Positions 1 through 58,220 of a DNA stretch of 58,220 nucleotides are shown here, piece by piece (position 1 is the first letter of the stretch; every line of letters starts with the position of its first letter). The DNA comes from an uncultured Gammaproteobacteria bacterium (GTDB taxonomy: Bacteria; Pseudomonadota; Gammaproteobacteria; Xanthomonadales; Xanthomonadaceae): NCBI GenBank assembly GCA_903942465.1, contig CAJAPA010000144.1:1-58220 (forward strand), written 5' to 3'. The notes beneath the pieces are model-generated. The model searched no databases. It was not told the origin of the DNA and saw only the letters and a list, made by a program, of their open reading frames with translations. The position numbers were made by a program, and so were the translations under genes.

Positions 1-1
1 G

Positions 2-370
2 ACCGCACTGACCGACATGGCACGCGCTCAGGCGTTGTGGGCCAAAGCCGGGCTTCCAGCCAAACCGAAGCTGCTGTTCGTGTCCGTTGACCCAGAGCGC
101 GATACGCCTGAGAAAATCGCCGAATATGCGGCTTTTTTCCATAAGGACACCCTGACCGCCACCGCGGCAGAACCGCAATTGGCGGAATTCACCCGCGCAC
201 TCGGCCTGGTATACATGAAAGTTCCGCAAGGCGACTCCTACACCATGGATCATTCCGCCACTCTCGTCTTGCTCAATCCCGAGGCTGAGTTCGCCGGCAT
301 CATCCGGCCGCCGCTCAGGCCGGAGGTCATCGGCGCGGACCTGATTGCACTGGCAAAGGCCCGTCCATGA
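2..370 (+). CDS. SCO1/SenC family copper chaperone, 3' part
   Basis: The window opens inside this gene: the reading frame is open from base 2 ([10 protein letters not shown]), so the ATG at 17 is internal and not the start. SCO1/SenC proteins are thioredoxin-fold, usually membrane-anchored periplasmic proteins that deliver copper to the CuA site of cytochrome c oxidase. Visible support is the [17 protein letters not shown] segment and the conserved copper-ligand histidine in [14 protein letters not shown]. The CxxxC copper motif would lie upstream of the window. The stop overlaps the psd start by four bases (ATGA), so the two are probably co-transcribed. The family is clear; the full length is unknown. 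Confidence 0.88.
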
Positions 371-1209
371 AAATCGCCTCCCTCGCGCAATACCTTCTGC
401 CGCACCGCCTGCTTTCGAATCTGGCGCATCGGCTGGCCTACTCGAAAACACCTTGGATCAAGCAAAATTTCATCCATACGATTCTGGCCAACTTCGATGT
501 CAATCTGGCAGAAGCCGACAATTCCGACCCGGACAGCTACGAAAGCTTCAATGCGTTCTTTACCCGCGCCCTGAAGCCCGGCGCCCGCAGTCCGGATGCC
601 GATCCACGGACCCTGATTCTGCCGGCCGATGGCAAAGTCAGCCAATGCGGAAACATCGAAATCGGACGCATCTTCCAGGCCAAAGGTCAGGACTACACCG
701 CTGCCGAACTGTTGGGTGATCCTGAAATGGCGAAGGCCTACGCGAACGGTGTGTTCATGAACATTTACCTGTCGCCGCGCGATTACCACCGCGTGCACAT
801 GCCCTGGACCGGCACGCTGACCGAAACCCTGCATGTTCCGGGACGTCTGTTCAGTGTGTCACCGGGCACGGTGGCCGATGTACCCCGCCTGTTCGCCCGT
901 AACGAACGTCTGGTCTGCCACTTCGACACCGACTTCGGGCCGATGTGTTCGGTGATGGTCGGGGCGATGTTGGTTTCCGGCGTGGAAACGGTCTGGAACG
1001 GCGTCAATATCCCGGAATACGCCGATGCGCCGAAACGGCTTGATTACCGCGGCAAAAATATCCGCCTGGAACGCTTTGCGGAAATGGCACGCTTCAACTA
1101 CGGATCGACCGTGATTTTGTTATTCCCCGAAGGGGCTGTGCAGTTGGATGAATTTGAACATCAAGCGCCGACCGTGCTCGGACGGCGCATGGGACTGCGG
1201 TTGGTCTGA
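367..1209 (+). CDS. psd: Phosphatidylserine decarboxylase proenzyme
   Basis: Psd decarboxylates phosphatidylserine to phosphatidylethanolamine at the inner membrane. The 280-aa product has the usual proteobacterial length and the conserved [11 protein letters not shown] and [13 protein letters not shown] blocks. The self-cleavage site that generates the pyruvoyl cofactor is read as YGST at residues 245-248, with Ser247 becoming pyruvoyl; many homologues have LGST here. Cleavage would give a beta chain of about 246 residues and an alpha chain of about 34. The start overlaps the SCO1-like gene by ATGA. It ends tail-to-tail with the DUF4153 gene, one base apart. Confidence 0.95.
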
Positions 1210-1210
1210 G

Positions 1211-3040
1211 TTATGGCTTGCCGGCAACAGCTGGCGGACAGGTCAGCGGCGCCTTGTTGACCAGACGGTAATGCCTTCCGGCGATGACGACGTCCTCCAT
1301 TTTCGTCGGCGCTGTGGAAATTCGACCCAAACTCAGCGCATCATTGACTGAAGCGCAGTTTCCCGGCAAATCAACCGTGCCGGCAAGGATCCAGGTGTCT
1401 TTTGCGAGATGAAAAACCTGCAACGAGCCGCCCTGTTCGCGCAGCAGGACCTCGACTGTCCCGTCAGTATCCATATCCAAAATCAGGGCCTCGCAGGTTT
1501 TACCGCTGTTGTGCAGGCATTCCGGATACTGCCAGGCCTTGTCCTTGATGGCTTCTTTCCAGTTCTGCGCCAAGAAACTTTCCGGTAATGCGGCATCCGG
1601 AGTACGCACGGCGATGTTCACTGCGAGCAGTTTGGCATCCACTTTCTGCGGCTCGGCATTCCAGAGTGCATTCTGCTGCAGTGCCGCCTGTGCTTTCAGG
1701 GCAATCACCGCGGAATCTTTTCCGGATTTGGCGGATGCCATCGCCCGGAGTGCTTCATTGCCGAAGCGCTTGCCCTCGAATCGCAGGTATTCATAGTCGA
1801 ATTTCGATGCCTCGATTTTTCCTGCATTGAGCTGTGCCAGCTGGCTGTTGACGGAAATCCGGGCGGGGTCGAGTACCGGCGAGAAAATAGCCAGAAGCAA
1901 CAGCAGCAGAATGAAAGCGGTCAGCACATTGACCGGCGCTATGCGTGACAGCCACTGCGGGCTGCGCAACGCCGCCCAGAAATACCCCGCGCCGCAGCAC
2001 AAGGCCACCACCAGACAGAACGCGGCTACCAGACGGTCGACGGTCCAGCCGTACTGCCCGACACGCAGGCTCAGGGCATAGGCGGCAATCAGCGCCAGCG
2101 GCAGAATCAGGAATGCAGCAATGCGTGCGCCCGCCCAAATCGGCAGGGCGACTTCTTCGGTGACACTGCCATCCTGAAAGGCGGCATTGATCAATACCAC
2201 CAACACCGCGGCGGCGGCCAGCAGCAACGCCGTGGCGGCCTTGGTGGCCCACAGCGGCTCCAGGCCGGTAAACGGCAGCGCCAGCAAAAAGCCACCGATC
2301 AGCAGCACGGCCACCGGCAGAATCCAGGACAGCAGCACCAAGACGAGGCTGCGCACCCCGTGCACGATGGCCGGCCGGACATCGGTGATGTGCAGGGCGT
2401 AGGCAAAGGCGAAGGTCGTCACAGGAATGGCGAACCAGGACTCATCCAGCACGTCCTTGAGGAAAGAGAGCTTGATCATGTCGAACATCGCGGCGCCAAG
2501 CAGCAGCACCAGCCAGACGATACCGGTGAATACTCCGGCAAACGCGACCTGAATCAGAAGTTTGGAGGCGCTTTCAAAGATGTTTCGGTACGAGGCGATA
2601 TACCGTCCTTCCAGCACCGATGCCGATACCAGGGCGTGCGCAATGAAAAATCCGGCAACGGCATGCACCCATAACTCCGGCGACGGAAACCGGGCGCCGT
2701 CATCGATCTTCCCGTAATCACCCCAATAGGGTGCACCGATGCTTCGCCAGATATCGTAGAAGCCGAGCAACGCCAAGACCGTTGCCGCTGGAAGCAGCCA
2801 GCGCCAGAGGGTTCTGTATGGAAAATACCCCAATGCCGAGACCAGCAGCACTGGCACGATGGTGCATGCCAGTAGCAGTGCGGCAAACAAGCCGGAATTG
2901 CCCGTGGTCCAGAGCTTATTCTCCGCCGCTTGGTAAATCAGGAACAGGGCCAACCCCTGCAGCAAGCCCACCAGAAGCCGTGATCCGGCGATGGCCCGGC
3001 TGACCGAAGACCTGGGAATGTTGCTGTCGACAGTATTCAT
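1211..3040 (-). CDS. DUF4153 domain integral membrane protein
   Basis: This is a 609-aa polytopic protein. Roughly the first 400 residues are a series of hydrophobic helices, beginning with LLVGLLQGLALFLIYQAAENKLW, interrupted by short charged loops. The last 200 or so residues are soluble (NSQLAQLNAGKIEASKFDYEYLRFEGKRFG) and may be extracytoplasmic. The pattern matches DUF4153, an uncharacterised family; no catalytic motif is visible. The C-terminal region contains alternating polar segments that could be a small beta-rich domain, but this is inference. It converges on psd with one base between stops. No function is assigned. Confidence 0.8.
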   Translation of the reverse strand: MNTVDSNIPRSSVSRAIAGSRLLVGLLQGLALFLIYQAAENKLWTTGNSGLFAALLLACTIVPVLLVSALGYFPYRTLWRWLLPAATVLALLGFYDIWRSIGAPYWGDYGKIDDGARFPSPELWVHAVAGFFIAHALVSASVLEGRYIASYRNIFESASKLLIQVAFAGVFTGIVWLVLLLGAAMFDMIKLSFLKDVLDESWFAIPVTTFAFAYALHITDVRPAIVHGVRSLVLVLLSWILPVAVLLIGGFLLALPFTGLEPLWATKAATALLLAAAAVLVVLINAAFQDGSVTEEVALPIWAGARIAAFLILPLALIAAYALSLRVGQYGWTVDRLVAAFCLVVALCCGAGYFWAALRSPQWLSRIAPVNVLTAFILLLLLLAIFSPVLDPARISVNSQLAQLNAGKIEASKFDYEYLRFEGKRFGNEALRAMASAKSGKDSAVIALKAQAALQQNALWNAEPQKVDAKLLAVNIAVRTPDAALPESFLAQNWKEAIKDKAWQYPECLHNSGKTCEALILDMDTDGTVEVLLREQGGSLQVFHLAKDTWILAGTVDLPGNCASVNDALSLGRISTAPTKMEDVVIAGRHYRLVNKAPLTCPPAVAGKP

Positions 3041-3071
3041 GACGCCCCCTGATTGAACGATTGAACGGCCA

Positions 3072-3326
3072 TCAGCCGTATTTGAGTTTCATGGCCAGCA
3101 CCGATCCGGCGAGAAGGATGGTGATGCTGTTGGCGATGATGATCGGCAGCGAGCCGAGCAGAATGCCGTAGATCAACCACGCCAGGACGCCGGCAGTGAA
3201 TATCGCATACATGCCCAGAGAGATGTCCTGGGTCTGCTTACTGCGCCAGACCTGGATGACCTGAGGAATGAAAGAAATGGTGGTCAGGGTCGCGGCGAGG
3301 AAGCCGAACAGTTCGGTGGTGTTCAT
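3072..3326 (-). CDS. SemiSWEET family small-sugar transporter
   Basis: An 84-aa protein with three predicted membrane helices, the size of a bacterial SemiSWEET, which works as a dimer to move sugars through the inner membrane by facilitated diffusion. The PQ-loop motif sits in helix 1 (ISFIPQVIQVWRSKQTQDIS, Pro21-Gln22) and is followed by the family-typical SLGMY segment. The substrate cannot be read from the sequence. It lies 31 bases downstream of the DUF4153 start on the same strand, so the two may share a transcript. A TATAAT hexamer lies just upstream on the minus strand. Confidence 0.9.
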   Translation of the reverse strand: MNTTELFGFLAATLTTISFIPQVIQVWRSKQTQDISLGMYAIFTAGVLAWLIYGILLGSLPIIIANSITILLAGSVLAMKLKYG

Positions 3327-3352
3327 GGCAGTATCGATGGGGTCATGCTGCG

Positions 3353-3358
3353 ATTATA
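3353..3358 (-). promoter_or_regulatory. Candidate -10 element for the SemiSWEET gene
   Basis: A perfect TATAAT is read on the minus strand, 27 bases before the SemiSWEET start codon. No convincing -35 hexamer is found at 16-18 bases spacing; ACATTG is the nearest. It lies in the short divergent region shared with the EEP-hydrolase gene. Confidence 0.35.
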
Positions 3359-3405
3359 CCCACAGCGTATGGCACAATGTTCGAAACCCCATTTACGGAC
3401 GCAGC

Positions 3406-4566
3406 ATGCGTTTCATCGCCCTTTTCACCCTGTCCACATGTCTCGCCTCCATAGATGCGGTAGCGGCCACGGAGACTATTCGGGTAGCTAGCTTTAATGC
3501 CTCCCTGTATTCCGACCAAACCGGCGGACTGATCAAACGGCTGGAAGATGGTGATGCGCCGGCCCGTAAAATCGCAGCCGTCATCCAACATCAACGCCCT
3601 GACCTGCTGCTGCTCAATGAGTTCGATTACGATGCCGAAGGCCGTGCCGCCGACGTGTTCCAGAAACGCTATCTGGGCAAAGCGCAGTTCGGCCAGAAGC
3701 CCATCACCTACAAATACCGTTATTTCGCACCGGTCAACACCGGCGTACCCAGCGGTTTCGATCTGAATGGCGATGGAAAAACCGAAGGCGGCAATGACGC
3801 CTTCGGTTTCGGTAACCATCCCGGTCAATACGGCATGCTGGTGCTGTCGAAATTCCCCATCGATAAACGAGCCGTCCGGACATTCCAGAAATTCCTCTGG
3901 AAGGACATGCCGCGGGCACGGATTCCGCTGCGTGCCGATGGTTCGCCGTGGTATTCGAAAGCGGTCTGGAATGCCTTCCGCCTGTCTTCGAAATCGCATT
4001 GGGATGTTCCGGTCGTCACGCCGATGGGTACCCTGCATTTCCTGGTCTCGCACCCGACGCCGCCGGTGTTCGACGGCCCGGAAGACCGCAACGGCAACCG
4101 TTATGCCGATGAAATCCGGTTCTGGGGAGAGTATGTCTGGAATCGCGGCAATGATTGGATCGTCGATGATCTCGGCCTGCGCGGCGGTCTGAAAGACGAC
4201 GCCCGTTTCGCCATTGCCGGCGATTTGAACGCCGATCCCGCCGACGGTGACGGTATTCCCGGCGCCATCACCGAACTGCTTGAAAACCCGCGCGTGCTGA
4301 GAATGCTGACGCCGCGTTCCGAAGGGGCTGCGCAGGCGGCAGAAGCCACCGGAGACACCAATCTCAAGCACCGCGGTTCTCCGCGCCATGACACCGGCGA
4401 TTTCGGGCCGAGAGTCGGCAATCTACGTCTGGATTATGTGCTGCCCTCGGTCGGCTGGCAGGTCATCGGCAGCGGCGTTTTTTGGCCGAAGGTCGGTGAA
4501 CCGGGCCACGACTGGCTGGATGCCACCGACCATCGCATGGTCTGGGTGGATCTGCGCGGCGATTAA
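3406..4566 (+). CDS. Secreted endonuclease/exonuclease/phosphatase-fold protein
   Basis: The ORF track starts at 3268, but ATG 3406 is preferred because it begins a clear signal peptide ([21 protein letters not shown]). The product has 386 aa and is probably periplasmic or secreted. The EEP superfamily covers metal-dependent phosphoesterases such as DNase I and sphingomyelinase. Landmarks include [11 protein letters not shown] (beta strand 1), [12 protein letters not shown] with the metal-binding Glu, [15 protein letters not shown] with the catalytic Asp-x-Asn, and the C-terminal [14 protein letters not shown] with the Asp-His pair. An Asp/Asn/Gly-rich loop ([16 protein letters not shown]) resembles a calcium-binding loop. 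Substrate is unknown. The 3' end overlaps purT by four bases, tail-to-tail. Confidence 0.87.
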
Positions 4567-5759
4567 ACCAGATCAACCTTGAGTGCGGCTGCGACGCGAC
4601 GGGCCTTCTCACGCGCGGCTTCCAGAGATACGTCACGCGCCAGTGCCACGGCCACACGCCGGGATCCCTCGACATATGGCTTACCGAACAGACGTAGCGC
4701 CGTTCCGGTTTCAGCCAGCGCTTCGGCCACGCGGCTGAACTCGGGAACGCCGGTGCCCTTGGCCAGAATCGCGACCGAGGCCGACGGACCGTAGTCGCGG
4801 ATTTCGGGAATCGGCAGGCCCAGTATGGCGCGGGCATGCAGGGCGAATTCGGACAGTTCCTGCGATATCAGGGTCACCAAGCCGGTATCATGCGGACGTG
4901 GCGAGACTTCGCTGAACCAGACGGCATCGCCTTTGACGAACAGCTCGACACCGAACAGGCCAAAGCCGCCCAGGTTATCGGTGATGGTTCGCGCGATGTC
5001 CTGCGCCTTGGTCCACGCCGTTTCGCTCATCGGCTGGGGCATCCAGCTTTCGCGATAGTCACCGTCAATCTGCAAATGACCGACCGGGGCACAGAACGAA
5101 GTCCCTTGCCGGTGTCGGACAGTAAGCAAGGTGATTTCATAATCGAAATCGATGAAGCCTTCGACAATGCAACGCCCCATGCCGGCCCTTCCGCCAGTCT
5201 GGGCTTTGTGCCAAGCGGCGTCGATGTCGGCTTCGCTTCTTACCGTGCTTTGGCCTTTCCCTGAAGAGGACATCAGCGGTTTGATGACGCAGGGAATGCC
5301 GACCGCCGGCAAGGCTTCACGGTAACCGGCTTCATCATCGACAAATCGATAAGGCGAGGTCGGCAACCCGAGGGTTTCCGCGGCGAGGCGCCGGATACCT
5401 TCACGGTCCATGGTCAATCGGGCTGCACGCGCCGTTGGGATCACCTGCAGACCGTGATTTTCTTCCAGATCGACCAAGGTCTGGGTGTGGATGGCCTCGA
5501 TTTCGGGAACCACCAGATGCGGCCGCACCCGTGCGATGAGATCACGTAAAGCCGCGGGATCGAGCATGTTCAATGTGTGGCATTCGTGCGCGACCTGCAT
5601 GGCCGGCGCATTGTCGTAGCGGTCTGCGGCAATCACCTGAACCCCGAAGCGCTGCAGTTCGATGGCGACTTCCTTGCCAAGCTCGCCGGAACCCAGAAGC
5701 AGGACACGGTAGGCGTTTTTCGCCTCAGGAGTACCGAAAACGGGCGGGGATGCGTGCAT
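4563..5759 (-). CDS. purT: Formate-dependent phosphoribosylglycinamide formyltransferase 2
   Basis: PurT is an ATP-grasp enzyme that uses formate and ATP to make formylglycinamide ribonucleotide, an alternative to folate-dependent PurN in purine synthesis. The 398-aa length is typical. Visible features are the N-terminal [21 protein letters not shown] dinucleotide-like loop, the IQTLVDLEE-type segment around [15 protein letters not shown], the ATP-grasp glycine loop [15 protein letters not shown] and the metal-binding stretch [17 protein letters not shown]. The gene stands alone between two genes on the other strand. The start codon is the ATG at 5759, giving the expected N-terminus. Confidence 0.96.
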
Positions 5760-5801
5760 GGCAATTGTCTGCTGGTGTCGGTTTATGCCATTATACGCCT
5801 G

Positions 5802-6737
5802 ATGAAAAGCATCGTTCTTTTGAATCCCCGCAGCGCATTCCTCGGACTCTTTTCGGTCGGTTATCTGTTTCTGTCGGCCTGCCAGGCCACTTCTGAAGCT
5901 ACGGTTCCGCGCTGGTCCGACCCGGTGTTTGCCGGCATACCGGATGCCGGCAAACTGTCCGAACTGTCAGGACTGACCCGTTCCAACCGTGCCGACGGTG
6001 TCTATTGGGCCATCAATGACGGTGACAACCCGGCCGAAATCATCGCCATAGACGGCAATGCGCGGACGCTGGGAACCTTCACCGCACCGGACATCCGCAA
6101 CATCGACTGGGAAGACATCACCAATTATTCACTGGCCGGAAAACACTATCTCGCCATCGCCGATACCGGCGACAACGGCGGCGTTCGCGACGTGCTGTTT
6201 ATCCATATCTTCGAGGAACCGTCCGACGCAAAACGCAGCGGACAGCTCGCTCCGGTCAAAAGCATCCGCTTTCTCTGGCCCGACGGAGCCCGGGATGCCG
6301 AGTCGCTTTTCGCATCTGCAAAAAATAGAAGCTTTTACCTCATTTCCAAAAAACGCGTTCCCGCCGAACTGTTCGCCCTGCCCTTTGATGCCCCCGATGG
6401 CAGCGAGCCCGTTCTGGTCGCCACGCTCGAAGGCATCGCCCAACCTGATGCTGAAACCATGAACAAAAAAGGCGATTACGGCCGCTATCGGGCACAAATC
6501 ACCGCCGCCGACCTCAGCCCGGACAACCGCACCATCGCGGTGCTGAATTACCAGCAGGTCACATTCTTTCCGATGCCGAAGAAATCCAAGATACGGTTGA
6601 AACCCCTTTCCACCCTCACCCTGCCTTGGTTGCCCCAGGCTGAAGGCATTACCTATTCGCGGGATGGAAAACAGCTTTTTGTCGGCAGCGAACAGGCTCC
6701 CACGCCGGTCATACGGTATGACCGCCAGCAACCCTAA
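5802..6737 (+). CDS. Lipoprotein with predicted beta-propeller, unknown function
   Basis: The ORF track extends upstream to 5577, but ATG 5802 gives a lipoprotein signal ([19 protein letters not shown]) with a lipobox ending in Cys, so the 311-aa form is preferred. The upstream part overlaps purT on the opposite strand and is probably not coding. The mature part has repeated motifs such as [43 protein letters not shown] and [18 protein letters not shown], which suggest blades of a beta-propeller. No catalytic residues can be named. A strong intrinsic terminator follows, so the gene is probably monocistronic. Confidence 0.75.
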
Positions 6738-6764
6738 GCACCAGCACGAGCTACAAAATCCAAG

Positions 6765-6785
6765 AGCGGCACAGCCGCTTTTTTT
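6765..6785 (+). terminator. Intrinsic terminator after the lipoprotein gene
   Basis: AGCGGC-ACA-GCCGCT forms a six-pair stem and is followed by an eight-base T-run counting the last stem T. It lies 28 bases after the lipoprotein stop codon. Confidence 0.85.
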
Positions 6786-6818
6786 ATATCTTGATGATTT
6801 ATATCATTTTTTATTTTT

Positions 6819-6846
6819 TTGACAAATTAATTTAATTTGATATCAT
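6819..6846 (+). promoter_or_regulatory. Sigma-70 type promoter of the SPFH module
   Basis: TTGACA at 6819-6824 matches the -35 consensus fully. After 16 bases comes TATCAT at 6841-6846, five of six matching the -10 consensus. The flanks are extremely AT-rich compared with the rest of the window. The initiation region falls within the inverted repeat noted separately, and the SPFH start codon is 26 bases downstream. Confidence 0.7.
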
Positions 6847-6856
6847 TTATATATCA
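6838..6856. promoter_or_regulatory. Candidate operator: inverted repeat TGATAT-N7-ATATCA
   Basis: A perfect six-base inverted repeat covers the -10 element of the SPFH promoter. A related imperfect copy, TGATGATTTATATCA, lies at 6792-6806, and ATATCA half-sites recur at 6801 and 6851, 50 bases apart. The ribbon-helix-helix protein encoded at 7746 is the obvious candidate ligand, but this is inference. Confidence 0.5.
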
Positions 6857-6871
6857 ACCAAGGGGCCTCAA

Positions 6872-7735
6872 ATGAAAGAAAATAATCTGAAATCACTTAA
6901 CGGCATCACATTCCTGATCGTCAGCCTGTTGGCCAGCGCGCTCAGTGCCTATGGATTTTTCATCGGCGCCCAGGCGCATGACCCCGTCATTGCCTTCGGG
7001 TCCTTAATGAGCCTGATCGTATTCACTTTCCTGCTGGTAGGCCTGTACATGGTCGAACCGAACCAGGCTGCGGTACTCAGTCTGTTCGGCAAGTACGTGG
7101 GGACCGTGAAGGAGCAGGGCCTGCGCTGGAACAATCCCTTTTACAGCAAGAAGAAGATCTCGCTGCGCACGCGCAACTTCGAATCCGGCAAGCTGAAAGT
7201 CAACGACCTGGAAGGCAGTCCGATTGAAATCGCGGCCGTCGTGGTCTGGAGTGTCGTCGATTCGGCGGAAGCCGTATTCAATGTCGATGATTACGAAAGC
7301 TTCGTGCACATCCAATCCGAAGCCGCCCTGCGCGCCATGGCCACCTCTTATCCGTATGACCAGCATGAAGAGGGCAAGATTTCCCTGCGCAGCCATGCCG
7401 GCGAAATCGCCAAACACCTGACCGAGGAAATCCAGGAGCGTCTGGCTGAGGCCGGCGTGCGTGTCATCGAAGCGCGCATCAGCCACCTGGCCTATGCCCC
7501 GGAAATCGCCCAGGCCATGCTGCAGCGCCAGCAGGCCAGCGCCATCATCGCGGCCCGTACGCGCATCGTCGAAGGCGCGGTCAGCATGGTCGAAATGGCC
7601 CTGAGCGAACTGTCCAAGCGCAACGTGGTCGATCTCGATCCGGAACGACGCGCGGCCATGGTCAGCAATCTTCTGGTGGTGCTGTGCGGCGAACGTGGCA
7701 CACAGCCCATCGTCAATACCGGTTCGATTTACTGA
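6872..7735 (+). CDS. SPFH (band 7/prohibitin-like) domain membrane protein
   Basis: A 287-aa SPFH protein. These proteins oligomerise on the inner membrane and organise microdomains or scaffold proteases. Two hydrophobic segments lie at the N-terminus ([19 protein letters not shown] and [16 protein letters not shown]). The SPFH domain follows, with [38 protein letters not shown] and the C-terminal helical [31 protein letters not shown], the usual coiled-coil start. The start codon follows AAGGGG at a suitable distance. It is the first gene of a module with an RHH regulator, a membrane protein with a possible PH-like domain and a VanY-type peptidase, behind its own AT-rich promoter. The biological role is unknown. 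Confidence 0.9.
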
Positions 7736-7745
7736 TACCGTTGCG

Positions 7746-7934
7746 ATGACCGCGAAAAAATCCTTTCCGTTGCGCATCAATGCCCGGGTGCTGGAAGCCG
7801 TCCAGCACTGGGCCGATGACGATCTGCGCTCGCTGAATGCGCAGATCGAATATGTGCTGCGGGAAGCGTTGCGTAAGACCAACCGTCTACCGGCGGCGAG
7901 AACGGACGAGGACCCCGATCATGAACAATCGTAA
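7746..7934 (+). CDS. Arc-like ribbon-helix-helix DNA-binding protein
   Basis: The ORF track starts at 7695 inside the SPFH gene; ATG 7746, ten bases after the SPFH stop, gives a 62-aa protein. The sequence KSFPLRINARVLEAVQHWADDDLRSLNAQIEYVLREALRKT is a full ribbon-helix-helix core: a short beta strand, helix A, a loop and helix B with the SLNAQI motif of Arc/MetJ-type repressors. Such proteins bind DNA as dimers at short inverted or direct repeats, which fits the AT-rich repeats upstream of the SPFH gene. There is no toxin gene beside it that I can recognise. The end overlaps the next gene by 14 bases. Confidence 0.82.
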   Translation: MTAKKSFPLRINARVLEAVQHWADDDLRSLNAQIEYVLREALRKTNRLPAARTDEDPDHEQS

Positions 7935-8451
7935 AGATTTCGCACTTTCACCGGTGGGTGCCAACGCAAAACTTTTCTTTGCCGGCCTAATTCTATTGCC
8001 AGTCATCTTGATTGCCGTCATCTGGTGGAACGATCCCTCGGAATTCAGTGATATCCCGCTCTGGGCATTGGGCTTGATGTTCGGCATCGGCCCTGCCGTA
8101 CTTGTCGCCGCCGCCATGGGGGTCAGGAATCCGCAAGCAGGGCTCGGCATGGACGGATTGTCGCTGAAGGTCAGCTTCATCGATAAACGATGGGCACTGA
8201 ATGATATCGATCGCGTCAATGCAGCACTGGTCAATCTGGAATCCCGGCAGGAGCTGCGGCCGAAATGGAAGCTGTGGGGGGCAGCCATGCCCGGCCTGAG
8301 TTCGGGTCTGTTCAAACTCTATGATGGCCGTAAAGCACATGTTTACATTACCGACCGCAGCAAAGTCGTGTATCTGCCTACCCAAAGCGGTCCGGTTTTA
8401 TTAAGCTTGGAGCGACCGAGGGAATTCCTCGACGCCCTGCAGGCCCTGTAA
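7921..8451 (+). CDS. Membrane protein with possible PH-like domain
   Basis: ATG 7921, inside the RHH gene, gives a 176-aa protein starting MNNRKDFALSPVG. Two hydrophobic helices follow (AKLFFAGLILLPVILIAVIWW and PLWALGLMFGIGPAVLVAAAM). The C-terminal 100 or so residues (GMDGLSLKVSFIDKRWALNDIDRVNAALV, KAHVYITDRSKVVYLPTQ) look like a short beta-rich pleckstrin-homology-type domain that ends in a helix (RPREFLDALQAL), as in bacterial PH proteins. The fold call is inference from pattern only. It overlaps the RHH gene upstream, and the final A of its TAA stop is the first base of the next gene's ATG. Confidence 0.65.
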   Translation: MNNRKDFALSPVGANAKLFFAGLILLPVILIAVIWWNDPSEFSDIPLWALGLMFGIGPAVLVAAAMGVRNPQAGLGMDGLSLKVSFIDKRWALNDIDRVNAALVNLESRQELRPKWKLWGAAMPGLSSGLFKLYDGRKAHVYITDRSKVVYLPTQSGPVLLSLERPREFLDALQAL

Positions 8452-9245
8452 TGCTGATTCCCGCGGAATACCGTCTCATCAATGGCAACAGGCTGGATGC
8501 GGTGCCGGCCTGCCTGTACCGCGCCCGCGCCAATTCCCACGCCCGTCAACTTGCCCGGGCCGACTGGCTGATCCGTGAGCGCGACAGCGGAAACTTCATC
8601 GCGACCATGCAAGGCTCACGGGTACATTTCATGAACCGCAGCCCTGCCCCGCAGCAGTGGTTGGATGCCGTCTCCGAATTGCTGGCGTCTGCAGACAGCG
8701 GCTTTGCTTATCTGCCCCTCTCCGGACTGAACCCCCTACTTGATGAACTCGGAATCGATGCCGAAATTTATGGCCGACAGACCGGTCTGCCCGCCGTGGC
8801 CGAACCGGTCCAGTTGGAATACGCAGGCCGTGATTGTTTTCGGCGTCCTTTATGGCTGGCGTACGATGCCGCCAAGGCCTGGGGCCGGATGCAGACTGCT
8901 GCCGCGGCCGATGACGTCCGGCTGCAGGCCATTTCCGGCTACCGGAGCGTGCATTACCAGATGGGGATTTTCCGTCGCAAAAGCGCCCGCGGCATTCCCT
9001 TGCATGACATTCTTGCCGTGAATGCGGCCCCGGGGTTCAGTGAACATCACAGCGGGCGCGCCATCGATATCGGTACGCCGGGAGAACCGGCCGCCATGGA
9101 AAGCTTCGAGGACACGGTGGCATTCGCTTGGTTGCAACGGCATGCAGCCACCTACGGTTTCCGGATGAGCTATCCGCGCGGCAATGCGCACGGCATCAGC
9201 TATGAACCTTGGCATTGGTTCTGGATCGGCGGCGATCAATCCTGA
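8451..9245 (+). CDS. VanY/M15-type D-Ala-D-Ala carboxypeptidase-like protein, no signal peptide
   Basis: A 264-aa protein whose C-terminal half is an M15B/VanY zinc peptidase: AISGYRSVHYQ, then SEHHSGRAID (S197, zinc ligands H199 and D206) and YEPWHW (catalytic E252, zinc ligand H255). Family members trim D-Ala from peptidoglycan peptides. The N-terminal 120 or so residues (MLIPAEYRLINGNRLDAVP...) are not hydrophobic and resemble no signal peptide or anchor, which is odd for an enzyme acting outside the cytoplasm. Its start codon shares one base with the preceding stop, indicating translational coupling. Its 3' end overlaps the glycosylase gene by 10 bases. Confidence 0.82.
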   Translation: MLIPAEYRLINGNRLDAVPACLYRARANSHARQLARADWLIRERDSGNFIATMQGSRVHFMNRSPAPQQWLDAVSELLASADSGFAYLPLSGLNPLLDELGIDAEIYGRQTGLPAVAEPVQLEYAGRDCFRRPLWLAYDAAKAWGRMQTAAAADDVRLQAISGYRSVHYQMGIFRRKSARGIPLHDILAVNAAPGFSEHHSGRAIDIGTPGEPAAMESFEDTVAFAWLQRHAATYGFRMSYPRGNAHGISYEPWHWFWIGGDQS

Positions 9246-9901
9246 GAGCGTTTGACGGCTTCTTTGCGGAAATCGGCAATCCGCCACAGGTAAAAGCTGG
9301 CCAAGGTCCGGTACGGCGCCCAGACCTCACCACGATGCGCCAGCATTTTGGGTGACGGCATTTCCGATAAGCCATCCAAGAGCATGGCGCCCTGACGCAC
9401 TCCCAGATCATCGACAGGCAGTACATCCGGCCGGCCAAGCCGGAACATCAACATCATCTCGACCGTCCAACGGCCGATGCCACGGGTCGGCACCAGCGCC
9501 GCGATGATGGCTTCGTTGTCGAGATACTGCAGACTACGCGAATCCGGAATTTCTCCCGCCTTGTCACGGCGCGCAAGATCGCGCAGTGCCAGGGTCTTGT
9601 TTCCCGAAACGCCGCATGCGCGCAGTTGTGCATCACTCAGCCGTGCAAGGGTTTGGTGGTGGAAGCGTGGCTCGGGCATGGCTTGCTCCACCCGTCCGAC
9701 GATAGTGGCCGCCGCCTTGCCGCTGAGCTGCTGGTAGAGGATTGCGCGCGCGAGGGCATCGGCGATATCGAATGGTTTGCCCCAGCCCGATGAGTAATCG
9801 ATGGGACCTATTTTTTGCACCCAGGGTCTGAACGCGGAATCCGCCCTGAGCAGCGCGCGACGGGCGGCAGCCGCATCGAATCCGCGTTTATAGCGAGGCA
9901 T
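9236..9901 (-). CDS. DNA-3-methyladenine glycosylase II (AlkA-type, HhH-GPD)
   Basis: A 221-aa base-excision enzyme that removes alkylated purines. The helix-hairpin-helix and catalytic loop read LVPTRGIGRWTVEMMLMFRLGRPDVLPVDDLGVRQG, with the catalytic Asp in PVDDLG; AILYQQLSGKAAATIVGRV is the conserved upstream helix. Start 9901 (MPRYKRGFDAAAARRAL) is preferred over the 9961 start in the ORF track because it gives the normal short N-terminus. It overlaps the end of the GldG-like gene by 14 bases, so it is translated from the exporter transcript. The Ada-like N-terminal domain found in long AlkA forms is absent. Confidence 0.88.
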   Translation of the reverse strand: MPRYKRGFDAAAARRALLRADSAFRPWVQKIGPIDYSSGWGKPFDIADALARAILYQQLSGKAAATIVGRVEQAMPEPRFHHQTLARLSDAQLRACGVSGNKTLALRDLARRDKAGEIPDSRSLQYLDNEAIIAALVPTRGIGRWTVEMMLMFRLGRPDVLPVDDLGVRQGAMLLDGLSEMPSPKMLAHRGEVWAPYRTLASFYLWRIADFRKEAVKRSQD

Positions 9902-11705
9902 GTCCACCGACCCGAGCATAGTCCTTGAACATCCTTCTGCGGATTCCGATGATGCCGGCAATGATCAGAAGCAGTAATGGCAGACCGAAAATATTCAGCA
10001 GTTTGATGCGCTGCCCCAGATGTTCGACATCTTCATTCAATTCGCGCTGGATGCGACGGAGCTGCTTGCGGAGGCTGATTTTCCTGGCATCGAGCGCTGT
10101 ACGGCGCGGATCTGCCGTCAAGGATCCGGCTTTGGCTTCCGTCTGCAGGGAATTGATTTCTCCCTGGACCTTTTCCAACTCGGCCAACAGCCCGATCTGA
10201 CTGTCACGGTAACGCTGCTCGGCGTTGCGACGGAGCTGATCGACTTTTTCGAAGGGCCTGGCGACCATGCCGCGGCTTCGGATCGAGATGAGATCGTCGG
10301 ATCCGGAGAGCTGGTCGATGACATTGAAGAAAAAATCCCCGTTGCTGGCCTGTGCACTGTATACCGGCTCGCCGAACAGGTTGCTTTCCAGAACCCAAAG
10401 CCGGTCACTCAGGAAATCGGTATCGCTGATGACGATGAAATTGATACGGCCGCCGCCGGACTTGGAATCCTCGGATTTACCCGTGAAACGCGCCGCGAGT
10501 ACGAATGGCTCCTGACTCGACACGAACTTATTCAGCAGCTTTTCGGGGTCATCGGCTGCGCTCCGGTAGGCCACTGCATCAAGCAGTCGCGAGGCATCGG
10601 AACTCTGCAACAGGGGTTCGATTTGCAGAATGCTGCTGTCGCGTATGGTCAAGGCACCCGCACTGGACAGGACGATGCGGTCGAGATCCGTGGTCACCAC
10701 GTCGCTCTGGTTCATTGCCGCGCCGGGAAGGCTGATCAGACCCGGATTCCGCTTCGGAAACTGGTTCTCGTTGAGCTGCATGAGCCAGGCATACTTGCTG
10801 TCGAGCACGACCTGGCCCGGATCGAACACGATGCCCCAGGGCTGGAAAAACGCAGCGGCATCGGAGCCAAGCGAAAGGTCGCCGGCATTGCCGAATACCG
10901 GAACCGATTCGGCATTCGGATCGAGCAGGATGACGGCATGCCGACCCGCGTTGATGAAATCCTGGATCTGCCTGTAGCTGTCGGCAGGCCAGCCGCGCGG
11001 ATGCATGACCCAGAGCACATCGATATCGTCGGGGATTTTAAGAGCTCTCGGCGACAAGGTCACCATGTCGTAGCGCTCCGAAAGCTGTCGGAAAGCCACC
11101 CATGCCGGCGTGACCGGTCCGAAAGCAGGATTGGCGTTGCCGGTAACCGGCAATTCGGTGACCAGGGCAACTTTCGGTTTTTCAATGCGCTGTACCGAGC
11201 GGATGAGCTTGGAAAGCTCGTATTCCAGATGCTCTTCGGCTTCGGGTTTGACGAATCCGATGGTATTCTTCCGGCCATCGGAAAGCGCCGTCAAACCGAA
11301 ATAAAGCGGTCCCGACCCATCCTCGAGCGGAATGGCCGAAATGCCATCGGCAATGGCCGCATCCTCCATCACGGAATACGGCTCCGGATCGAGTATGCGG
11401 AGTTTGATCCTGCCATCGGACTGCGCCGCATACTCCTCGACTTTCTCGACCACGCGCGTGGCATATTGACGGAATTGAGGGTATGGACGCGCCTCTTTTT
11501 CGGAATAATAGAGCGTCAGCGTTACCGGAGAGCGGATATCACGCAGGATGTGGATACTGCCCTCCGACAGCGTGAACAGCCTTTTTTCAGTCAGATCAAG
11601 ACGAGCCGGCGGCATGAGAACCAGCACCACCTGGCATAGCGCGAAATAGATGCAGGACAGGACAAGAATCGATAGCGGCAGACGCGCGGATGCAGGCAGC
11701 TTCAT
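9888..11705 (-). CDS. GldG-like ABC transporter auxiliary protein
   Basis: A 605-aa protein with an N-terminal membrane helix (LPLSILVLSCIYFALCQVVLVLM), a large extracytoplasmic region and a C-terminal helix (LLNIFGLPLLLLIIAGIIGI) followed by a basic tail. The early segments LTEKRLFTLSEGSIHILRDIRSPVTLTLYYS and PYPQFRQYATRVVEKVEEYAAQSDGRIKLRILDPEP are typical of the GldG/ABC-type uncharacterised family. The segment before the last helix is a predicted coiled coil (LLAELEKVQGEINSLQTEAKAG). It overlaps the permease gene by four bases. GldG acts in gliding in Bacteroidota, but homologues in non-gliding proteobacteria have no agreed function, so the transported substrate is unknown. Confidence 0.85.
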   Translation of the reverse strand: MKLPASARLPLSILVLSCIYFALCQVVLVLMPPARLDLTEKRLFTLSEGSIHILRDIRSPVTLTLYYSEKEARPYPQFRQYATRVVEKVEEYAAQSDGRIKLRILDPEPYSVMEDAAIADGISAIPLEDGSGPLYFGLTALSDGRKNTIGFVKPEAEEHLEYELSKLIRSVQRIEKPKVALVTELPVTGNANPAFGPVTPAWVAFRQLSERYDMVTLSPRALKIPDDIDVLWVMHPRGWPADSYRQIQDFINAGRHAVILLDPNAESVPVFGNAGDLSLGSDAAAFFQPWGIVFDPGQVVLDSKYAWLMQLNENQFPKRNPGLISLPGAAMNQSDVVTTDLDRIVLSSAGALTIRDSSILQIEPLLQSSDASRLLDAVAYRSAADDPEKLLNKFVSSQEPFVLAARFTGKSEDSKSGGGRINFIVISDTDFLSDRLWVLESNLFGEPVYSAQASNGDFFFNVIDQLSGSDDLISIRSRGMVARPFEKVDQLRRNAEQRYRDSQIGLLAELEKVQGEINSLQTEAKAGSLTADPRRTALDARKISLRKQLRRIQRELNEDVEHLGQRIKLLNIFGLPLLLLIIAGIIGIRRRMFKDYARVGGHASL

Positions 11706-12439
11706 GCGCCGCCCTTTCTTGCGCGCAGAACCAGCAGATTGACCGCAAGCCAGAACAGCACGGTCACAGCAAAGAAAAGCACGTCGCGCAGATCCAGTAC
11801 GCCACGGGTAATCGCATTCAGATGGGTCAGGAAGCTCATGGACCCGATCAGATCGACGACATACTGGGGGAATATCTCACGCACGGGATTGAGCGCAAGC
11901 GGGTAGCCCGCCAGCAGGTAGAGCAGCAGAATCATCGCCGTCAGCAGATAGACCACGAGCTGGTTTTCGCTGAACGAGGAAACACAGAGCCCTATGGCCA
12001 GCATTGCTGCAAGCATCAGGCAGATGCCGATGTAGCCGAGCATGATGGTGCCATGGTCCGGATCGCCCAGCCAGGCCAAACTGAGCCAAAGCGGAAAGGA
12101 GAGCAGCAGGGCGCTGACCGCGACACACCAGAGCGCCACGAACTTGGCCAGAACCTGCTGCCAGGGCGGCAGCGGCAGGGCATCCAGCAGCTCGATGGTA
12201 CCGGAACGGAATTCCTCCGACCAGCTGCGCATCGACATTGCCGGTACCAGCAGCAGGCAGACCCAGGGCAGCAAGCGGAAATAGGCCTGCATGCTGGCCT
12301 GCCCGGTTTCATACAGATCCCCTAAATAGAACACAAAGCTGTTCGACAGCATGAGGAAAATGACGGTGAAGACCAAGGCCAGCGGTGTGCGGAAATAAGC
12401 CGCAAGCTCACGCCTGAACAATGCCAGGAAGGCGCTCAT
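11702..12439 (-). CDS. ABC-2 type permease, GldF-like
   Basis: A 245-aa inner membrane protein with six predicted helices and the ABC-2 layout: FRRELAAYFRTPLALVFTVIFLML at the N-terminus, and VCLLLVPAMSMRSWSEEFRSGTIELLDALPL, the motif where the permease contacts the ATPase. The last helix, DVLFFAVTVLFWLAVNLLVL, is followed by a basic tail. It overlaps the ATPase gene by four bases upstream and the GldG-like gene by four bases downstream, so all three subunits should be made together. Confidence 0.9.
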   Translation of the reverse strand: MSAFLALFRRELAAYFRTPLALVFTVIFLMLSNSFVFYLGDLYETGQASMQAYFRLLPWVCLLLVPAMSMRSWSEEFRSGTIELLDALPLPPWQQVLAKFVALWCVAVSALLLSFPLWLSLAWLGDPDHGTIMLGYIGICLMLAAMLAIGLCVSSFSENQLVVYLLTAMILLLYLLAGYPLALNPVREIFPQYVVDLIGSMSFLTHLNAITRGVLDLRDVLFFAVTVLFWLAVNLLVLRARKGGA

Positions 12440-13359
12440 GGTCTGGCCTCAGCTACGGTCTTGGCGAATACCTCATCGAGTCGTCCGACTTCCAGACGCA
12501 GATCGAGATACGGCACGCTCTTCTGGGCCAAACGCTCGGCAATGATCTGGTTCTGCGGTTTGCTGCCCTGCACGAACACATACAGGCGGCCGTCGGCAGC
12601 ATTCTGCTCGAAGCCGCTGACACCGGACAGCCCTTCCAGGGCGGCACGCGCCGCGATGCTTTCACGGGCGACGAACGACACTGCATTGTGGTACTTCGAC
12701 TGATGCAAGAGCTCTTCCGTGCTCTTGTCGAGCAGTTTCCTGCCGCCGCCCATGATCATGGTGCGCGGGCACAGCGCCAGGACATCGTCGATCTGATGGG
12801 TACTCATCAGGATGGCACTGGTTTTCCCGAGATCCTGGATCAAGCGCCGGACCTGCTGCTTCTGGATGGGATCCAGACCGTCGGTCGGCTCGTCGAGCAG
12901 AAGCACCGGCGGACGATGCATGATCGCCGCCGCCAGGGCAACACGGCGCATCGAGCCTTTGGACAGTGTCGACACGGTCTGATGCGCGATCGGATTCAAA
13001 GTGAGGCGCTCGCAGATGTCATCCACGGTGTCGTAGGCCCTCTTGCCCAGCCCGCGTGCAGAGGCAATGAAGCGCAGGTAGGCGATGACGCTGGACTCGC
13101 GGTAGACCGGCGCATGCTCGGGCAAGTAGCCCAGACTCCGGCGAAGGGCGAGCGGCTCCTCCCAGGGGTTGTAGCCGCCGAGCCGGACGCTTCCGCGGTC
13201 CGGCCTGAGGAACCCGGACAGCATGCGCATGCAGGTGGTCTTGCCTGCGCCGTTCGGACCGAGCAAAGCCACGATTTCACCGCGCTCGACCTGGAAGCCG
13301 AGATCCTCAACGGCGGCAATCGCACCGAAACGCTTGCTGATTCGTTCTGCCTGGATCAT
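12436..13359 (-). CDS. ABC transporter ATP-binding protein, GldA-like
   Basis: A 307-aa ATPase for the GldF/GldG-like exporter. Walker A is GPNGAGKTT (residues 34-42) and Walker B is VLLLDEPTDGLDP, followed by the H-loop STHQIDD. The signature motif is LSKGSMRRV rather than LSGGQ, which is common in this exporter branch. The C-terminal 90 residues (FVARESIAARAALEGLSGV) form the usual DUF4162-like regulatory domain. It is the first gene of the minus-strand operon ATPase-permease-GldG-like-AlkA. No obvious promoter was picked out upstream. Confidence 0.92.
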   Translation of the reverse strand: MIQAERISKRFGAIAAVEDLGFQVERGEIVALLGPNGAGKTTCMRMLSGFLRPDRGSVRLGGYNPWEEPLALRRSLGYLPEHAPVYRESSVIAYLRFIASARGLGKRAYDTVDDICERLTLNPIAHQTVSTLSKGSMRRVALAAAIMHRPPVLLLDEPTDGLDPIQKQQVRRLIQDLGKTSAILMSTHQIDDVLALCPRTMIMGGGRKLLDKSTEELLHQSKYHNAVSFVARESIAARAALEGLSGVSGFEQNAADGRLYVFVQGSKPQNQIIAERLAQKSVPYLDLRLEVGRLDEVFAKTVAEARP

Positions 13360-13424
13360 CCCGCCCTACCCAACCGGTTTGTTCAAGTGTATAGAAAAGC
13401 GCGGGATACTGACAACGCGCGCCC

Positions 13425-13453
13425 AAAGAAAAAGCGGGCCGAAGCCCGCTTTT
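13425..13453 (-). terminator. Intrinsic terminator with TTCG loop after the SRPBCC gene
   Basis: On the minus strand, AAAAGCGGGC-TTCG-GCCCGCTTTT forms a ten-pair stem closed by a C(TTCG)G tetraloop and followed by TTTTTC. It sits 11 bases after the SRPBCC gene stop. The opposite strand also carries a T-run, but no plus-strand gene needs it. Confidence 0.9.
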
Positions 13454-13463
13454 CCGGTATTGC

Positions 13464-14513
13464 TTACTTTACCGGCCAATAGACCTTGAACTTGGCGTCT
13501 TCGGTCATCATCAACTGCGGCGGCACCAGATACTCCTCATAGGCGCGATCGCGGGTCGATGCCCCGTTGACCATGGCCCAGGCACGCACGGACTGACGTT
13601 CGCTTTCAAGACCGGTCGCATAGCCTGTGTAATCGGTGGTCGCGGCACGGCCGCCAGGAATCTGTTCGAAGCTGACCTCGGCTTCGGTCTTGACGACCCA
13701 TTCGCCGGTGCTTACACCGTCTTTGCTGACCGGCTGGACGACATCGAAACTGTAGCTGTCGGAGGTGAATTCATTGGTCACGATGCGCATCGGGCCGTTC
13801 GCCTGCAAGCCGTTGGCGGCGATGATTTTGTTGATCCACGCCATCTTGTTGACGATACCGGTGGCGATTTCATTGTTGTCGCGCTTGGAAATCACCGTAG
13901 CCACCAACGCATTGGTTGCCGGAACTTCGGTGAACGTGATCGGGTTCACGCGATCGGCATAGGAAAGCTTCGGAATCGTCGCCAGAAAGGTGGTCAGGCG
14001 TTTGGCACCGGCTTTGATCTTGTCGCCGACGTTGCGTTCGACATACATGCCCGCAAAACGGCCGAACAGGTTCCAGCCGTAATCGACTTCATAGACCTGA
14101 CGGATTTCGACGTTCTTGTTCAGCGGACCGGTGCGGTCGAGGGTGATGGTCAGGAATTTATCGCTGCCCTGCGAGCTGTCGTCAATGGCAAACTTGATTT
14201 TTTCCTGGGGAACGCTTTCAATCAGTTTCCAGGTGCCGCTGCCGGTGGACCGGTTCAAAGAGCTGTAGCTCATGGTCGCGCCGACGCCGCTGGCCGGATC
14301 GCTGACTTGGGACTTCAGCATGCTGTCCGAGCGCAGGATGTTCCACTCGTCAAAACGGTTGAAGCCATTGAGGACATCGTATACGGTGCTGATCGGACGG
14401 TTGCTTTCGATTTTGTATTCGACAGTGCGCTTCGACGGCAGGAACAGGGCGACCACCGCGAAAAGCGCGATGACCACAGCCAACGAAATCAGGAATTCGT
14501 AAATTCGGTTCAT
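13464..14513 (-). CDS. Membrane-anchored SRPBCC protein with GyrI-like C-terminal region
   Basis: A 349-aa protein. Residues 5-26 (EFLISLAVVIALFAVVALFLP) form a membrane anchor. The next 150 or so residues (VEYKIESNRPISTVYDVLNGFNRFDEWN, GTWKLIESVPQEKIKFAIDD) form a START/SRPBCC ligand-binding fold. The remainder (NPITFTEVPATNALVATVISKRDN) resembles GyrI/RobA-type effector-binding domains. The ligand is unknown. The gene has a GGAGAGA ribosome site and its own terminator, and lies downstream of the response-regulator gene on the same strand. Confidence 0.78.
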   Translation of the reverse strand: MNRIYEFLISLAVVIALFAVVALFLPSKRTVEYKIESNRPISTVYDVLNGFNRFDEWNILRSDSMLKSQVSDPASGVGATMSYSSLNRSTGSGTWKLIESVPQEKIKFAIDDSSQGSDKFLTITLDRTGPLNKNVEIRQVYEVDYGWNLFGRFAGMYVERNVGDKIKAGAKRLTTFLATIPKLSYADRVNPITFTEVPATNALVATVISKRDNNEIATGIVNKMAWINKIIAANGLQANGPMRIVTNEFTSDSYSFDVVQPVSKDGVSTGEWVVKTEAEVSFEQIPGGRAATTDYTGYATGLESERQSVRAWAMVNGASTRDRAYEEYLVPPQLMMTEDAKFKVYWPVK

Positions 14514-14595
14514 TTAAAGACTCTCTCCAGGGGCAAACTGCCCTTTCGGGCAATCAGTCTCAAAGGATACCATTTAATGTCCGGATTGGGTTGGC

Positions 14596-14620
14596 CCGGC
14601 CGGCCCTTTTCACCGGCCGG
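14596..14620 (-). terminator. Possible hairpin after the response-regulator gene
   Basis: Two copies of CCGGCCGG, each self-complementary, are separated by nine bases and can form an eight-pair stem just after the regulator stop. There is no T-run, so if it terminates transcription it is not a classical intrinsic terminator. It could instead be a 3' stabilising hairpin. Confidence 0.3.
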
Positions 14621-14631
14621 AGGGGTACCGT

Positions 14632-15273
14632 TTAGACGATTTTGAGTTCGAAAGCCTTCAGCACGGCCCGGGTCCGGTCGCGCACCCCGAGCTTGGACAG
14701 AATGTTGGAAACGTGGTTCTTGATGGTGCCTTCGGCCACGTGCAGGGAGTTGGCGATTTCCTTGTTGGAAAAGCCTCCGGCCATCAGCCGCAGAATCTCG
14801 GTTTCACGCTCGGTCAACGGATCCGGGCGCTCGAGGCTGACGAAATGATTGTTCATCCCCTCCAGTCCGGACAGCAGCCGCTGCGACATCGCCGGCTGCA
14901 CCAGCGACCCGCCTTTTGAGACCACCTGGATGGCCTCGACCAGCTGCTCCAGACTGACGTCTTTCAGCATATAGCCCTTGGCTCCGGCGCGGATCCCGGC
15001 CAGAACCAGGTCATCGTCATCAAAGGTGGTCAGGATGATGGTCGGCGGCAGGCGCCCCGCGGCCGAAAGCTCCTGAACCGCCTCCAGACCGGATTTGACC
15101 GGCATGCGCATGTCCATCAACACCACATCCGGCTTGATTTCAGGAATCAGATCTATGGCCTGCTGGCCATCACTGGCCTCGGCAATCACCTCGATGTCAG
15201 CCGCCAGGGACAGCAGGGATTTGACCCCCTGACGGACCAGGGTCTGGTCATCCACCAAAAAAACTCGAATCAT
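14632..15273 (-). CDS. NarL/FixJ-family response regulator
   Basis: A 213-aa two-domain regulator. The receiver carries the acidic pair D8-D9, the phosphoacceptor D54 in VVLMDMRMP and a conserved Thr in [11 protein letters not shown]. The C-terminal LuxR-type helix-turn-helix reads [46 protein letters not shown], with one extra Thr-Glu in the genome (LTERETEIL). It lies three bases after the sensor kinase stop, so the two form an operon. The target genes are not evident; the neighbouring SRPBCC gene is one candidate. Confidence 0.94.
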   Translation of the reverse strand: [213 protein letters not shown]

Positions 15274-15276
15274 GCG

Positions 15277-16431
15277 TTATTCTCCCAAGGGCAAAGTGAT
15301 GCTGACGCTGAATCCATGACCGGGCGCGGATTGAATCAACAGTTGCCCGTTGAGGGCCATGACCCGTTCTTTCATGCCCTGCAATCCATTCCCGAGCCGG
15401 GCTAAGGCAACCCCGACGCCGTCGTCTTCTGATTTCAAAATCAATAAATTATCCAGCTTTTGTAAGGATAATTCGAGCTTTCCGGCACGGGCATGCTTGA
15501 TGGTGTTGGTAATCAACTCCTGAACACAGCGCAGTATGACCTGAGCCACGCTGGAGTCCTCCAGCGTCAGACCCGGATCGGCATGAAGACGGATGTCCAG
15601 ATTCGGCATCGGCTGAACCAGCGGCTCGATCGCCGCCAGAATATCGATGGCGCAGCCCTCGCGCATCTCCGAAACCGCCTCACGCACATCGGAGAGCAAT
15701 AACTTGGCCAAGGCATGGCTCTGACGGACATGCTCCTGGGCCTTGCCCTCGCTCAGATGCCCGGCAACTTCCAGGTTCAAACTCAAGGCCGTCAGGTGAT
15801 GACCCAGGAGATCATGCAACTCCCGGGAAATCCGCAAACGCTCACCGACCCGGGAGTTTTCGGCCAAAAGCGTGCGCGCGGCGCGCAGCTCGGCAATCAG
15901 GCGACGCTGTTCTTCGCGAGCCGCGGCCTGCTGTTTGGCGACATGACCGGTGACGAACACGAAGGTCGAGAATCCGGCATAGAGCAGGCTTTGCAGGAAG
16001 GCTTCCCACCAGGTCAGCCCGTCGGAGCTGAAAATGAATACCGGAATGACCAGCAGATGACTGATGACCAGCCACAGGGAACCGACCCGGACCGGCAGCA
16101 GCCAAGGCAGGATGCCGGCAATGACGGCCAACAGCATGCTGCCTAAACCTGTTTCAGAATAATAACTTACCGCAATGGCAAACAGGGTGAGCAGGAACAG
16201 GCTGACGCTATCGCGCCAGCCGCGGCGGTAGATGTTGAGATGGCCGGTGACCAGCAGATACAGGACACCGAAAGCAAGGTAACTGAAAATCCAGCCGGAA
16301 ACGGAGCCTGAGCTCAATCCACTTTGGTCAAAGCCCTGCCAGCCGGCATACAGCAGCGGAATACCGACCATGCCCCAGGTGAACAGTCCCGCGAAGCGCA
16401 GCAGTTGCTGGTGATTGATGCGTGCATTCAT
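15277..16431 (-). CDS. DesK-type sensor histidine kinase
   Basis: A 384-aa membrane kinase. The N-terminal 145 or so residues are mostly hydrophobic and give about five helices (TWGMVGIPLLYAGW, WIFSYLAFGVLYLLVTG, VSLFLLTLFAIAVSYY and others). The HisKA_3 motif RISRELHDLLGHHLTALSLNLEV has phosphoacceptor His206. The ATPase region contains NTIKHARAG and EDDGVGVALARLGNGLQGMKERV. The ORF track begins at 16455 with TTG; ATG 16431 is preferred, with AGGGGG 12 bases upstream. It is the partner of the NarL-type regulator just downstream. The architecture resembles DesK/LiaS envelope or membrane-fluidity sensors, but the signal is unknown. Confidence 0.92.
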   Translation of the reverse strand: MNARINHQQLLRFAGLFTWGMVGIPLLYAGWQGFDQSGLSSGSVSGWIFSYLAFGVLYLLVTGHLNIYRRGWRDSVSLFLLTLFAIAVSYYSETGLGSMLLAVIAGILPWLLPVRVGSLWLVISHLLVIPVFIFSSDGLTWWEAFLQSLLYAGFSTFVFVTGHVAKQQAAAREEQRRLIAELRAARTLLAENSRVGERLRISRELHDLLGHHLTALSLNLEVAGHLSEGKAQEHVRQSHALAKLLLSDVREAVSEMREGCAIDILAAIEPLVQPMPNLDIRLHADPGLTLEDSSVAQVILRCVQELITNTIKHARAGKLELSLQKLDNLLILKSEDDGVGVALARLGNGLQGMKERVMALNGQLLIQSAPGHGFSVSITLPLGE

Positions 16432-16528
16432 CGGGGAATGATACCCCCTAATCAAGCACTTGCAAGCCGCCAGAAGTCATGCATCGGCCAATTCGTGCAA
16501 AAACTCTAACGCAGCTCCGGCACTCCAT

Positions 16529-16537
16529 GCGATAATT
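16529..16537 (+). promoter_or_regulatory. Candidate extended -10 promoter of the GNAT-min operon
   Basis: TGC followed by GATAAT gives an extended -10 element 46 bases before the GNAT start codon. No good -35 is seen, as expected for extended -10 promoters. It lies in the divergent gap with the sensor kinase gene. Confidence 0.4.
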
Positions 16538-16583
16538 CCGCATCAAGCCGAAGACGGGCTGGTTGGATTCTGGAGTAGTCTCG

Positions 16584-17180
16584 ATGTCGATTTCGATCCG
16601 CGACGTGCAAGCGCACGAACTGGATGCCATTCTGGCCATGAACAATGCCGCAGGCAGCGGCATTCTGCCGATGAACCAAGGGCAGATCCACTACTTCTGG
16701 CAGCACGCCGACTACTTCCGCGTCGCCGAGTCCGATGACTGTCTGGTCGGCTTCCTGATCGCCATGACCCGTGACGCCGATTACGAAAGCAGCAATTTCC
16801 GCTGGTTCAAGGACCACTACGAAGCCTTCGTTTACGTCGACCGCATCGTCATCGCCAAGGGCCAACGCAGCGCCGGCATCGGCCGTCTGTTCTATGCCGA
16901 TGTGCAGAGTTTCGCGGAAGTGCGGGCGCCGGCCCTGGTCGCCGAGGTGTTCATCGAAGACAGCACCCACCCCGCTCTGCTGTTTCATGGCAGCTTCGGT
17001 TTCCATGAAGTCGGCCAGCATCAGCTGCCGGACTCGCCGCTGCGGGCCGCCATGCTCTACAAGGATCTCTGCAGTTATCCCTTCGTAAACACCACTTATG
17101 GCGAACAGCTGCCGCCTGTGGTCTGGCTTCAGGCCAGAGTCAAACCGCAAACCGGCGGCCATCTGGCGACGGGAACTTGA
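16584..17180 (+). CDS. GNAT family N-acetyltransferase
   Basis: ATG 16584 (MSISIRDVQAHELDAIL) follows a TGGAG ribosome site and is preferred over the ORF-track start at 16563. The 198-aa protein has the GNAT fold, with the acetyl-CoA loop in VDRIVIAKGQRSAGIGRLFYADVQ and the C-terminal FHGSFGFHEVGQH strand-helix pair. The acceptor is unknown. Only one base separates its stop from the minC start, so it is the first gene of the min operon. A role in cell division is possible but is only inferred from position. Confidence 0.85.
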   Translation: MSISIRDVQAHELDAILAMNNAAGSGILPMNQGQIHYFWQHADYFRVAESDDCLVGFLIAMTRDADYESSNFRWFKDHYEAFVYVDRIVIAKGQRSAGIGRLFYADVQSFAEVRAPALVAEVFIEDSTHPALLFHGSFGFHEVGQHQLPDSPLRAAMLYKDLCSYPFVNTTYGEQLPPVVWLQARVKPQTGGHLATGT

Positions 17181-17181
17181 G

Positions 17182-17937
17182 ATGGGCGGCGCGACGGTCA
17201 GCTACGAACAATGCGGGGAATTGAAATTCGGCCAAGTGGGCATCGCCAATCTGCGCATCCGCACACTGGATATCGCCGCCCTGAAAAACGAAATGCAGGA
17301 GCGCGTTGAGCGCGCGCCGAAACTGTTCCGGCACGCGGCGGTGATTCTTGATTTCAGTGCCCTGCCCGCGTGTCCGGATGTCGAAACCACGGACGCGTTG
17401 ATCGATGCCCTGCGCAACGCCGGCGTCATGCCGGTCGCCATCGCCTACGGCACGCCGGCCGTGGAAAAACTGGCCGAACAGGTCGGTCTGCCGATTCTCG
17501 CCAAATTCCGGGCTTCATTCGAACGTGACGACGGCCCGGAGCCGGCACGCCCGGCACCGCCTTCCGAAAGCAAACCCGCGCCAGCCGCGGCAGCCGCACC
17601 GAGCCAGGAACCGGGCCTGTTGCAGACCCAGCCCTTGCGCTCGGGCCAACAGGTATACGCCGCCGGCCGCGATTTGACCGTGTGCGCCATGGTCGGTGCC
17701 GGTGCCGAAGCCATTGCCGACGGTTCCATCCACATTTACGGCCCATTGCGTGGGCGCGCTCTGGCCGGCGCCTCGGGCAATACCCAGGCACGGATTTTCT
17801 GCCGCGAATTCAACGCCGAGCTGGTCGCCATCACCGGCACATACAAGGTTCTGGATGAAATTCCGAAAAAACTGCTGGGCAAAGCGGTGCAGATCTGGCT
17901 CGACAAAGACCAGCTACGCATCGAAGAACTGGCTTAA
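17182..17937 (+). CDS. minC: Septum site-determining protein MinC
   Basis: MinC inhibits FtsZ polymerisation away from midcell. The start MGGATVSYEQCGELKFG at 17182 gives 251 aa. The N-terminal FtsZ-binding domain spans roughly residues 1-110 (LRIRTLDIAALKNEMQERVERAPKLF, AVILDFSALP). A Pro/Ala-rich linker follows (PARPAPPSESKPAPAAAAAP). The C-terminal beta-helical dimerisation and MinD-binding domain has LRSGQQVYAAGRDLTVCAMVGAGAEAIADGSIHIYGPLRGRALAG. It lies one base after the GNAT gene and 36 bases before minD. Confidence 0.95.
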   Translation: MGGATVSYEQCGELKFGQVGIANLRIRTLDIAALKNEMQERVERAPKLFRHAAVILDFSALPACPDVETTDALIDALRNAGVMPVAIAYGTPAVEKLAEQVGLPILAKFRASFERDDGPEPARPAPPSESKPAPAAAAAPSQEPGLLQTQPLRSGQQVYAAGRDLTVCAMVGAGAEAIADGSIHIYGPLRGRALAGASGNTQARIFCREFNAELVAITGTYKVLDEIPKKLLGKAVQIWLDKDQLRIEELA

Positions 17938-17973
17938 TATGATTCAACGACATTGACAGACAAGGAGCGCATT

Positions 17974-18783
17974 TTGGCAGAGATCATCGTAGTCACATCC
18001 GGCAAGGGCGGCGTCGGCAAAACCACTTCCAGCGCGAGCATCGCCTGCGGACTGGCCAAAGCCGGCAAAAAGACGGTGGTCATCGATTTCGACGTCGGCC
18101 TGCGCAATCTCGACCTGATCATGGGCTGTGAACGCCGCGTGGTTTACGACTTCGTGAACGTGGTGCACGGCGAAGCCAGCCTGAAACAGGCCCTGATCAA
18201 GGACAAGCGCTTCGACAATCTGTATGTCCTGGCTGCTTCGCAGACCCGCGACAAAGACGCACTGACCCGCGAAGGCGTCGAGAAGGTGCTCAAGGATCTC
18301 GCCGGCGAAGGATTCGATTACATCCTTTGCGATTCGCCGGCCGGCATCGAAAAAGGCGCCTATCTGGCCATGTACTACGCCGACCGTGCGGTGGTCGTGG
18401 TCAATCCGGAAGTATCCTCGGTACGCGACTCGGACCGCATTCTCGGCCTGCTCGCTTCCAAGACCCAGAAAGCCGAAGCCGGCGAACACATCACCGAGCA
18501 TCTGCTGCTGACCCGCTACAATCCGGCCCGTGTTGAAAAAGGCGAGATGCTGTCGATCGGCGACGTCGAGGAAATCCTCGGGCTGAAGGTGGTCGGGGTG
18601 ATTCCGGAATCGCCGGAAGTGCTGCAGTCTTCCAACTCGGGCAACCCGGTCATCCTGGATGAAAACTCCGATGCCGGACAGGCCTACACCGACGCCGTCG
18701 CCCGCATCCTCGGCGAAGACCGTCCGATGCGCTTCACCACCGTCGAGAAGAAGGGCTTCTTCTCGAAAATGTTCGGAGGTTGA
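17974..18783 (+). CDS. minD: Septum site-determining ATPase MinD
   Basis: MinD is a ParA-type ATPase that brings MinC to the membrane and oscillates with MinE. The canonical N-terminus AEIIVVTSGKGGVGKTTSSASIA begins at a TTG codon (17974) preceded by AAGGAG, so TTG is the start; the ORF-track start at 17953 is upstream of the ribosome site. The protein has 269 aa with the deviant Walker A KGGVGKTT, switch region VVIDFDVGLRNLDLIMG and a C-terminal amphipathic membrane-targeting helix ending KKGFFSKMFGG. Confidence 0.97.
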   Translation: MAEIIVVTSGKGGVGKTTSSASIACGLAKAGKKTVVIDFDVGLRNLDLIMGCERRVVYDFVNVVHGEASLKQALIKDKRFDNLYVLAASQTRDKDALTREGVEKVLKDLAGEGFDYILCDSPAGIEKGAYLAMYYADRAVVVVNPEVSSVRDSDRILGLLASKTQKAEAGEHITEHLLLTRYNPARVEKGEMLSIGDVEEILGLKVVGVIPESPEVLQSSNSGNPVILDENSDAGQAYTDAVARILGEDRPMRFTTVEKKGFFSKMFGG

Positions 18784-18786
18784 GCC

Positions 18787-19065
18787 ATGGGACTTCTGCG
18801 CAACATCATAGAACAGCTGGAAAAACTCGACAGCAAACCGACCTCGGCGTCCACCGCCAAGAACCGCCTGCAGATTCTGGTGTCACAGTCCCGCAGGGAT
18901 GCCAGCGCCCCGGATTACATGCCGCGCCTGCGCAGCGAACTGCTGGAAGTGATCAAGAAATACGTGCAGGTCAATGACGAAGCGGTCAAGGTCAACTTCG
19001 AAAAAGACAAGGACGGCATCCAGGAAGTCCTCGACATCCAGATTGCCCTGCCCGACAAGAGCTGA
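18787..19065 (+). CDS. minE: Cell division topological specificity factor MinE
   Basis: A 92-aa MinE, which stimulates MinD ATPase and drives pole-to-pole oscillation. The N-terminal membrane and MinD-binding helix is MGLLRNIIEQLEK, followed by SASTAKNRLQILVSQSRRD, the anti-MinCD segment, and a C-terminal dimerisation domain (YMPRLRSELLEVIKKYVQVN). Its start is three bases after minD, with GGAGG overlapping the minD end. The stop is three bases before the GTG of the next gene. Confidence 0.96.
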   Translation: MGLLRNIIEQLEKLDSKPTSASTAKNRLQILVSQSRRDASAPDYMPRLRSELLEVIKKYVQVNDEAVKVNFEKDKDGIQEVLDIQIALPDKS

Positions 19066-19068
19066 TCC

Positions 19069-19572
19069 GTGGGTTTCGAGGCGGACGCAGCGGTCGTGCG
19101 CCTGCACGACATCGCTATTGAACAGGCCCGGCAACTGCTGGGCCTGTTTGATTTGGAACTGGTTCTCGTTCCGGACGGCGAGGCCATCCCCGGCAGCTAC
19201 TGGGGCGAGTGCGAGGCCGGACTGATCGGTACACGCGTCCATGTACGCACCGACACCCCGGTGCATTCGCTGTTGCATGAGGCCTGCCATCTCATCGTTC
19301 TGCCCCTGGAAAAGCGGGGGGCCGTGCATACCGATGCCAGCGATTCGGTGCTGGAAGAAGATGCCACCTGTTATCTGCAGCTGCTGCTGGCTGACCGGAT
19401 TACCGGCTTTGGATTCGCACGCGCCTGCGCCGACATGGACACCTGGGGCTACAGCTTCCGGCTCGGCTCAGCGCGCGCCTGGTTTGAACAGGACGCCGAC
19501 GATGCCCGTGCCTTCCTGCACACGCGGGGACTGCTGGACCTGCCCGACCCAGCCGAGGCTTCAGCCGATTAG
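19069..19572 (+). CDS. Putative HExxH metalloprotein downstream of minE
   Basis: A 167-aa protein starting at GTG, three bases after minE. It contains HSLLHEACHLIV, an HExxH zinc motif with H70, E71 and H74. A second acidic segment, VLEEDATCYLQ (E96/E97), lies about 23 residues downstream in ExxA-like form, as expected for a third zinc ligand of a gluzincin. No signal peptide or membrane helix is seen, so it is probably cytoplasmic. The start MGFEADAAVVRLHDIAIEQARQLLGLFDLELVLV looks alpha/beta. I do not recognise a named family. Protease activity is inferred only from the motif, and position ties it to Min expression. Confidence 0.7.
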   Translation: MGFEADAAVVRLHDIAIEQARQLLGLFDLELVLVPDGEAIPGSYWGECEAGLIGTRVHVRTDTPVHSLLHEACHLIVLPLEKRGAVHTDASDSVLEEDATCYLQLLLADRITGFGFARACADMDTWGYSFRLGSARAWFEQDADDARAFLHTRGLLDLPDPAEASAD

Positions 19573-19620
19573 CGAAGCCTGATATCATCGGAGGGATTCC
19601 AACCCGCTTTCGGAGCTTCC

Positions 19621-21570
19621 GTGAACATCCAACGCCTTGCCTTGACCCTCGCCGTATCCGCCAGCCTGCTCGGCCTGTCCGCCTGCAGCCCGAAAACCGG
19701 TGATGGCGCTTCGACAGAAGCCGCGTATGCCAATGAGACCGCCGATGAATTCATCGCCCGCGTCAACCGCGAGCTGACCGAAGCCTATCCGGAAATCACT
19801 TCCTCACAATGGCTGGCCTCGACCTACATCAACAGCGATTCCGAACGCATCTCGGCCAAGGCCAATGAACGCTATCTGGGCATGTTGAGCAAGTACATCG
19901 CCAAAGCCAAGACCTTCCCGGCCGATGCCAAAATGACGCCGGAAACGGCACGCGCCCTGCACCTGCTGAAAATCGGCGTCACCCTGCCGCCGCCGAACGA
20001 TCCGAAAGCCCTGGCCGAAATGACCGGTCTGGCCACCAAGCTCGAAGGCATGTACGGTTCCGGCAAGTACTGTCCGGACAGCAAGAAACCCGAGGACTGC
20101 CTCGACATCGGCGCCGTGTCCAAGATTCTGGCGGAGCCTACCAGCACTTACGACCAACAGCTGAATGCCTGGAACGGCTGGCACACCATCGCCATGCCGA
20201 TGCGCAAGGATTACCAGCGCTTCGCCGAATTGTCCAACCAGGGCGCCAAGGATCTGGGCTTCGGCAACACCGGCGAACTGTGGCGCTCGGGCTACGACAT
20301 GAGCCCTGCCGATTTCCAGAAGGAAAGCGATCGGTTGTGGGGCCAAGTCGAACCGCTGTACAAGGAACTGCAGTGCTACACCAAGAACAAACTGGTCACC
20401 AAGTACGGCGACAAGGGCCAAATCAACGGCATGATTCCGGCGCATCTGACCGGCAACCTCTGGCAGCAGGATTGGGGCAGTCTCTGGCCGATCCTCGAAC
20501 CCTACAAGGGCGCCGGAAGCCTCGACATCAACAGCGTGCTGCAGAAACAGCATGACAAGGTACTGAACGAAAAACTGGCCGCCGCCGGCGGTGCTGCAAC
20601 ACTCAGTCCCTTGAAATTCGCCGATATCTCGCACGAAGCCGACCTGCAGCAGGCCAAGGATATGGCACGTCTTTCGGAAAGCTTCTATACCGGTTTAGGG
20701 ATGCCGAAACTACCCGAATCGCATTGGTCCAATGCACAATTCATCAAACCGCGTGACCGCGATGTGGTCTGCCACGCCAGCGCCTGGGACATGGACCTGA
20801 AAGGCGATGTACGCATCAAGATGTGCATCACCCCGACCGAAGAAGATCTGACCACGCTGTACCATGAGTACGGCCACGTTTATTACTATCTGGCCTACAA
20901 CAAACTGCCTATCCTGTTCCAGGGCGGCGCACACGACGGCTTCCATGAAGCCATCGGCGACACCATCGTGCTGTCGATGACGCCGGAATACATGAGCTCG
21001 ATCGGTCTGATCGACAAACCCGCCGTCAGCCAGGAAGCCGTGATCAACGGCCAGATGCGCATGGCCTTGGCCAAGGTCGCGTTCATGCCCTTCGGTCTGA
21101 TGATCGACCGCTGGCGCTGGGGCGTGTTCGACGGTTCAATCAAACCGGATCAGTACAACAAAGCCTGGTGGGATCTGAAAGCCAAATACCAGGGCGTGGC
21201 TCCGGCTACCGCGCGCGGCGAAGAATACTTCGATGCCGGCGCGAAATACCATGTGCCGGGCAACACGCCTTACACCCGCTATTTCCTGTCGCACATTCTG
21301 CAGTTCCAGTTCTACAAAGCCCTGTGCGATGCGTCCGGCTACAAAGGCCCGCTGTACCAGTGCAACTTCGCCAACAACCCGGAAGCCGGCAAGCGCTACT
21401 GGGCCATGCTGAGCAAGGGCTCCAGCCAGCCCTGGCAGAAGACCATGAAGGAACTGACCGGCAAGGAAGAAATGGACGGCTCCGCGGTGCTGGAATATTT
21501 CGCGCCGCTGCAGAGCTGGCTGAAGGAACAGAACAAGGGCCAGCAATGCGGCTGGCAGGCTCCGGAATAA
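19621..21570 (+). CDS. M2-family peptidyl-dipeptidase (ACE-like) lipoprotein
   Basis: A 649-aa homologue of angiotensin-converting enzyme, starting at GTG with GGAG upstream. The N-terminus is a lipoprotein signal ending in LGLSACS, so it should be anchored to a membrane facing the periplasm. The gluzincin site is TTLYHEYGHVYYYL (H415, E416, H419), with the third zinc ligand Glu443 in HDGFHEAIGD. Bacterial M2 enzymes cleave C-terminal dipeptides and may serve nutrient peptide recovery. Paired cysteines such as those in CPDSKKPEDC could form disulfides. The Rieske oxygenase gene begins nine bases downstream. Confidence 0.93.
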   Translation: MNIQRLALTLAVSASLLGLSACSPKTGDGASTEAAYANETADEFIARVNRELTEAYPEITSSQWLASTYINSDSERISAKANERYLGMLSKYIAKAKTFPADAKMTPETARALHLLKIGVTLPPPNDPKALAEMTGLATKLEGMYGSGKYCPDSKKPEDCLDIGAVSKILAEPTSTYDQQLNAWNGWHTIAMPMRKDYQRFAELSNQGAKDLGFGNTGELWRSGYDMSPADFQKESDRLWGQVEPLYKELQCYTKNKLVTKYGDKGQINGMIPAHLTGNLWQQDWGSLWPILEPYKGAGSLDINSVLQKQHDKVLNEKLAAAGGAATLSPLKFADISHEADLQQAKDMARLSESFYTGLGMPKLPESHWSNAQFIKPRDRDVVCHASAWDMDLKGDVRIKMCITPTEEDLTTLYHEYGHVYYYLAYNKLPILFQGGAHDGFHEAIGDTIVLSMTPEYMSSIGLIDKPAVSQEAVINGQMRMALAKVAFMPFGLMIDRWRWGVFDGSIKPDQYNKAWWDLKAKYQGVAPATARGEEYFDAGAKYHVPGNTPYTRYFLSHILQFQFYKALCDASGYKGPLYQCNFANNPEAGKRYWAMLSKGSSQPWQKTMKELTGKEEMDGSAVLEYFAPLQSWLKEQNKGQQCGWQAPE

Positions 21571-21579
21571 AGCCCTGAC

Positions 21580-22683
21580 ATGCTGAGCGCATCTTCCGAC
21601 CTGCAACCCCAGGCCTTGGCCACCGCCACCGCCCTGCCCGCGCGTTTCTACACCGGCGAAGGCACGGCCGCGGTGGACCAGACCGCCGTTTTCAACCGGC
21701 ACTGGCAATACGTCTGCCACAGCACGCAGATCGCCGATGAAGGCGATTACGTGGTCTCGGTTCTCGGCCAGCTTCCGGTCATCGTGATCCGTACCGCCGA
21801 AGGCCTGCGAGGCTACCACAACGTCTGCCGGCACCGGGCCGGGCCGTTGGCGCAGTGCTCGGGCAAAGGCGCCAAGCAATTGCGTTGCCGCTATCACGGC
21901 TGGACCTACAACCTGGACGGCAGTCTGCGTACCGCCACCGAAATGAAGGACGTGGCGGATTTCGACGTCAGTTCGGTGCGTTTGCCGGCGCTGCAGGTGC
22001 GTGAGTTCGCGGGCCTGGTGTTCGCGGCTTCGGAAAACCCGCCGCCGTTCGAGGACTACGTGGCCGGCATCGCCGAGCGTCTTGCGGTCAGCGGCCATGC
22101 ACTTGCCGATCTGCGCTTCCACCAGCATCTGAGTTACGACATCGACTGCAACTGGAAGACCTACGTCGACAATTACCTGGAAGGCTACCATGTGCCGCAC
22201 GTGCATCCGGAGCTGAACAAGCTGCTGGATTACCGCAGCTACGTGACCGAAACCAAACGCTGGTATTCCATGCAGTTCAGCCCGCTGGAAAGCGGCGATG
22301 ATTTGTACGGCTCGGGCGAAGCGCTGTATTACTTCATGTACCCGAACACCATGCTCAACATCCTGCCGGGCCGCCTGCAGACCAACCGCGTATTGCCGTT
22401 ACCGAACAACCGTTGCCGGGTGGAATTCGATTTCTTCTACACCGCGAGTGCCGATTCGGACAAGGATGAAGCGCGCCGCAAGCGTGACTTGGAATTCTCC
22501 GACGTGGTGCAGGATGAAGACATCCAGATTTGCGTTGATGTGCAGCGTGGACTGGACAGCGGCTCTTATATGGCCGGGCGTTTAAACCCGTTGCGCGAGA
22601 ATGCCTTGCATCATTTCCAAGAATTACTGCGGGCGGATTACCGGACTCACAGTTCGTCAGTAGGCTCAAACGCCGCTGGCTGA
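21580..22683 (+). CDS. Rieske non-heme iron oxygenase, alpha subunit
   Basis: A 367-aa ring-hydroxylating-oxygenase-type protein. The Rieske [2Fe-2S] ligands are C83 and H85 (CRHRAGPL) and C103 and H106 (CRYHGW). The mononuclear iron histidines are H204 and H209 in DNYLEGYHVPHVH. The catalytic domain is SRPBCC-like. Relatives include choline/glycine-betaine monooxygenase-type and aromatic dioxygenase proteins; the substrate cannot be told from the sequence. No ferredoxin or reductase gene lies nearby, so electrons must come from elsewhere. It overlaps the Bcr/CflA gene by 37 bases, tail-to-tail. Confidence 0.9.
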   Translation: MLSASSDLQPQALATATALPARFYTGEGTAAVDQTAVFNRHWQYVCHSTQIADEGDYVVSVLGQLPVIVIRTAEGLRGYHNVCRHRAGPLAQCSGKGAKQLRCRYHGWTYNLDGSLRTATEMKDVADFDVSSVRLPALQVREFAGLVFAASENPPPFEDYVAGIAERLAVSGHALADLRFHQHLSYDIDCNWKTYVDNYLEGYHVPHVHPELNKLLDYRSYVTETKRWYSMQFSPLESGDDLYGSGEALYYFMYPNTMLNILPGRLQTNRVLPLPNNRCRVEFDFFYTASADSDKDEARRKRDLEFSDVVQDEDIQICVDVQRGLDSGSYMAGRLNPLRENALHHFQELLRADYRTHSSSVGSNAAG

Positions 22684-23900
22684 TCCGGGCAATGAATGGC
22701 CGCATGTGGTGACTGCAGGTACAAACGCCATACGCCGTAAGAGGCCATCACGAACAGACAGCAGACGCCGGCCATCAGCGCCGGGTTTTTGCTGACCAGT
22801 GGCACCAGCAACCCGGAAATCAGAGCATTTGACATCAGGCTAATAAAGGCCTGCATCGAGGACGCCGTACCGCGGATGTGCGGGTACAGATCGAGCAGCG
22901 CGATGGTCAGAATGGGAAACACCAGCGCGATGCCGAAGGCCAGACCGCTCATCGGCAGCACCGCCCAGGGCAGTTCAAGCCGGACCGCGGTGCTGGCATA
23001 GATCAGATTCAACACCGCCGAGGCCGCGCAGATGCCGAAGCCCCATTGCACCATGCGCATGCCACTGGCCTTGCCGGCCAGCCGGCCGCTAACGAACGCG
23101 CCGATGCTCATGCCGGCGATGGTCGGCACGAAAAACCAGCCGAATTGGGTTTCGTGCAGACGCAGGTGGGTCATCACGTAATCGGGTGCCGCCGCGATGT
23201 ACAGGAACAGGCTGCCGAACAGGAAGGTGCCGGCCAATGCCAGACGCCGGAATCCGGTATGCAGAATCATTTCGCGGTAGGTCGCGCTCAGCGGCACCGG
23301 ATGGAACGCCACCCGCTTGGCAGGCGGATGCGATTCCGGCAGAAAGACGGCCACCACCACCAGCATGAACAGGCTCAACCCGGCCAAAAACCAGAAAATG
23401 CCCTGCCAGTGGCTCCAGCTCAGAATGTAACCGCCGATGATCGGCGCAATGGCCGGCGCGATCGAGAATATCATCGACACCATGCTCATCATGCGTTGGG
23501 CATGGTCGCCGTCGAACACATCGCGGATGACCGCGCGGCCGACAATCAAGCCGACCCCGGCACAAAGCCCTTGAATGAATCGGAAGATCAGCAGTTGCTG
23601 CAGGTCGGCGGCCAGCGCACAACCGACGGAAGAAACCAGAAAGAGTCCCAAACCACCCAGAATGACCGGCCGGCGCCCGAAGGCATCCGACAGCGCACCG
23701 TGCAGCAGCGACATCGCGGCGTAGCCCAGCAGATAGATACTGATGGTCTGTTGGATGGCGGCGTCAGCCACCTGCAAATCATGGGCGAGCGCCCGGAAGG
23801 CCGGAAAAATACTGTCGATGGCAAACGGCCCGACCATCGCCAAAAGGCCGAGAATCAGCGCCAACCGGCGCCGGGAAATAGCCATGGCTTCAAGCGGCAT
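22647..23900 (-). CDS. Bcr/CflA-type MFS drug efflux transporter
   Basis: A 417-aa transporter with 12 predicted helices. It opens LALILGLLAMVGPFAIDSIFPAFRALAHDL, the Bcr/CflA (DHA1) signature region with a conserved Asp. The motif LLHGALSDAFGRRPVILGGLGLF is MFS motif A, and ICAASAVLNLIY is a later helix. Members export bicyclomycin, chloramphenicol or sulfonamides, but the substrate here is unknown. Start 23900 has GGAG ten bases upstream; an alternative ATG is at 23885. A 53-aa membrane protein gene ends 18 bases upstream on the same strand, so they are likely co-transcribed. Confidence 0.9.
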   Translation of the reverse strand: MPLEAMAISRRRLALILGLLAMVGPFAIDSIFPAFRALAHDLQVADAAIQQTISIYLLGYAAMSLLHGALSDAFGRRPVILGGLGLFLVSSVGCALAADLQQLLIFRFIQGLCAGVGLIVGRAVIRDVFDGDHAQRMMSMVSMIFSIAPAIAPIIGGYILSWSHWQGIFWFLAGLSLFMLVVVAVFLPESHPPAKRVAFHPVPLSATYREMILHTGFRRLALAGTFLFGSLFLYIAAAPDYVMTHLRLHETQFGWFFVPTIAGMSIGAFVSGRLAGKASGMRMVQWGFGICAASAVLNLIYASTAVRLELPWAVLPMSGLAFGIALVFPILTIALLDLYPHIRGTASSMQAFISLMSNALISGLLVPLVSKNPALMAGVCCLFVMASYGVWRLYLQSPHAAIHCPDQPAAFEPTDEL

Positions 23901-23918
23901 GGACGTGCGGCTCCGGCA

Positions 23919-24080
23919 TCAGAACGGCAACGCCGGCCAGCCGAAAATCGGGGCCAGATACCAATAGGCGGCACCGAGCACGACCAGAACCACGGCCAGA
24001 CGCAGCAGAAAGCCCATCACTTTGAAAAGCAGGACCAGACAGACCAGGGCAACCAGGCCAATGATGATGCTTGTACTCAT
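23919..24080 (-). CDS. Small (53 aa) membrane protein, not in the ORF track
   Basis: On the minus strand the bases before 24080 read AAGGAGATTGC then ATG, a strong ribosome site. The frame reads MSTSIIIGLVALVCLVLLFK, then VMGFLLRLAVVLVVLGAAYW, then YLAPIFGWPALPF and stop: 53 aa with two hydrophobic stretches separated by a Lys and later an Arg. No family is recognised. It is upstream of the Bcr/CflA transporter by 18 bases and may be an accessory subunit or a stand-alone small membrane protein. The overlapping 82-aa minus-strand ORF at 23890 is polar and lacks a good start. Confidence 0.65.
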   Translation of the reverse strand: MSTSIIIGLVALVCLVLLFKVMGFLLRLAVVLVVLGAAYWYLAPIFGWPALPF

Positions 24081-24176
24081 GCAATCTCCTTCGTTTCAGT
24101 TTACCCGAATGCCGAAGGCGATGCCCATCCTGCGGCAAACCCGTTAGAATGAAAACATCCGCACCACGAGCCCGCC

Positions 24177-26426
24177 ATGACCGATTTGACCCGCCCCAGC
24201 TTCCACGGTTTCGAACAGATTCCCCTGCGTGAATATGCCGAACGCGCCTACCTCGATTATTCGATGTACGTCGTGCTCGACCGCGCTCTGCCCTTTCTCG
24301 GCGACGGCCTGAAGCCGGTCCAACGCCGAATCATCTTTGCGATGAGCGAGCTGTCGCTGAACGCCGCCGCCAAGCCGAAGAAATCGGCGCGTACGGTCGG
24401 TGATGTCATCGGTAAATATCACCCGCACGGCGATTCCGCCTGTTACGAAGCCATGGTGCTCATGGCGCAGCCGTTCTCCTATCGTTACCCGCTGATTGAG
24501 GGCCAGGGCAACTTCGGTTCCACCGATGATCCGAAGTCCTTCGCCGCCATGCGTTACACCGAATCCAAACTGACGCCGATTGCCGAAGTGCTGCTGGGCG
24601 AACTCGGCCAGGGCACGGTGGACTGGAACCCGAACTTCGACGGTTCGTTGCAGGAACCGACCTGGTTGCCGGCGCGCCTGCCGCACATCCTGCTGAACGG
24701 CACTACCGGCATCGCGGTCGGCATGGCCACCGACATTCCGCCACACAACCTCAATGAGGTGGTCAGCGCCTGCATCCGCCTGCTCGACGACCCGCAGGCC
24801 AGCGTGCGCGATCTGTGCGAACACGTGCTCGGACCGGACTACCCGAGCCAGGCCGAAATCATCACGCCGCGCAGCGAAATCATCGCGATGTACGAAAGCG
24901 GCGGCGGTTCGATCCGCGCCCGCGCCACCTACGTCAAGGAAAACAGCGATATCGTGCTGACCGCACTGCCCTACCAGGTCTCGCCTTCGAAAGTGATGGA
25001 GCAGATTGCACAGCAGATGCGCGCCAAGAAACTGCCGTGGCTGGAAGACCTGCGCGACGAGTCCGATCATGAAACTCCGACCCGGCTGGTACTGGTGCCG
25101 CGTTCGAACCGGGTCGATGTCGATTCGCTGATGGGACACCTGTTCGCCACCACCGATCTGGAAAAGAGCTACCGGGTCAATTTCAACATCATCGGCCTCG
25201 ATGGCCGTCCGCAGGTCAAGCATCTGAAGGCGCTGCTCAATGAATGGCTGGCGTTCCGCATGGATACCCTGCGTAAGCGTCTGACCTACCGCAAGGAAAA
25301 ACTGGAACGTCGCCTGCACCTGCTGGAAGGCCTGCTCATCGCCTTCCTCAATCTCGATGAAGTCATCCACATCATCCGCACCGAAGACGAGCCGAAAGCC
25401 GCATTGATCGCCCGCTTCAAACTGAGCGAGGACCAGGCCGAGTACATCCTCGAGACCAAACTGAAACAGCTGGCCCGCCTTGAAGAGATGAAAATCCGCG
25501 GCGAACAGGCCGAACTGGCCGCCGAACTGGAAAAGATCATCGCCACGCTCGGCTCCAACGCCAAACTGAAAAAACTGTTGAAGGACGAACTGCAGGCCGA
25601 TGCCAAGAAATTCGGCGATGCCCGTCTGTCGCCGCTGGTGTCGCGCGAAGCGGCGCAGGCCATCGATGAGACCGCGCTGGTCGCCAGCGAACCGATGACC
25701 GTGGTGCTGTCGCAGAAAGGCTGGATCCGCGCCGGCAAGGGCCACGAGCTTGATCCCGGTGCACTCGGCTACCGCGACGGCGACGCCCTGCTCGACTTCG
25801 TGCGCGGGCGCAGCACCTGGAACGCCGCGGTGCTCGATTCGACCGGCCGCAGCTATTCCTGCCTGACCCACACCCTGCCCTCGGCACGTGGCAACGGCGA
25901 GCCGCTCAGTGGTCGCTTCAGTCCGCCGTCCGGTGCCGAATTCGTCGGCCTGGCCTCGGGCGAACCGAGCCAGAAATTCGTGGTCGCTTCCAGTTTCGGC
26001 TACGGCTTCATCACTGCCTTCGAGAATTTCCTGGCCGGCAAAAAAGCCGGCAAGCAGCTGATCAACGCCGACAAGGCCGCCAGCATTCTTCCGCCTGCGG
26101 CGGTACACGACATCAGCAGCGATTTCGTGGTGGCCATCAGCAGCGGCGGCAACCTGCTGGCGTTTCCGGCGTCGGAGCTTCCCGAGCTCGACAAGGGCAA
26201 GGGCAACAAAATCCTGCAGATTCCACCGGCCAAACTCAAAGACGGCGAGGAGAATATCGTGGCCGTCACCTGTGTGCGCAGCGGCGGCGAACTGGTGCTG
26301 CACTGCGGGCAGCGCAAGTTGGTGTTGAGCTGGCGCGACCTCCAGGCCTATCAGGGTGCGCGCGCCCAGCGCGGGCATGCCCTGCCGCGCGGTTTCCAGC
26401 GCGTCGACAGCATCGAAAGTCTTTAA
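24177..26426 (+). CDS. parC: DNA topoisomerase IV subunit A
   Basis: The A subunit of topoisomerase IV, which decatenates daughter chromosomes. The 749-aa product starts [32 protein letters not shown]. The quinolone-resistance region reads [14 protein letters not shown], with Ser87 and Glu91 in the usual susceptible state, and the catalytic Tyr127 is in AAMRYTES. The C-terminal part, [20 protein letters not shown] onward, is the beta-pinwheel DNA-wrapping domain typical of ParC rather than GyrA. The partner parE is not in the window. The gene is followed by the penicillin-acylase gene after 21 bases. Confidence 0.97.
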
Positions 26427-26447
26427 TTTTCAGAGGAGTCCGATTTC

Positions 26448-28847
26448 ATGGCACTGCTGACCTGGACCAAACGCGCACTGGTGGCGCTGCTGTTGATTGT
26501 GTTCCTGCTCGCGGCAAGCATTTACTTCCTGCTGCGTGGCAGCCTGCCGGTGCTCGATGGCACACAGACCTTGCAGGGGCTGTCGCAACCGGTACAGATC
26601 AGCCGCGACGGCAACGGCACGGTCACTCTGACCGCCGGCAACGATGCCGATGCCGCCCGCGCACTCGGCTACGTGCACGCCCAGGAGCGTTACTTTGAAA
26701 TGGATCTGCTGCGGCGCTCGGCTGCCGGCGAGCTGTCTGCGCTGTTCGGTGAAATGGCGGTGGAAAAGGACAAGTCCATCCGTATCCATCGCCTGCGCGC
26801 GCGCATCCGCGAGCATTTCGCCCAGATGGCCGGCAAAGATGCTGCAGTGCTGCAGGCCTATGCCGATGGCGTCAATGCCGGGCTGGCCGATCTGTCGGTC
26901 CGGCCTTGGCCGTATCTGCTGCTCAGCACCAAACCCGAAGCCTGGCAGCCGGAAGATTCGTTTCTGGTCGGCTATGCGATGTTCTTCGACCTGCAGGATG
27001 AAAGCAACGAACGCGAGTTCAAGCTCTGGCAGCTGAGGGGCGCGCTGCCGGATCCGATTTACAAGTTGCTGACCGAAACCCAATCGGAATGGGATGCACC
27101 GCTGTTCGGTGAGCCGAAAAACGCGATGCGCATTCCCGATGCCGATCAGATCAACCTCAACAGCATGAGCGCCCCGCAATTGGCGTTCCAGCCGAACCGA
27201 CAGGCCGAAGCGGTCGGTAGCAACAATTTCGCGGTGGCCGGATCGCTAACCCGTGACGGACGCGCCATCGTTGCCGATGACATGCATCTGGGACTGCGCG
27301 CGCCCAACATATGGTTCCGTGCCCGCCTGCTCACCGGTAGCGATTCGGACGTCTCCGGTTTTACCCTGCCCGGCATTCCCTCGGTCATCGTCGGAAGCAA
27401 TCGTCATGTCGCCTGGGGTTTCACCAACAGCTATGGTGATTTCACCGATTTCTTCATCGTGCGTTGGGCCGATGCCGCACGCAGCAGCTACATCAATGCC
27501 GAAGGCAAGGCCGTTCCGGTTCGGCGCTTCCAGGAACGTATCGCAGTCAAAGGCGGCAAAGATGTGATGCTGGACATAAGCGAAACGGAATGGGGCCCGG
27601 TGACCCGGGAGGTCGATAAACGAGTCTCCCTAGCCTTGCGCTGGGTAGCGCAGGAACCGGGCGCGCTCAACCTTGGTCTGAACGGAGTCACACGCAGCCG
27701 TTCGCTTGATGAAGCGCTCCTGGCTGCCGAAAGCACCGGTATTCCCGGCCAGAATCTGGTCATCGGCGACAAGAACGGGCGCATTGCCTGGCGTCTGACC
27801 GCCCAGATGCCGAAGCGCGTCGGCAACTGCGACAAGCGCATGCCCATGGACCCAACGGCCGGCTGCACCTGGAACGGCTGGCTGCCCGGTGCGGAAAATC
27901 CGAAACTGGTCGATCCGCCGATGGCGCGGCTGTGGACGGCCAACGGCCGCGTCGTCGACGGTCCGTGGCTGGAGCTGGTCGGAAACGCCGGTTACGCCTT
28001 CGGTGCTCGCGGCACGGCCATCCGCGAGAATCTGTTGGCCAAAAAACAATTCACCGAAAACGACCTGCTGGCGATTCAGACCGATGGCCGCGCACCGTTC
28101 CTGGAACGTTGGTGGCAAAAGCTGGATGACGCCGCCGGGGATGCCACGGCGGATTCCGCCCTGCGCGCCCTGCACGATGCCGACCCGAGCTGGGATGGCG
28201 GCGCCAACGTTGACTCGGTCAGCTACCGCATCACCCGGGCTTGGCGCTTGGAGGTCAGTAATCGTATTGAGGAAATGCTGTTGGCACCGGCCATTGAACG
28301 TCTTGGCCGCGAGGCCACCAAGCCCGGTCCGAACGGTTTCGATTACGAAGCGCCGGGCTTCACCGGCTTCGAGGACGTAGCCTGGGCGCTCTTGGATGAC
28401 CAACCGAAACACCTGTTGACCCGCGACTACAAAGATTGGAACGACCTGCTGGAACAGGCTGCCAAAACGGTGCAGGCCAAACTCGGCGAACAAGGCCCGC
28501 TGAAGGATCGCACTTGGGGCGAGCGCAATACCGCCGCCATCTGCCATCCGCTAGCTGCGGCTTTGCCGGCTTTCGCCAAATCGGCGCTGTGCATGCCGCC
28601 AGATCAACTGGAGGGCGATGCCGACATGGCGCTGGTGGTGTCACCGAATTTCGGCGCGTCGCAACGCATGGTGGTCTCGCCGGGCCATGAACAGGATGGC
28701 ATCATCCACATGCCAGGCGGCCAAAGCGGGCACTTGCTCTCGCCCTTCTGGGGTGCCGGTCATGCCGATTGGGTACAGCACAAAGCCACACCCTTCCTCC
28801 CCGGAAAAACTGAATACACCCTCGATCTGAAACCGGCCGGCGGCTGA
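26448..28847 (+). CDS. Penicillin acylase family (S45) N-terminal nucleophile hydrolase
   Basis: A 799-aa protein with an N-terminal membrane segment (RALVALLLIVFLLAASIYFLL), so it should be an anchored or exported periplasmic enzyme. The S45 autoprocessing site is read at EAVG-SNNFAV, making Ser258 the N-terminal nucleophile of the beta chain. The alpha chain includes ALGYVHAQERYFEMDLLRRSAAGELS. Relatives hydrolyse penicillins or N-acyl-homoserine lactones; the substrate is not readable here. The ribosome site is AGAGGAG. It converges on the MAPEG gene with ten bases between. Confidence 0.93.
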   Translation: MALLTWTKRALVALLLIVFLLAASIYFLLRGSLPVLDGTQTLQGLSQPVQISRDGNGTVTLTAGNDADAARALGYVHAQERYFEMDLLRRSAAGELSALFGEMAVEKDKSIRIHRLRARIREHFAQMAGKDAAVLQAYADGVNAGLADLSVRPWPYLLLSTKPEAWQPEDSFLVGYAMFFDLQDESNEREFKLWQLRGALPDPIYKLLTETQSEWDAPLFGEPKNAMRIPDADQINLNSMSAPQLAFQPNRQAEAVGSNNFAVAGSLTRDGRAIVADDMHLGLRAPNIWFRARLLTGSDSDVSGFTLPGIPSVIVGSNRHVAWGFTNSYGDFTDFFIVRWADAARSSYINAEGKAVPVRRFQERIAVKGGKDVMLDISETEWGPVTREVDKRVSLALRWVAQEPGALNLGLNGVTRSRSLDEALLAAESTGIPGQNLVIGDKNGRIAWRLTAQMPKRVGNCDKRMPMDPTAGCTWNGWLPGAENPKLVDPPMARLWTANGRVVDGPWLELVGNAGYAFGARGTAIRENLLAKKQFTENDLLAIQTDGRAPFLERWWQKLDDAAGDATADSALRALHDADPSWDGGANVDSVSYRITRAWRLEVSNRIEEMLLAPAIERLGREATKPGPNGFDYEAPGFTGFEDVAWALLDDQPKHLLTRDYKDWNDLLEQAAKTVQAKLGEQGPLKDRTWGERNTAAICHPLAAALPAFAKSALCMPPDQLEGDADMALVVSPNFGASQRMVVSPGHEQDGIIHMPGGQSGHLLSPFWGAGHADWVQHKATPFLPGKTEYTLDLKPAGG

Positions 28848-28857
28848 AACCTAAGGG

Positions 28858-29250
28858 TCAGCCCAAGGCCAGCAAGGCGATACTGAGACCCAAGCCAATC
28901 GCCCAAATCAAGGAGCGCAGGGTGGCGCGGTTGGCCAGATACGCCCAGGTATAGAGCAGCCGGGCGCCGATGAATGCCATGGCCAGAAGATCGATGCGCG
29001 CTTGTTCGGCACCGCCGATCTGGGCAAAAAGCACCCCGGCAATGAACAGGGGCAGCGCTTCGTAGCCATTCAGCTGTGCGGCATGTGCCCGGCCACGCCA
29101 GCCTTCGAGGGCGGCTTCCCACGCGCGCGGATTGAAATTGTCGTAACCACCCTGCTTGCGCGGAATACGCGCCAGCGTGGCCTTGGCCGAGCCGACGGTC
29201 AGAATGGGCAGCAGACATGCCGCCAGAACACACCATTGTGCAATCGTCAT
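28858..29250 (-). CDS. MAPEG family membrane protein
   Basis: A 130-aa inner membrane protein with four predicted helices. The MAPEG family covers membrane proteins of eicosanoid and glutathione metabolism; bacterial members are mostly uncharacterised. Family-typical features are the polar loop between helices 1 and 2 (RIPRKQGGYDNFNPRAWEAALEGWRGRAHAAQLNGYEALPLFIAGV) and ARLLYTWAYLANRATLRSLIWAIGLG at the C-terminus. It sits 47 bases downstream of dapE on the same strand and may be co-transcribed with it. Confidence 0.85.
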   Translation of the reverse strand: MTIAQWCVLAACLLPILTVGSAKATLARIPRKQGGYDNFNPRAWEAALEGWRGRAHAAQLNGYEALPLFIAGVLFAQIGGAEQARIDLLAMAFIGARLLYTWAYLANRATLRSLIWAIGLGLSIALLALG

Positions 29251-29297
29251 GAAACTCTCCTGATTCGAGTGAATGAAAATGAAATAGTGGTGCGAGG

Positions 29298-30425
29298 TTA
29301 AGCCAGAAGCTTGTGCAGAATCAACTGAAACAATCCGGGCAAGCGTTCCAGATCGGCCACGGAGACATGCTCGTCGACTTTGTGGATGCTGGCATTGACC
29401 GGACCAAGTTCGATGACCTCCGCGCCCAGCGGCGCGATGAAACGCGCATCCGAGGTGCCGCCGCCGGTGTTCTCAACCGGAACCTGTCCGCAGTATTCGG
29501 CTATCGCCTCGCGTACGGCATTGCGCAAGGGTCCGTCATGGGTCAGGAACGGTTCGCCGCCGCGGTGCCAGTGAAGCTGGTAATCCAGACCGGCGGCGTT
29601 CAACACGGACTCGACCTCGTTCTCGAGTTGTTCGGCGCGCCAGCCCGGGTTATAGCGGAAGTTGAACAACGCACGAAGCGTTCCTGGAATGACATTGTTG
29701 GCGCCGGTGCCGGCAGTGATGTTGGAGATCTGGAAGGAAGACGGCGGAAACTCGGGATAGCCCTCGTCCCATCGCCGGGCGGCCAGCTCGGCCAGCGGCG
29801 CCATGGCCTGATGGATCGGGTTGCGCGCTTTCTCCGGGTAGGCCACATGACCTTGGATGCCATTGACGGTCAGCGTGCCGCTGAGCGTGCCGCGACGGCC
29901 AACGCGGACCAGATCGCCGAGCGCCGCCATCGATGAGGGCTCGCCAGTGATGCAGTAGTCAATGTGCTGGCCGCTGCTGCGGAAGTGTTCGGCCACACGC
30001 CTTACGCCCTCGATGGCATCGCCTTCTTCATCCGAGGTCAGCAGCAGCGCCAGTGTGCCGCGATGATTGGGATGGGCGGCGACGAACTGTTCCATGGCAA
30101 TCACGAAGGCCGCAACCGAGCCTTTCATGTCGGCGGCACCGCGGCCGTACAGCATGCCGCCCCGGATGTCCGGGATGAAGGGATCGGAAATCCACAGACT
30201 GGCATCGCCCGGCGGCACGACATCGGTGTGGCCAAGCAATACGGTGACCGGGGCGCCCTGCCCGTGCGTGACCCATAAATTCTTCACGGCGCCGAAGTCC
30301 AGACGCTGGCACAGGCATCCGGAGCGCTCCAGACGCGCGGCGATGCTTTCCATGCAGCCGGCGTCGTCGGGCGTGACCGAACGCCGTGCGATCAATTCCT
30401 GCGTCAATGCCAGCACATCGCTCAT
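29298..30425 (-). CDS. dapE: Succinyl-diaminopimelate desuccinylase
   Basis: DapE removes succinate from N-succinyl-LL-2,6-diaminopimelate in lysine and peptidoglycan precursor synthesis. The 375-aa product is a dinuclear zinc M20 enzyme: [15 protein letters not shown] carries the first His-Asp, [15 protein letters not shown] the bridging Asp, [14 protein letters not shown] the catalytic Glu pair, and GGGTSDARF a late ligand region. It lies nine bases after the ArsC-like gene in the dapD-arsC-dapE order. Confidence 0.95.
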
Positions 30426-30434
30426 GGTCTCTCC

Positions 30435-30791
30435 TCAGGCGGAAAACAGTTTCTTGTACTGTGCGTCTTTGAAGCCAAGTACCACACGGCCGTCGGGAAA
30501 CACCAGCACCGGGCGTTTAACCAGCGCCGGGTATTCCTTCAGCAACATCAGGTATTCGGGCGTCGAGCCCGGCGACTTCTTGTTGGGCAGCAGGTTTCGC
30601 CAGGTGGTGCTGGTTTTATTCAGCAACGCATCGAAACCGCCCAGCTGTCCGGCCCAGGCGCTCAGCATTTCAGGAGCGATCGGATGGGTGCGGTAATCAA
30701 CGAACACGAACGGCTGCTCGATGCGCTTCAACCAATTCTGCGCTTTCCGGCAGGTGTCGCAGTTCGGCAGACCGTAGAGGGTCAAACTCAC
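30435..30791 (-). CDS. ArsC/Spx-like thioredoxin-fold reductase
   Basis: A 118-aa YffB-type protein. [21 protein letters not shown] carries a CxxC (C11, C14), and the typical [20 protein letters not shown] follows. True arsenate reductases act on arsenate through a single cysteine, and Spx acts on RNA polymerase; for this subgroup neither role is shown. It starts four bases inside the end of dapD and precedes dapE by nine bases, so it is in the DAP operon. The C-terminus [25 protein letters not shown] is standard. Confidence 0.9.
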
Positions 30792-31615
30792 TCGACGGCT
30801 CCGCGCAATAGATCATTGACCGAGGTCTTGCTCCGGGTTTTTTCATCGACTTGTTTGACGATGACCGCGCAGTACAGGGAATATTTTCCATCAGCCGAAG
30901 GCAGGGAACCGGACACCACCACCGAACCGGCCGGCACGCGGCCGTAACTGATTTCGCCGGTGGCGCGGTTGTATATGCGGGTGCTCTGGCCGATGAACAC
31001 GCCCATGCCGATCACCGCGCCGCGTTCGACGATGACGCCTTCGACCACTTCCGAGCGCGCACCGATGAAACAATCGTCTTCGATGATGGTCGGTGCGGCC
31101 TGCAGCGGCTCCAGCACGCCACCGATGCCGGCGCCGCCGGAGATATGGCAACGTGCACCGACCTGGGCGCAGGAGCCGACCGTGGCCCAGGTATCGACCA
31201 TAGTACCGGCACCCACATAGGCTCCGATGTTAATGAAACTCGGCATCAGCACGGCGTCATTCCCGATATAGGAACCGGCACGGGCCACGGTTCCGGGCAC
31301 CACGCGGGCGCCGAGACGGCGGAAATCTTCGGCATCGTAATTTTCGAATCGCAGCGGTACTTTGTCCCAGAATGGATTGCCGGGCTCGCCCATCACATCC
31401 ATGTCGTGGCAGCGGAAATACAGCAGCACCGCTTTCTTCAGCCATTCATTGACTTTCCAGCCGCCGTCCTGCGGCTCGGCGACGCGCGCATCGCCCGATT
31501 CCAGCAAGGCGATGACGTGATAAAGATCGGGCTTGAGTGCCTCGATGGCGGCCGCGTCCAGCGCGGCGCGGTTGTCGAAAGCGTGTTCGATGCGGGCTTG
31601 CAGTTCTGTGTTCAT
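30788..31615 (-). CDS. dapD: Tetrahydrodipicolinate N-succinyltransferase
   Basis: DapD transfers succinate from succinyl-CoA to tetrahydrodipicolinate, two steps before DapE in the same pathway. The 275-aa product has a helical N-terminus followed by a left-handed beta-helix with hexapeptide repeats ([40 protein letters not shown]). The C-terminal [23 protein letters not shown] is family-typical. Its start overlaps the glnD stop by four bases and its end overlaps the ArsC-like start by four. Confidence 0.97.
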
Positions 31616-34233
31616 GGTTTCCTTCCTTCCAGATAGTCTAACAGCGCCGCCTGCAGACCATGCAACACGGCGGGATCGGATAAAGCGTGGTTATCGCGGT
31701 CGCTGATCACGAAAATGTCCTCGGCGCGCTCGCCGAAGGTGGCGATGCGGGCATCGTGCACACGCACCTTGCGTTGCAGCAGCACATAGCCGATGTCAGC
31801 CAGCAGGCCCGGGCGGTCGGCGCAGACCAGACTCATCAGTGTCCGGTCGCCGGCGGCGGCCGGGCTGAATTCGATGCGGGTCGGGGTCTTGAAGTGCCGA
31901 AGCCGGCTCGGCAGCAGATGCTTGGCCGGCTTGATGCTGGCCGGGTCCTTCAGCGCCGCAGTCAGGGTCTGCGCGATGCGTTTGGCATCCGGCGTGTGGC
32001 TGCCCTTGAGGGTGATGAAGTTGTCCAGCGCGTAACCGTCGTTTGAAGACAGGATGCGGGCATGCACGACGCTCAGGTTCAACCGGTCGAGCGTGGCCAG
32101 CAGGCCGGAGATAATGCCGTCACGGTCAGGCGTGCGTACGAAGATTTCCAGGGAATCCCTGCCGATCAATTCGCGCACCAGAATCTGGGACGGCAACGCG
32201 ATCTGGGACAGCATGCCTTGGGTCTGCCAGACCAGCTGTTCCGGGCGGTAGCGCAGGAAGGCGTCCTCCGGGAAGGTCTGCCACAGCGACTGCACCGAAT
32301 CCTCGCTGAAGCCGGCGTCCATCAGTTTCGCCAGCGCCATGTTGCGGGTTTCGGCACGGATGTCTTCGGCATTCAGCGGATGCTCGAGACCGACACGAAG
32401 CACATAGCGGGTGGCGGTATACAGATCGGCCAGCAGTTGATCCTTGAAGGCGTTCCACAGCTTGGGACTGGTGCCGGCGATATCGGCGCAGGTCAACACA
32501 TACAGATAATCCAGATGCTCCCGGTCGGCAACCTTGCCGGCGAATCCATTGATGATGTCCGGATCGGAAATGTCGAATTTCTGGGCCGTGAACGACATCA
32601 GCAGATGCTGGGCGATCAGCCATTCCACCAGCTGCGCATCGGCAGCCGGCAGGGCATGGGCCTGGGCGAAACGCGCGAAATCGGCCGCCCCCAATTCGGC
32701 ATGATCGCCGCCGCGGCCTTTGGCGATGTCGTGGAACAGCCCGGCCAGCCAGATCAGATGCGGTTTGCGCAGACGCGGGAAAACCTCATGCGGCAAGGTG
32801 AATCCATCCACCCTGCCCTGTTCGAAGCGTCGGATGAATTCCAGCACGTTCAGTGTGTGCTGATCGACGGTATACACGTGGAACAGATCGTACTGCATGC
32901 GCCCGGTGACCTGGCCGAATTCCGGCAGATAGCGGGCCAGAATACCCAACCGGGCCAGACGCTGCAGGCTGATGACCCCCTGCGGCTGGCTGATCAGACC
33001 CATGAACGCCGCCCGCACCGGTTCCGGCTGTTCGGCGTAAGGCAGGATATCCGGCAGTGATTCCGCCAGCCCGCGTGCGGTGTCCGAATGCAGGCCCTTG
33101 CAGGCCGGCTGGACGCCCCAGACCGCGAACAGCTCGAAAAGCCGCGGCAGCGCCTCGGCACCGAAACAGTTGTCGAGGGCAAGCAGATATCCGTTTTTCA
33201 GCACGAACTGGTCATCGATCGGCGTGACCACCTGCTCTTCGGCCAGATGTTCTTCAAAACGCTGGAGCAGGCGGTCGTTGATGCGCAGCAAGATGGCTGC
33301 CGAGCGGAAGAACTCCTGCATCAGCTGTTCGACCGCGAGATTGTCCGGCGTATCCTGCAATCCGAACAGCTCGGCCAGATTCTTCTGATGGTCGAACAAC
33401 AGCCGTTCTTCCGGCCGCTTCACCACCAGATGCAAGGCGAAACGCAGACGCGCCACGATACGCCAGTTGCGCAACAGCGCCTGCCATTCGGCATCCCCCA
33501 GCAATCCCAATGGCACCAAGCCGGCCAGAGAAGACACCCCGTAAAGTTTGCACGACAGCCAGTTCAGGGTATGGAAATCGCGCAGCCCGCCCGGCCCTTC
33601 CTTCAGGTTGGGTTCGAGGTTGTCGGCGGTATTGTGGAATTTGGCATGGCGCTGGCGCTGCTCGTCGCGCTTTGCTTCGAAATAGCCGCGGGCGTCATAG
33701 ACTTCAGGCGAATTCACTGCCGCCTCAAGCATCAGGAATACCTTTTCATCGCCCGCCAGTCTGCGGATTTCCAGCAGCGAGGTATAGGTCGCCACATCCA
33801 AGCGGCTCTGTTCAAGACACTGGTTGACCGATCGTACGGCCTGGCCGACTTTCAGCCCGGAATCCCACAAGAGCGAGAAAAACTGCCCGATGGCCTCGGC
33901 GTGACGGGCATGCTCGGCTTCCTCGCCACAGACCAGAAGGTCGATATCGGAATGCGGATACAGCTCGCCACGCCCGAAGCCGCCGGTTGCCACCAAGGCC
34001 AATCCGGTATCCCGATCCATGCCAAGATCCCACGCTTTGCAGACGATGGCATCCAGACATTCACGATAGCGGCCGATCAGGGTCTCAATGGCCACGCCTT
34101 TGGCCAGACTCTCGGTCAGGGCGCTGCGTTGTTTGGCGAGCGCCTGTTTGGCGACGGCAGTGAATTCAGCAGCGGTTCCGGCCTGCTCAATGGCCGAAGC
34201 GGCAGGGTCAGCGCTGACGCTGCCCACGGTCAC
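31612..34233 (-). CDS. glnD: Bifunctional PII uridylyltransferase/uridylyl-removing enzyme
   Basis: GlnD senses glutamine and modifies PII proteins. The 873-aa product has all expected parts in order: a nucleotidyltransferase domain ([18 protein letters not shown]) near residues 80-110, a helical middle, an HD phosphohydrolase domain ([39 protein letters not shown]) and two C-terminal ACT domains ([17 protein letters not shown] and [20 protein letters not shown]). It overlaps map and dapD by four bases each side. Confidence 0.97.
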
Positions 34234-35006
34234 AAATCGTTGTCGTCGCCGGGCAGACGGGTCAGGATCTCGACACCGTCATCGGTGACCGCGACGGTAT
34301 GTTCCCATTGCGCCGAAAGCGAGCGGTCCTTGGTCACCACCGTCCAACCATCGGGCATCAGACGGGTATGGCGGGCACCTTCATTGACCATCGGCTCGAT
34401 GGTGAAGGTCATGCCCTTTTCCAGACGCAGGCCTGCTCCGGGCTGGCCGTAATGCAGGACCTGCGGGTCTTCGTGGTAGATCCGGCCGATGCCATGGCCG
34501 CAGTACTCGCGAACCACCGAGAAACGCTCAGCTTCCACCAGTTTCTGGATGGCATGGCCGATATCGCCCAAGGTCGCCCCGGGGCGCACGGCGCGGATGC
34601 CTTCGAACATGGCAGCGCGGGTCACGTCAATCAGGCGTTTGGCCTTCACCGACGGTTCGCCGACCGTATACATCCGGCTGGTGTCGCCGTGCCAGCCGTC
34701 CTTGATGACGGTGACGTCGATGTTGAGGATATCGCCCTCTTTCAGGACTTTGCCCGGGGATGGAATGCCATGGCAGATGACATTGTTCACCGAGGTGCAG
34801 ATGCTGGCCGGGAAGCCCTTGTAGCCGACATTGGCCGGAATCGACTGCTGAACCTGAACGATGTGTTCATGGCAGATCCGGTCGAGCTCGGCAGTGGTCA
34901 CGCCGGGCTTCACGTGCGGGGCGACCATCTGCAGCACTTCAGCGGCCAGCCGGCCGGCGACACGCATGTTTTCGATGTCCTGGGGGGACTTGATGGAGAC
35001 TTTCAT
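34230..35006 (-). CDS. map: Methionine aminopeptidase type I
   Basis: Map removes the initiator methionine from nascent proteins. ATG 35006 (MKVSIKSPQDIENMRVAGRLAAEVL) gives 258 aa and is preferred over the 35033 start. Metal ligands are visible in GDILNIDVTVIKDGWHGDTSRMY (two Asp), YCGHGIGRIYHEDPQVLHYG (His), GMTFTIEPMVNEG (Glu) and AQWEHTVAVTDDG (Glu). It is divergent from rpsB, as in many gammaproteobacteria, and overlaps glnD by four bases. Confidence 0.96.
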   Translation of the reverse strand: MKVSIKSPQDIENMRVAGRLAAEVLQMVAPHVKPGVTTAELDRICHEHIVQVQQSIPANVGYKGFPASICTSVNNVICHGIPSPGKVLKEGDILNIDVTVIKDGWHGDTSRMYTVGEPSVKAKRLIDVTRAAMFEGIRAVRPGATLGDIGHAIQKLVEAERFSVVREYCGHGIGRIYHEDPQVLHYGQPGAGLRLEKGMTFTIEPMVNEGARHTRLMPDGWTVVTKDRSLSAQWEHTVAVTDDGVEILTRLPGDDNDL

Positions 35007-35024
35007 GGCCCCATTATCCAACAC

Positions 35025-35054
35025 TTGCGGCAAAATCGCACTTTCTTGTATAAT
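35025..35054 (+). promoter_or_regulatory. rpsB-tsf promoter
   Basis: TTGCGG (35025-35030), 18 bases, then a perfect TATAAT (35049-35054). Transcription would start near 35061, leaving a leader of about 160 bases before the rpsB start codon. Confidence 0.65.
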
Positions 35055-35060
35055 TACGGG

Positions 35061-35224
35061 GCTTCAAGCGCCCACGCCGAGCGTCAATCGGCGAATTCAC
35101 ACACCGGATATTCCCCTGCTTCGGGGTGCCCCTCGGGGTTCGACGCAGCGATCCGGTGGAGGCCCAACCCCGGAACCATCCGCCTTTACCCAGGCCGGTT
35201 CCCTATCGCTTAAAGGATTCAACC
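35061..35224 (+). promoter_or_regulatory. Structured rpsB 5' leader, candidate S2 autoregulatory element
   Basis: Three sets of complementary segments were read by eye. CGCCGA/TCGGCG (35075-35093) forms a local hairpin. CACCGGAT (35102-35109) pairs perfectly with ATCCGGTG (35151-35158), enclosing a CCCC/GGGG hairpin at 35113-35126 and a second CCC/GGG one near 35130. GGAACC (35172-35177) pairs with GGTTCC (35197-35202) just upstream of the AAAGGA ribosome site. In gammaproteobacteria, S2 represses rpsB-tsf through its leader; whether this fold matches that element is not tested. Confidence 0.55.
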
Positions 35225-36049
<825 letters not shown>

Positions 36050-36063
36050 TTGAAGCCATGACA

Positions 36064-36083
36064 GGGGGTGCTTCGGCACCCCC
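36064..36083 (+). terminator. rpsB-tsf intergenic hairpin (partial terminator or attenuator)
   Basis: GGGGGTGC-TTCG-GCACCCCC makes an eight-pair stem with a TTCG tetraloop, 14 bases after the rpsB stop. Only two T residues follow, so full termination is unlikely. It may reduce read-through into tsf or protect the rpsB 3' end. Confidence 0.6.
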
Positions 36084-36143
36084 TTCCCCATCGGCAGCTT
36101 GCCGATGCGACTCACCCCCTTGAACAAACCCGAGGTTAATACG

Positions 36144-37016
36144 ATGGAAATTACCGCTAGCCTGGTAAAAGAACTCCGCGAGCGCTCCGGCGCCGGCATG
36201 ATGGAATGCAAGAAAGCCCTGACTGAAAACGCTGGCAATATCGATGCCGCGATGGAATATCTGCGCAAGACCGGTCTGGCCAAGGCCGACAAGAAAGCCG
36301 ACCGCGTTGCCGCGGAAGGTCGCATTGGCATGGCCAGCAGCGGTGGCAAAGCCGTTCTGGTCGAAGTCAACTCCGAAACCGATTTCGTGGCCAAGGATGA
36401 CAACTTCCTGTCTTTCGTCAATGCCGTCGCCGAGGCCGCCCTGGCTTCCGATGCCGCCGATGCCGAAGCTCTGAAATCGGTCGCCATGAATGGTGGCACC
36501 GTGGAAGAAGCCCGCGCCGCGCTGATTGCCAAAGTCGGTGAAAACGTGCAAGTCCGCCGTCTGGTCCGCGTCAACTCGGCCAATACCGTGGCGGCCTACA
36601 TCCACGGCGGCCGTATCGGCGTGCTGGTCGATCTGGCCGGCGGCGAGATGGAATTGGCCCGCGGCATCGCCATGCATGTGGCTGCGATGAATCCCCCTTA
36701 CAACAAAGCCGCCGATGTTCCGGCCGACTTCATTGCCAAGGAAAAAGAAATCGAACTGGCCAAAATGCCGGAGAAAGACAAAAACAAGCCGGCTGACATC
36801 CTCGAGAAAATCATTGCCGGCAAAGTCAGCAAAATCATCAATGAAGTCACCCTGTACGGCCAGCCCTACGTGCTGAATACCGACCAGAACGTGGAAGCGG
36901 CAGTTAAAGCCGCCGGCGCCGATGTCATCGGTTTCCAGCGTCTGGTGGTTGGCGAAGGCATCGAAAAAGTGGTGGAAGATTACGCCGCTGAAGTCGCCAA
37001 GGCCATGGCCGTCTGA
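36144..37016 (+). CDS. tsf: Elongation factor Ts
   Basis: EF-Ts exchanges GDP for GTP on EF-Tu. The start [26 protein letters not shown] at 36144 is canonical, giving 290 aa; the ORF-track start at 36099 is upstream. [13 protein letters not shown] is the TDFV contact motif with EF-Tu. The C-terminal domain is complete, ending [16 protein letters not shown] strong terminator follows. Confidence 0.98.
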
Positions 37017-37021
37017 ATCAG

Positions 37022-37047
37022 AAAGCCACCTTCGGGTGGCTTTTTTT
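37022..37047 (+). terminator. Intrinsic terminator after tsf
   Basis: AAGCCACC-TTCG-GGTGGCTT forms a stem with a TTCG tetraloop and is followed by a T7 run, five bases after the tsf stop. It separates the rpsB-tsf unit from the cupin gene. Confidence 0.92.
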
Positions 37048-37078
37048 CGCTCCTCCATTTCTTGAAAAAACAATAGCC

Positions 37079-37429
37079 ATGACCTACATTCGCCGTCTCG
37101 ATTATGCAACCACCGCGCACGAGCCCTATGAAGTTGCCTCTGAAAAAATGCTTGCAGGGAGCCCCAAACAGATCCTCAGCAATCACTTCAGCAATGCCGC
37201 GGGTAATTTCCATACCGGCTTCTGGGAAGCCGAGCCCGGAATCTGGCAGGTCAATTACACCGAATACGAATACTGCGAAATCCTGCAGGGTGTGATCGTG
37301 ATGACCGAAGACGGCGGGGAAGCCCAGACCGTCCGCACTGGCGACCGGTTCACCATAGAACCGGGTTACCGCGGAACCTGGGAAGTGCGTGAATACGCGC
37401 GCAAGGTCTACGTCATCTACGAACCCTAA
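37079..37429 (+). CDS. Cupin domain protein, EutQ/DUF861-like
   Basis: A 116-aa single-domain cupin. [57 protein letters not shown] spans the jelly-roll with two short motifs. It has a Tyr/Glu-rich metal site position where many cupins have His-x-His, so metal binding is uncertain. Similar proteins often carry DUF861 annotation with no confirmed function. It sits alone between the tsf terminator and pyrH, with no clear ribosome site beyond weak purines. Confidence 0.8.
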
Positions 37430-37503
37430 GCTGGTCCGCACCCTGCTACAGCCGCCGCCAATCCGCTAGAATGACCCTACCGATGCCCACCCCGGAGCCT
37501 GCC

Positions 37504-38220
37504 ATGAGCACATTGAAATACCGCCGCATTCTGCTGAAGCTGTCCGGCGAGGCCCTGATGGGCGATGGCGATTACGGCATCGATCCCGGCATCATCAACG
37601 GCCTGGCGCGCGAAATCATCGCCGTGCAGCAGGCCGGTGCCGAGATCGGCGTGGTCATCGGTGGCGGCAACATCTTCCGCGGCGCCGGCTTGGCCGCCGG
37701 CGGCATGGACCGCGTCACCGGCGACCACATGGGCATGCTGGCCACCGTCATCAACGCCCTGGCCATGCAGGACGCGCTGGAAAAACACGGCGTCAACGCG
37801 CGCGTGATGAGCGCCATCAAAATCAACCAGATCTGCGAAGACTACATCCGTCGCCGTGCCGTGCGTCATCTGGAAAAAGGCCGCATCGCGATTTTCGCGG
37901 CCGGCACCGGCAATCCGTTCTTCACCACCGATTCCGCCGCCGCGCTGCGCGCCACCGAAATCAATGCCGAACTGCTGCTGAAGGCGACCAAAGTGGACGG
38001 TATTTACGATTCGGATCCGAAGAAGAATCCGGCGGCAAAACGCTTCCAACGCCTGACCTATGACGACGTCCTTCAGCGCAATCTGCAGGTGATGGATACC
38101 GCCGCTTTCGCGCTCTGCCGTGAAAACGACATTCCGCTGCGGATCTACGACATGGGCAATGCCGGCGCGTTGATGCGCATCCTGCAAGGCGAGGACATCG
38201 GCACGCTGGTCACCCGCTGA
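37504..38220 (+). CDS. pyrH: Uridylate kinase
   Basis: PyrH phosphorylates UMP to UDP and is allosterically regulated by GTP and UTP in bacteria. The start [28 protein letters not shown] at 37504 gives 238 aa and is preferred over the 37471 start. [12 protein letters not shown] is the phosphate-binding loop; [21 protein letters not shown] is the acceptor region. A TAGAAT hexamer at 37467 may be part of a promoter, but no -35 was recognised. The CDF transporter gene starts four bases after the stop. Confidence 0.97.
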
Positions 38221-38224
38221 GCGC

Positions 38225-39139
38225 ATGCAAGGGCATCCGCACGAGCACCACGGCCACCGCCATGCCAGCCATCACCATGTGTTCGCATGGGCGATGTGGA
38301 TCAATCTGGCCTATTCGGGTATCGAAGCCGGCTTCGGTCTGGCCACCAACTCGCTCGCGCTGATTTCCGACGCCCTGCATAATCTCGGCGATGCCGCCGG
38401 TTTGGCCTTGGCCTGGGGCGCGGCTTGGATGGCCAGTCAGGCACCGACCGAACGCCATACCTTCGGCTGGCGCCGCGCCACACAGTTGTCCCCCCTGTTC
38501 AATGCGGTACTGCTGGTCGGCTTCAGCGGCGCCCTGCTCTGGGAGGCGCTCGGGCGGTTCCAGAACCCGCCGCAGGTACCCGGCATTGTGGTCATGGCGG
38601 TGGCCGGTCTCGGTATTTTGGTGAACTTGGGTACCGCCGCGCTTTTCCTGCGCGGCCAGAAAACCGACCTCAACAAACGTGGCGCGTATCTGCATCTGTT
38701 GGCCGATGCGGCGGTGTCTTTGGCGGCGGTTCTCGCCGGCATCGGCATCTGGTGGCGCCAGTGGTACTGGTTGGACCCGCTCACCGCCGCCTTGGTGGCC
38801 CTGGTCATCGGCATCGGCAGCTGGCATCTGCTCAAGGCCAGTTTCATGCAGGTCATGGACGCGGTACCCGAGAATCTCGAGAAATCTGAAGTGGAGGCCT
38901 TTCTGGCCGACCTGCCGGGCGTCACGGCAGTCCATCACGTGCATATCTGGTCGCTGGGTGCCGAGGAAATCGCGTTGACCGCGCACATCGTCCGAAATAC
39001 GGTGGACGGACATGACGGATTCATCGATGGCGCCAATCAGGCCCTGCAGGAACGCTTCGGCATCAACCATGCCACGCTGCAGATCGAGCTGGGTGAATCC
39101 TGCCATCACGACCATCATGACCACGCACCGCACCATTGA
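38225..39139 (+). CDS. Cation diffusion facilitator family transporter (ZitB/CzcD-type)
   Basis: A 304-aa proton-coupled divalent-metal exporter. The N-terminus is His-rich (HPHEHHGHRHASHHH), as is the C-terminus (HHDHHDHAPHH). The transport site is seen as SDALHNLGD in helix 2 and LHLLADAAVS in helix 5, the His/Asp pairs typical of zinc-type CDFs. The cytoplasmic domain follows (EKSEVEAFLADLPGVTAVHHVHIWSL). It starts four bases after pyrH, an unusual place, since many relatives have frr right after pyrH; co-expression with pyrH is likely. Confidence 0.92.
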   Translation: MQGHPHEHHGHRHASHHHVFAWAMWINLAYSGIEAGFGLATNSLALISDALHNLGDAAGLALAWGAAWMASQAPTERHTFGWRRATQLSPLFNAVLLVGFSGALLWEALGRFQNPPQVPGIVVMAVAGLGILVNLGTAALFLRGQKTDLNKRGAYLHLLADAAVSLAAVLAGIGIWWRQWYWLDPLTAALVALVIGIGSWHLLKASFMQVMDAVPENLEKSEVEAFLADLPGVTAVHHVHIWSLGAEEIALTAHIVRNTVDGHDGFIDGANQALQERFGINHATLQIELGESCHHDHHDHAPHH

Positions 39140-39180
39140 TGTTTTTTCATTGATTTTAAGCATTTAGCTTCTTCTCGGTT

Positions 39181-39186
39181 TATAAT
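39181..39186 (+). promoter_or_regulatory. Candidate -10 of an frr promoter
   Basis: A perfect TATAAT lies 29 bases before the frr start codon in the AT-rich gap after the CDF gene. No -35 at proper spacing is convincing, so this is tentative. It would give the downstream supercluster its own start. Confidence 0.4.
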
Positions 39187-39215
39187 TGGGCTCATCATCG
39201 GAACAGGAGCCCCGC

Positions 39216-39773
39216 ATGCTCAACGAAATCAAAAAAGATGCGCAGACACGCATGGCCAAAAGCGTCGACGCCCTCAAGCACGAGCTGTCCTCATTGCGGA
39301 CCGGCCGCGCCAGCACCGGACTGGTCGACAACCTGAAGGTGAACTATTACGGCTCCGACATGCCGCTCAGCCAGGTTGCGACGGTCACTGTCGCCGATGC
39401 CCGCTCGATTACCATCACGCCTTGGGAAAAGGCGATGGTCGGCGCCATCGAAAAAGCCATCCTCGCATCCAACCTCGGCTTCACGCCGAATACGCTGGGC
39501 CAGGTCATCCGCATCAATCTGCCACCGCTGACCGAAGAGCGCCGCAAGGAACTGATCAAGCACGTTTACGCCGAAGCCGAGAACGCCAAGATTTCGGTCC
39601 GCAACATCCGTCGCGATGCCATTTCCGGTGTGAAGGATCTTCTCAAGGAAAAAACCATCTCCGAGGATGAGGCCCGCCGCAGCGAGGATGAAATCCAGAA
39701 AATCACCGACAAGGCGGTGAAGGACATCGACGACATCGCCAAAACCAAGGAAACCGAGCTGCTGGCCGTCTGA
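39216..39773 (+). CDS. frr: Ribosome recycling factor
   Basis: RRF splits post-termination ribosomes with EF-G. ATG 39216 (MLNEIKKDAQTRMAKSVDALKHELSSLRTGRAST) after CAGGAG gives the typical 185 aa; the ORF-track start 39186 precedes the ribosome site. The middle domain (MPLSQVATVTVADARSITITPWEKAMVGAIEKAI) and C-terminal helix are intact. The gene is separated from pyrH by a CDF transporter. Confidence 0.98.
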   Translation: MLNEIKKDAQTRMAKSVDALKHELSSLRTGRASTGLVDNLKVNYYGSDMPLSQVATVTVADARSITITPWEKAMVGAIEKAILASNLGFTPNTLGQVIRINLPPLTEERRKELIKHVYAEAENAKISVRNIRRDAISGVKDLLKEKTISEDEARRSEDEIQKITDKAVKDIDDIAKTKETELLAV

Positions 39774-39785
39774 AGCGCTCTGGCC

Positions 39786-40514
39786 ATGCACCCGGACATG
39801 CCGCGCCATCCCCGACACATTGCCGTCATCATGGACGGCAACGGCCGCTGGGCCGAACAACGCGGCAGCATACGCAGTGTCGGCCACCGTGCCGGTGCCA
39901 AAGCCGTCCAGATCGCCATTGAATTCTGCCTCGAGCAGCGCATCGGAAGCCTGACCCTGTTCGCATTCTCCAGCGAGAACTGGAATCGTCCGCCGGAAGA
40001 AGTCAGTACCCTGATGAAGCTGTTCCTGCGCATGCTGGACACCGAAATCGAGGAACTTCACCGTCGCGGGGTGCGTATCCGTTTCATCGGCCAGCGCAGC
40101 GACTTTGCCGTTGAAATCCGCGATAAAATGGCCTGGGCGGAATCCCTGACCGCCGGCAACTCCCTGCTCAATCTCAACATCGCCGGCAGTTACGGCGGGC
40201 GTTGGGATATCGTCAATGCCTGCCGAACCCTTCTGGCATCGACTGCGGATCCGGAAGCCATCACCGAGGACAATCTCGGCAGGCACATGGCACTGGCCGA
40301 CCAGCCCGATCCCGATCTGCTGATACGCACCGGAGGCGACTTCCGCGTCAGCAATTTTCTGCTCTGGCAGATGGCCTACACTGAATTCTGGTTCACCCCG
40401 ACGCTTTGGCCGGACATCACACGCAAGGAGCTGATGCAGGCTGTTGCGGATTTTGCCGGGCGTGAGCGCCGCTTCGGTCTGACCAGTGAACAAATCCATG
40501 GAGAACAGGAATGA
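39786..40514 (+). CDS. uppS: Undecaprenyl diphosphate synthase (cis-prenyltransferase)
   Basis: UppS condenses isopentenyl diphosphate onto farnesyl diphosphate to make the C55 carrier lipid for peptidoglycan and O-antigen. The 242-aa protein has HIAVIMDGNGRWAEQRG with catalytic Asp17, ENWNRPPEEVSTLM and PDLLIRTGGDFRVSNFLLWQMAYTEFWFTPTLWPD. The stop overlaps cdsA by four bases. The ispA gene elsewhere in the window supplies its farnesyl substrate. Confidence 0.97.
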   Translation: MHPDMPRHPRHIAVIMDGNGRWAEQRGSIRSVGHRAGAKAVQIAIEFCLEQRIGSLTLFAFSSENWNRPPEEVSTLMKLFLRMLDTEIEELHRRGVRIRFIGQRSDFAVEIRDKMAWAESLTAGNSLLNLNIAGSYGGRWDIVNACRTLLASTADPEAITEDNLGRHMALADQPDPDLLIRTGGDFRVSNFLLWQMAYTEFWFTPTLWPDITRKELMQAVADFAGRERRFGLTSEQIHGEQE

Positions 40515-41335
40515 GCCACAGCAAACGCATTCGGTCCGCGCTCTGGATGATTCCGGTGGCCATCGGTGCCATTCTGTTTCTGCCCACGCCATGGATGGGC
40601 GCTTTCATGGCGGTTCTGTTGCTGGCCGGCCTGCATGAATGGTGTGCGCTCGCCGGTCTGGACCGGCCTCTGGCCAAATGGGGATATCTTGCCGTCAACG
40701 CCGCGCTGGTTGCCGCGGTCGCCTGGACCGATGATGCCGCGCACCGAAACCTGCTTGCGGCGATTGCCATTGGCGGCGCATTCTGGCTATTGGTGCCATT
40801 GTGGTTGTGGAAATTCGATTTTGCCCGTGAACCCAGTGCGCATAACCGCCATTTGAAATTGCTGGCCGGCATGCTGGCCTGCGTGCCGGCCTGGGCGGCA
40901 CTGGTCTGGCTTCATGGCAGCGATGGCGGTCCGGCGTGGACCCTGTTCGCCATCGGCATGGTCGCCGCCGCAGACAGCGGCGCTTATGTTTTCGGCGTCA
41001 ATTTCGGAAAACATAAACTCGCACCGAACATCAGCCCGGGAAAAAGCTGGGAGGGATTCTGGGGAGGCCTTCTGGTGACGCTGCTGCTCGCCATCGCCTG
41101 CATGCCCCTGTTTGACGCACCCTGGTCGGATCTCTGGCGCTATGCCCTGCTCGGCCTGTTGACCGGCCTGTTCTCGGTCTTCGGCGATCTTTTTGAAAGC
41201 CTGATGAAGCGGCATGCCTGCATCAAAGACTCCAGCGCCCTGATTCCGGGACATGGCGGTCTGTTCGATCGGCTCGACAGCATCGTTTCCGGTCTGGTGG
41301 TTTTCGCGCTGGTGAAATACGGCCTGGCGCTATGA
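40511..41335 (+). CDS. cdsA: Phosphatidate cytidylyltransferase
   Basis: CdsA makes CDP-diacylglycerol, the precursor of phosphatidylethanolamine through PssA and Psd, from phosphatidate and CTP. The 274-aa inner membrane protein has about eight helices, ADSGAYVFGVNFGKHKLAPNISPGKSWEGFWGG, and the family signature KDSSALIPGHGGLFDRLDSIVSG near the C-terminus. It overlaps uppS and dxr by four bases each. Confidence 0.96.
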   Translation: MSHSKRIRSALWMIPVAIGAILFLPTPWMGAFMAVLLLAGLHEWCALAGLDRPLAKWGYLAVNAALVAAVAWTDDAAHRNLLAAIAIGGAFWLLVPLWLWKFDFAREPSAHNRHLKLLAGMLACVPAWAALVWLHGSDGGPAWTLFAIGMVAAADSGAYVFGVNFGKHKLAPNISPGKSWEGFWGGLLVTLLLAIACMPLFDAPWSDLWRYALLGLLTGLFSVFGDLFESLMKRHACIKDSSALIPGHGGLFDRLDSIVSGLVVFALVKYGLAL

Positions 41336-42489
41336 AAACGCTGTGCCTGCTCGGAGCAACCGGCTCCATCGGCCAATCCACCCTGAAACTGGTCGACCAG
41401 CATCCGGATCTCTTTCGCATTACGGCCCTGTCGGCTCATACCCAGGTCGATGCCCTCATCGATCTGTGCCGGCGCTACCGGCCAGTGCAGGCCTGCATCG
41501 CTGATCCGGGACTGTTCACGGAATTGCGCAATGGCCTGAGTGCTGCCGGACTGAACACCACGCCGCTGGCCGGCCCGGAGAGTCTCGAGCACATGGCGGC
41601 CGACAGCAGCTCCAACACCGTCATCGCGGCGATCGTCGGTGCTGCCGGGGTCGCTTCAACCTTGAGTGCGGCACGCGCCGGAAAACGCATACTGCTGGCC
41701 AATAAGGAGTCCATTGTTCTGGCCGGACAGCTGCTGATGCAGACCGTGGCAGCGCATGGCGCGCAACTGTTTCCGGTCGACAGCGAACATAATGCGATTT
41801 TCCAGTGCCTGCCTGCCGGCGGCGGCCGTGACGGCGTGCGCCGGCTGATTCTGACCGCTTCCGGCGGCCCGTTTCTGGGAAAGTCCCGTGCCGACCTGGC
41901 CACGATTACGCCGGAACAGGCCTGCCGGCACCCGAAGTGGTCCATGGGACGCAAAATTTCCGTCGATTCGGCAACGCTGATGAACAAAGGACTGGAAGTC
42001 ATCGAGGCCCATCATCTGTTCGGCATGCCTGCCGAGGCCATCGAGGTCGTGGTGCATCCGCAGAGCATCGTGCACTCGATGGTGGATTACCGTGACGGCT
42101 CGGTGCTGGCACAGATGGGCGAACCCGATATGCGCACCGCCATAGCCTATGGCCTGTCGTACCCCGACCGCATTGATTCCGGCGTCAAAGCGCTCGATTT
42201 CAGGAATCTGGGACATCTCGAATTCCAGGCACCCGATACCCTTACCTTTCCGTGCCTGAGCTTGGCCTACACCGCCATCGGCCGCGGCGGCAATGCTCCG
42301 GCCGTGCTCAATGCCGCCAATGAAGTGGCGGTCATGGCCTTTCTCGAAGGCCGACTGCCGTTTCTGGGCATCGCCGACATCGTGGCGCAGACCCTCGATA
42401 CCCTGGCGTGGGAACCTGCCGCGGATTTAGCTGTCCTAATGGCAAGCGATGCCGAAGCGCGCCGCTTCGCCAACCACCGAATCCACTGA
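41332..42489 (+). CDS. dxr: 1-deoxy-D-xylulose 5-phosphate reductoisomerase
   Basis: Dxr (IspC) makes MEP, the second step of the non-mevalonate isoprenoid pathway, using NADPH. The 385-aa protein has the NADPH loop LLGATGSIGQSTLKLVDQH at the N-terminus, ANKESIVLAGQ, the metal/substrate region VDSEHNAIFQCLP and the SWSMG-equivalent HPKWSMGRKISVDSATLMNKGLEVIEAHHLF. Fosmidomycin is a known inhibitor of this family. It overlaps cdsA by four bases and precedes rseP by three bases. Confidence 0.97.
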   Translation: MKTLCLLGATGSIGQSTLKLVDQHPDLFRITALSAHTQVDALIDLCRRYRPVQACIADPGLFTELRNGLSAAGLNTTPLAGPESLEHMAADSSSNTVIAAIVGAAGVASTLSAARAGKRILLANKESIVLAGQLLMQTVAAHGAQLFPVDSEHNAIFQCLPAGGGRDGVRRLILTASGGPFLGKSRADLATITPEQACRHPKWSMGRKISVDSATLMNKGLEVIEAHHLFGMPAEAIEVVVHPQSIVHSMVDYRDGSVLAQMGEPDMRTAIAYGLSYPDRIDSGVKALDFRNLGHLEFQAPDTLTFPCLSLAYTAIGRGGNAPAVLNAANEVAVMAFLEGRLPFLGIADIVAQTLDTLAWEPAADLAVLMASDAEARRFANHRIH

Positions 42490-42492
42490 ACC

Positions 42493-43830
42493 ATGCCCGA
42501 CTTCATCAGCCCGCTGTTCTGGTACATCCTCACCATCGGCATTCTGGTCACCGTTCATGAATGGGGCCACTTCGCCGTGGCGCGACGCTGCGGGGTCCGG
42601 GTCCTGCGCTTTTCGGTCGGATTCGGACGTGCGCTCTACAGCCGGATCGGCAAGGACGGCACCGAGTATCGGCTGGCACTGATTCCGTTCGGCGGGTACG
42701 TCAAAATGCTGGACGAACGCGAGCAGGAAGTTCCGCCTGAACTGCAGCCCTTCGCCTTCAACCGGCAATCGGTCGGCAAGCGCTTCGCGATTGTCGCGGC
42801 AGGCCCCTTGGCCAATCTCATTCTCTGCATCGGCCTGCTCTGGGCTGCATTGATTCTCGGCGTACCCGAACTGCGTGCCCTGATCGGCCCGTCCACCGGG
42901 CTGGCGCAACAGGCCGGCTTCCAGACCGGTGATGAACTGGTTGCCGTCGACGCCAAGCCGGTCCAGGCCTGGAACGATGCCTTGCCGGCCCTGGCTTTGG
43001 CAGCCATGGACCGGCGTCCGATCGACGTCCAGGTGACCACGCTGGCAGGCAGCGCCGAAATACGGCGCCTTGCCCTGGATAGGCTGCCGGAAGACTATCC
43101 CCAGGATAAGCTGCTGCAGGAAATCGGCCTGACACCGTTCTTTTCCGAAGCACTGCCGATTATCGGCCAGGTGCAGAAAAACGGCCCGGCGGAGGGTGCG
43201 CTGCAGCCGGGCGACCGCATCACCGCCATCGAGGGCGTCAAAATCGCGCAGTTCGGGGATATTCCGAAGACCTTGGCGGAAAAAGCAGGCGACGGCCGGA
43301 ACCTGCGTGTCGAAGTGCTCCGTGAAGGCGCCGCCTTGGCTTTTCTCATCGCTCCCACGGAAGTCCCTGTGGACGGAAAAAAAGTGTGGCGACTTGGCGT
43401 CGGCAGCCTGAATGCGGTCAAAACCGTGCAATACCCGCCCTTGCAGGCTCTGCCTGCCGCTTTTTCAAGAACCTATGACATGACCCGTGACAGCCTCGCG
43501 GTCATAAAGCGCCTGTTGACCGGCGCAGCTTCGGTTGACAATCTTTCCGGACCGATCGGCATCGCCCGCGCCGCGGACAGCCAGGCCAGCTGGGGAATAT
43601 CGACGTTTCTCGGCTTTTTGGCCGCGATTTCGCTGGCATTGTGTATCATGAACCTGTTGCCGATACCGCTTCTCGATGGCGGACATCTGCTCTATTTCGC
43701 CTATGAATGGGCCACCGGCAAAGCACCTGCGGAAAGCGCCCAGGCCATCGGGCAGTACATCGGCATTTTTTTACTCGCCGGACTGCTTGGAATAGCCATT
43801 TTCAACGATTTTTTTCGTATCATTTCCTAA
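42493..43830 (+). CDS. rseP: Site-2 protease RseP
   Basis: RseP is an intramembrane zinc metalloprotease that cuts RseA in the envelope-stress pathway and clears signal peptides. The 445-aa protein has VTVHEWGHFAVARR (H22, E23, H26), two PDZ domains in the periplasmic middle (the second around QKNGPAEGALQPGDRITAIEGVKI) and the second metal motif in the C-terminal helix, MNLLPIPLLDGGHLLYF. Its place between dxr and bamA is the conserved order. Confidence 0.97.
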   Translation: MPDFISPLFWYILTIGILVTVHEWGHFAVARRCGVRVLRFSVGFGRALYSRIGKDGTEYRLALIPFGGYVKMLDEREQEVPPELQPFAFNRQSVGKRFAIVAAGPLANLILCIGLLWAALILGVPELRALIGPSTGLAQQAGFQTGDELVAVDAKPVQAWNDALPALALAAMDRRPIDVQVTTLAGSAEIRRLALDRLPEDYPQDKLLQEIGLTPFFSEALPIIGQVQKNGPAEGALQPGDRITAIEGVKIAQFGDIPKTLAEKAGDGRNLRVEVLREGAALAFLIAPTEVPVDGKKVWRLGVGSLNAVKTVQYPPLQALPAAFSRTYDMTRDSLAVIKRLLTGAASVDNLSGPIGIARAADSQASWGISTFLGFLAAISLALCIMNLLPIPLLDGGHLLYFAYEWATGKAPAESAQAIGQYIGIFLLAGLLGIAIFNDFFRIIS

Positions 43831-43860
43831 TCCACCCAAGTATCACCGCCTGGAACCCCG

Positions 43861-46380
43861 ATGACCTCTTCAAATCTCCGTAAAAGCCTGCTATGCCTGT
43901 CCCTGGCCATTGCACTCAGCCAGCCCGCACAAGCCCAGCTGGCCGAACCGTTCGTGGCCAGCGATATCCGGGTCGACGGTCTGCAGCGGATTTCCGCGGG
44001 TACGGTTTTCACCTATCTGCCGATTGAAAAAGGGGATACGGTCAATTCCACGAAAACCACCGAGGCCATCCGGGCGCTTTACAAGACCGGATTCTTCAGC
44101 GATGTCCGTTTCGAACGCCAGGGTGACATTCTGGTGGTGAATGTCACCGAACGTCCCAGCATCAACACGCTGACGCTCAAAGGCAACAAGGAAATCAAGA
44201 CCGAGGACCTGCTCAAGGGACTCAAGGGCATCGGGCTGAGCGAGGGTGAAATCTACAACCCGCTCAATCTCGACCGTGTCACCCAGGAGCTGCTGCGCCA
44301 ATACAACAACAAGGGCAAATACAACGTCATCATTGCGCCGACCGTCAAGGAAATCGACCGCAACCGCGTCGATATCTCCCTCGACATCACCGAAGGCAAG
44401 AGCGCCCGCCTTCGCGACATCAACATCGTCGGCAACACCGTCTATCCCGACGACGTGATCCGTGAAGGCTGGGAATCCAATACCAGCAATTGGCTGTCCT
44501 GGTACAAGCGCGATGACCAGTATTCGCGGGAAAAACTGTCCGGCGACCTTGAAAAGCTGACCGATTACTATCTGGACCGGGGCTATGTGGATTTCAACGT
44601 CGAATCCACTCAGGTCACCATCAGCCCTGACAAGAAGGACATGTTCCTGACCGCCAACGTGGTCGAAGGTAAAATTTACAAGGTCTCGGGCGTATCCGTC
44701 AGCGGTGAAACCATCGTTCCCAAGGAAGATGTCGAGAAGCTGCTGCTGATCCGGACCGGAAATACCTTTTCCAGGCAGCTTCTGACGGCGACCAATGACC
44801 GCATCACCGCGATGCTGGGCAATATCGGTTACGCATTCGCCGAGGTCGACCCGGTGCCGACCATCAGCCGCGACGATCAGGAAATCAGCATCGATTTCGT
44901 GGTCAAGCCCGGCCCGCGCGTACAGATCCGCCGTATGGAAATCAAGGGCAATGTGCGGACCGCCGACGAAGTCGTGCGCCGCGAGCTGCGCCAGTTCGAA
45001 AACACCTGGTATTCACAGGCGGCGCTCGACCGTTCGAAAGTCCGCCTGCAGCGTCTTGGTTTCTTTGAAACCGTCGAAATCGAACAGGAGCCGGTGGCAG
45101 GCCGTCCGGACCAGGTCGACGTTTTCATCAACGTCAAGGAACGCAACTCCGGCAGCTTCGTGTTCGGTCTCGGTTACCAGCAGCTTTATGGTCTGACCGC
45201 ATCCGTGCAGCTCAGTGAGAACAACTTCCTTGGTACCGGCAACCGGATGTCGGTGGCCGTGCAGAACAACAGCTACTCGAAGCGCATCAGCTTCTCCTAC
45301 ACCAATCCGTATTTCACCGAAGACGGTCTGAGCCTGGGTTATAACGTGTCCTACAGCGACTATAACCAGGGCGACTTCAATACGGCCCGATACACCTCAA
45401 CGAACTTCAATGCCGAAGCCGTCATGGGCATTCCGCTGAGTGAAACCGACAGCATCCAATTCGCCCTGGGTTACGACAAGATCGACCTGACCACTACCCT
45501 CGGTTCGACGCCATTACCGCTGATCAACTACCTGGATGACGTGCTCGGTACGCAGCCATACTTCCCGTGCTTCGATGTCGATGATGACAACAACCCCAAT
45601 ACCCCGGCGACCGATGACGCGGCACCGCTGGGCACGCCCGATCCGCAGACCTGCGGTTTCAACCAGACCTGGCCGGTCCAGCAGATCCGTGCCCAAGCCG
45701 GCTGGGGCCGGGATTCGCGTAACGATTACCTGCTGCCGACCCGTGGCACCTACCACCGTGTCGGCGCCGAGTTCTCGTTCCCGGGATCCGATATCGCCTA
45801 CTACAAACTCAGCTACCAGTTCGAGCACTACCGGCCGCTCAATTCCTGGCTGGTGCTGAAAATCGGAACCGATTTGGGTTATGGCGACAGCTATGGCAAC
45901 ACCGGTGATGCCGGCATGCCGTTCTTCAAGAACTTCTACGTCGGCGGTCCGCAGTCTGTCCGCGGTTATGAGGCCAACACGCTCGGCCCCAGCTACGGCA
46001 GTTGCGTTCCGGTGGCTCCGGCCACCACCTGTGTGCCGTCCTATCTGCAGCCGCTGGGCGGCTCGCTGAAAGTCGCCGGCACCTTCGAACTGTTGTTCCC
46101 GAAACTGTTCAATGCCCGCGGCACCCGCCTGTCGGCCTTCCTCGATTACGGCAACGCGTTCGCCGGCAGCTTCGACTACAGCGGTTATACCAATCCTGCC
46201 GTCGGTGCCGTTTTCGGCGCCGAAAAAGTCAATTTCAGCTCGTTGCGCGCATCGGTCGGCGTGGCCCTGCAATGGCAGGCGCCAGTCGGTCCGATTTCGA
46301 TCAGTTATGCCCTGCCGCTGAACGATGGCGAATTCGACCGGATTGAACGCCTGCAGTTCACTTTCGGTCAGCAATTCTGA
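43861..46380 (+). CDS. bamA: Outer membrane protein assembly factor BamA
   Basis: BamA inserts beta-barrel proteins into the outer membrane. The 839-aa product has a signal peptide (LRKSLLCLSLAIALSQPAQAQ), five POTRA domains to about residue 425 and a 16-strand barrel. The loop-6 motif VRGY is at 700-703, and loop 6 carries Cys715 and Cys724, matching the usual disulfide. A second Cys pair (Cys570, Cys598) brackets an Asp/Asn/Pro-rich segment (FDVDDDNNPNTPATDD) in an earlier extracellular loop. The C-terminal strand ends in QQF, a barrel signature. lpxD follows after six bases, without skp. Confidence 0.97.
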   Translation: MTSSNLRKSLLCLSLAIALSQPAQAQLAEPFVASDIRVDGLQRISAGTVFTYLPIEKGDTVNSTKTTEAIRALYKTGFFSDVRFERQGDILVVNVTERPSINTLTLKGNKEIKTEDLLKGLKGIGLSEGEIYNPLNLDRVTQELLRQYNNKGKYNVIIAPTVKEIDRNRVDISLDITEGKSARLRDINIVGNTVYPDDVIREGWESNTSNWLSWYKRDDQYSREKLSGDLEKLTDYYLDRGYVDFNVESTQVTISPDKKDMFLTANVVEGKIYKVSGVSVSGETIVPKEDVEKLLLIRTGNTFSRQLLTATNDRITAMLGNIGYAFAEVDPVPTISRDDQEISIDFVVKPGPRVQIRRMEIKGNVRTADEVVRRELRQFENTWYSQAALDRSKVRLQRLGFFETVEIEQEPVAGRPDQVDVFINVKERNSGSFVFGLGYQQLYGLTASVQLSENNFLGTGNRMSVAVQNNSYSKRISFSYTNPYFTEDGLSLGYNVSYSDYNQGDFNTARYTSTNFNAEAVMGIPLSETDSIQFALGYDKIDLTTTLGSTPLPLINYLDDVLGTQPYFPCFDVDDDNNPNTPATDDAAPLGTPDPQTCGFNQTWPVQQIRAQAGWGRDSRNDYLLPTRGTYHRVGAEFSFPGSDIAYYKLSYQFEHYRPLNSWLVLKIGTDLGYGDSYGNTGDAGMPFFKNFYVGGPQSVRGYEANTLGPSYGSCVPVAPATTCVPSYLQPLGGSLKVAGTFELLFPKLFNARGTRLSAFLDYGNAFAGSFDYSGYTNPAVGAVFGAEKVNFSSLRASVGVALQWQAPVGPISISYALPLNDGEFDRIERLQFTFGQQF

Positions 46381-46386
46381 TCCCGC

Positions 46387-47397
46387 ATGTTGACCCTGAA
46401 GGACCTTGCCGACCGCTTCGGCCTGGACTTCCGGGGTGATGCGGACACCGTCATAACCGGCATCGGTACGCTTGCCGATGCCCGGCCCGGGCAGCTGGCC
46501 TTTCTGGCCAACAGCAAATACACCGCGCAACTGGCCGATACCCGGGCCTCGGTGGTGGTTCTGGGCGAGGCCGATGCCGATGCCTGTCCCTGCGCATGTC
46601 TGGTCAGCGGCAATCCTTATACCAGTTTCGCCCTGATTACCGCCCTGTTCGATGACGGCGATGACCTGCCGGCAGGCATTCATGCCACCGCCGTGATCGA
46701 TGCCACCGCGCGCATCGGCGCCGAGGTGCGTATCGGCCCGTATGCGGTCATCGGCCCGGACTGCGTCATCGGCGACCGCAGCCAGATCCATGCCCATGCG
46801 CATATCGGCCGGGACTGCACGCTGGATACCGATTGCCTGCTGCTGCCCAAGGTCACGCTGGTCAAACGCGTCCATCTCGGAAAGCGCGTCCGCATCCATT
46901 CCGGTGCTGTGCTCGGCGCGGACGGTTTCGGCATCGCCTTCCATCAGGGGCAGTGGGTCAAAATCGCACAGCTCGGCGGTGTACGCATTGGCGATGACTG
47001 CGAGATCGGCGCCAACACCACTATTGACCGCGGCGCCATCGAAGACACGGTGCTGGAAAACGATGTCCGGCTCGATAACCAGATCCAGATCGGCCACAAT
47101 GTCCGCATCGGCGCGCATACCGCCATCGCCGGCTGCGTCGCGGTGGCGGGCTCGACCCGAATAGGGAAGTACTGTCTGATCGGCGGTGCGGCCGGTATCG
47201 TCGGTCACATCGAAATCGCCGACAAAGTGACCGTGGGTGCGATGAGTCTGGTCACCCATTCGCTGACCGAAGCGGGTGAATACGCTTCCGGAACCCCGAT
47301 TCAGGCCAAAAACGACTGGCGCAAGAATGCGGCACGCTTCAAGCAGCTCGACGCCATGGCCCGCACCCTCAACACACTCAAGAAGAACGGGGACTGA
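46387..47397 (+). CDS. lpxD: UDP-3-O-acyl-glucosamine N-acyltransferase LpxD
   Basis: LpxD adds the second acyl chain in lipid A synthesis. The 336-aa protein starts MLTLKDLADRFGLDFRGDADTVITGIGTLADARPGQLAFLAN (uridine-binding domain), followed by a long left-handed beta-helix of hexapeptide repeats (IGAEVRIGPYAVIGPDCVIGDRSQIHAHAHIGRDC). LDNQIQIGHNVRIGAHTAIAG contains the catalytic His region. The C-terminal helix (KNDWRKNAARFKQLDAMARTLNTLKKN) fits the family. fabZ starts three bases later. Confidence 0.97.
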   Translation: MLTLKDLADRFGLDFRGDADTVITGIGTLADARPGQLAFLANSKYTAQLADTRASVVVLGEADADACPCACLVSGNPYTSFALITALFDDGDDLPAGIHATAVIDATARIGAEVRIGPYAVIGPDCVIGDRSQIHAHAHIGRDCTLDTDCLLLPKVTLVKRVHLGKRVRIHSGAVLGADGFGIAFHQGQWVKIAQLGGVRIGDDCEIGANTTIDRGAIEDTVLENDVRLDNQIQIGHNVRIGAHTAIAGCVAVAGSTRIGKYCLIGGAAGIVGHIEIADKVTVGAMSLVTHSLTEAGEYASGTPIQAKNDWRKNAARFKQLDAMARTLNTLKKNGD

Positions 47398-47400
47398 CCC

Positions 47401-47871
47401 ATGCCATACGATATCTCCAAACTGCCGGTCGATGCCGTCTGCATCCAGAACCTGCTGCCACACCGTTATCCGTTTCTGCTGGTCGACCGGGTTACGGAAT
47501 TCGAGGCGGATAAGCGCATCCGGGCCATCAAGAATGTGACCATCAACGAGCCCTTTTTCAATGGCCACTTTCCGGGCGCACCGGTGATGCCGGGGGTGTT
47601 GATTCTTGAGGCGCTGGCCCAGGCCGGCGGCCTGTTGACCCACCTCAGCCTGATGGAGGACGGCTGCACCGGCAAGGAAGGCAAGCTGTTCTATCTGGTC
47701 AAGATCGACAATGCCAAATTCTCGAAAATGGTGGTTCCCGGCGACCAGCTCGAATTGAACGTTGAACTCAAACGCAAAATACGCAATATGGCGCTTTATC
47801 AGGGCATTGCCTGCGTCAACGGCAAGCAGGTCGCCTGCGCCGATATTCTCTGCGCCGAGGGTGACGCATGA
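47401..47871 (+). CDS. fabZ: 3-hydroxyacyl-ACP dehydratase FabZ
   Basis: FabZ dehydrates 3-hydroxyacyl-ACP in fatty acid synthesis and shares the 3-hydroxymyristoyl-ACP pool with LpxA and LpxD. The 156-aa hot-dog fold protein has [14 protein letters not shown] and [23 protein letters not shown], with catalytic His56 and Glu70. It overlaps lpxA by four bases. Confidence 0.97.
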
Positions 47872-48641
47872 GCATCCATCCCACGGCACTCGTCGACCCT
47901 GCCGCGCAGTTGCATGCCAGTGTTTCGGTCGGCCCCTACACCGTCATCGGTGCCGATGTCAGCATCGGCGAAGGTACCGATATCGGGCCGCATTGCGTGA
48001 TCACCGGTCCGACACGGATCGGCCGCAACAACAAGATCCATTCGCATGCCGCGCTGGGCGGCGATCCACAGGACAAGAAATTCGAAGGCGAGCGCGGCGA
48101 ACTGATCATCGGCGACAACAATACCATCCGCGAGTTCACCACCTTCAACCGCGGCACCGGCGACGGCGGCGGCGTGACCCGGGTCGGTGACAACAACTGG
48201 ATCATGGCCTACGTGCACATCGCCCACGACTGCATCGTCGGCAACAACACCATTTTCGCCAACAATGCCTCGCTGGCCGGCCACGCCATCGTCGAAGACT
48301 GGGTGATTATGGCCGGTTTCTCGGGTGCGCACCAGTTCTGCAAAATCGGTGCCCATGCGTTCGTGGGCATGGGCAGCCTGATCAGCGCCGATGTTCCGCC
48401 GTTCGTGATGACCGGCATGCAGTATGCCGAGCCGCGCAGCATCAATGCCGAAGGCCTCAAGCGTCGCGGTTTCAGTGCCGAGCGGATCAAGAAGATCAAG
48501 AACGCCTACCGCACCGTGTACATGTCCGGCAAGCCGCTCGCCGAAGCCAAAACCGAACTGCAGGCCCTGGCCGCCGAATCCGACGATGTCCGCCAGATGC
48601 TTGATTTCATCGAAGCCAGCACACGCGGCATCGTGCGTTAA
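47868..48641 (+). CDS. lpxA: UDP-N-acetylglucosamine acyltransferase LpxA
   Basis: LpxA performs the first acyl transfer of lipid A synthesis. The 257-aa protein is a left-handed beta-helix ([36 protein letters not shown]), with the [22 protein letters not shown] segment holding the catalytic His and the C-terminal helices ([32 protein letters not shown]). Seven bases separate it from lpxB. The LpxA-LpxB order is the standard one. Confidence 0.97.
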
Positions 48642-48648
48642 AGCACCC

Positions 48649-49779
48649 ATGAAAATCGCGCTCATCGCCGGCGAGGAATCGGGCGACCTGCTTGCCGCCG
48701 AGCTGATGGCCGCACTGCAGGTGCGCCGGCCCAACATCCGCTTTGTCGGCATGGGCGGTCCGAAAATGCAGGCGCTTGGCCTGGATTCCTGGTTCGACTA
48801 CAAAACCCTTTCGGTCATGGGCTTCATCGAAGTGCTCCGGCACCTTCCGGCGCTGCTGAAGCTCCGGAAAGGTCTGCTGAAACGTCTTCTCGAAGAAAAG
48901 CCGGATCTGGTCATCGGCGTGGATGCGCCGGATTTCAATCTCGGCCTGGAAAAAGCCTGCAAGCGCGCCGGCCTGCGCACCGTGCACTTCGTCAGTCCTT
49001 CGGTCTGGGCCTGGCGCGAGAAGCGTGCCGCCCGCATTGCCGAAAGCTGCGAGCAGGTCCTGTGTCTGTTTCCGATGGAACCGGCGATTTACGCCAAATA
49101 CGGCGTGGATGCCCGTTTTGTCGGCCACCCGCTGGCCGACCGCATCGCCCTCGTGCCTGACCGCGAGGCCGCCCGCACGGCACTGGCCTTGCCTGCGTGC
49201 CGGCACCTGGCCATTCTGCCCGGTTCCCGGGTGTCTGAAATCGACCGGCTGTTGCCCGTGTTCCTGCAGGGCGCCGCGCTGCTGAAAGCGTCGATGCCTG
49301 ACCTGCATTTTCTGATTCCGGCGGCCAATGGCCTGTGCCGGGACCGTATCGCCCTTCATCTGCAATCCCACACCCTTTCTGATGCGCGCATTCTCGATGC
49401 CCATGCGCAAGCCGCCATGATTGCCGCCGATGCCGTGCTTCTGGCTTCAGGAACGGCTGCGCTGGAGGCCATGCTGTGTAAACGCCCGATGGTGGTGGCC
49501 TACCGGATTTCGGCGGTGACCTATGCCATCGTAAAGATGCTCGGCCTGATAAAAATCGAGCGTTTCAGCTTGCCCAACGTGCTTTCGGGCGAAGATCTGG
49601 TGCCAGAGCTGATCCAGGAGGCGTGCACCCCGGAGGCGATTGCCGGCGCGATCAAACCCTTGCTCGAAGCCGATGACAACACGGCACTGACTGCGCGCTT
49701 CGAAGACCTGCACCGTGAACTGCGCCGGAGTTCCGGAGATGCCGCGGCCGCGGCCGTGCTCGAGCTGTTGGCACAATAA
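48649..49779 (+). CDS. lpxB: Lipid A disaccharide synthase LpxB
   Basis: LpxB joins UDP-2,3-diacylglucosamine and lipid X to make the lipid A disaccharide. ATG 48649 (MKIALIAGEESGDLLAAELMAALQ) gives 376 aa; the ORF-track start (48424) lies inside lpxA. Conserved segments are GEESGDLLAAEL, VDAPDFNLGLEKACKRAGLRTVHFVSPSVWAWR and CKRPMVVAYRISAVTY. rnhB starts two bases after the stop. Confidence 0.97.
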   Translation: MKIALIAGEESGDLLAAELMAALQVRRPNIRFVGMGGPKMQALGLDSWFDYKTLSVMGFIEVLRHLPALLKLRKGLLKRLLEEKPDLVIGVDAPDFNLGLEKACKRAGLRTVHFVSPSVWAWREKRAARIAESCEQVLCLFPMEPAIYAKYGVDARFVGHPLADRIALVPDREAARTALALPACRHLAILPGSRVSEIDRLLPVFLQGAALLKASMPDLHFLIPAANGLCRDRIALHLQSHTLSDARILDAHAQAAMIAADAVLLASGTAALEAMLCKRPMVVAYRISAVTYAIVKMLGLIKIERFSLPNVLSGEDLVPELIQEACTPEAIAGAIKPLLEADDNTALTARFEDLHRELRRSSGDAAAAAVLELLAQ

Positions 49780-49781
49780 GC

Positions 49782-50357
49782 ATGAGCACCGCAGGCGTTG
49801 ATGAAGCCGGACGCGGCCCCTTGGCGGGCCCGGTGGTGTGTGCCGCGGTCATTCTGCCTGCGGATGACGGACTGATCGGACTGGATGACTCGAAGAAACT
49901 CGGCGAGGGCCGGCGCGAACAGCTGTTCGAAGCCATCCAAGAAATCGCCATCGCGCATTGCATCCAGTTCATCGATCCAGAGACCATCGACCGCATGAAT
50001 ATTCTGCAGGCCACCCTGTATGGCATGCGGCTGGCCATTCGTGGGCTCAGGCCCGCACCGGAACTTGTTCTGGTCGATGGCAACCGGCTTCCCGTCGATC
50101 TGCCCTGTCCGGCCCGCGCCATGGTCGGCGGCGATGGCATCGAACGCTGCATCATGGCGGCATCGATTCTGGCCAAAGTCAGCCGCGACCGGCATCTGTA
50201 CGCGCTCGATGCCCGCTATCCGGCGTATGGATTTGCCCGGAATAAAGGCTATCCGACCGCCGAACATCTGGCGGCACTCCTGCAGCACGGGCCCTGTCCG
50301 GAACACCGGCGCAGCTATGGCCCGGTGCAGCAGGCCAGCCTGTTTTCATCCGGCTGA
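49782..50357 (+). CDS. rnhB: Ribonuclease HII
   Basis: RNase HII nicks DNA at misincorporated ribonucleotides and degrades RNA in hybrids. The 191-aa protein starts MSTAGVDEAGRGPLAGPVVCAAVIL, with the catalytic Asp-Glu at 7-8. LDDSKKLGEGRREQLFEAI and the later ASILAKVSRDRHLYALDARYPAYGFARNKGYPTAEHLAAL hold the rest of the active site. It lies two bases after lpxB. Confidence 0.96.
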   Translation: MSTAGVDEAGRGPLAGPVVCAAVILPADDGLIGLDDSKKLGEGRREQLFEAIQEIAIAHCIQFIDPETIDRMNILQATLYGMRLAIRGLRPAPELVLVDGNRLPVDLPCPARAMVGGDGIERCIMAASILAKVSRDRHLYALDARYPAYGFARNKGYPTAEHLAALLQHGPCPEHRRSYGPVQQASLFSSG

Positions 50358-50397
50358 AACAACGCGGCCGGAACCGGGATTTAGCGCCTGTCAAGCC

Positions 50398-50425
50398 TTG
50401 TTATCGCCGACCAGTCGGCTAAACT
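50398..50425 (+). promoter_or_regulatory. Candidate dnaE promoter
   Basis: TTGTTA, a 16-base spacer and TAAACT, each four of six against consensus, lie in the 91-base gap between rnhB and dnaE. The spacer is almost filled by a perfect palindrome (GCCGAC-CA-GTCGGC). Modest strength. Confidence 0.4.
50406..50419. repeat. Perfect inverted repeat in the dnaE upstream region
   Basis: GCCGAC-CA-GTCGGC, six-base arms with a two-base centre, lies between the candidate -35 and -10 elements before dnaE. It could be a protein-binding site or merely a chance GC palindrome. No T-run follows, so it is not a terminator for rnhB. Confidence 0.6.
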
Positions 50426-50448
50426 GAGTGTTCGTTTCAGGCGTGCCC

Positions 50449-53400
50449 ATGACCCCCACTTTCGTTCACTGCCATCTGCACAGCGAGTTCTCGCTGACAG
50501 ACTCCACCATCCGCTTGCCGGAACTGGTTGCCCGCTGTGCCGCCATGGGCATGCCGGCGGTGGCGGTCACCGACAACTGCAATTTTTTTGCCCTGGTCAA
50601 ATTCTTCAAGGCCGCCGAAAGCGCCGGCATCAAACCCATCGCCGGCGCCGATCTGTTCCTCGACAACGGCCAGGGCGGACACTACCGGATTACCGCACTG
50701 TGCCAGAACCAAGCCGGCTATCTGAGCCTGTCCAAACTGATTTCCCGGGCCTATCTGGAGGGCCATAGCCGTGAAGTCCCGGTCATCGCCCCGGAATGGC
50801 TGTTTGGCGGAAATGAGGGGCTGATCCTGCTGCACGGCCGGCACAGCCCGCTCGCGCATCTGATGCAGCAGGAACACAAACCGGAGAACGCCGCACAGAT
50901 CGCCGAATGGCTGAGTTTGTTTCCGCGCCGCCTTTATCTGGAAATCAGCCGCCTCGGTTTGTCTGAGGAAGCGGCCTACAACGCCCGCGCCATCGCCTTC
51001 GGCAGCAGGCATCAGTTGCCGCTGCTGGCCAGCAACGATGTGCGCTTTCTGGAAGCCGACGATTACGAAGCCCATGAAGCGCGGGTCTGCATTTCCAGCG
51101 GCCGCGTGCTCGACGATCCGAAACGGCCGAAACTCTACAGCCCCCAGCAGTACCTGAAATCGCCCGGGGAAATGGCCTCGCTGTTTGCCGATATTCCGGA
51201 AGCCCTGGCCAACAGCGTCGAATTGGCCAAGCGCTGCAATCTCGAGTTGTCGCTCGGCACCTACTTCCTGCCCGACTTTCCGGTGCCGGAAGGCCATACC
51301 CTGGACAGCTGGATCCGCAGCGAAGCTCGCGATGGTCTCCAACGCCGGCTGAAGAGCTTCCCGATGGCGCCCGGGCATGATCAATCCGCGTATCTGGCCC
51401 GTCTGGATCTCGAACTCGATGTCATCATCCGCATGGGATTCCCGGGCTACTTCCTGATCGTGGCCGACTTCATCAACTGGGGAAAATCCCAGGGCATTCC
51501 GGTCGGTCCCGGCCGGGGTTCCGGTGCCGGCTCGCTGGTGGCCTGGTCACTCGGCATCACCGATCTCGATCCGATGCGCTACGACCTGCTGTTCGAGCGC
51601 TTCCTCAATCCGGAGCGGGTCTCGATGCCCGACTTCGACATCGACTTCTGCATGGACCGGCGTGATGAAGTCATCGACTACGTCGCGCGCAAATACGGAC
51701 GCGACAAGGTCAGCCAGATCATCACCTACGGCACCATGGCGGCGAAAGCGGTGGTGCGCGACTGCGGGCGCGCCCTGGGTCTGCCCTACGGCTTCGTCGA
51801 CTCCATCGCCAAGCTGATTCCGATGACGCTCGGCATCAGCCTCGATGACGCCCTCGGGAATTCGGCCGCGATGGAAACCGATTCGAAAAAAAGAAAAGAA
51901 AAAGAAGAACTCATCTCCGCGGAACTGGTGCAGCGTTACCACAGCGAAGACGATGTCCGTGATTTGATCGATCTGGCCCTGAAGCTCGAAGACCTCACGC
52001 GCAATGCCGGAAAACACGCCGGCGGCGTGGTCATCGCGCCGAGTCCGTTGACCGATTTCACCCCGCTGTATGCCGAACAGGTGCATGCCGGCGAGACCGC
52101 GACCAGCATCGTGACCCAGTTCGACAAGGACGACGTCGAGGCCATCGGCCTGGTCAAGTTCGACTTCCTCGGGCTACGCACGCTGACCATCATCCAATGG
52201 GCGGTCGAGGCCATCAACGCCGAGCGCCGCGCCGACGCGCAGGACCCCATCGATATCCTGGCCATTCCGCTGGATGACCCCCAAACCTACCGGCTGCTGT
52301 CCAAAGGCCTGACCACCGCGGTGTTCCAGTTCGAATCGCGCGGCATGAAGGATTACATCAAGAAGCTCGAGCCGAGCACCTTCGAGGATCTGATTGCCTT
52401 GGCCGCACTGTACCGGCCCGGCCCGCTCAACTCCGGCATGGTCGATGACTTCATCAACCGCCGGCACGGGCGCGCCGAAGTCAGCTACCCGCACGCCAAT
52501 CTGGAATCGATTCTGAAGCCGACCTACGGCGTGATCGTGTACCAGGAACAGGTGATGCAGATCGGTCAGGTCCTGGCCGGCTACTCGCTGGGCGGCGCCG
52601 ATCTGCTGCGCCGCGCGATGGGCAAGAAGAAACCGGAGGAAATGGCCAAGGAACGGATCAAGTTCGAACAGGGCGCGCATGACAACGGCATCAATGGCAA
52701 AGTGGCGACCGGCATTTTCGACCTGATGGAGAAATTCGCCGAGTACGGTTTCAACAAATCGCACTCGGCCGCGTATGCCCTGGTCGCTTACCAGACCGCC
52801 TGGCTGAAAACGCATTATCCGGCGCAGTTCATGGCTGCCACACTGTCGTCCGACATGGACAACACCGACAAGGTGGTGAACTTCCTGCAGGACTGCAAGG
52901 GCTTCAATATCGATGTGCTGCCGCCGGATGTGAATGCCTCGACCCATAAATTCAAAGCACTGGACCGCCAGACCATCCGCTACGGTCTGGGTGCGGTCAA
53001 AGGCGTCGGCGAAGGCGCCTGTCTTTCCATCGCCGCTGAGCGTGAGGCCAACGGCGCGTTCACCGATCTGCTCGATTTCTGCCGCCGGGTGGATTCAACC
53101 AAGCTCAACCGGCGCGTGCTGGAAGCCCTGATCTATTCCGGCGCACTTGACAGCCTCGGCAGCAACCGCGCCTCGCTGGCCCTGCAGTTGCCGGAAGTGC
53201 TGAAGGCCACCGAGCAGATGGCACGTGAAGCGCAATCCGGCCAAGTCCCGCTGTTCGGTGCCAGCCCCGCGGTCAGCATCCAGATCGATTTGCCGAACAT
53301 CGGCGACTGGCCCCTGGACGAACGTCTGCGCCACGAGCGCGATACCCTGGGATTTTTTCTCAGTGGCCATCCGCTCGATCCGTGGCAGGCCGAATTCAAG

Positions 53401-54006
53401 CAGCTCGGGCTTTGCCCCTTGTCGGGGCTGGAAAAAACCTGGCAGGAACGCAAGGACCGACGCGGCGAAGCGCCGGTGGTGGTGGCCGGTTTGATCAGCC
53501 AGATGCGCAAACGCGGCGACAATCAGGCCTTCGTGCTGATCGAAGACCAGGTGACCGGTCTGGAGTGCGCTTTCTTCAGCGAGGCCCATCAGGATTATTC
53601 CGCACTGCTGACCCGTGACCGCATCGTGGTCATCGAAGGCACCCTGCGCGAAGACAGCTTCAATGGCGGCTTCTCGTTGCGGGCCAAACACTGCTGGGAT
53701 TTCCACAGCCTGCTGCTGCAGTACAGCAAAGGCATCCAATGCCGTCTGGATCTGTGCCATCCCGATTCCTGGCAGGCCCTGCAGGCGCTGCTGGCTTCCT
53801 ACCGACCGGGCCAGACGCCGGTGCTGCTGCAACTCAAGACCGCCACCGCCGAAGGCCGCCTGCGTGCACCGCCGGCGCATTCGGTACGTTGCGAAGCCGC
53901 GCTGATTACGCAATTGCGCCAGCTGGATGGGGTTGCCGAAGTGACAGTGGCCCTGAATAAGCCCTGGTCTGTCGCCAGCACCGGCCTGGCCGGTGCGGCA
54001 TCGTAA
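50449..54006 (+). CDS. dnaE: DNA polymerase III alpha subunit
   Basis: The replicative polymerase, 1185 aa with start MTPTFVHCHLHSEFSLTDSTIRLPELVARC at 50449; the ORF-track start adds seven codons from a GTG. The N-terminal PHP domain keeps HCHLHSEFS but has TDNCNFF in place of a TDHG-type metal motif, so it probably has no proofreading of its own. The polymerase catalytic Asp pair is in MPDFDIDFCMDRRDEVIDYV and the third in VKFDFLGLRTLT. An OB domain is near VVVAGLISQMRKRGDNQAFVLIEDQ. An A7 run (51886-51892) and Lys-rich insertion (KKRKEKEE) lie just before SAELVQRYHSEDDVRDLID. Confidence 0.97.
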   Translation: MTPTFVHCHLHSEFSLTDSTIRLPELVARCAAMGMPAVAVTDNCNFFALVKFFKAAESAGIKPIAGADLFLDNGQGGHYRITALCQNQAGYLSLSKLISRAYLEGHSREVPVIAPEWLFGGNEGLILLHGRHSPLAHLMQQEHKPENAAQIAEWLSLFPRRLYLEISRLGLSEEAAYNARAIAFGSRHQLPLLASNDVRFLEADDYEAHEARVCISSGRVLDDPKRPKLYSPQQYLKSPGEMASLFADIPEALANSVELAKRCNLELSLGTYFLPDFPVPEGHTLDSWIRSEARDGLQRRLKSFPMAPGHDQSAYLARLDLELDVIIRMGFPGYFLIVADFINWGKSQGIPVGPGRGSGAGSLVAWSLGITDLDPMRYDLLFERFLNPERVSMPDFDIDFCMDRRDEVIDYVARKYGRDKVSQIITYGTMAAKAVVRDCGRALGLPYGFVDSIAKLIPMTLGISLDDALGNSAAMETDSKKRKEKEELISAELVQRYHSEDDVRDLIDLALKLEDLTRNAGKHAGGVVIAPSPLTDFTPLYAEQVHAGETATSIVTQFDKDDVEAIGLVKFDFLGLRTLTIIQWAVEAINAERRADAQDPIDILAIPLDDPQTYRLLSKGLTTAVFQFESRGMKDYIKKLEPSTFEDLIALAALYRPGPLNSGMVDDFINRRHGRAEVSYPHANLESILKPTYGVIVYQEQVMQIGQVLAGYSLGGADLLRRAMGKKKPEEMAKERIKFEQGAHDNGINGKVATGIFDLMEKFAEYGFNKSHSAAYALVAYQTAWLKTHYPAQFMAATLSSDMDNTDKVVNFLQDCKGFNIDVLPPDVNASTHKFKALDRQTIRYGLGAVKGVGEGACLSIAAEREANGAFTDLLDFCRRVDSTKLNRRVLEALIYSGALDSLGSNRASLALQLPEVLKATEQMAREAQSGQVPLFGASPAVSIQIDLPNIGDWPLDERLRHERDTLGFFLSGHPLDPWQAEFKQLGLCPLSGLEKTWQERKDRRGEAPVVVAGLISQMRKRGDNQAFVLIEDQVTGLECAFFSEAHQDYSALLTRDRIVVIEGTLREDSFNGGFSLRAKHCWDFHSLLLQYSKGIQCRLDLCHPDSWQALQALLASYRPGQTPVLLQLKTATAEGRLRAPPAHSVRCEAALITQLRQLDGVAEVTVALNKPWSVASTGLAGAAS

Positions 54007-54044
54007 GCTTCTGATAAAATACGCCGAACCGTCCGAGAACCGCC

Positions 54045-55004
54045 ATGAATCCGAATTTCCTCGATTTCGAACAGCCGATTGCCGACCTGGAAGCCAAAAT
54101 CCAGGAACTGCAACGTGCCAGCCAAGGCCCGGGCGTCAATATCGAGCTGGAAGTGGAGGGCCTGCAGACCAAGCTGGAACAACGCACTGCCGAGATTTTC
54201 AGCAAGCTCAGTCCCTGGCAGATCTCGCAGCTGTCCCGCCATCCGCAGCGCCCGTACAGCCTGGATTACTTCGAACTCATTTTCGATGAATTCCACGAAC
54301 TGGCCGGCGACCGCGCCTTTGCCGACGACGCCGCCATCGTGGCGGGATTGGCACGCCTGAACGGCCGCGCCTGCATGGTCATCGGCCAGCAGAAAGGACG
54401 CGACACCAAGAGCAAGGTCAAACGCAATTTCGGTATGCCCCGGCCTGAAGGCTACCGCAAGGCCCTGCGTCTGATGAAAATGGCGGAACGCTTCGGCCTA
54501 CCCTTGTTCACCTTCATCGACACGCCCGGCGCCTATCCCGGCATCGGTGCCGAAGAGCGCGGCCAATCGGAAGCCATCGCACGCAATCTGCTGGAAATGG
54601 CCGAACTGAAAATTCCGGTGATCTGCAGCGTGATTGGTGAAGGCGGCTCGGGCGGCGCGCTCGCCATCGGCGTCGGCGATGCCACCTTCATCCTGCAGTA
54701 CAGCACCTATTCGGTGATTTCACCGGAAGGCTGTGCGTCCATTCTCTGGAAAAGCGCTAGCAAGGCCGAAGAAGCCGCACAGGCTCTGGGTCTCACGGCA
54801 GAGCGCCTGCTGGAACACAAACTGGTCGATAAAATCATTCCCGAACCGCTCGGCGGCGCCCACCGCAATCCGGCCGTGATGGCCGAAACCCTGAAAGCGG
54901 CAATTTGGAATGAGCTGCAGCATCTGGAATCGCTCTCGCTCGACACCCTGCTGGATCGCCGTTATCAGCGTCTGCGGGCCTACGGCGCGTACGACGTCGC
55001 TTGA
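54045..55004 (+). CDS. accA: Acetyl-CoA carboxylase carboxyltransferase subunit alpha
   Basis: AccA with AccD transfers carboxyl from biotin to acetyl-CoA, the first committed step of fatty acid synthesis. The 319-aa product starts [26 protein letters not shown] and has [81 protein letters not shown] and [15 protein letters not shown], all typical. It is 38 bases after dnaE, and its stop overlaps the tilS start (TTGA). Confidence 0.97.
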
Positions 55005-56284
55005 CCGAATGCCTGCCCGCCACGCTGTGTGCGCCGCCCTCGGCGCGGGTCTGGGTGGGTTTTAGTGGCGGACTGGATTCCAGCGTTCTGCTGCACGGGC
55101 TGAAACAGCATCTGCCGAATGCATGCACGCTAGAGGCCATCCACATCCATCACGGTTTGCATCCGGCGGCCGACGCTTGGGTAGCACACTGCCAAACGGT
55201 CTGCGACGCGCTCGGTATTGCCCTGCATAGCGAACGCATCCGAATTGAAGATCCCCACCGCAACATCGAAGCACAGGCGCGTTCGGCACGCTACGCGGCG
55301 TTCGCACGCCTTGTGAATGCCGGCGACACCCTGGCCCTGGCGCACCATGCCGATGATGTGGCCGAGACCCTGCTGCTGCGTTTGATGCGCGGCGCCGGCA
55401 CCGAAGCCCTGGGCAACATGAAGGCGCTGTCCCGATACGGCGAAATGCAGATCTGGCGCCCGTTGCTCACGCTGCGCCGTGCCGAACTGCAGGCCTACGC
55501 CGAGGCGAATGCACTGATGTGGATCGAGGATGCCAGCAATGTCGATACCGGTTTCGACCGTAACTTCCTGCGCAGTGAGGTACTGCCCCTGCTGGAATCC
55601 CGCTTTCCCAATGCGGGTGCTCGCCTAGCCCGCAGCGCCGCCCTGTTGCAAGGCGATGCCGCGCTGCTGCAGCCGATGATCGCGGACCAGCTTGCCCGCT
55701 GCACCAGCCCGCAGGGCCTGCTTTTGGCCATGCTGATGGCGCAGCCGCCGGAACTGCAGGCGCATCTGCTGCGGACTTGGCTGCAGGACAACGGAAAGGG
55801 GGCGCCCGGCGCAGAAGCCCTGCATGAATTTCTGCGGCAATTGAATACCCATGAAACTGACGATGACACCCGGCTGGATGGCGCGGATTATGCCGTGCAA
55901 CTCTGGGACGGCACGCTGATGCTGCGCACGAAGCCGGAATCGGAAACCGATGATACCGCTTTGGATGTGCTGTGGGACGGCCAGGACGCCTTGCCGCTGC
56001 CGCGCGGCGGCCTGTTGGCATGGCAGGGCGCAGCGCCCATGCCGGTGCGCGTGTGCTACCGGCAAGGCGGTGAGCGCATCCGCCTGCCCGATCAGGCCAT
56101 GCACCACAGCGTAAAGAAACTGCTGAGCAGCCGCGTTCCGCCCTGGCAACGCGCGGCCCTGCCCTTTGTTTATAATGGGCAGAACGAGCTGCTGGCGGTC
56201 GGCGAGGTGCTGATTTCCGCGCAGCTGGATGATCTTTCACGCCAACACGGCCTGCGCCTGCATTGGCACAGCGATAGCGAGTAA
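55001..56284 (+). CDS. tilS: tRNA(Ile)-lysidine synthase
   Basis: TilS adds lysine to C34 of tRNA-Ile(CAU) so that AUA is read as isoleucine. The 427-aa protein starts with TTG, which overlaps the accA stop as TTGA; the next in-frame codons give [33 protein letters not shown], with the ATP PP-loop [27 protein letters not shown] and [23 protein letters not shown] follow, then TilS C-terminal domains ([30 protein letters not shown]). No better start is visible because the PP-loop is near the N-terminus. Confidence 0.95.
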
Positions 56285-56287
56285 GCC

Positions 56288-56548
56288 ATGAGCAAAACCC
56301 CGAAATCCCCGGAAGCCTCCCCGGTCGCCGCATTCGAAAAAGCCCTTGAAGAACTCGAGTCGGTGGTCTCGGCCATGGAGCGCGGCGAACAGAGTCTGGA
56401 TGAATCGCTGGCGGCCTATGAACGCGGCATCGCCTTGTACCGGCAATGCCAGGGCGCCTTGGAACAGGCCGAGCAGCGGGTAAGCCTGGTCAACAACGCC
56501 GCCAATCCCGAACAGCAGACGCCGTTCCGCGAAACCGATGCCGACTGA
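56288..56548 (+). CDS. xseB: Exodeoxyribonuclease VII small subunit
   Basis: An 86-aa XseB, which with the large subunit XseA digests single-stranded [58 protein letters not shown] is the helical core. It overlaps ispA by 11 bases. XseA is not in the window. Together with ispA it follows the usual xseB-ispA order. Confidence 0.95.
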
Positions 56549-57398
56549 CAACGAACGCATCGAGCGCGTTCTGGACGGCGCCTTGCCGCCGGAAAGCCTT
56601 GCCCCGCAACGCCTGCACCGCGCCATGCGGCACGCCACGCTGGACGGCGGAAAACGCCTGCGTGCACGCTTGGTGTATGCCACCGGCCGACTGTTCGAAC
56701 TGAGCATGACTCAACTCGATTCAGCCGCAGCGGCCGTCGAGATGATTCACGCCTATTCGCTGATTCACGACGACCTGCCGGCCATGGACGATGATGCCCT
56801 GCGCCGCGGCAAACCAACCGTGCACATCGCTTTCGATGAAGCCACTGCCATTCTGGCCGGCGATGCACTGCAAGCTTTGGCCTACGAAACCCTAGTGTGC
56901 GCCGAGTGGCCGGACGCCGCCAAACTGGCCGCTTTACAGGAACTCATGACCGCCTCCGGTTCGCGCGGCATGTGCGGCGGTCAGCAGCTCGACATGGACG
57001 CCGGCGGAAAAACACTCAGCTTGGCGGATCTGCAGAATGTGCATGCACTGAAAACCGGAGCGCTGATCAAGGCCGCCCTTCGCCTGCCGGCGATTGTTGC
57101 CGATGCCGATGGCGCTGCGCATGCTGCCTTGGACGCCTTCGCCGACGATCTTGGCTTGGCCTTCCAGATTCAAGACGACATCCTTGATGTGGAAGCCAGT
57201 ACCGAACAACTGGGCAAATCGGCCGGCAAAGACGCGGCGCAGGCCAAAGCCACCTACCCGGCCCTGCTCGGGCTGGACGGCGCCAAAGCCCTGCTTGCCG
57301 AACTGGCCGAACGCATGCCTCAGCACCTGTCCGGGTTCGGCGAGCGCGCCGAAGCCCTGAACGCACTGGCGGCCTTTGCCGTGGCGCGACGGAATTAG
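56538..57398 (+). CDS. ispA: Farnesyl diphosphate synthase (polyprenyl synthetase)
   Basis: IspA makes farnesyl diphosphate from isopentenyl and dimethylallyl diphosphates. The 286-aa protein has the first Asp-rich motif [22 protein letters not shown], the second [29 protein letters not shown], and [15 protein letters not shown]. The overlap with xseB indicates translational coupling. In many gammaproteobacteria dxs follows; here a membrane protein/XRE pair lies downstream instead. Confidence 0.95.
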
Positions 57399-57409
57399 CA
57401 CGGCCCCTA

Positions 57410-57439
57410 TTGACAAGCCAAATTAACCTTATGTATAGT
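57410..57439 (+). promoter_or_regulatory. Promoter of the membrane protein/XRE pair
   Basis: TTGACA (57410-57415), an 18-base spacer and TATAGT (57434-57439), five of six to consensus, lie in a very AT-rich patch immediately after ispA. The -10 adjoins the inverted repeat noted separately. A strong ribosome site (AAGGAGGG, 57472-57479) follows. Confidence 0.75.
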
Positions 57440-57465
57440 TTATTTAACATTGAGTTAAATTAAAC
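57438..57465. promoter_or_regulatory. Candidate operator: inverted repeat GTTTA-TTTAAC/GTTAAATTAAAC
   Basis: TTTAAC-ATTGA-GTTAAA is a perfect inverted repeat (57443-57459) inside a longer near-repeat (GTTTATTTAAC and GTTAAATTAAAC, one base insertion in one arm). It covers the end of the -10 and the likely start site, so a bound repressor would block transcription. The XRE protein encoded downstream is the natural candidate to bind it, an inference. Confidence 0.55.
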
Positions 57466-57483
57466 TTACCTAAGGAGGGTGCA

Positions 57484-57909
57484 ATGCCTTACCGTGAAAA
57501 AGTGGCCTGGTTGTCCTTGCTGTCGATGCTGGCGGTGTTTATTCCCTACTTCACCTGGTCTTCGCTGCACCCGCCCGGCCCGGAAATTCCCAATCTCAGG
57601 CAAATGGCCCTGTATGCCGTGACCTCGCTGTCCTGGGCGGCGATTCTGGGCATCGGCCACCTGCTGCTGCGCCGCAGCGCGCCGGGTGAAGCCACACTGC
57701 CGATGGACGAACGCGACACCGCGATCGCCCATAAAGCCCGCGGTTACGCTTACGGCGTGTTGATTACCGGCATGATTGTGGTTGGCGGTTTCATGCCCTT
57801 CACCAATGCCGGCTGGGAAATCGCCAATACCGCGTTCTTCATGATCGTGCTGGCCGAGGCGGTGTTTTCAATCGGCATCATCCGCGCTTACCGCAGGCAA
57901 CATGCGTGA
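57484..57909 (+). CDS. Four-helix membrane protein, DUF2178-like
   Basis: A 141-aa protein with four predicted membrane helices (VAWLSLLSMLAVFIPYFTW, ALYAVTSLSWAAILGIGHLLL, ARGYAYGVLITGMIVVGGFMPF, TAFFMIVLAEAVFSIGIIRAY) separated by polar loops. The middle loop has PMDERDTAIAHKARGYAY, similar to DERD-containing motifs of bacterial integral membrane proteins that are usually paired with XRE regulators. Function is unknown. Strong ribosome site AAGGAGGG. Its stop overlaps the regulator gene by four bases. Confidence 0.75.
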   Translation: MPYREKVAWLSLLSMLAVFIPYFTWSSLHPPGPEIPNLRQMALYAVTSLSWAAILGIGHLLLRRSAPGEATLPMDERDTAIAHKARGYAYGVLITGMIVVGGFMPFTNAGWEIANTAFFMIVLAEAVFSIGIIRAYRRQHA

Positions 57910-58127
57910 GCGGGGTGATCCGCAATAAAATCCGCACGCTGCGCTTCATGCAGGGCGAAATGTCGCAGGCCGAACTCGGCCTGCGCATCGGCTTGACCCG
58001 GCAGACCGTGGCCACCATCGAAGTCGGCAAATACGCACCCTCGTTGGAAGCCGCGTTCCGCATCGCCGATGTGTTCGGAGTGCCGCTGGCTGAAGTGTTT
58101 GAATGGGATGCTAACGCGCAGGAGTGA
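57906..58127 (+). CDS. XRE-family helix-turn-helix regulator, small
   Basis: A 73-aa protein starting GTG at 57906 (MSGVIRNKIRTLRFMQGEMSQAELGLRIGLTRQTVATIEVGKYAPSLEAAFRIADVFGVPLAEVFEWD), a complete Cro/CI-type HTH with the MSQAELGLRIGLTRQTVATIEVGK recognition region. Such compact regulators commonly repress their own operon with an adjacent membrane protein. It overlaps the membrane protein gene by four bases. No ligand domain is present. Confidence 0.85.
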   Translation: MSGVIRNKIRTLRFMQGEMSQAELGLRIGLTRQTVATIEVGKYAPSLEAAFRIADVFGVPLAEVFEWDANAQE

Positions 58128-58156
58128 TTGGCAAAACCGGACACGGATATTATCCT
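58128..58156 (+). promoter_or_regulatory. Candidate promoter downstream of the XRE gene
   Basis: TTGGCA at 58128, a 17-base spacer and TATCCT at 58151, each only partially matching consensus. It precedes the partial gene at 58187. Confidence 0.35.
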
Positions 58157-58186
58157 AGGCGCCTCTTCATTGCTGATCTTTGCACC

Positions 58187-58220
58187 ATGCGCCCCATCGT
58201 TCTTTGCGGTTTGACCGCTC
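58187..58220 (+). CDS. Start of a gene running off the window
   Basis: Only eleven codons and one extra base are visible (MRPIVLCGLTA), so the product cannot be identified. The beginning looks like it could lead into a signal peptide or hydrophobic segment, but this is not decisive. No strong ribosome site is seen directly upstream. Confidence 0.35.
   Translation, partial: MRPIVLCGLTA

Follow-up and report, generated by a model that had tools for sequence, protein, structure and literature searches.

The window analyzed here, namely the whole stretch of 58,220 nucleotides from an uncultured gammaproteobacterium of the Xanthomonadaceae (contig CAJAPA010000144.1), carries on its + strand the genes minC (17098-17937 as the ORF is listed; the true start may be internal), minD (17953-18783), and minE (18787-19065), which are followed by an ORF at 19069-19572 (+) that starts with GTG and encodes a protein of 167 amino acids. 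This protein belongs to a conserved family, which we call Q, and is a candidate hydroxylase of the translation factor EF-P. Exactly three bases separate the stop codon of minE (19063-19065) from the start of Q, and the spacing and the shared strand allow co-transcription of the two genes. Three stretches in the Q gene, all on the + strand, deserve attention: the codons for HEACH (residues 70-74; 19276-19290) with the candidate metal-binding histidines, that for His87 (19327-19329), and those for Glu96 and Glu97 (19354-19359), one of which may supply a carboxylate ligand. Directly downstream of Q, at 19621-21570 (+), is an ORF for what we take to be an M2-like (ACE-type) peptidase, with a HEYGH motif of its own and a lipobox-like N-terminus; of 80 Lysobacterales loci, 38 have an M2 homologue in the vicinity of Q.

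In the nearest genomes, Q homologues are 87% and 86% identical to the window protein and keep the same start and spacing. Q is present as a single copy in 54 of 61 related genomes and, among 274 Gammaproteobacteria sampled, in 71 (split over two contigs in one of them); outside this class it is rare in the rest of the phylum. Plasmids and phages were also searched and gave no match, and Q was hence rejected as a gene of mobile elements. Among 169 distinct homologues, His70, Glu71, His74, and Glu97 are invariant, and Glu96 is kept in 168. His87 is present in 154 and replaced by Asp in 12, which rules it out as an obligatory third ligand and leaves it as a frequent residue of the site. Furthermore, Glu49-Ala50-Gly51, Arg60, Thr63, Ser67, Arg83, Met123, Trp126-Gly127-Tyr128, Arg131, Gly133, and Asp142 are nearly fixed in the same set, and so many near-fixed residues suggest that Q acts on one specific substrate. 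No model in Pfam, NCBIfam, or PHROGs was reached by Q, the best Pfam score being that of Reprolysin_5 (E = 0.051, below the family cut-off), and searches of the PDB by sequence returned empty or chance-level matches. The initial annotation of this locus, which described a GTG-started ORF for 167 amino acids from an unrecognized family, three bases after minE and with HEACH and a downstream Glu, is thus confirmed and extended to conserved homologues, in a number and degree of identity far beyond chance; homologues without the HExxH histidines, which it had named as evidence against its reading, were absent from the 169.

An AlphaFold2 model of Q was confident (pLDDT 90.1, pTM 0.87) and contains helices at residues 65-77 and 94-108, the latter with both Glu96 and Glu97. 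At the level of sequence grammar only, HExxH and a Glu in the helix that follows fit the 2-His-1-carboxylate pattern. When the model was compared with the PDB by Foldseek, nothing was found at E <= 0.001 and YfcM was absent from the list; the best match was ArdC (E = 0.52), and the comparison with known metallopeptidases that had been proposed for this protein hence gave no significant match. As candidates for a known peptidase family, none exceeded the cut-offs of Pfam and NCBIfam, none was found in PHROGs, and none was significant in the PDB. Q is described here as a conserved, putatively metal-binding protein with a candidate HExxH + Glu site.

The neighborhood of Q differs between the order of the window and the rest of its range. 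Among 80 named Lysobacterales loci, including those of Arenimonas, Luteimonas, Lysobacter, Xanthomonas, Stenotrophomonas, and Rhodanobacter, 71 have Q behind minE. The 67 loci sampled from other families than that of the window show no MinE beside Q; indeed, among the 68 loci of a class-wide sample, the only MinE neighbor was in L031, a member of that very family, and Q does not show the linkage to minE across its whole range that would mark a component of the Min system. Outside Lysobacterales, the recurrent partners of Q are efp and epmA. The three genes efp, epmA, and Q stand in that order and on one strand in 13 of the 68 loci and in 7 of 50 families, with epmA and Q 14-60 bp apart, and a rough estimate that takes families as units puts the probability of such clustering by chance at about 1e-13. 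Two of these families also carry epmB at this site, in divergent orientation to efp, which brings the whole EF-P pathway together at one place. No other recurrent neighbor was seen in more than 5 families, in a count that set aside antisense ORFs mirroring Q itself.

The distribution of Q among genomes also points to EF-P. Of the 274 sampled genomes, 71 have Q and 16 have EpmC (PF04315), and no genome has both (hypergeometric P = 0.007, a statistic that ignores phylogeny). EpmA was present in 67 of the 71 genomes with Q vs 153 of the 203 others (Fisher P = 2.4e-4, again ignoring phylogeny), where a score close to the family cut-off served as the threshold for presence. EarP was found in 7 of the 274 genomes, in none of them together with Q. 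In all of the 30 genomes with Q that were examined, including that of the window, EF-P has the loop KPGKGQAF of the Lys34 type. The genome of the window has both EpmA and EpmB, with efp adjoining epmB, and no EpmC was called in it. Within 61 relatives of the window, furthermore, only one genome (G043, at C10:6236-6682) bears EpmC, and this genome is among the seven that lack Q, which looks like an exchange of one enzyme for the other within the order.

EpmC, also called YfcM, is the hydroxylase of Lys34 in EF-P (Pfam PF04315; PDB 3WTR and 4PDN). Its HExxH and Glu form a 2-His-1-carboxylate iron site, and in the E. coli protein the metal ligands are His59, His63, and Glu98 in a site that is required for EF-P hydroxylation (PMC4231759). 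Q resembles EpmC in several respects: the two are similar in size and share the pattern S-x-L-H-E-x-x-H-x8-R, with HExxH on a helix and an Arg at +9 from the second His; the helix that follows carries a Glu; and both accompany EpmA and EF-P of the Lys34 type, occupying the same genomic niche and never found together in the sample. The first His is 26-27 residues from the Glu in Q but 39 in EpmC, the GYWYxPDGR loop and the VEVKPQA motif of EpmC are absent from Q, and Q has the motifs GSxWGxxEAG and DMDxWGYxFRLG of its own. When the profiles of Q and EpmC were aligned with hhalign, P was 2.8e-6 with a probability of 88%, over 21 columns and with nothing beyond the motif. Of the control profiles, M78 and SprT gave P = 1.2e-4 and 3.2e-4, respectively, and YbeY, with a profile built from 5 sequences only, gave P = 0.34 and a probability of 0.2%. 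A generic resemblance among HExxH proteins is therefore partly the cause of the EpmC match, since M78 and SprT score as well, but EpmC remains the best. The PF04315 model run against 18 members of Q gave a single one at E = 0.17, short of the cut-off, and left the window protein unmatched. Significant full-length similarity between Q and EpmC was thus found neither with PF04315 nor by profile comparison nor by Foldseek, and a straight orthologue of EpmC, which should match PF04315 and the YfcM fold, was rejected. By context and site Q appears EpmC-like, but its sequence and fold do not establish it as a member of that family; it may be a highly diverged relative of EpmC or a replacement that arose by convergence.

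Other families with a comparable site were also considered. YbeY (UPF0054), a structural neighbor of YfcM, is like Q a small translation-related protein with a metal-binding His pair on a helix, but it has a 3-His site, and the genome of the window has a separate ybeY gene. Zincins of the M78 (ImmA/IrrE), SprT, and ArdC-like types share with Q the HExxH helix and the Glu on the next helix, and their similarity to Q in profile or fold is weak and at the level of the motif, with no match beyond it; unlike these proteins, Q stands in another genomic context and has extra strictly conserved residues.

A role of Q in the EF-P pathway is strongly supported by these results, and that Q takes some part in EF-P modification, of whatever kind, we regard as quite likely. 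Our preferred reading, which we hold to be probable, is that Q represents a second, unnamed family of EF-P hydroxylases, with non-heme Fe(II) chemistry in place of proteolysis, and functionally replaces EpmC. Q would then take the place of EpmC in organisms without it and hydroxylate EF-P at Lys34 or a neighboring position, once the factor has been (beta-)lysylated by EpmA. The HExxH histidines and either Glu96 or Glu97 would bind Fe(II) in a 2-His-1-carboxylate site for the activation of O2, and the modified loop of EF-P might be held by a shell composed of GSxWG-x2-EAG, R60-x-D-T-P-x-H-S, R83, and D122-M-x-x-W-G-Y-x-x-R-x-G. The family, the conservation of its site, its genome context, and its phyletic pattern are directly observed, and we infer the identity of the metal, the hydroxylation, and the substrate atom alike, namely Fe(II)/O2-dependent hydroxylation of lysylated EF-P.

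Alternatively, Q might be a Zn-dependent amidase or peptidase on EF-P, which trims or removes the (beta-)lysyl group or edits the modified loop. The efp-epmA context would be the same, HExxH with Glu is also the classic site of zinc hydrolases, and the absence of EpmB from several of the cluster genomes could be accommodated by an editing enzyme. An eraser should, however, coexist freely with EpmC, and the exclusion of EpmC together with the shared Arg at +9 favors a hydroxylase; we hence consider an amidase improbable. We also give little credence to Q as a metalloenzyme of another pathway, in which case the efp-epmA context and the exclusion of EpmC would be by-products of lineage history. 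Indeed, about four fifths of the Q loci outside the family of the window do not adjoin efp-epmA, and the pattern tests ignore phylogeny. Nonetheless, the efp-epmA-Q arrangement is tightly spaced where it occurs and is found at dispersed points of the Q tree (parsimony counts 6 changes, on a weak and poorly resolved tree whose starred branches force only one change of arrangement), and the exchange with EpmC in G043 falls inside the order. Last, a gluzincin-type protease that ties division-site selection to proteolysis via MinCDE, as the initial annotation had ventured, is highly improbable and was rejected on genome context in spite of the invariant HExxH + Glu and the frequent place behind minE in Lysobacterales, because Q leaves minCDE outside this one order and has efp and epmA as its recurrent partners there, its site and shell are unchanged in those loci, and no peptidase family or fold was matched. 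Of that proposal, the HExxH + Glu site stands while the Min-linked protease does not, and conservation beside minE holds within Lysobacterales but fails outside the family of the window; its fallback, an unrelated passenger of minCDE, was the better half of the guess, and the distribution of Q complements that of EpmC. No literature on minE-linked metalloproteases was found. In the preferred reading as an EF-P hydroxylase, Q would simply have settled behind minE in Lysobacterales, and a Min function is not needed as an explanation; minE is not considered part of the function of Q, and the impression given by its misleading neighborhood is corrected here.

In a survey of EF-P modification enzymes, 143 EpmC vs 358 EpmA proteins were counted, EpmC being present in only part of the EpmA-bearing bacteria (PMC6544042); for most of them, therefore, no enzyme is assigned to the final step of this modification, if they have such a step. 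Q is a concrete candidate for this step in many EpmA bearers without EpmC, including Xanthomonas, Stenotrophomonas, Lysobacter, and Luteimonas, and may exemplify how one enzyme takes over from another in a pathway that serves a near-universal translation factor. No second family of EF-P hydroxylases was found in the open-access papers that were searched, and a name for it may already exist elsewhere. A bolder reading, which we regard as speculative and rather unlikely, is that Q would constitute a second, independent family of Lys34 hydroxylases in many Gammaproteobacteria and that efp-epmA-Q without EpmB would be a complete, previously unseen pathway, in which EpmA charges EF-P with a group other than beta-lysine. 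EpmB was undetected in 6 of the 13 genomes with the efp-epmA-Q cluster (G152, G216, G249, G273, G317, and G327) vs 3 of the 58 others with Q, and the group attached by EpmA in these six may therefore not be beta-lysine.

As a separate observation, on a Lysobacterales MAG contig (L119) where no minCDE match was found beside Q, an EF-P-like gene follows Q on the same strand at a distance of 5.9 kb.
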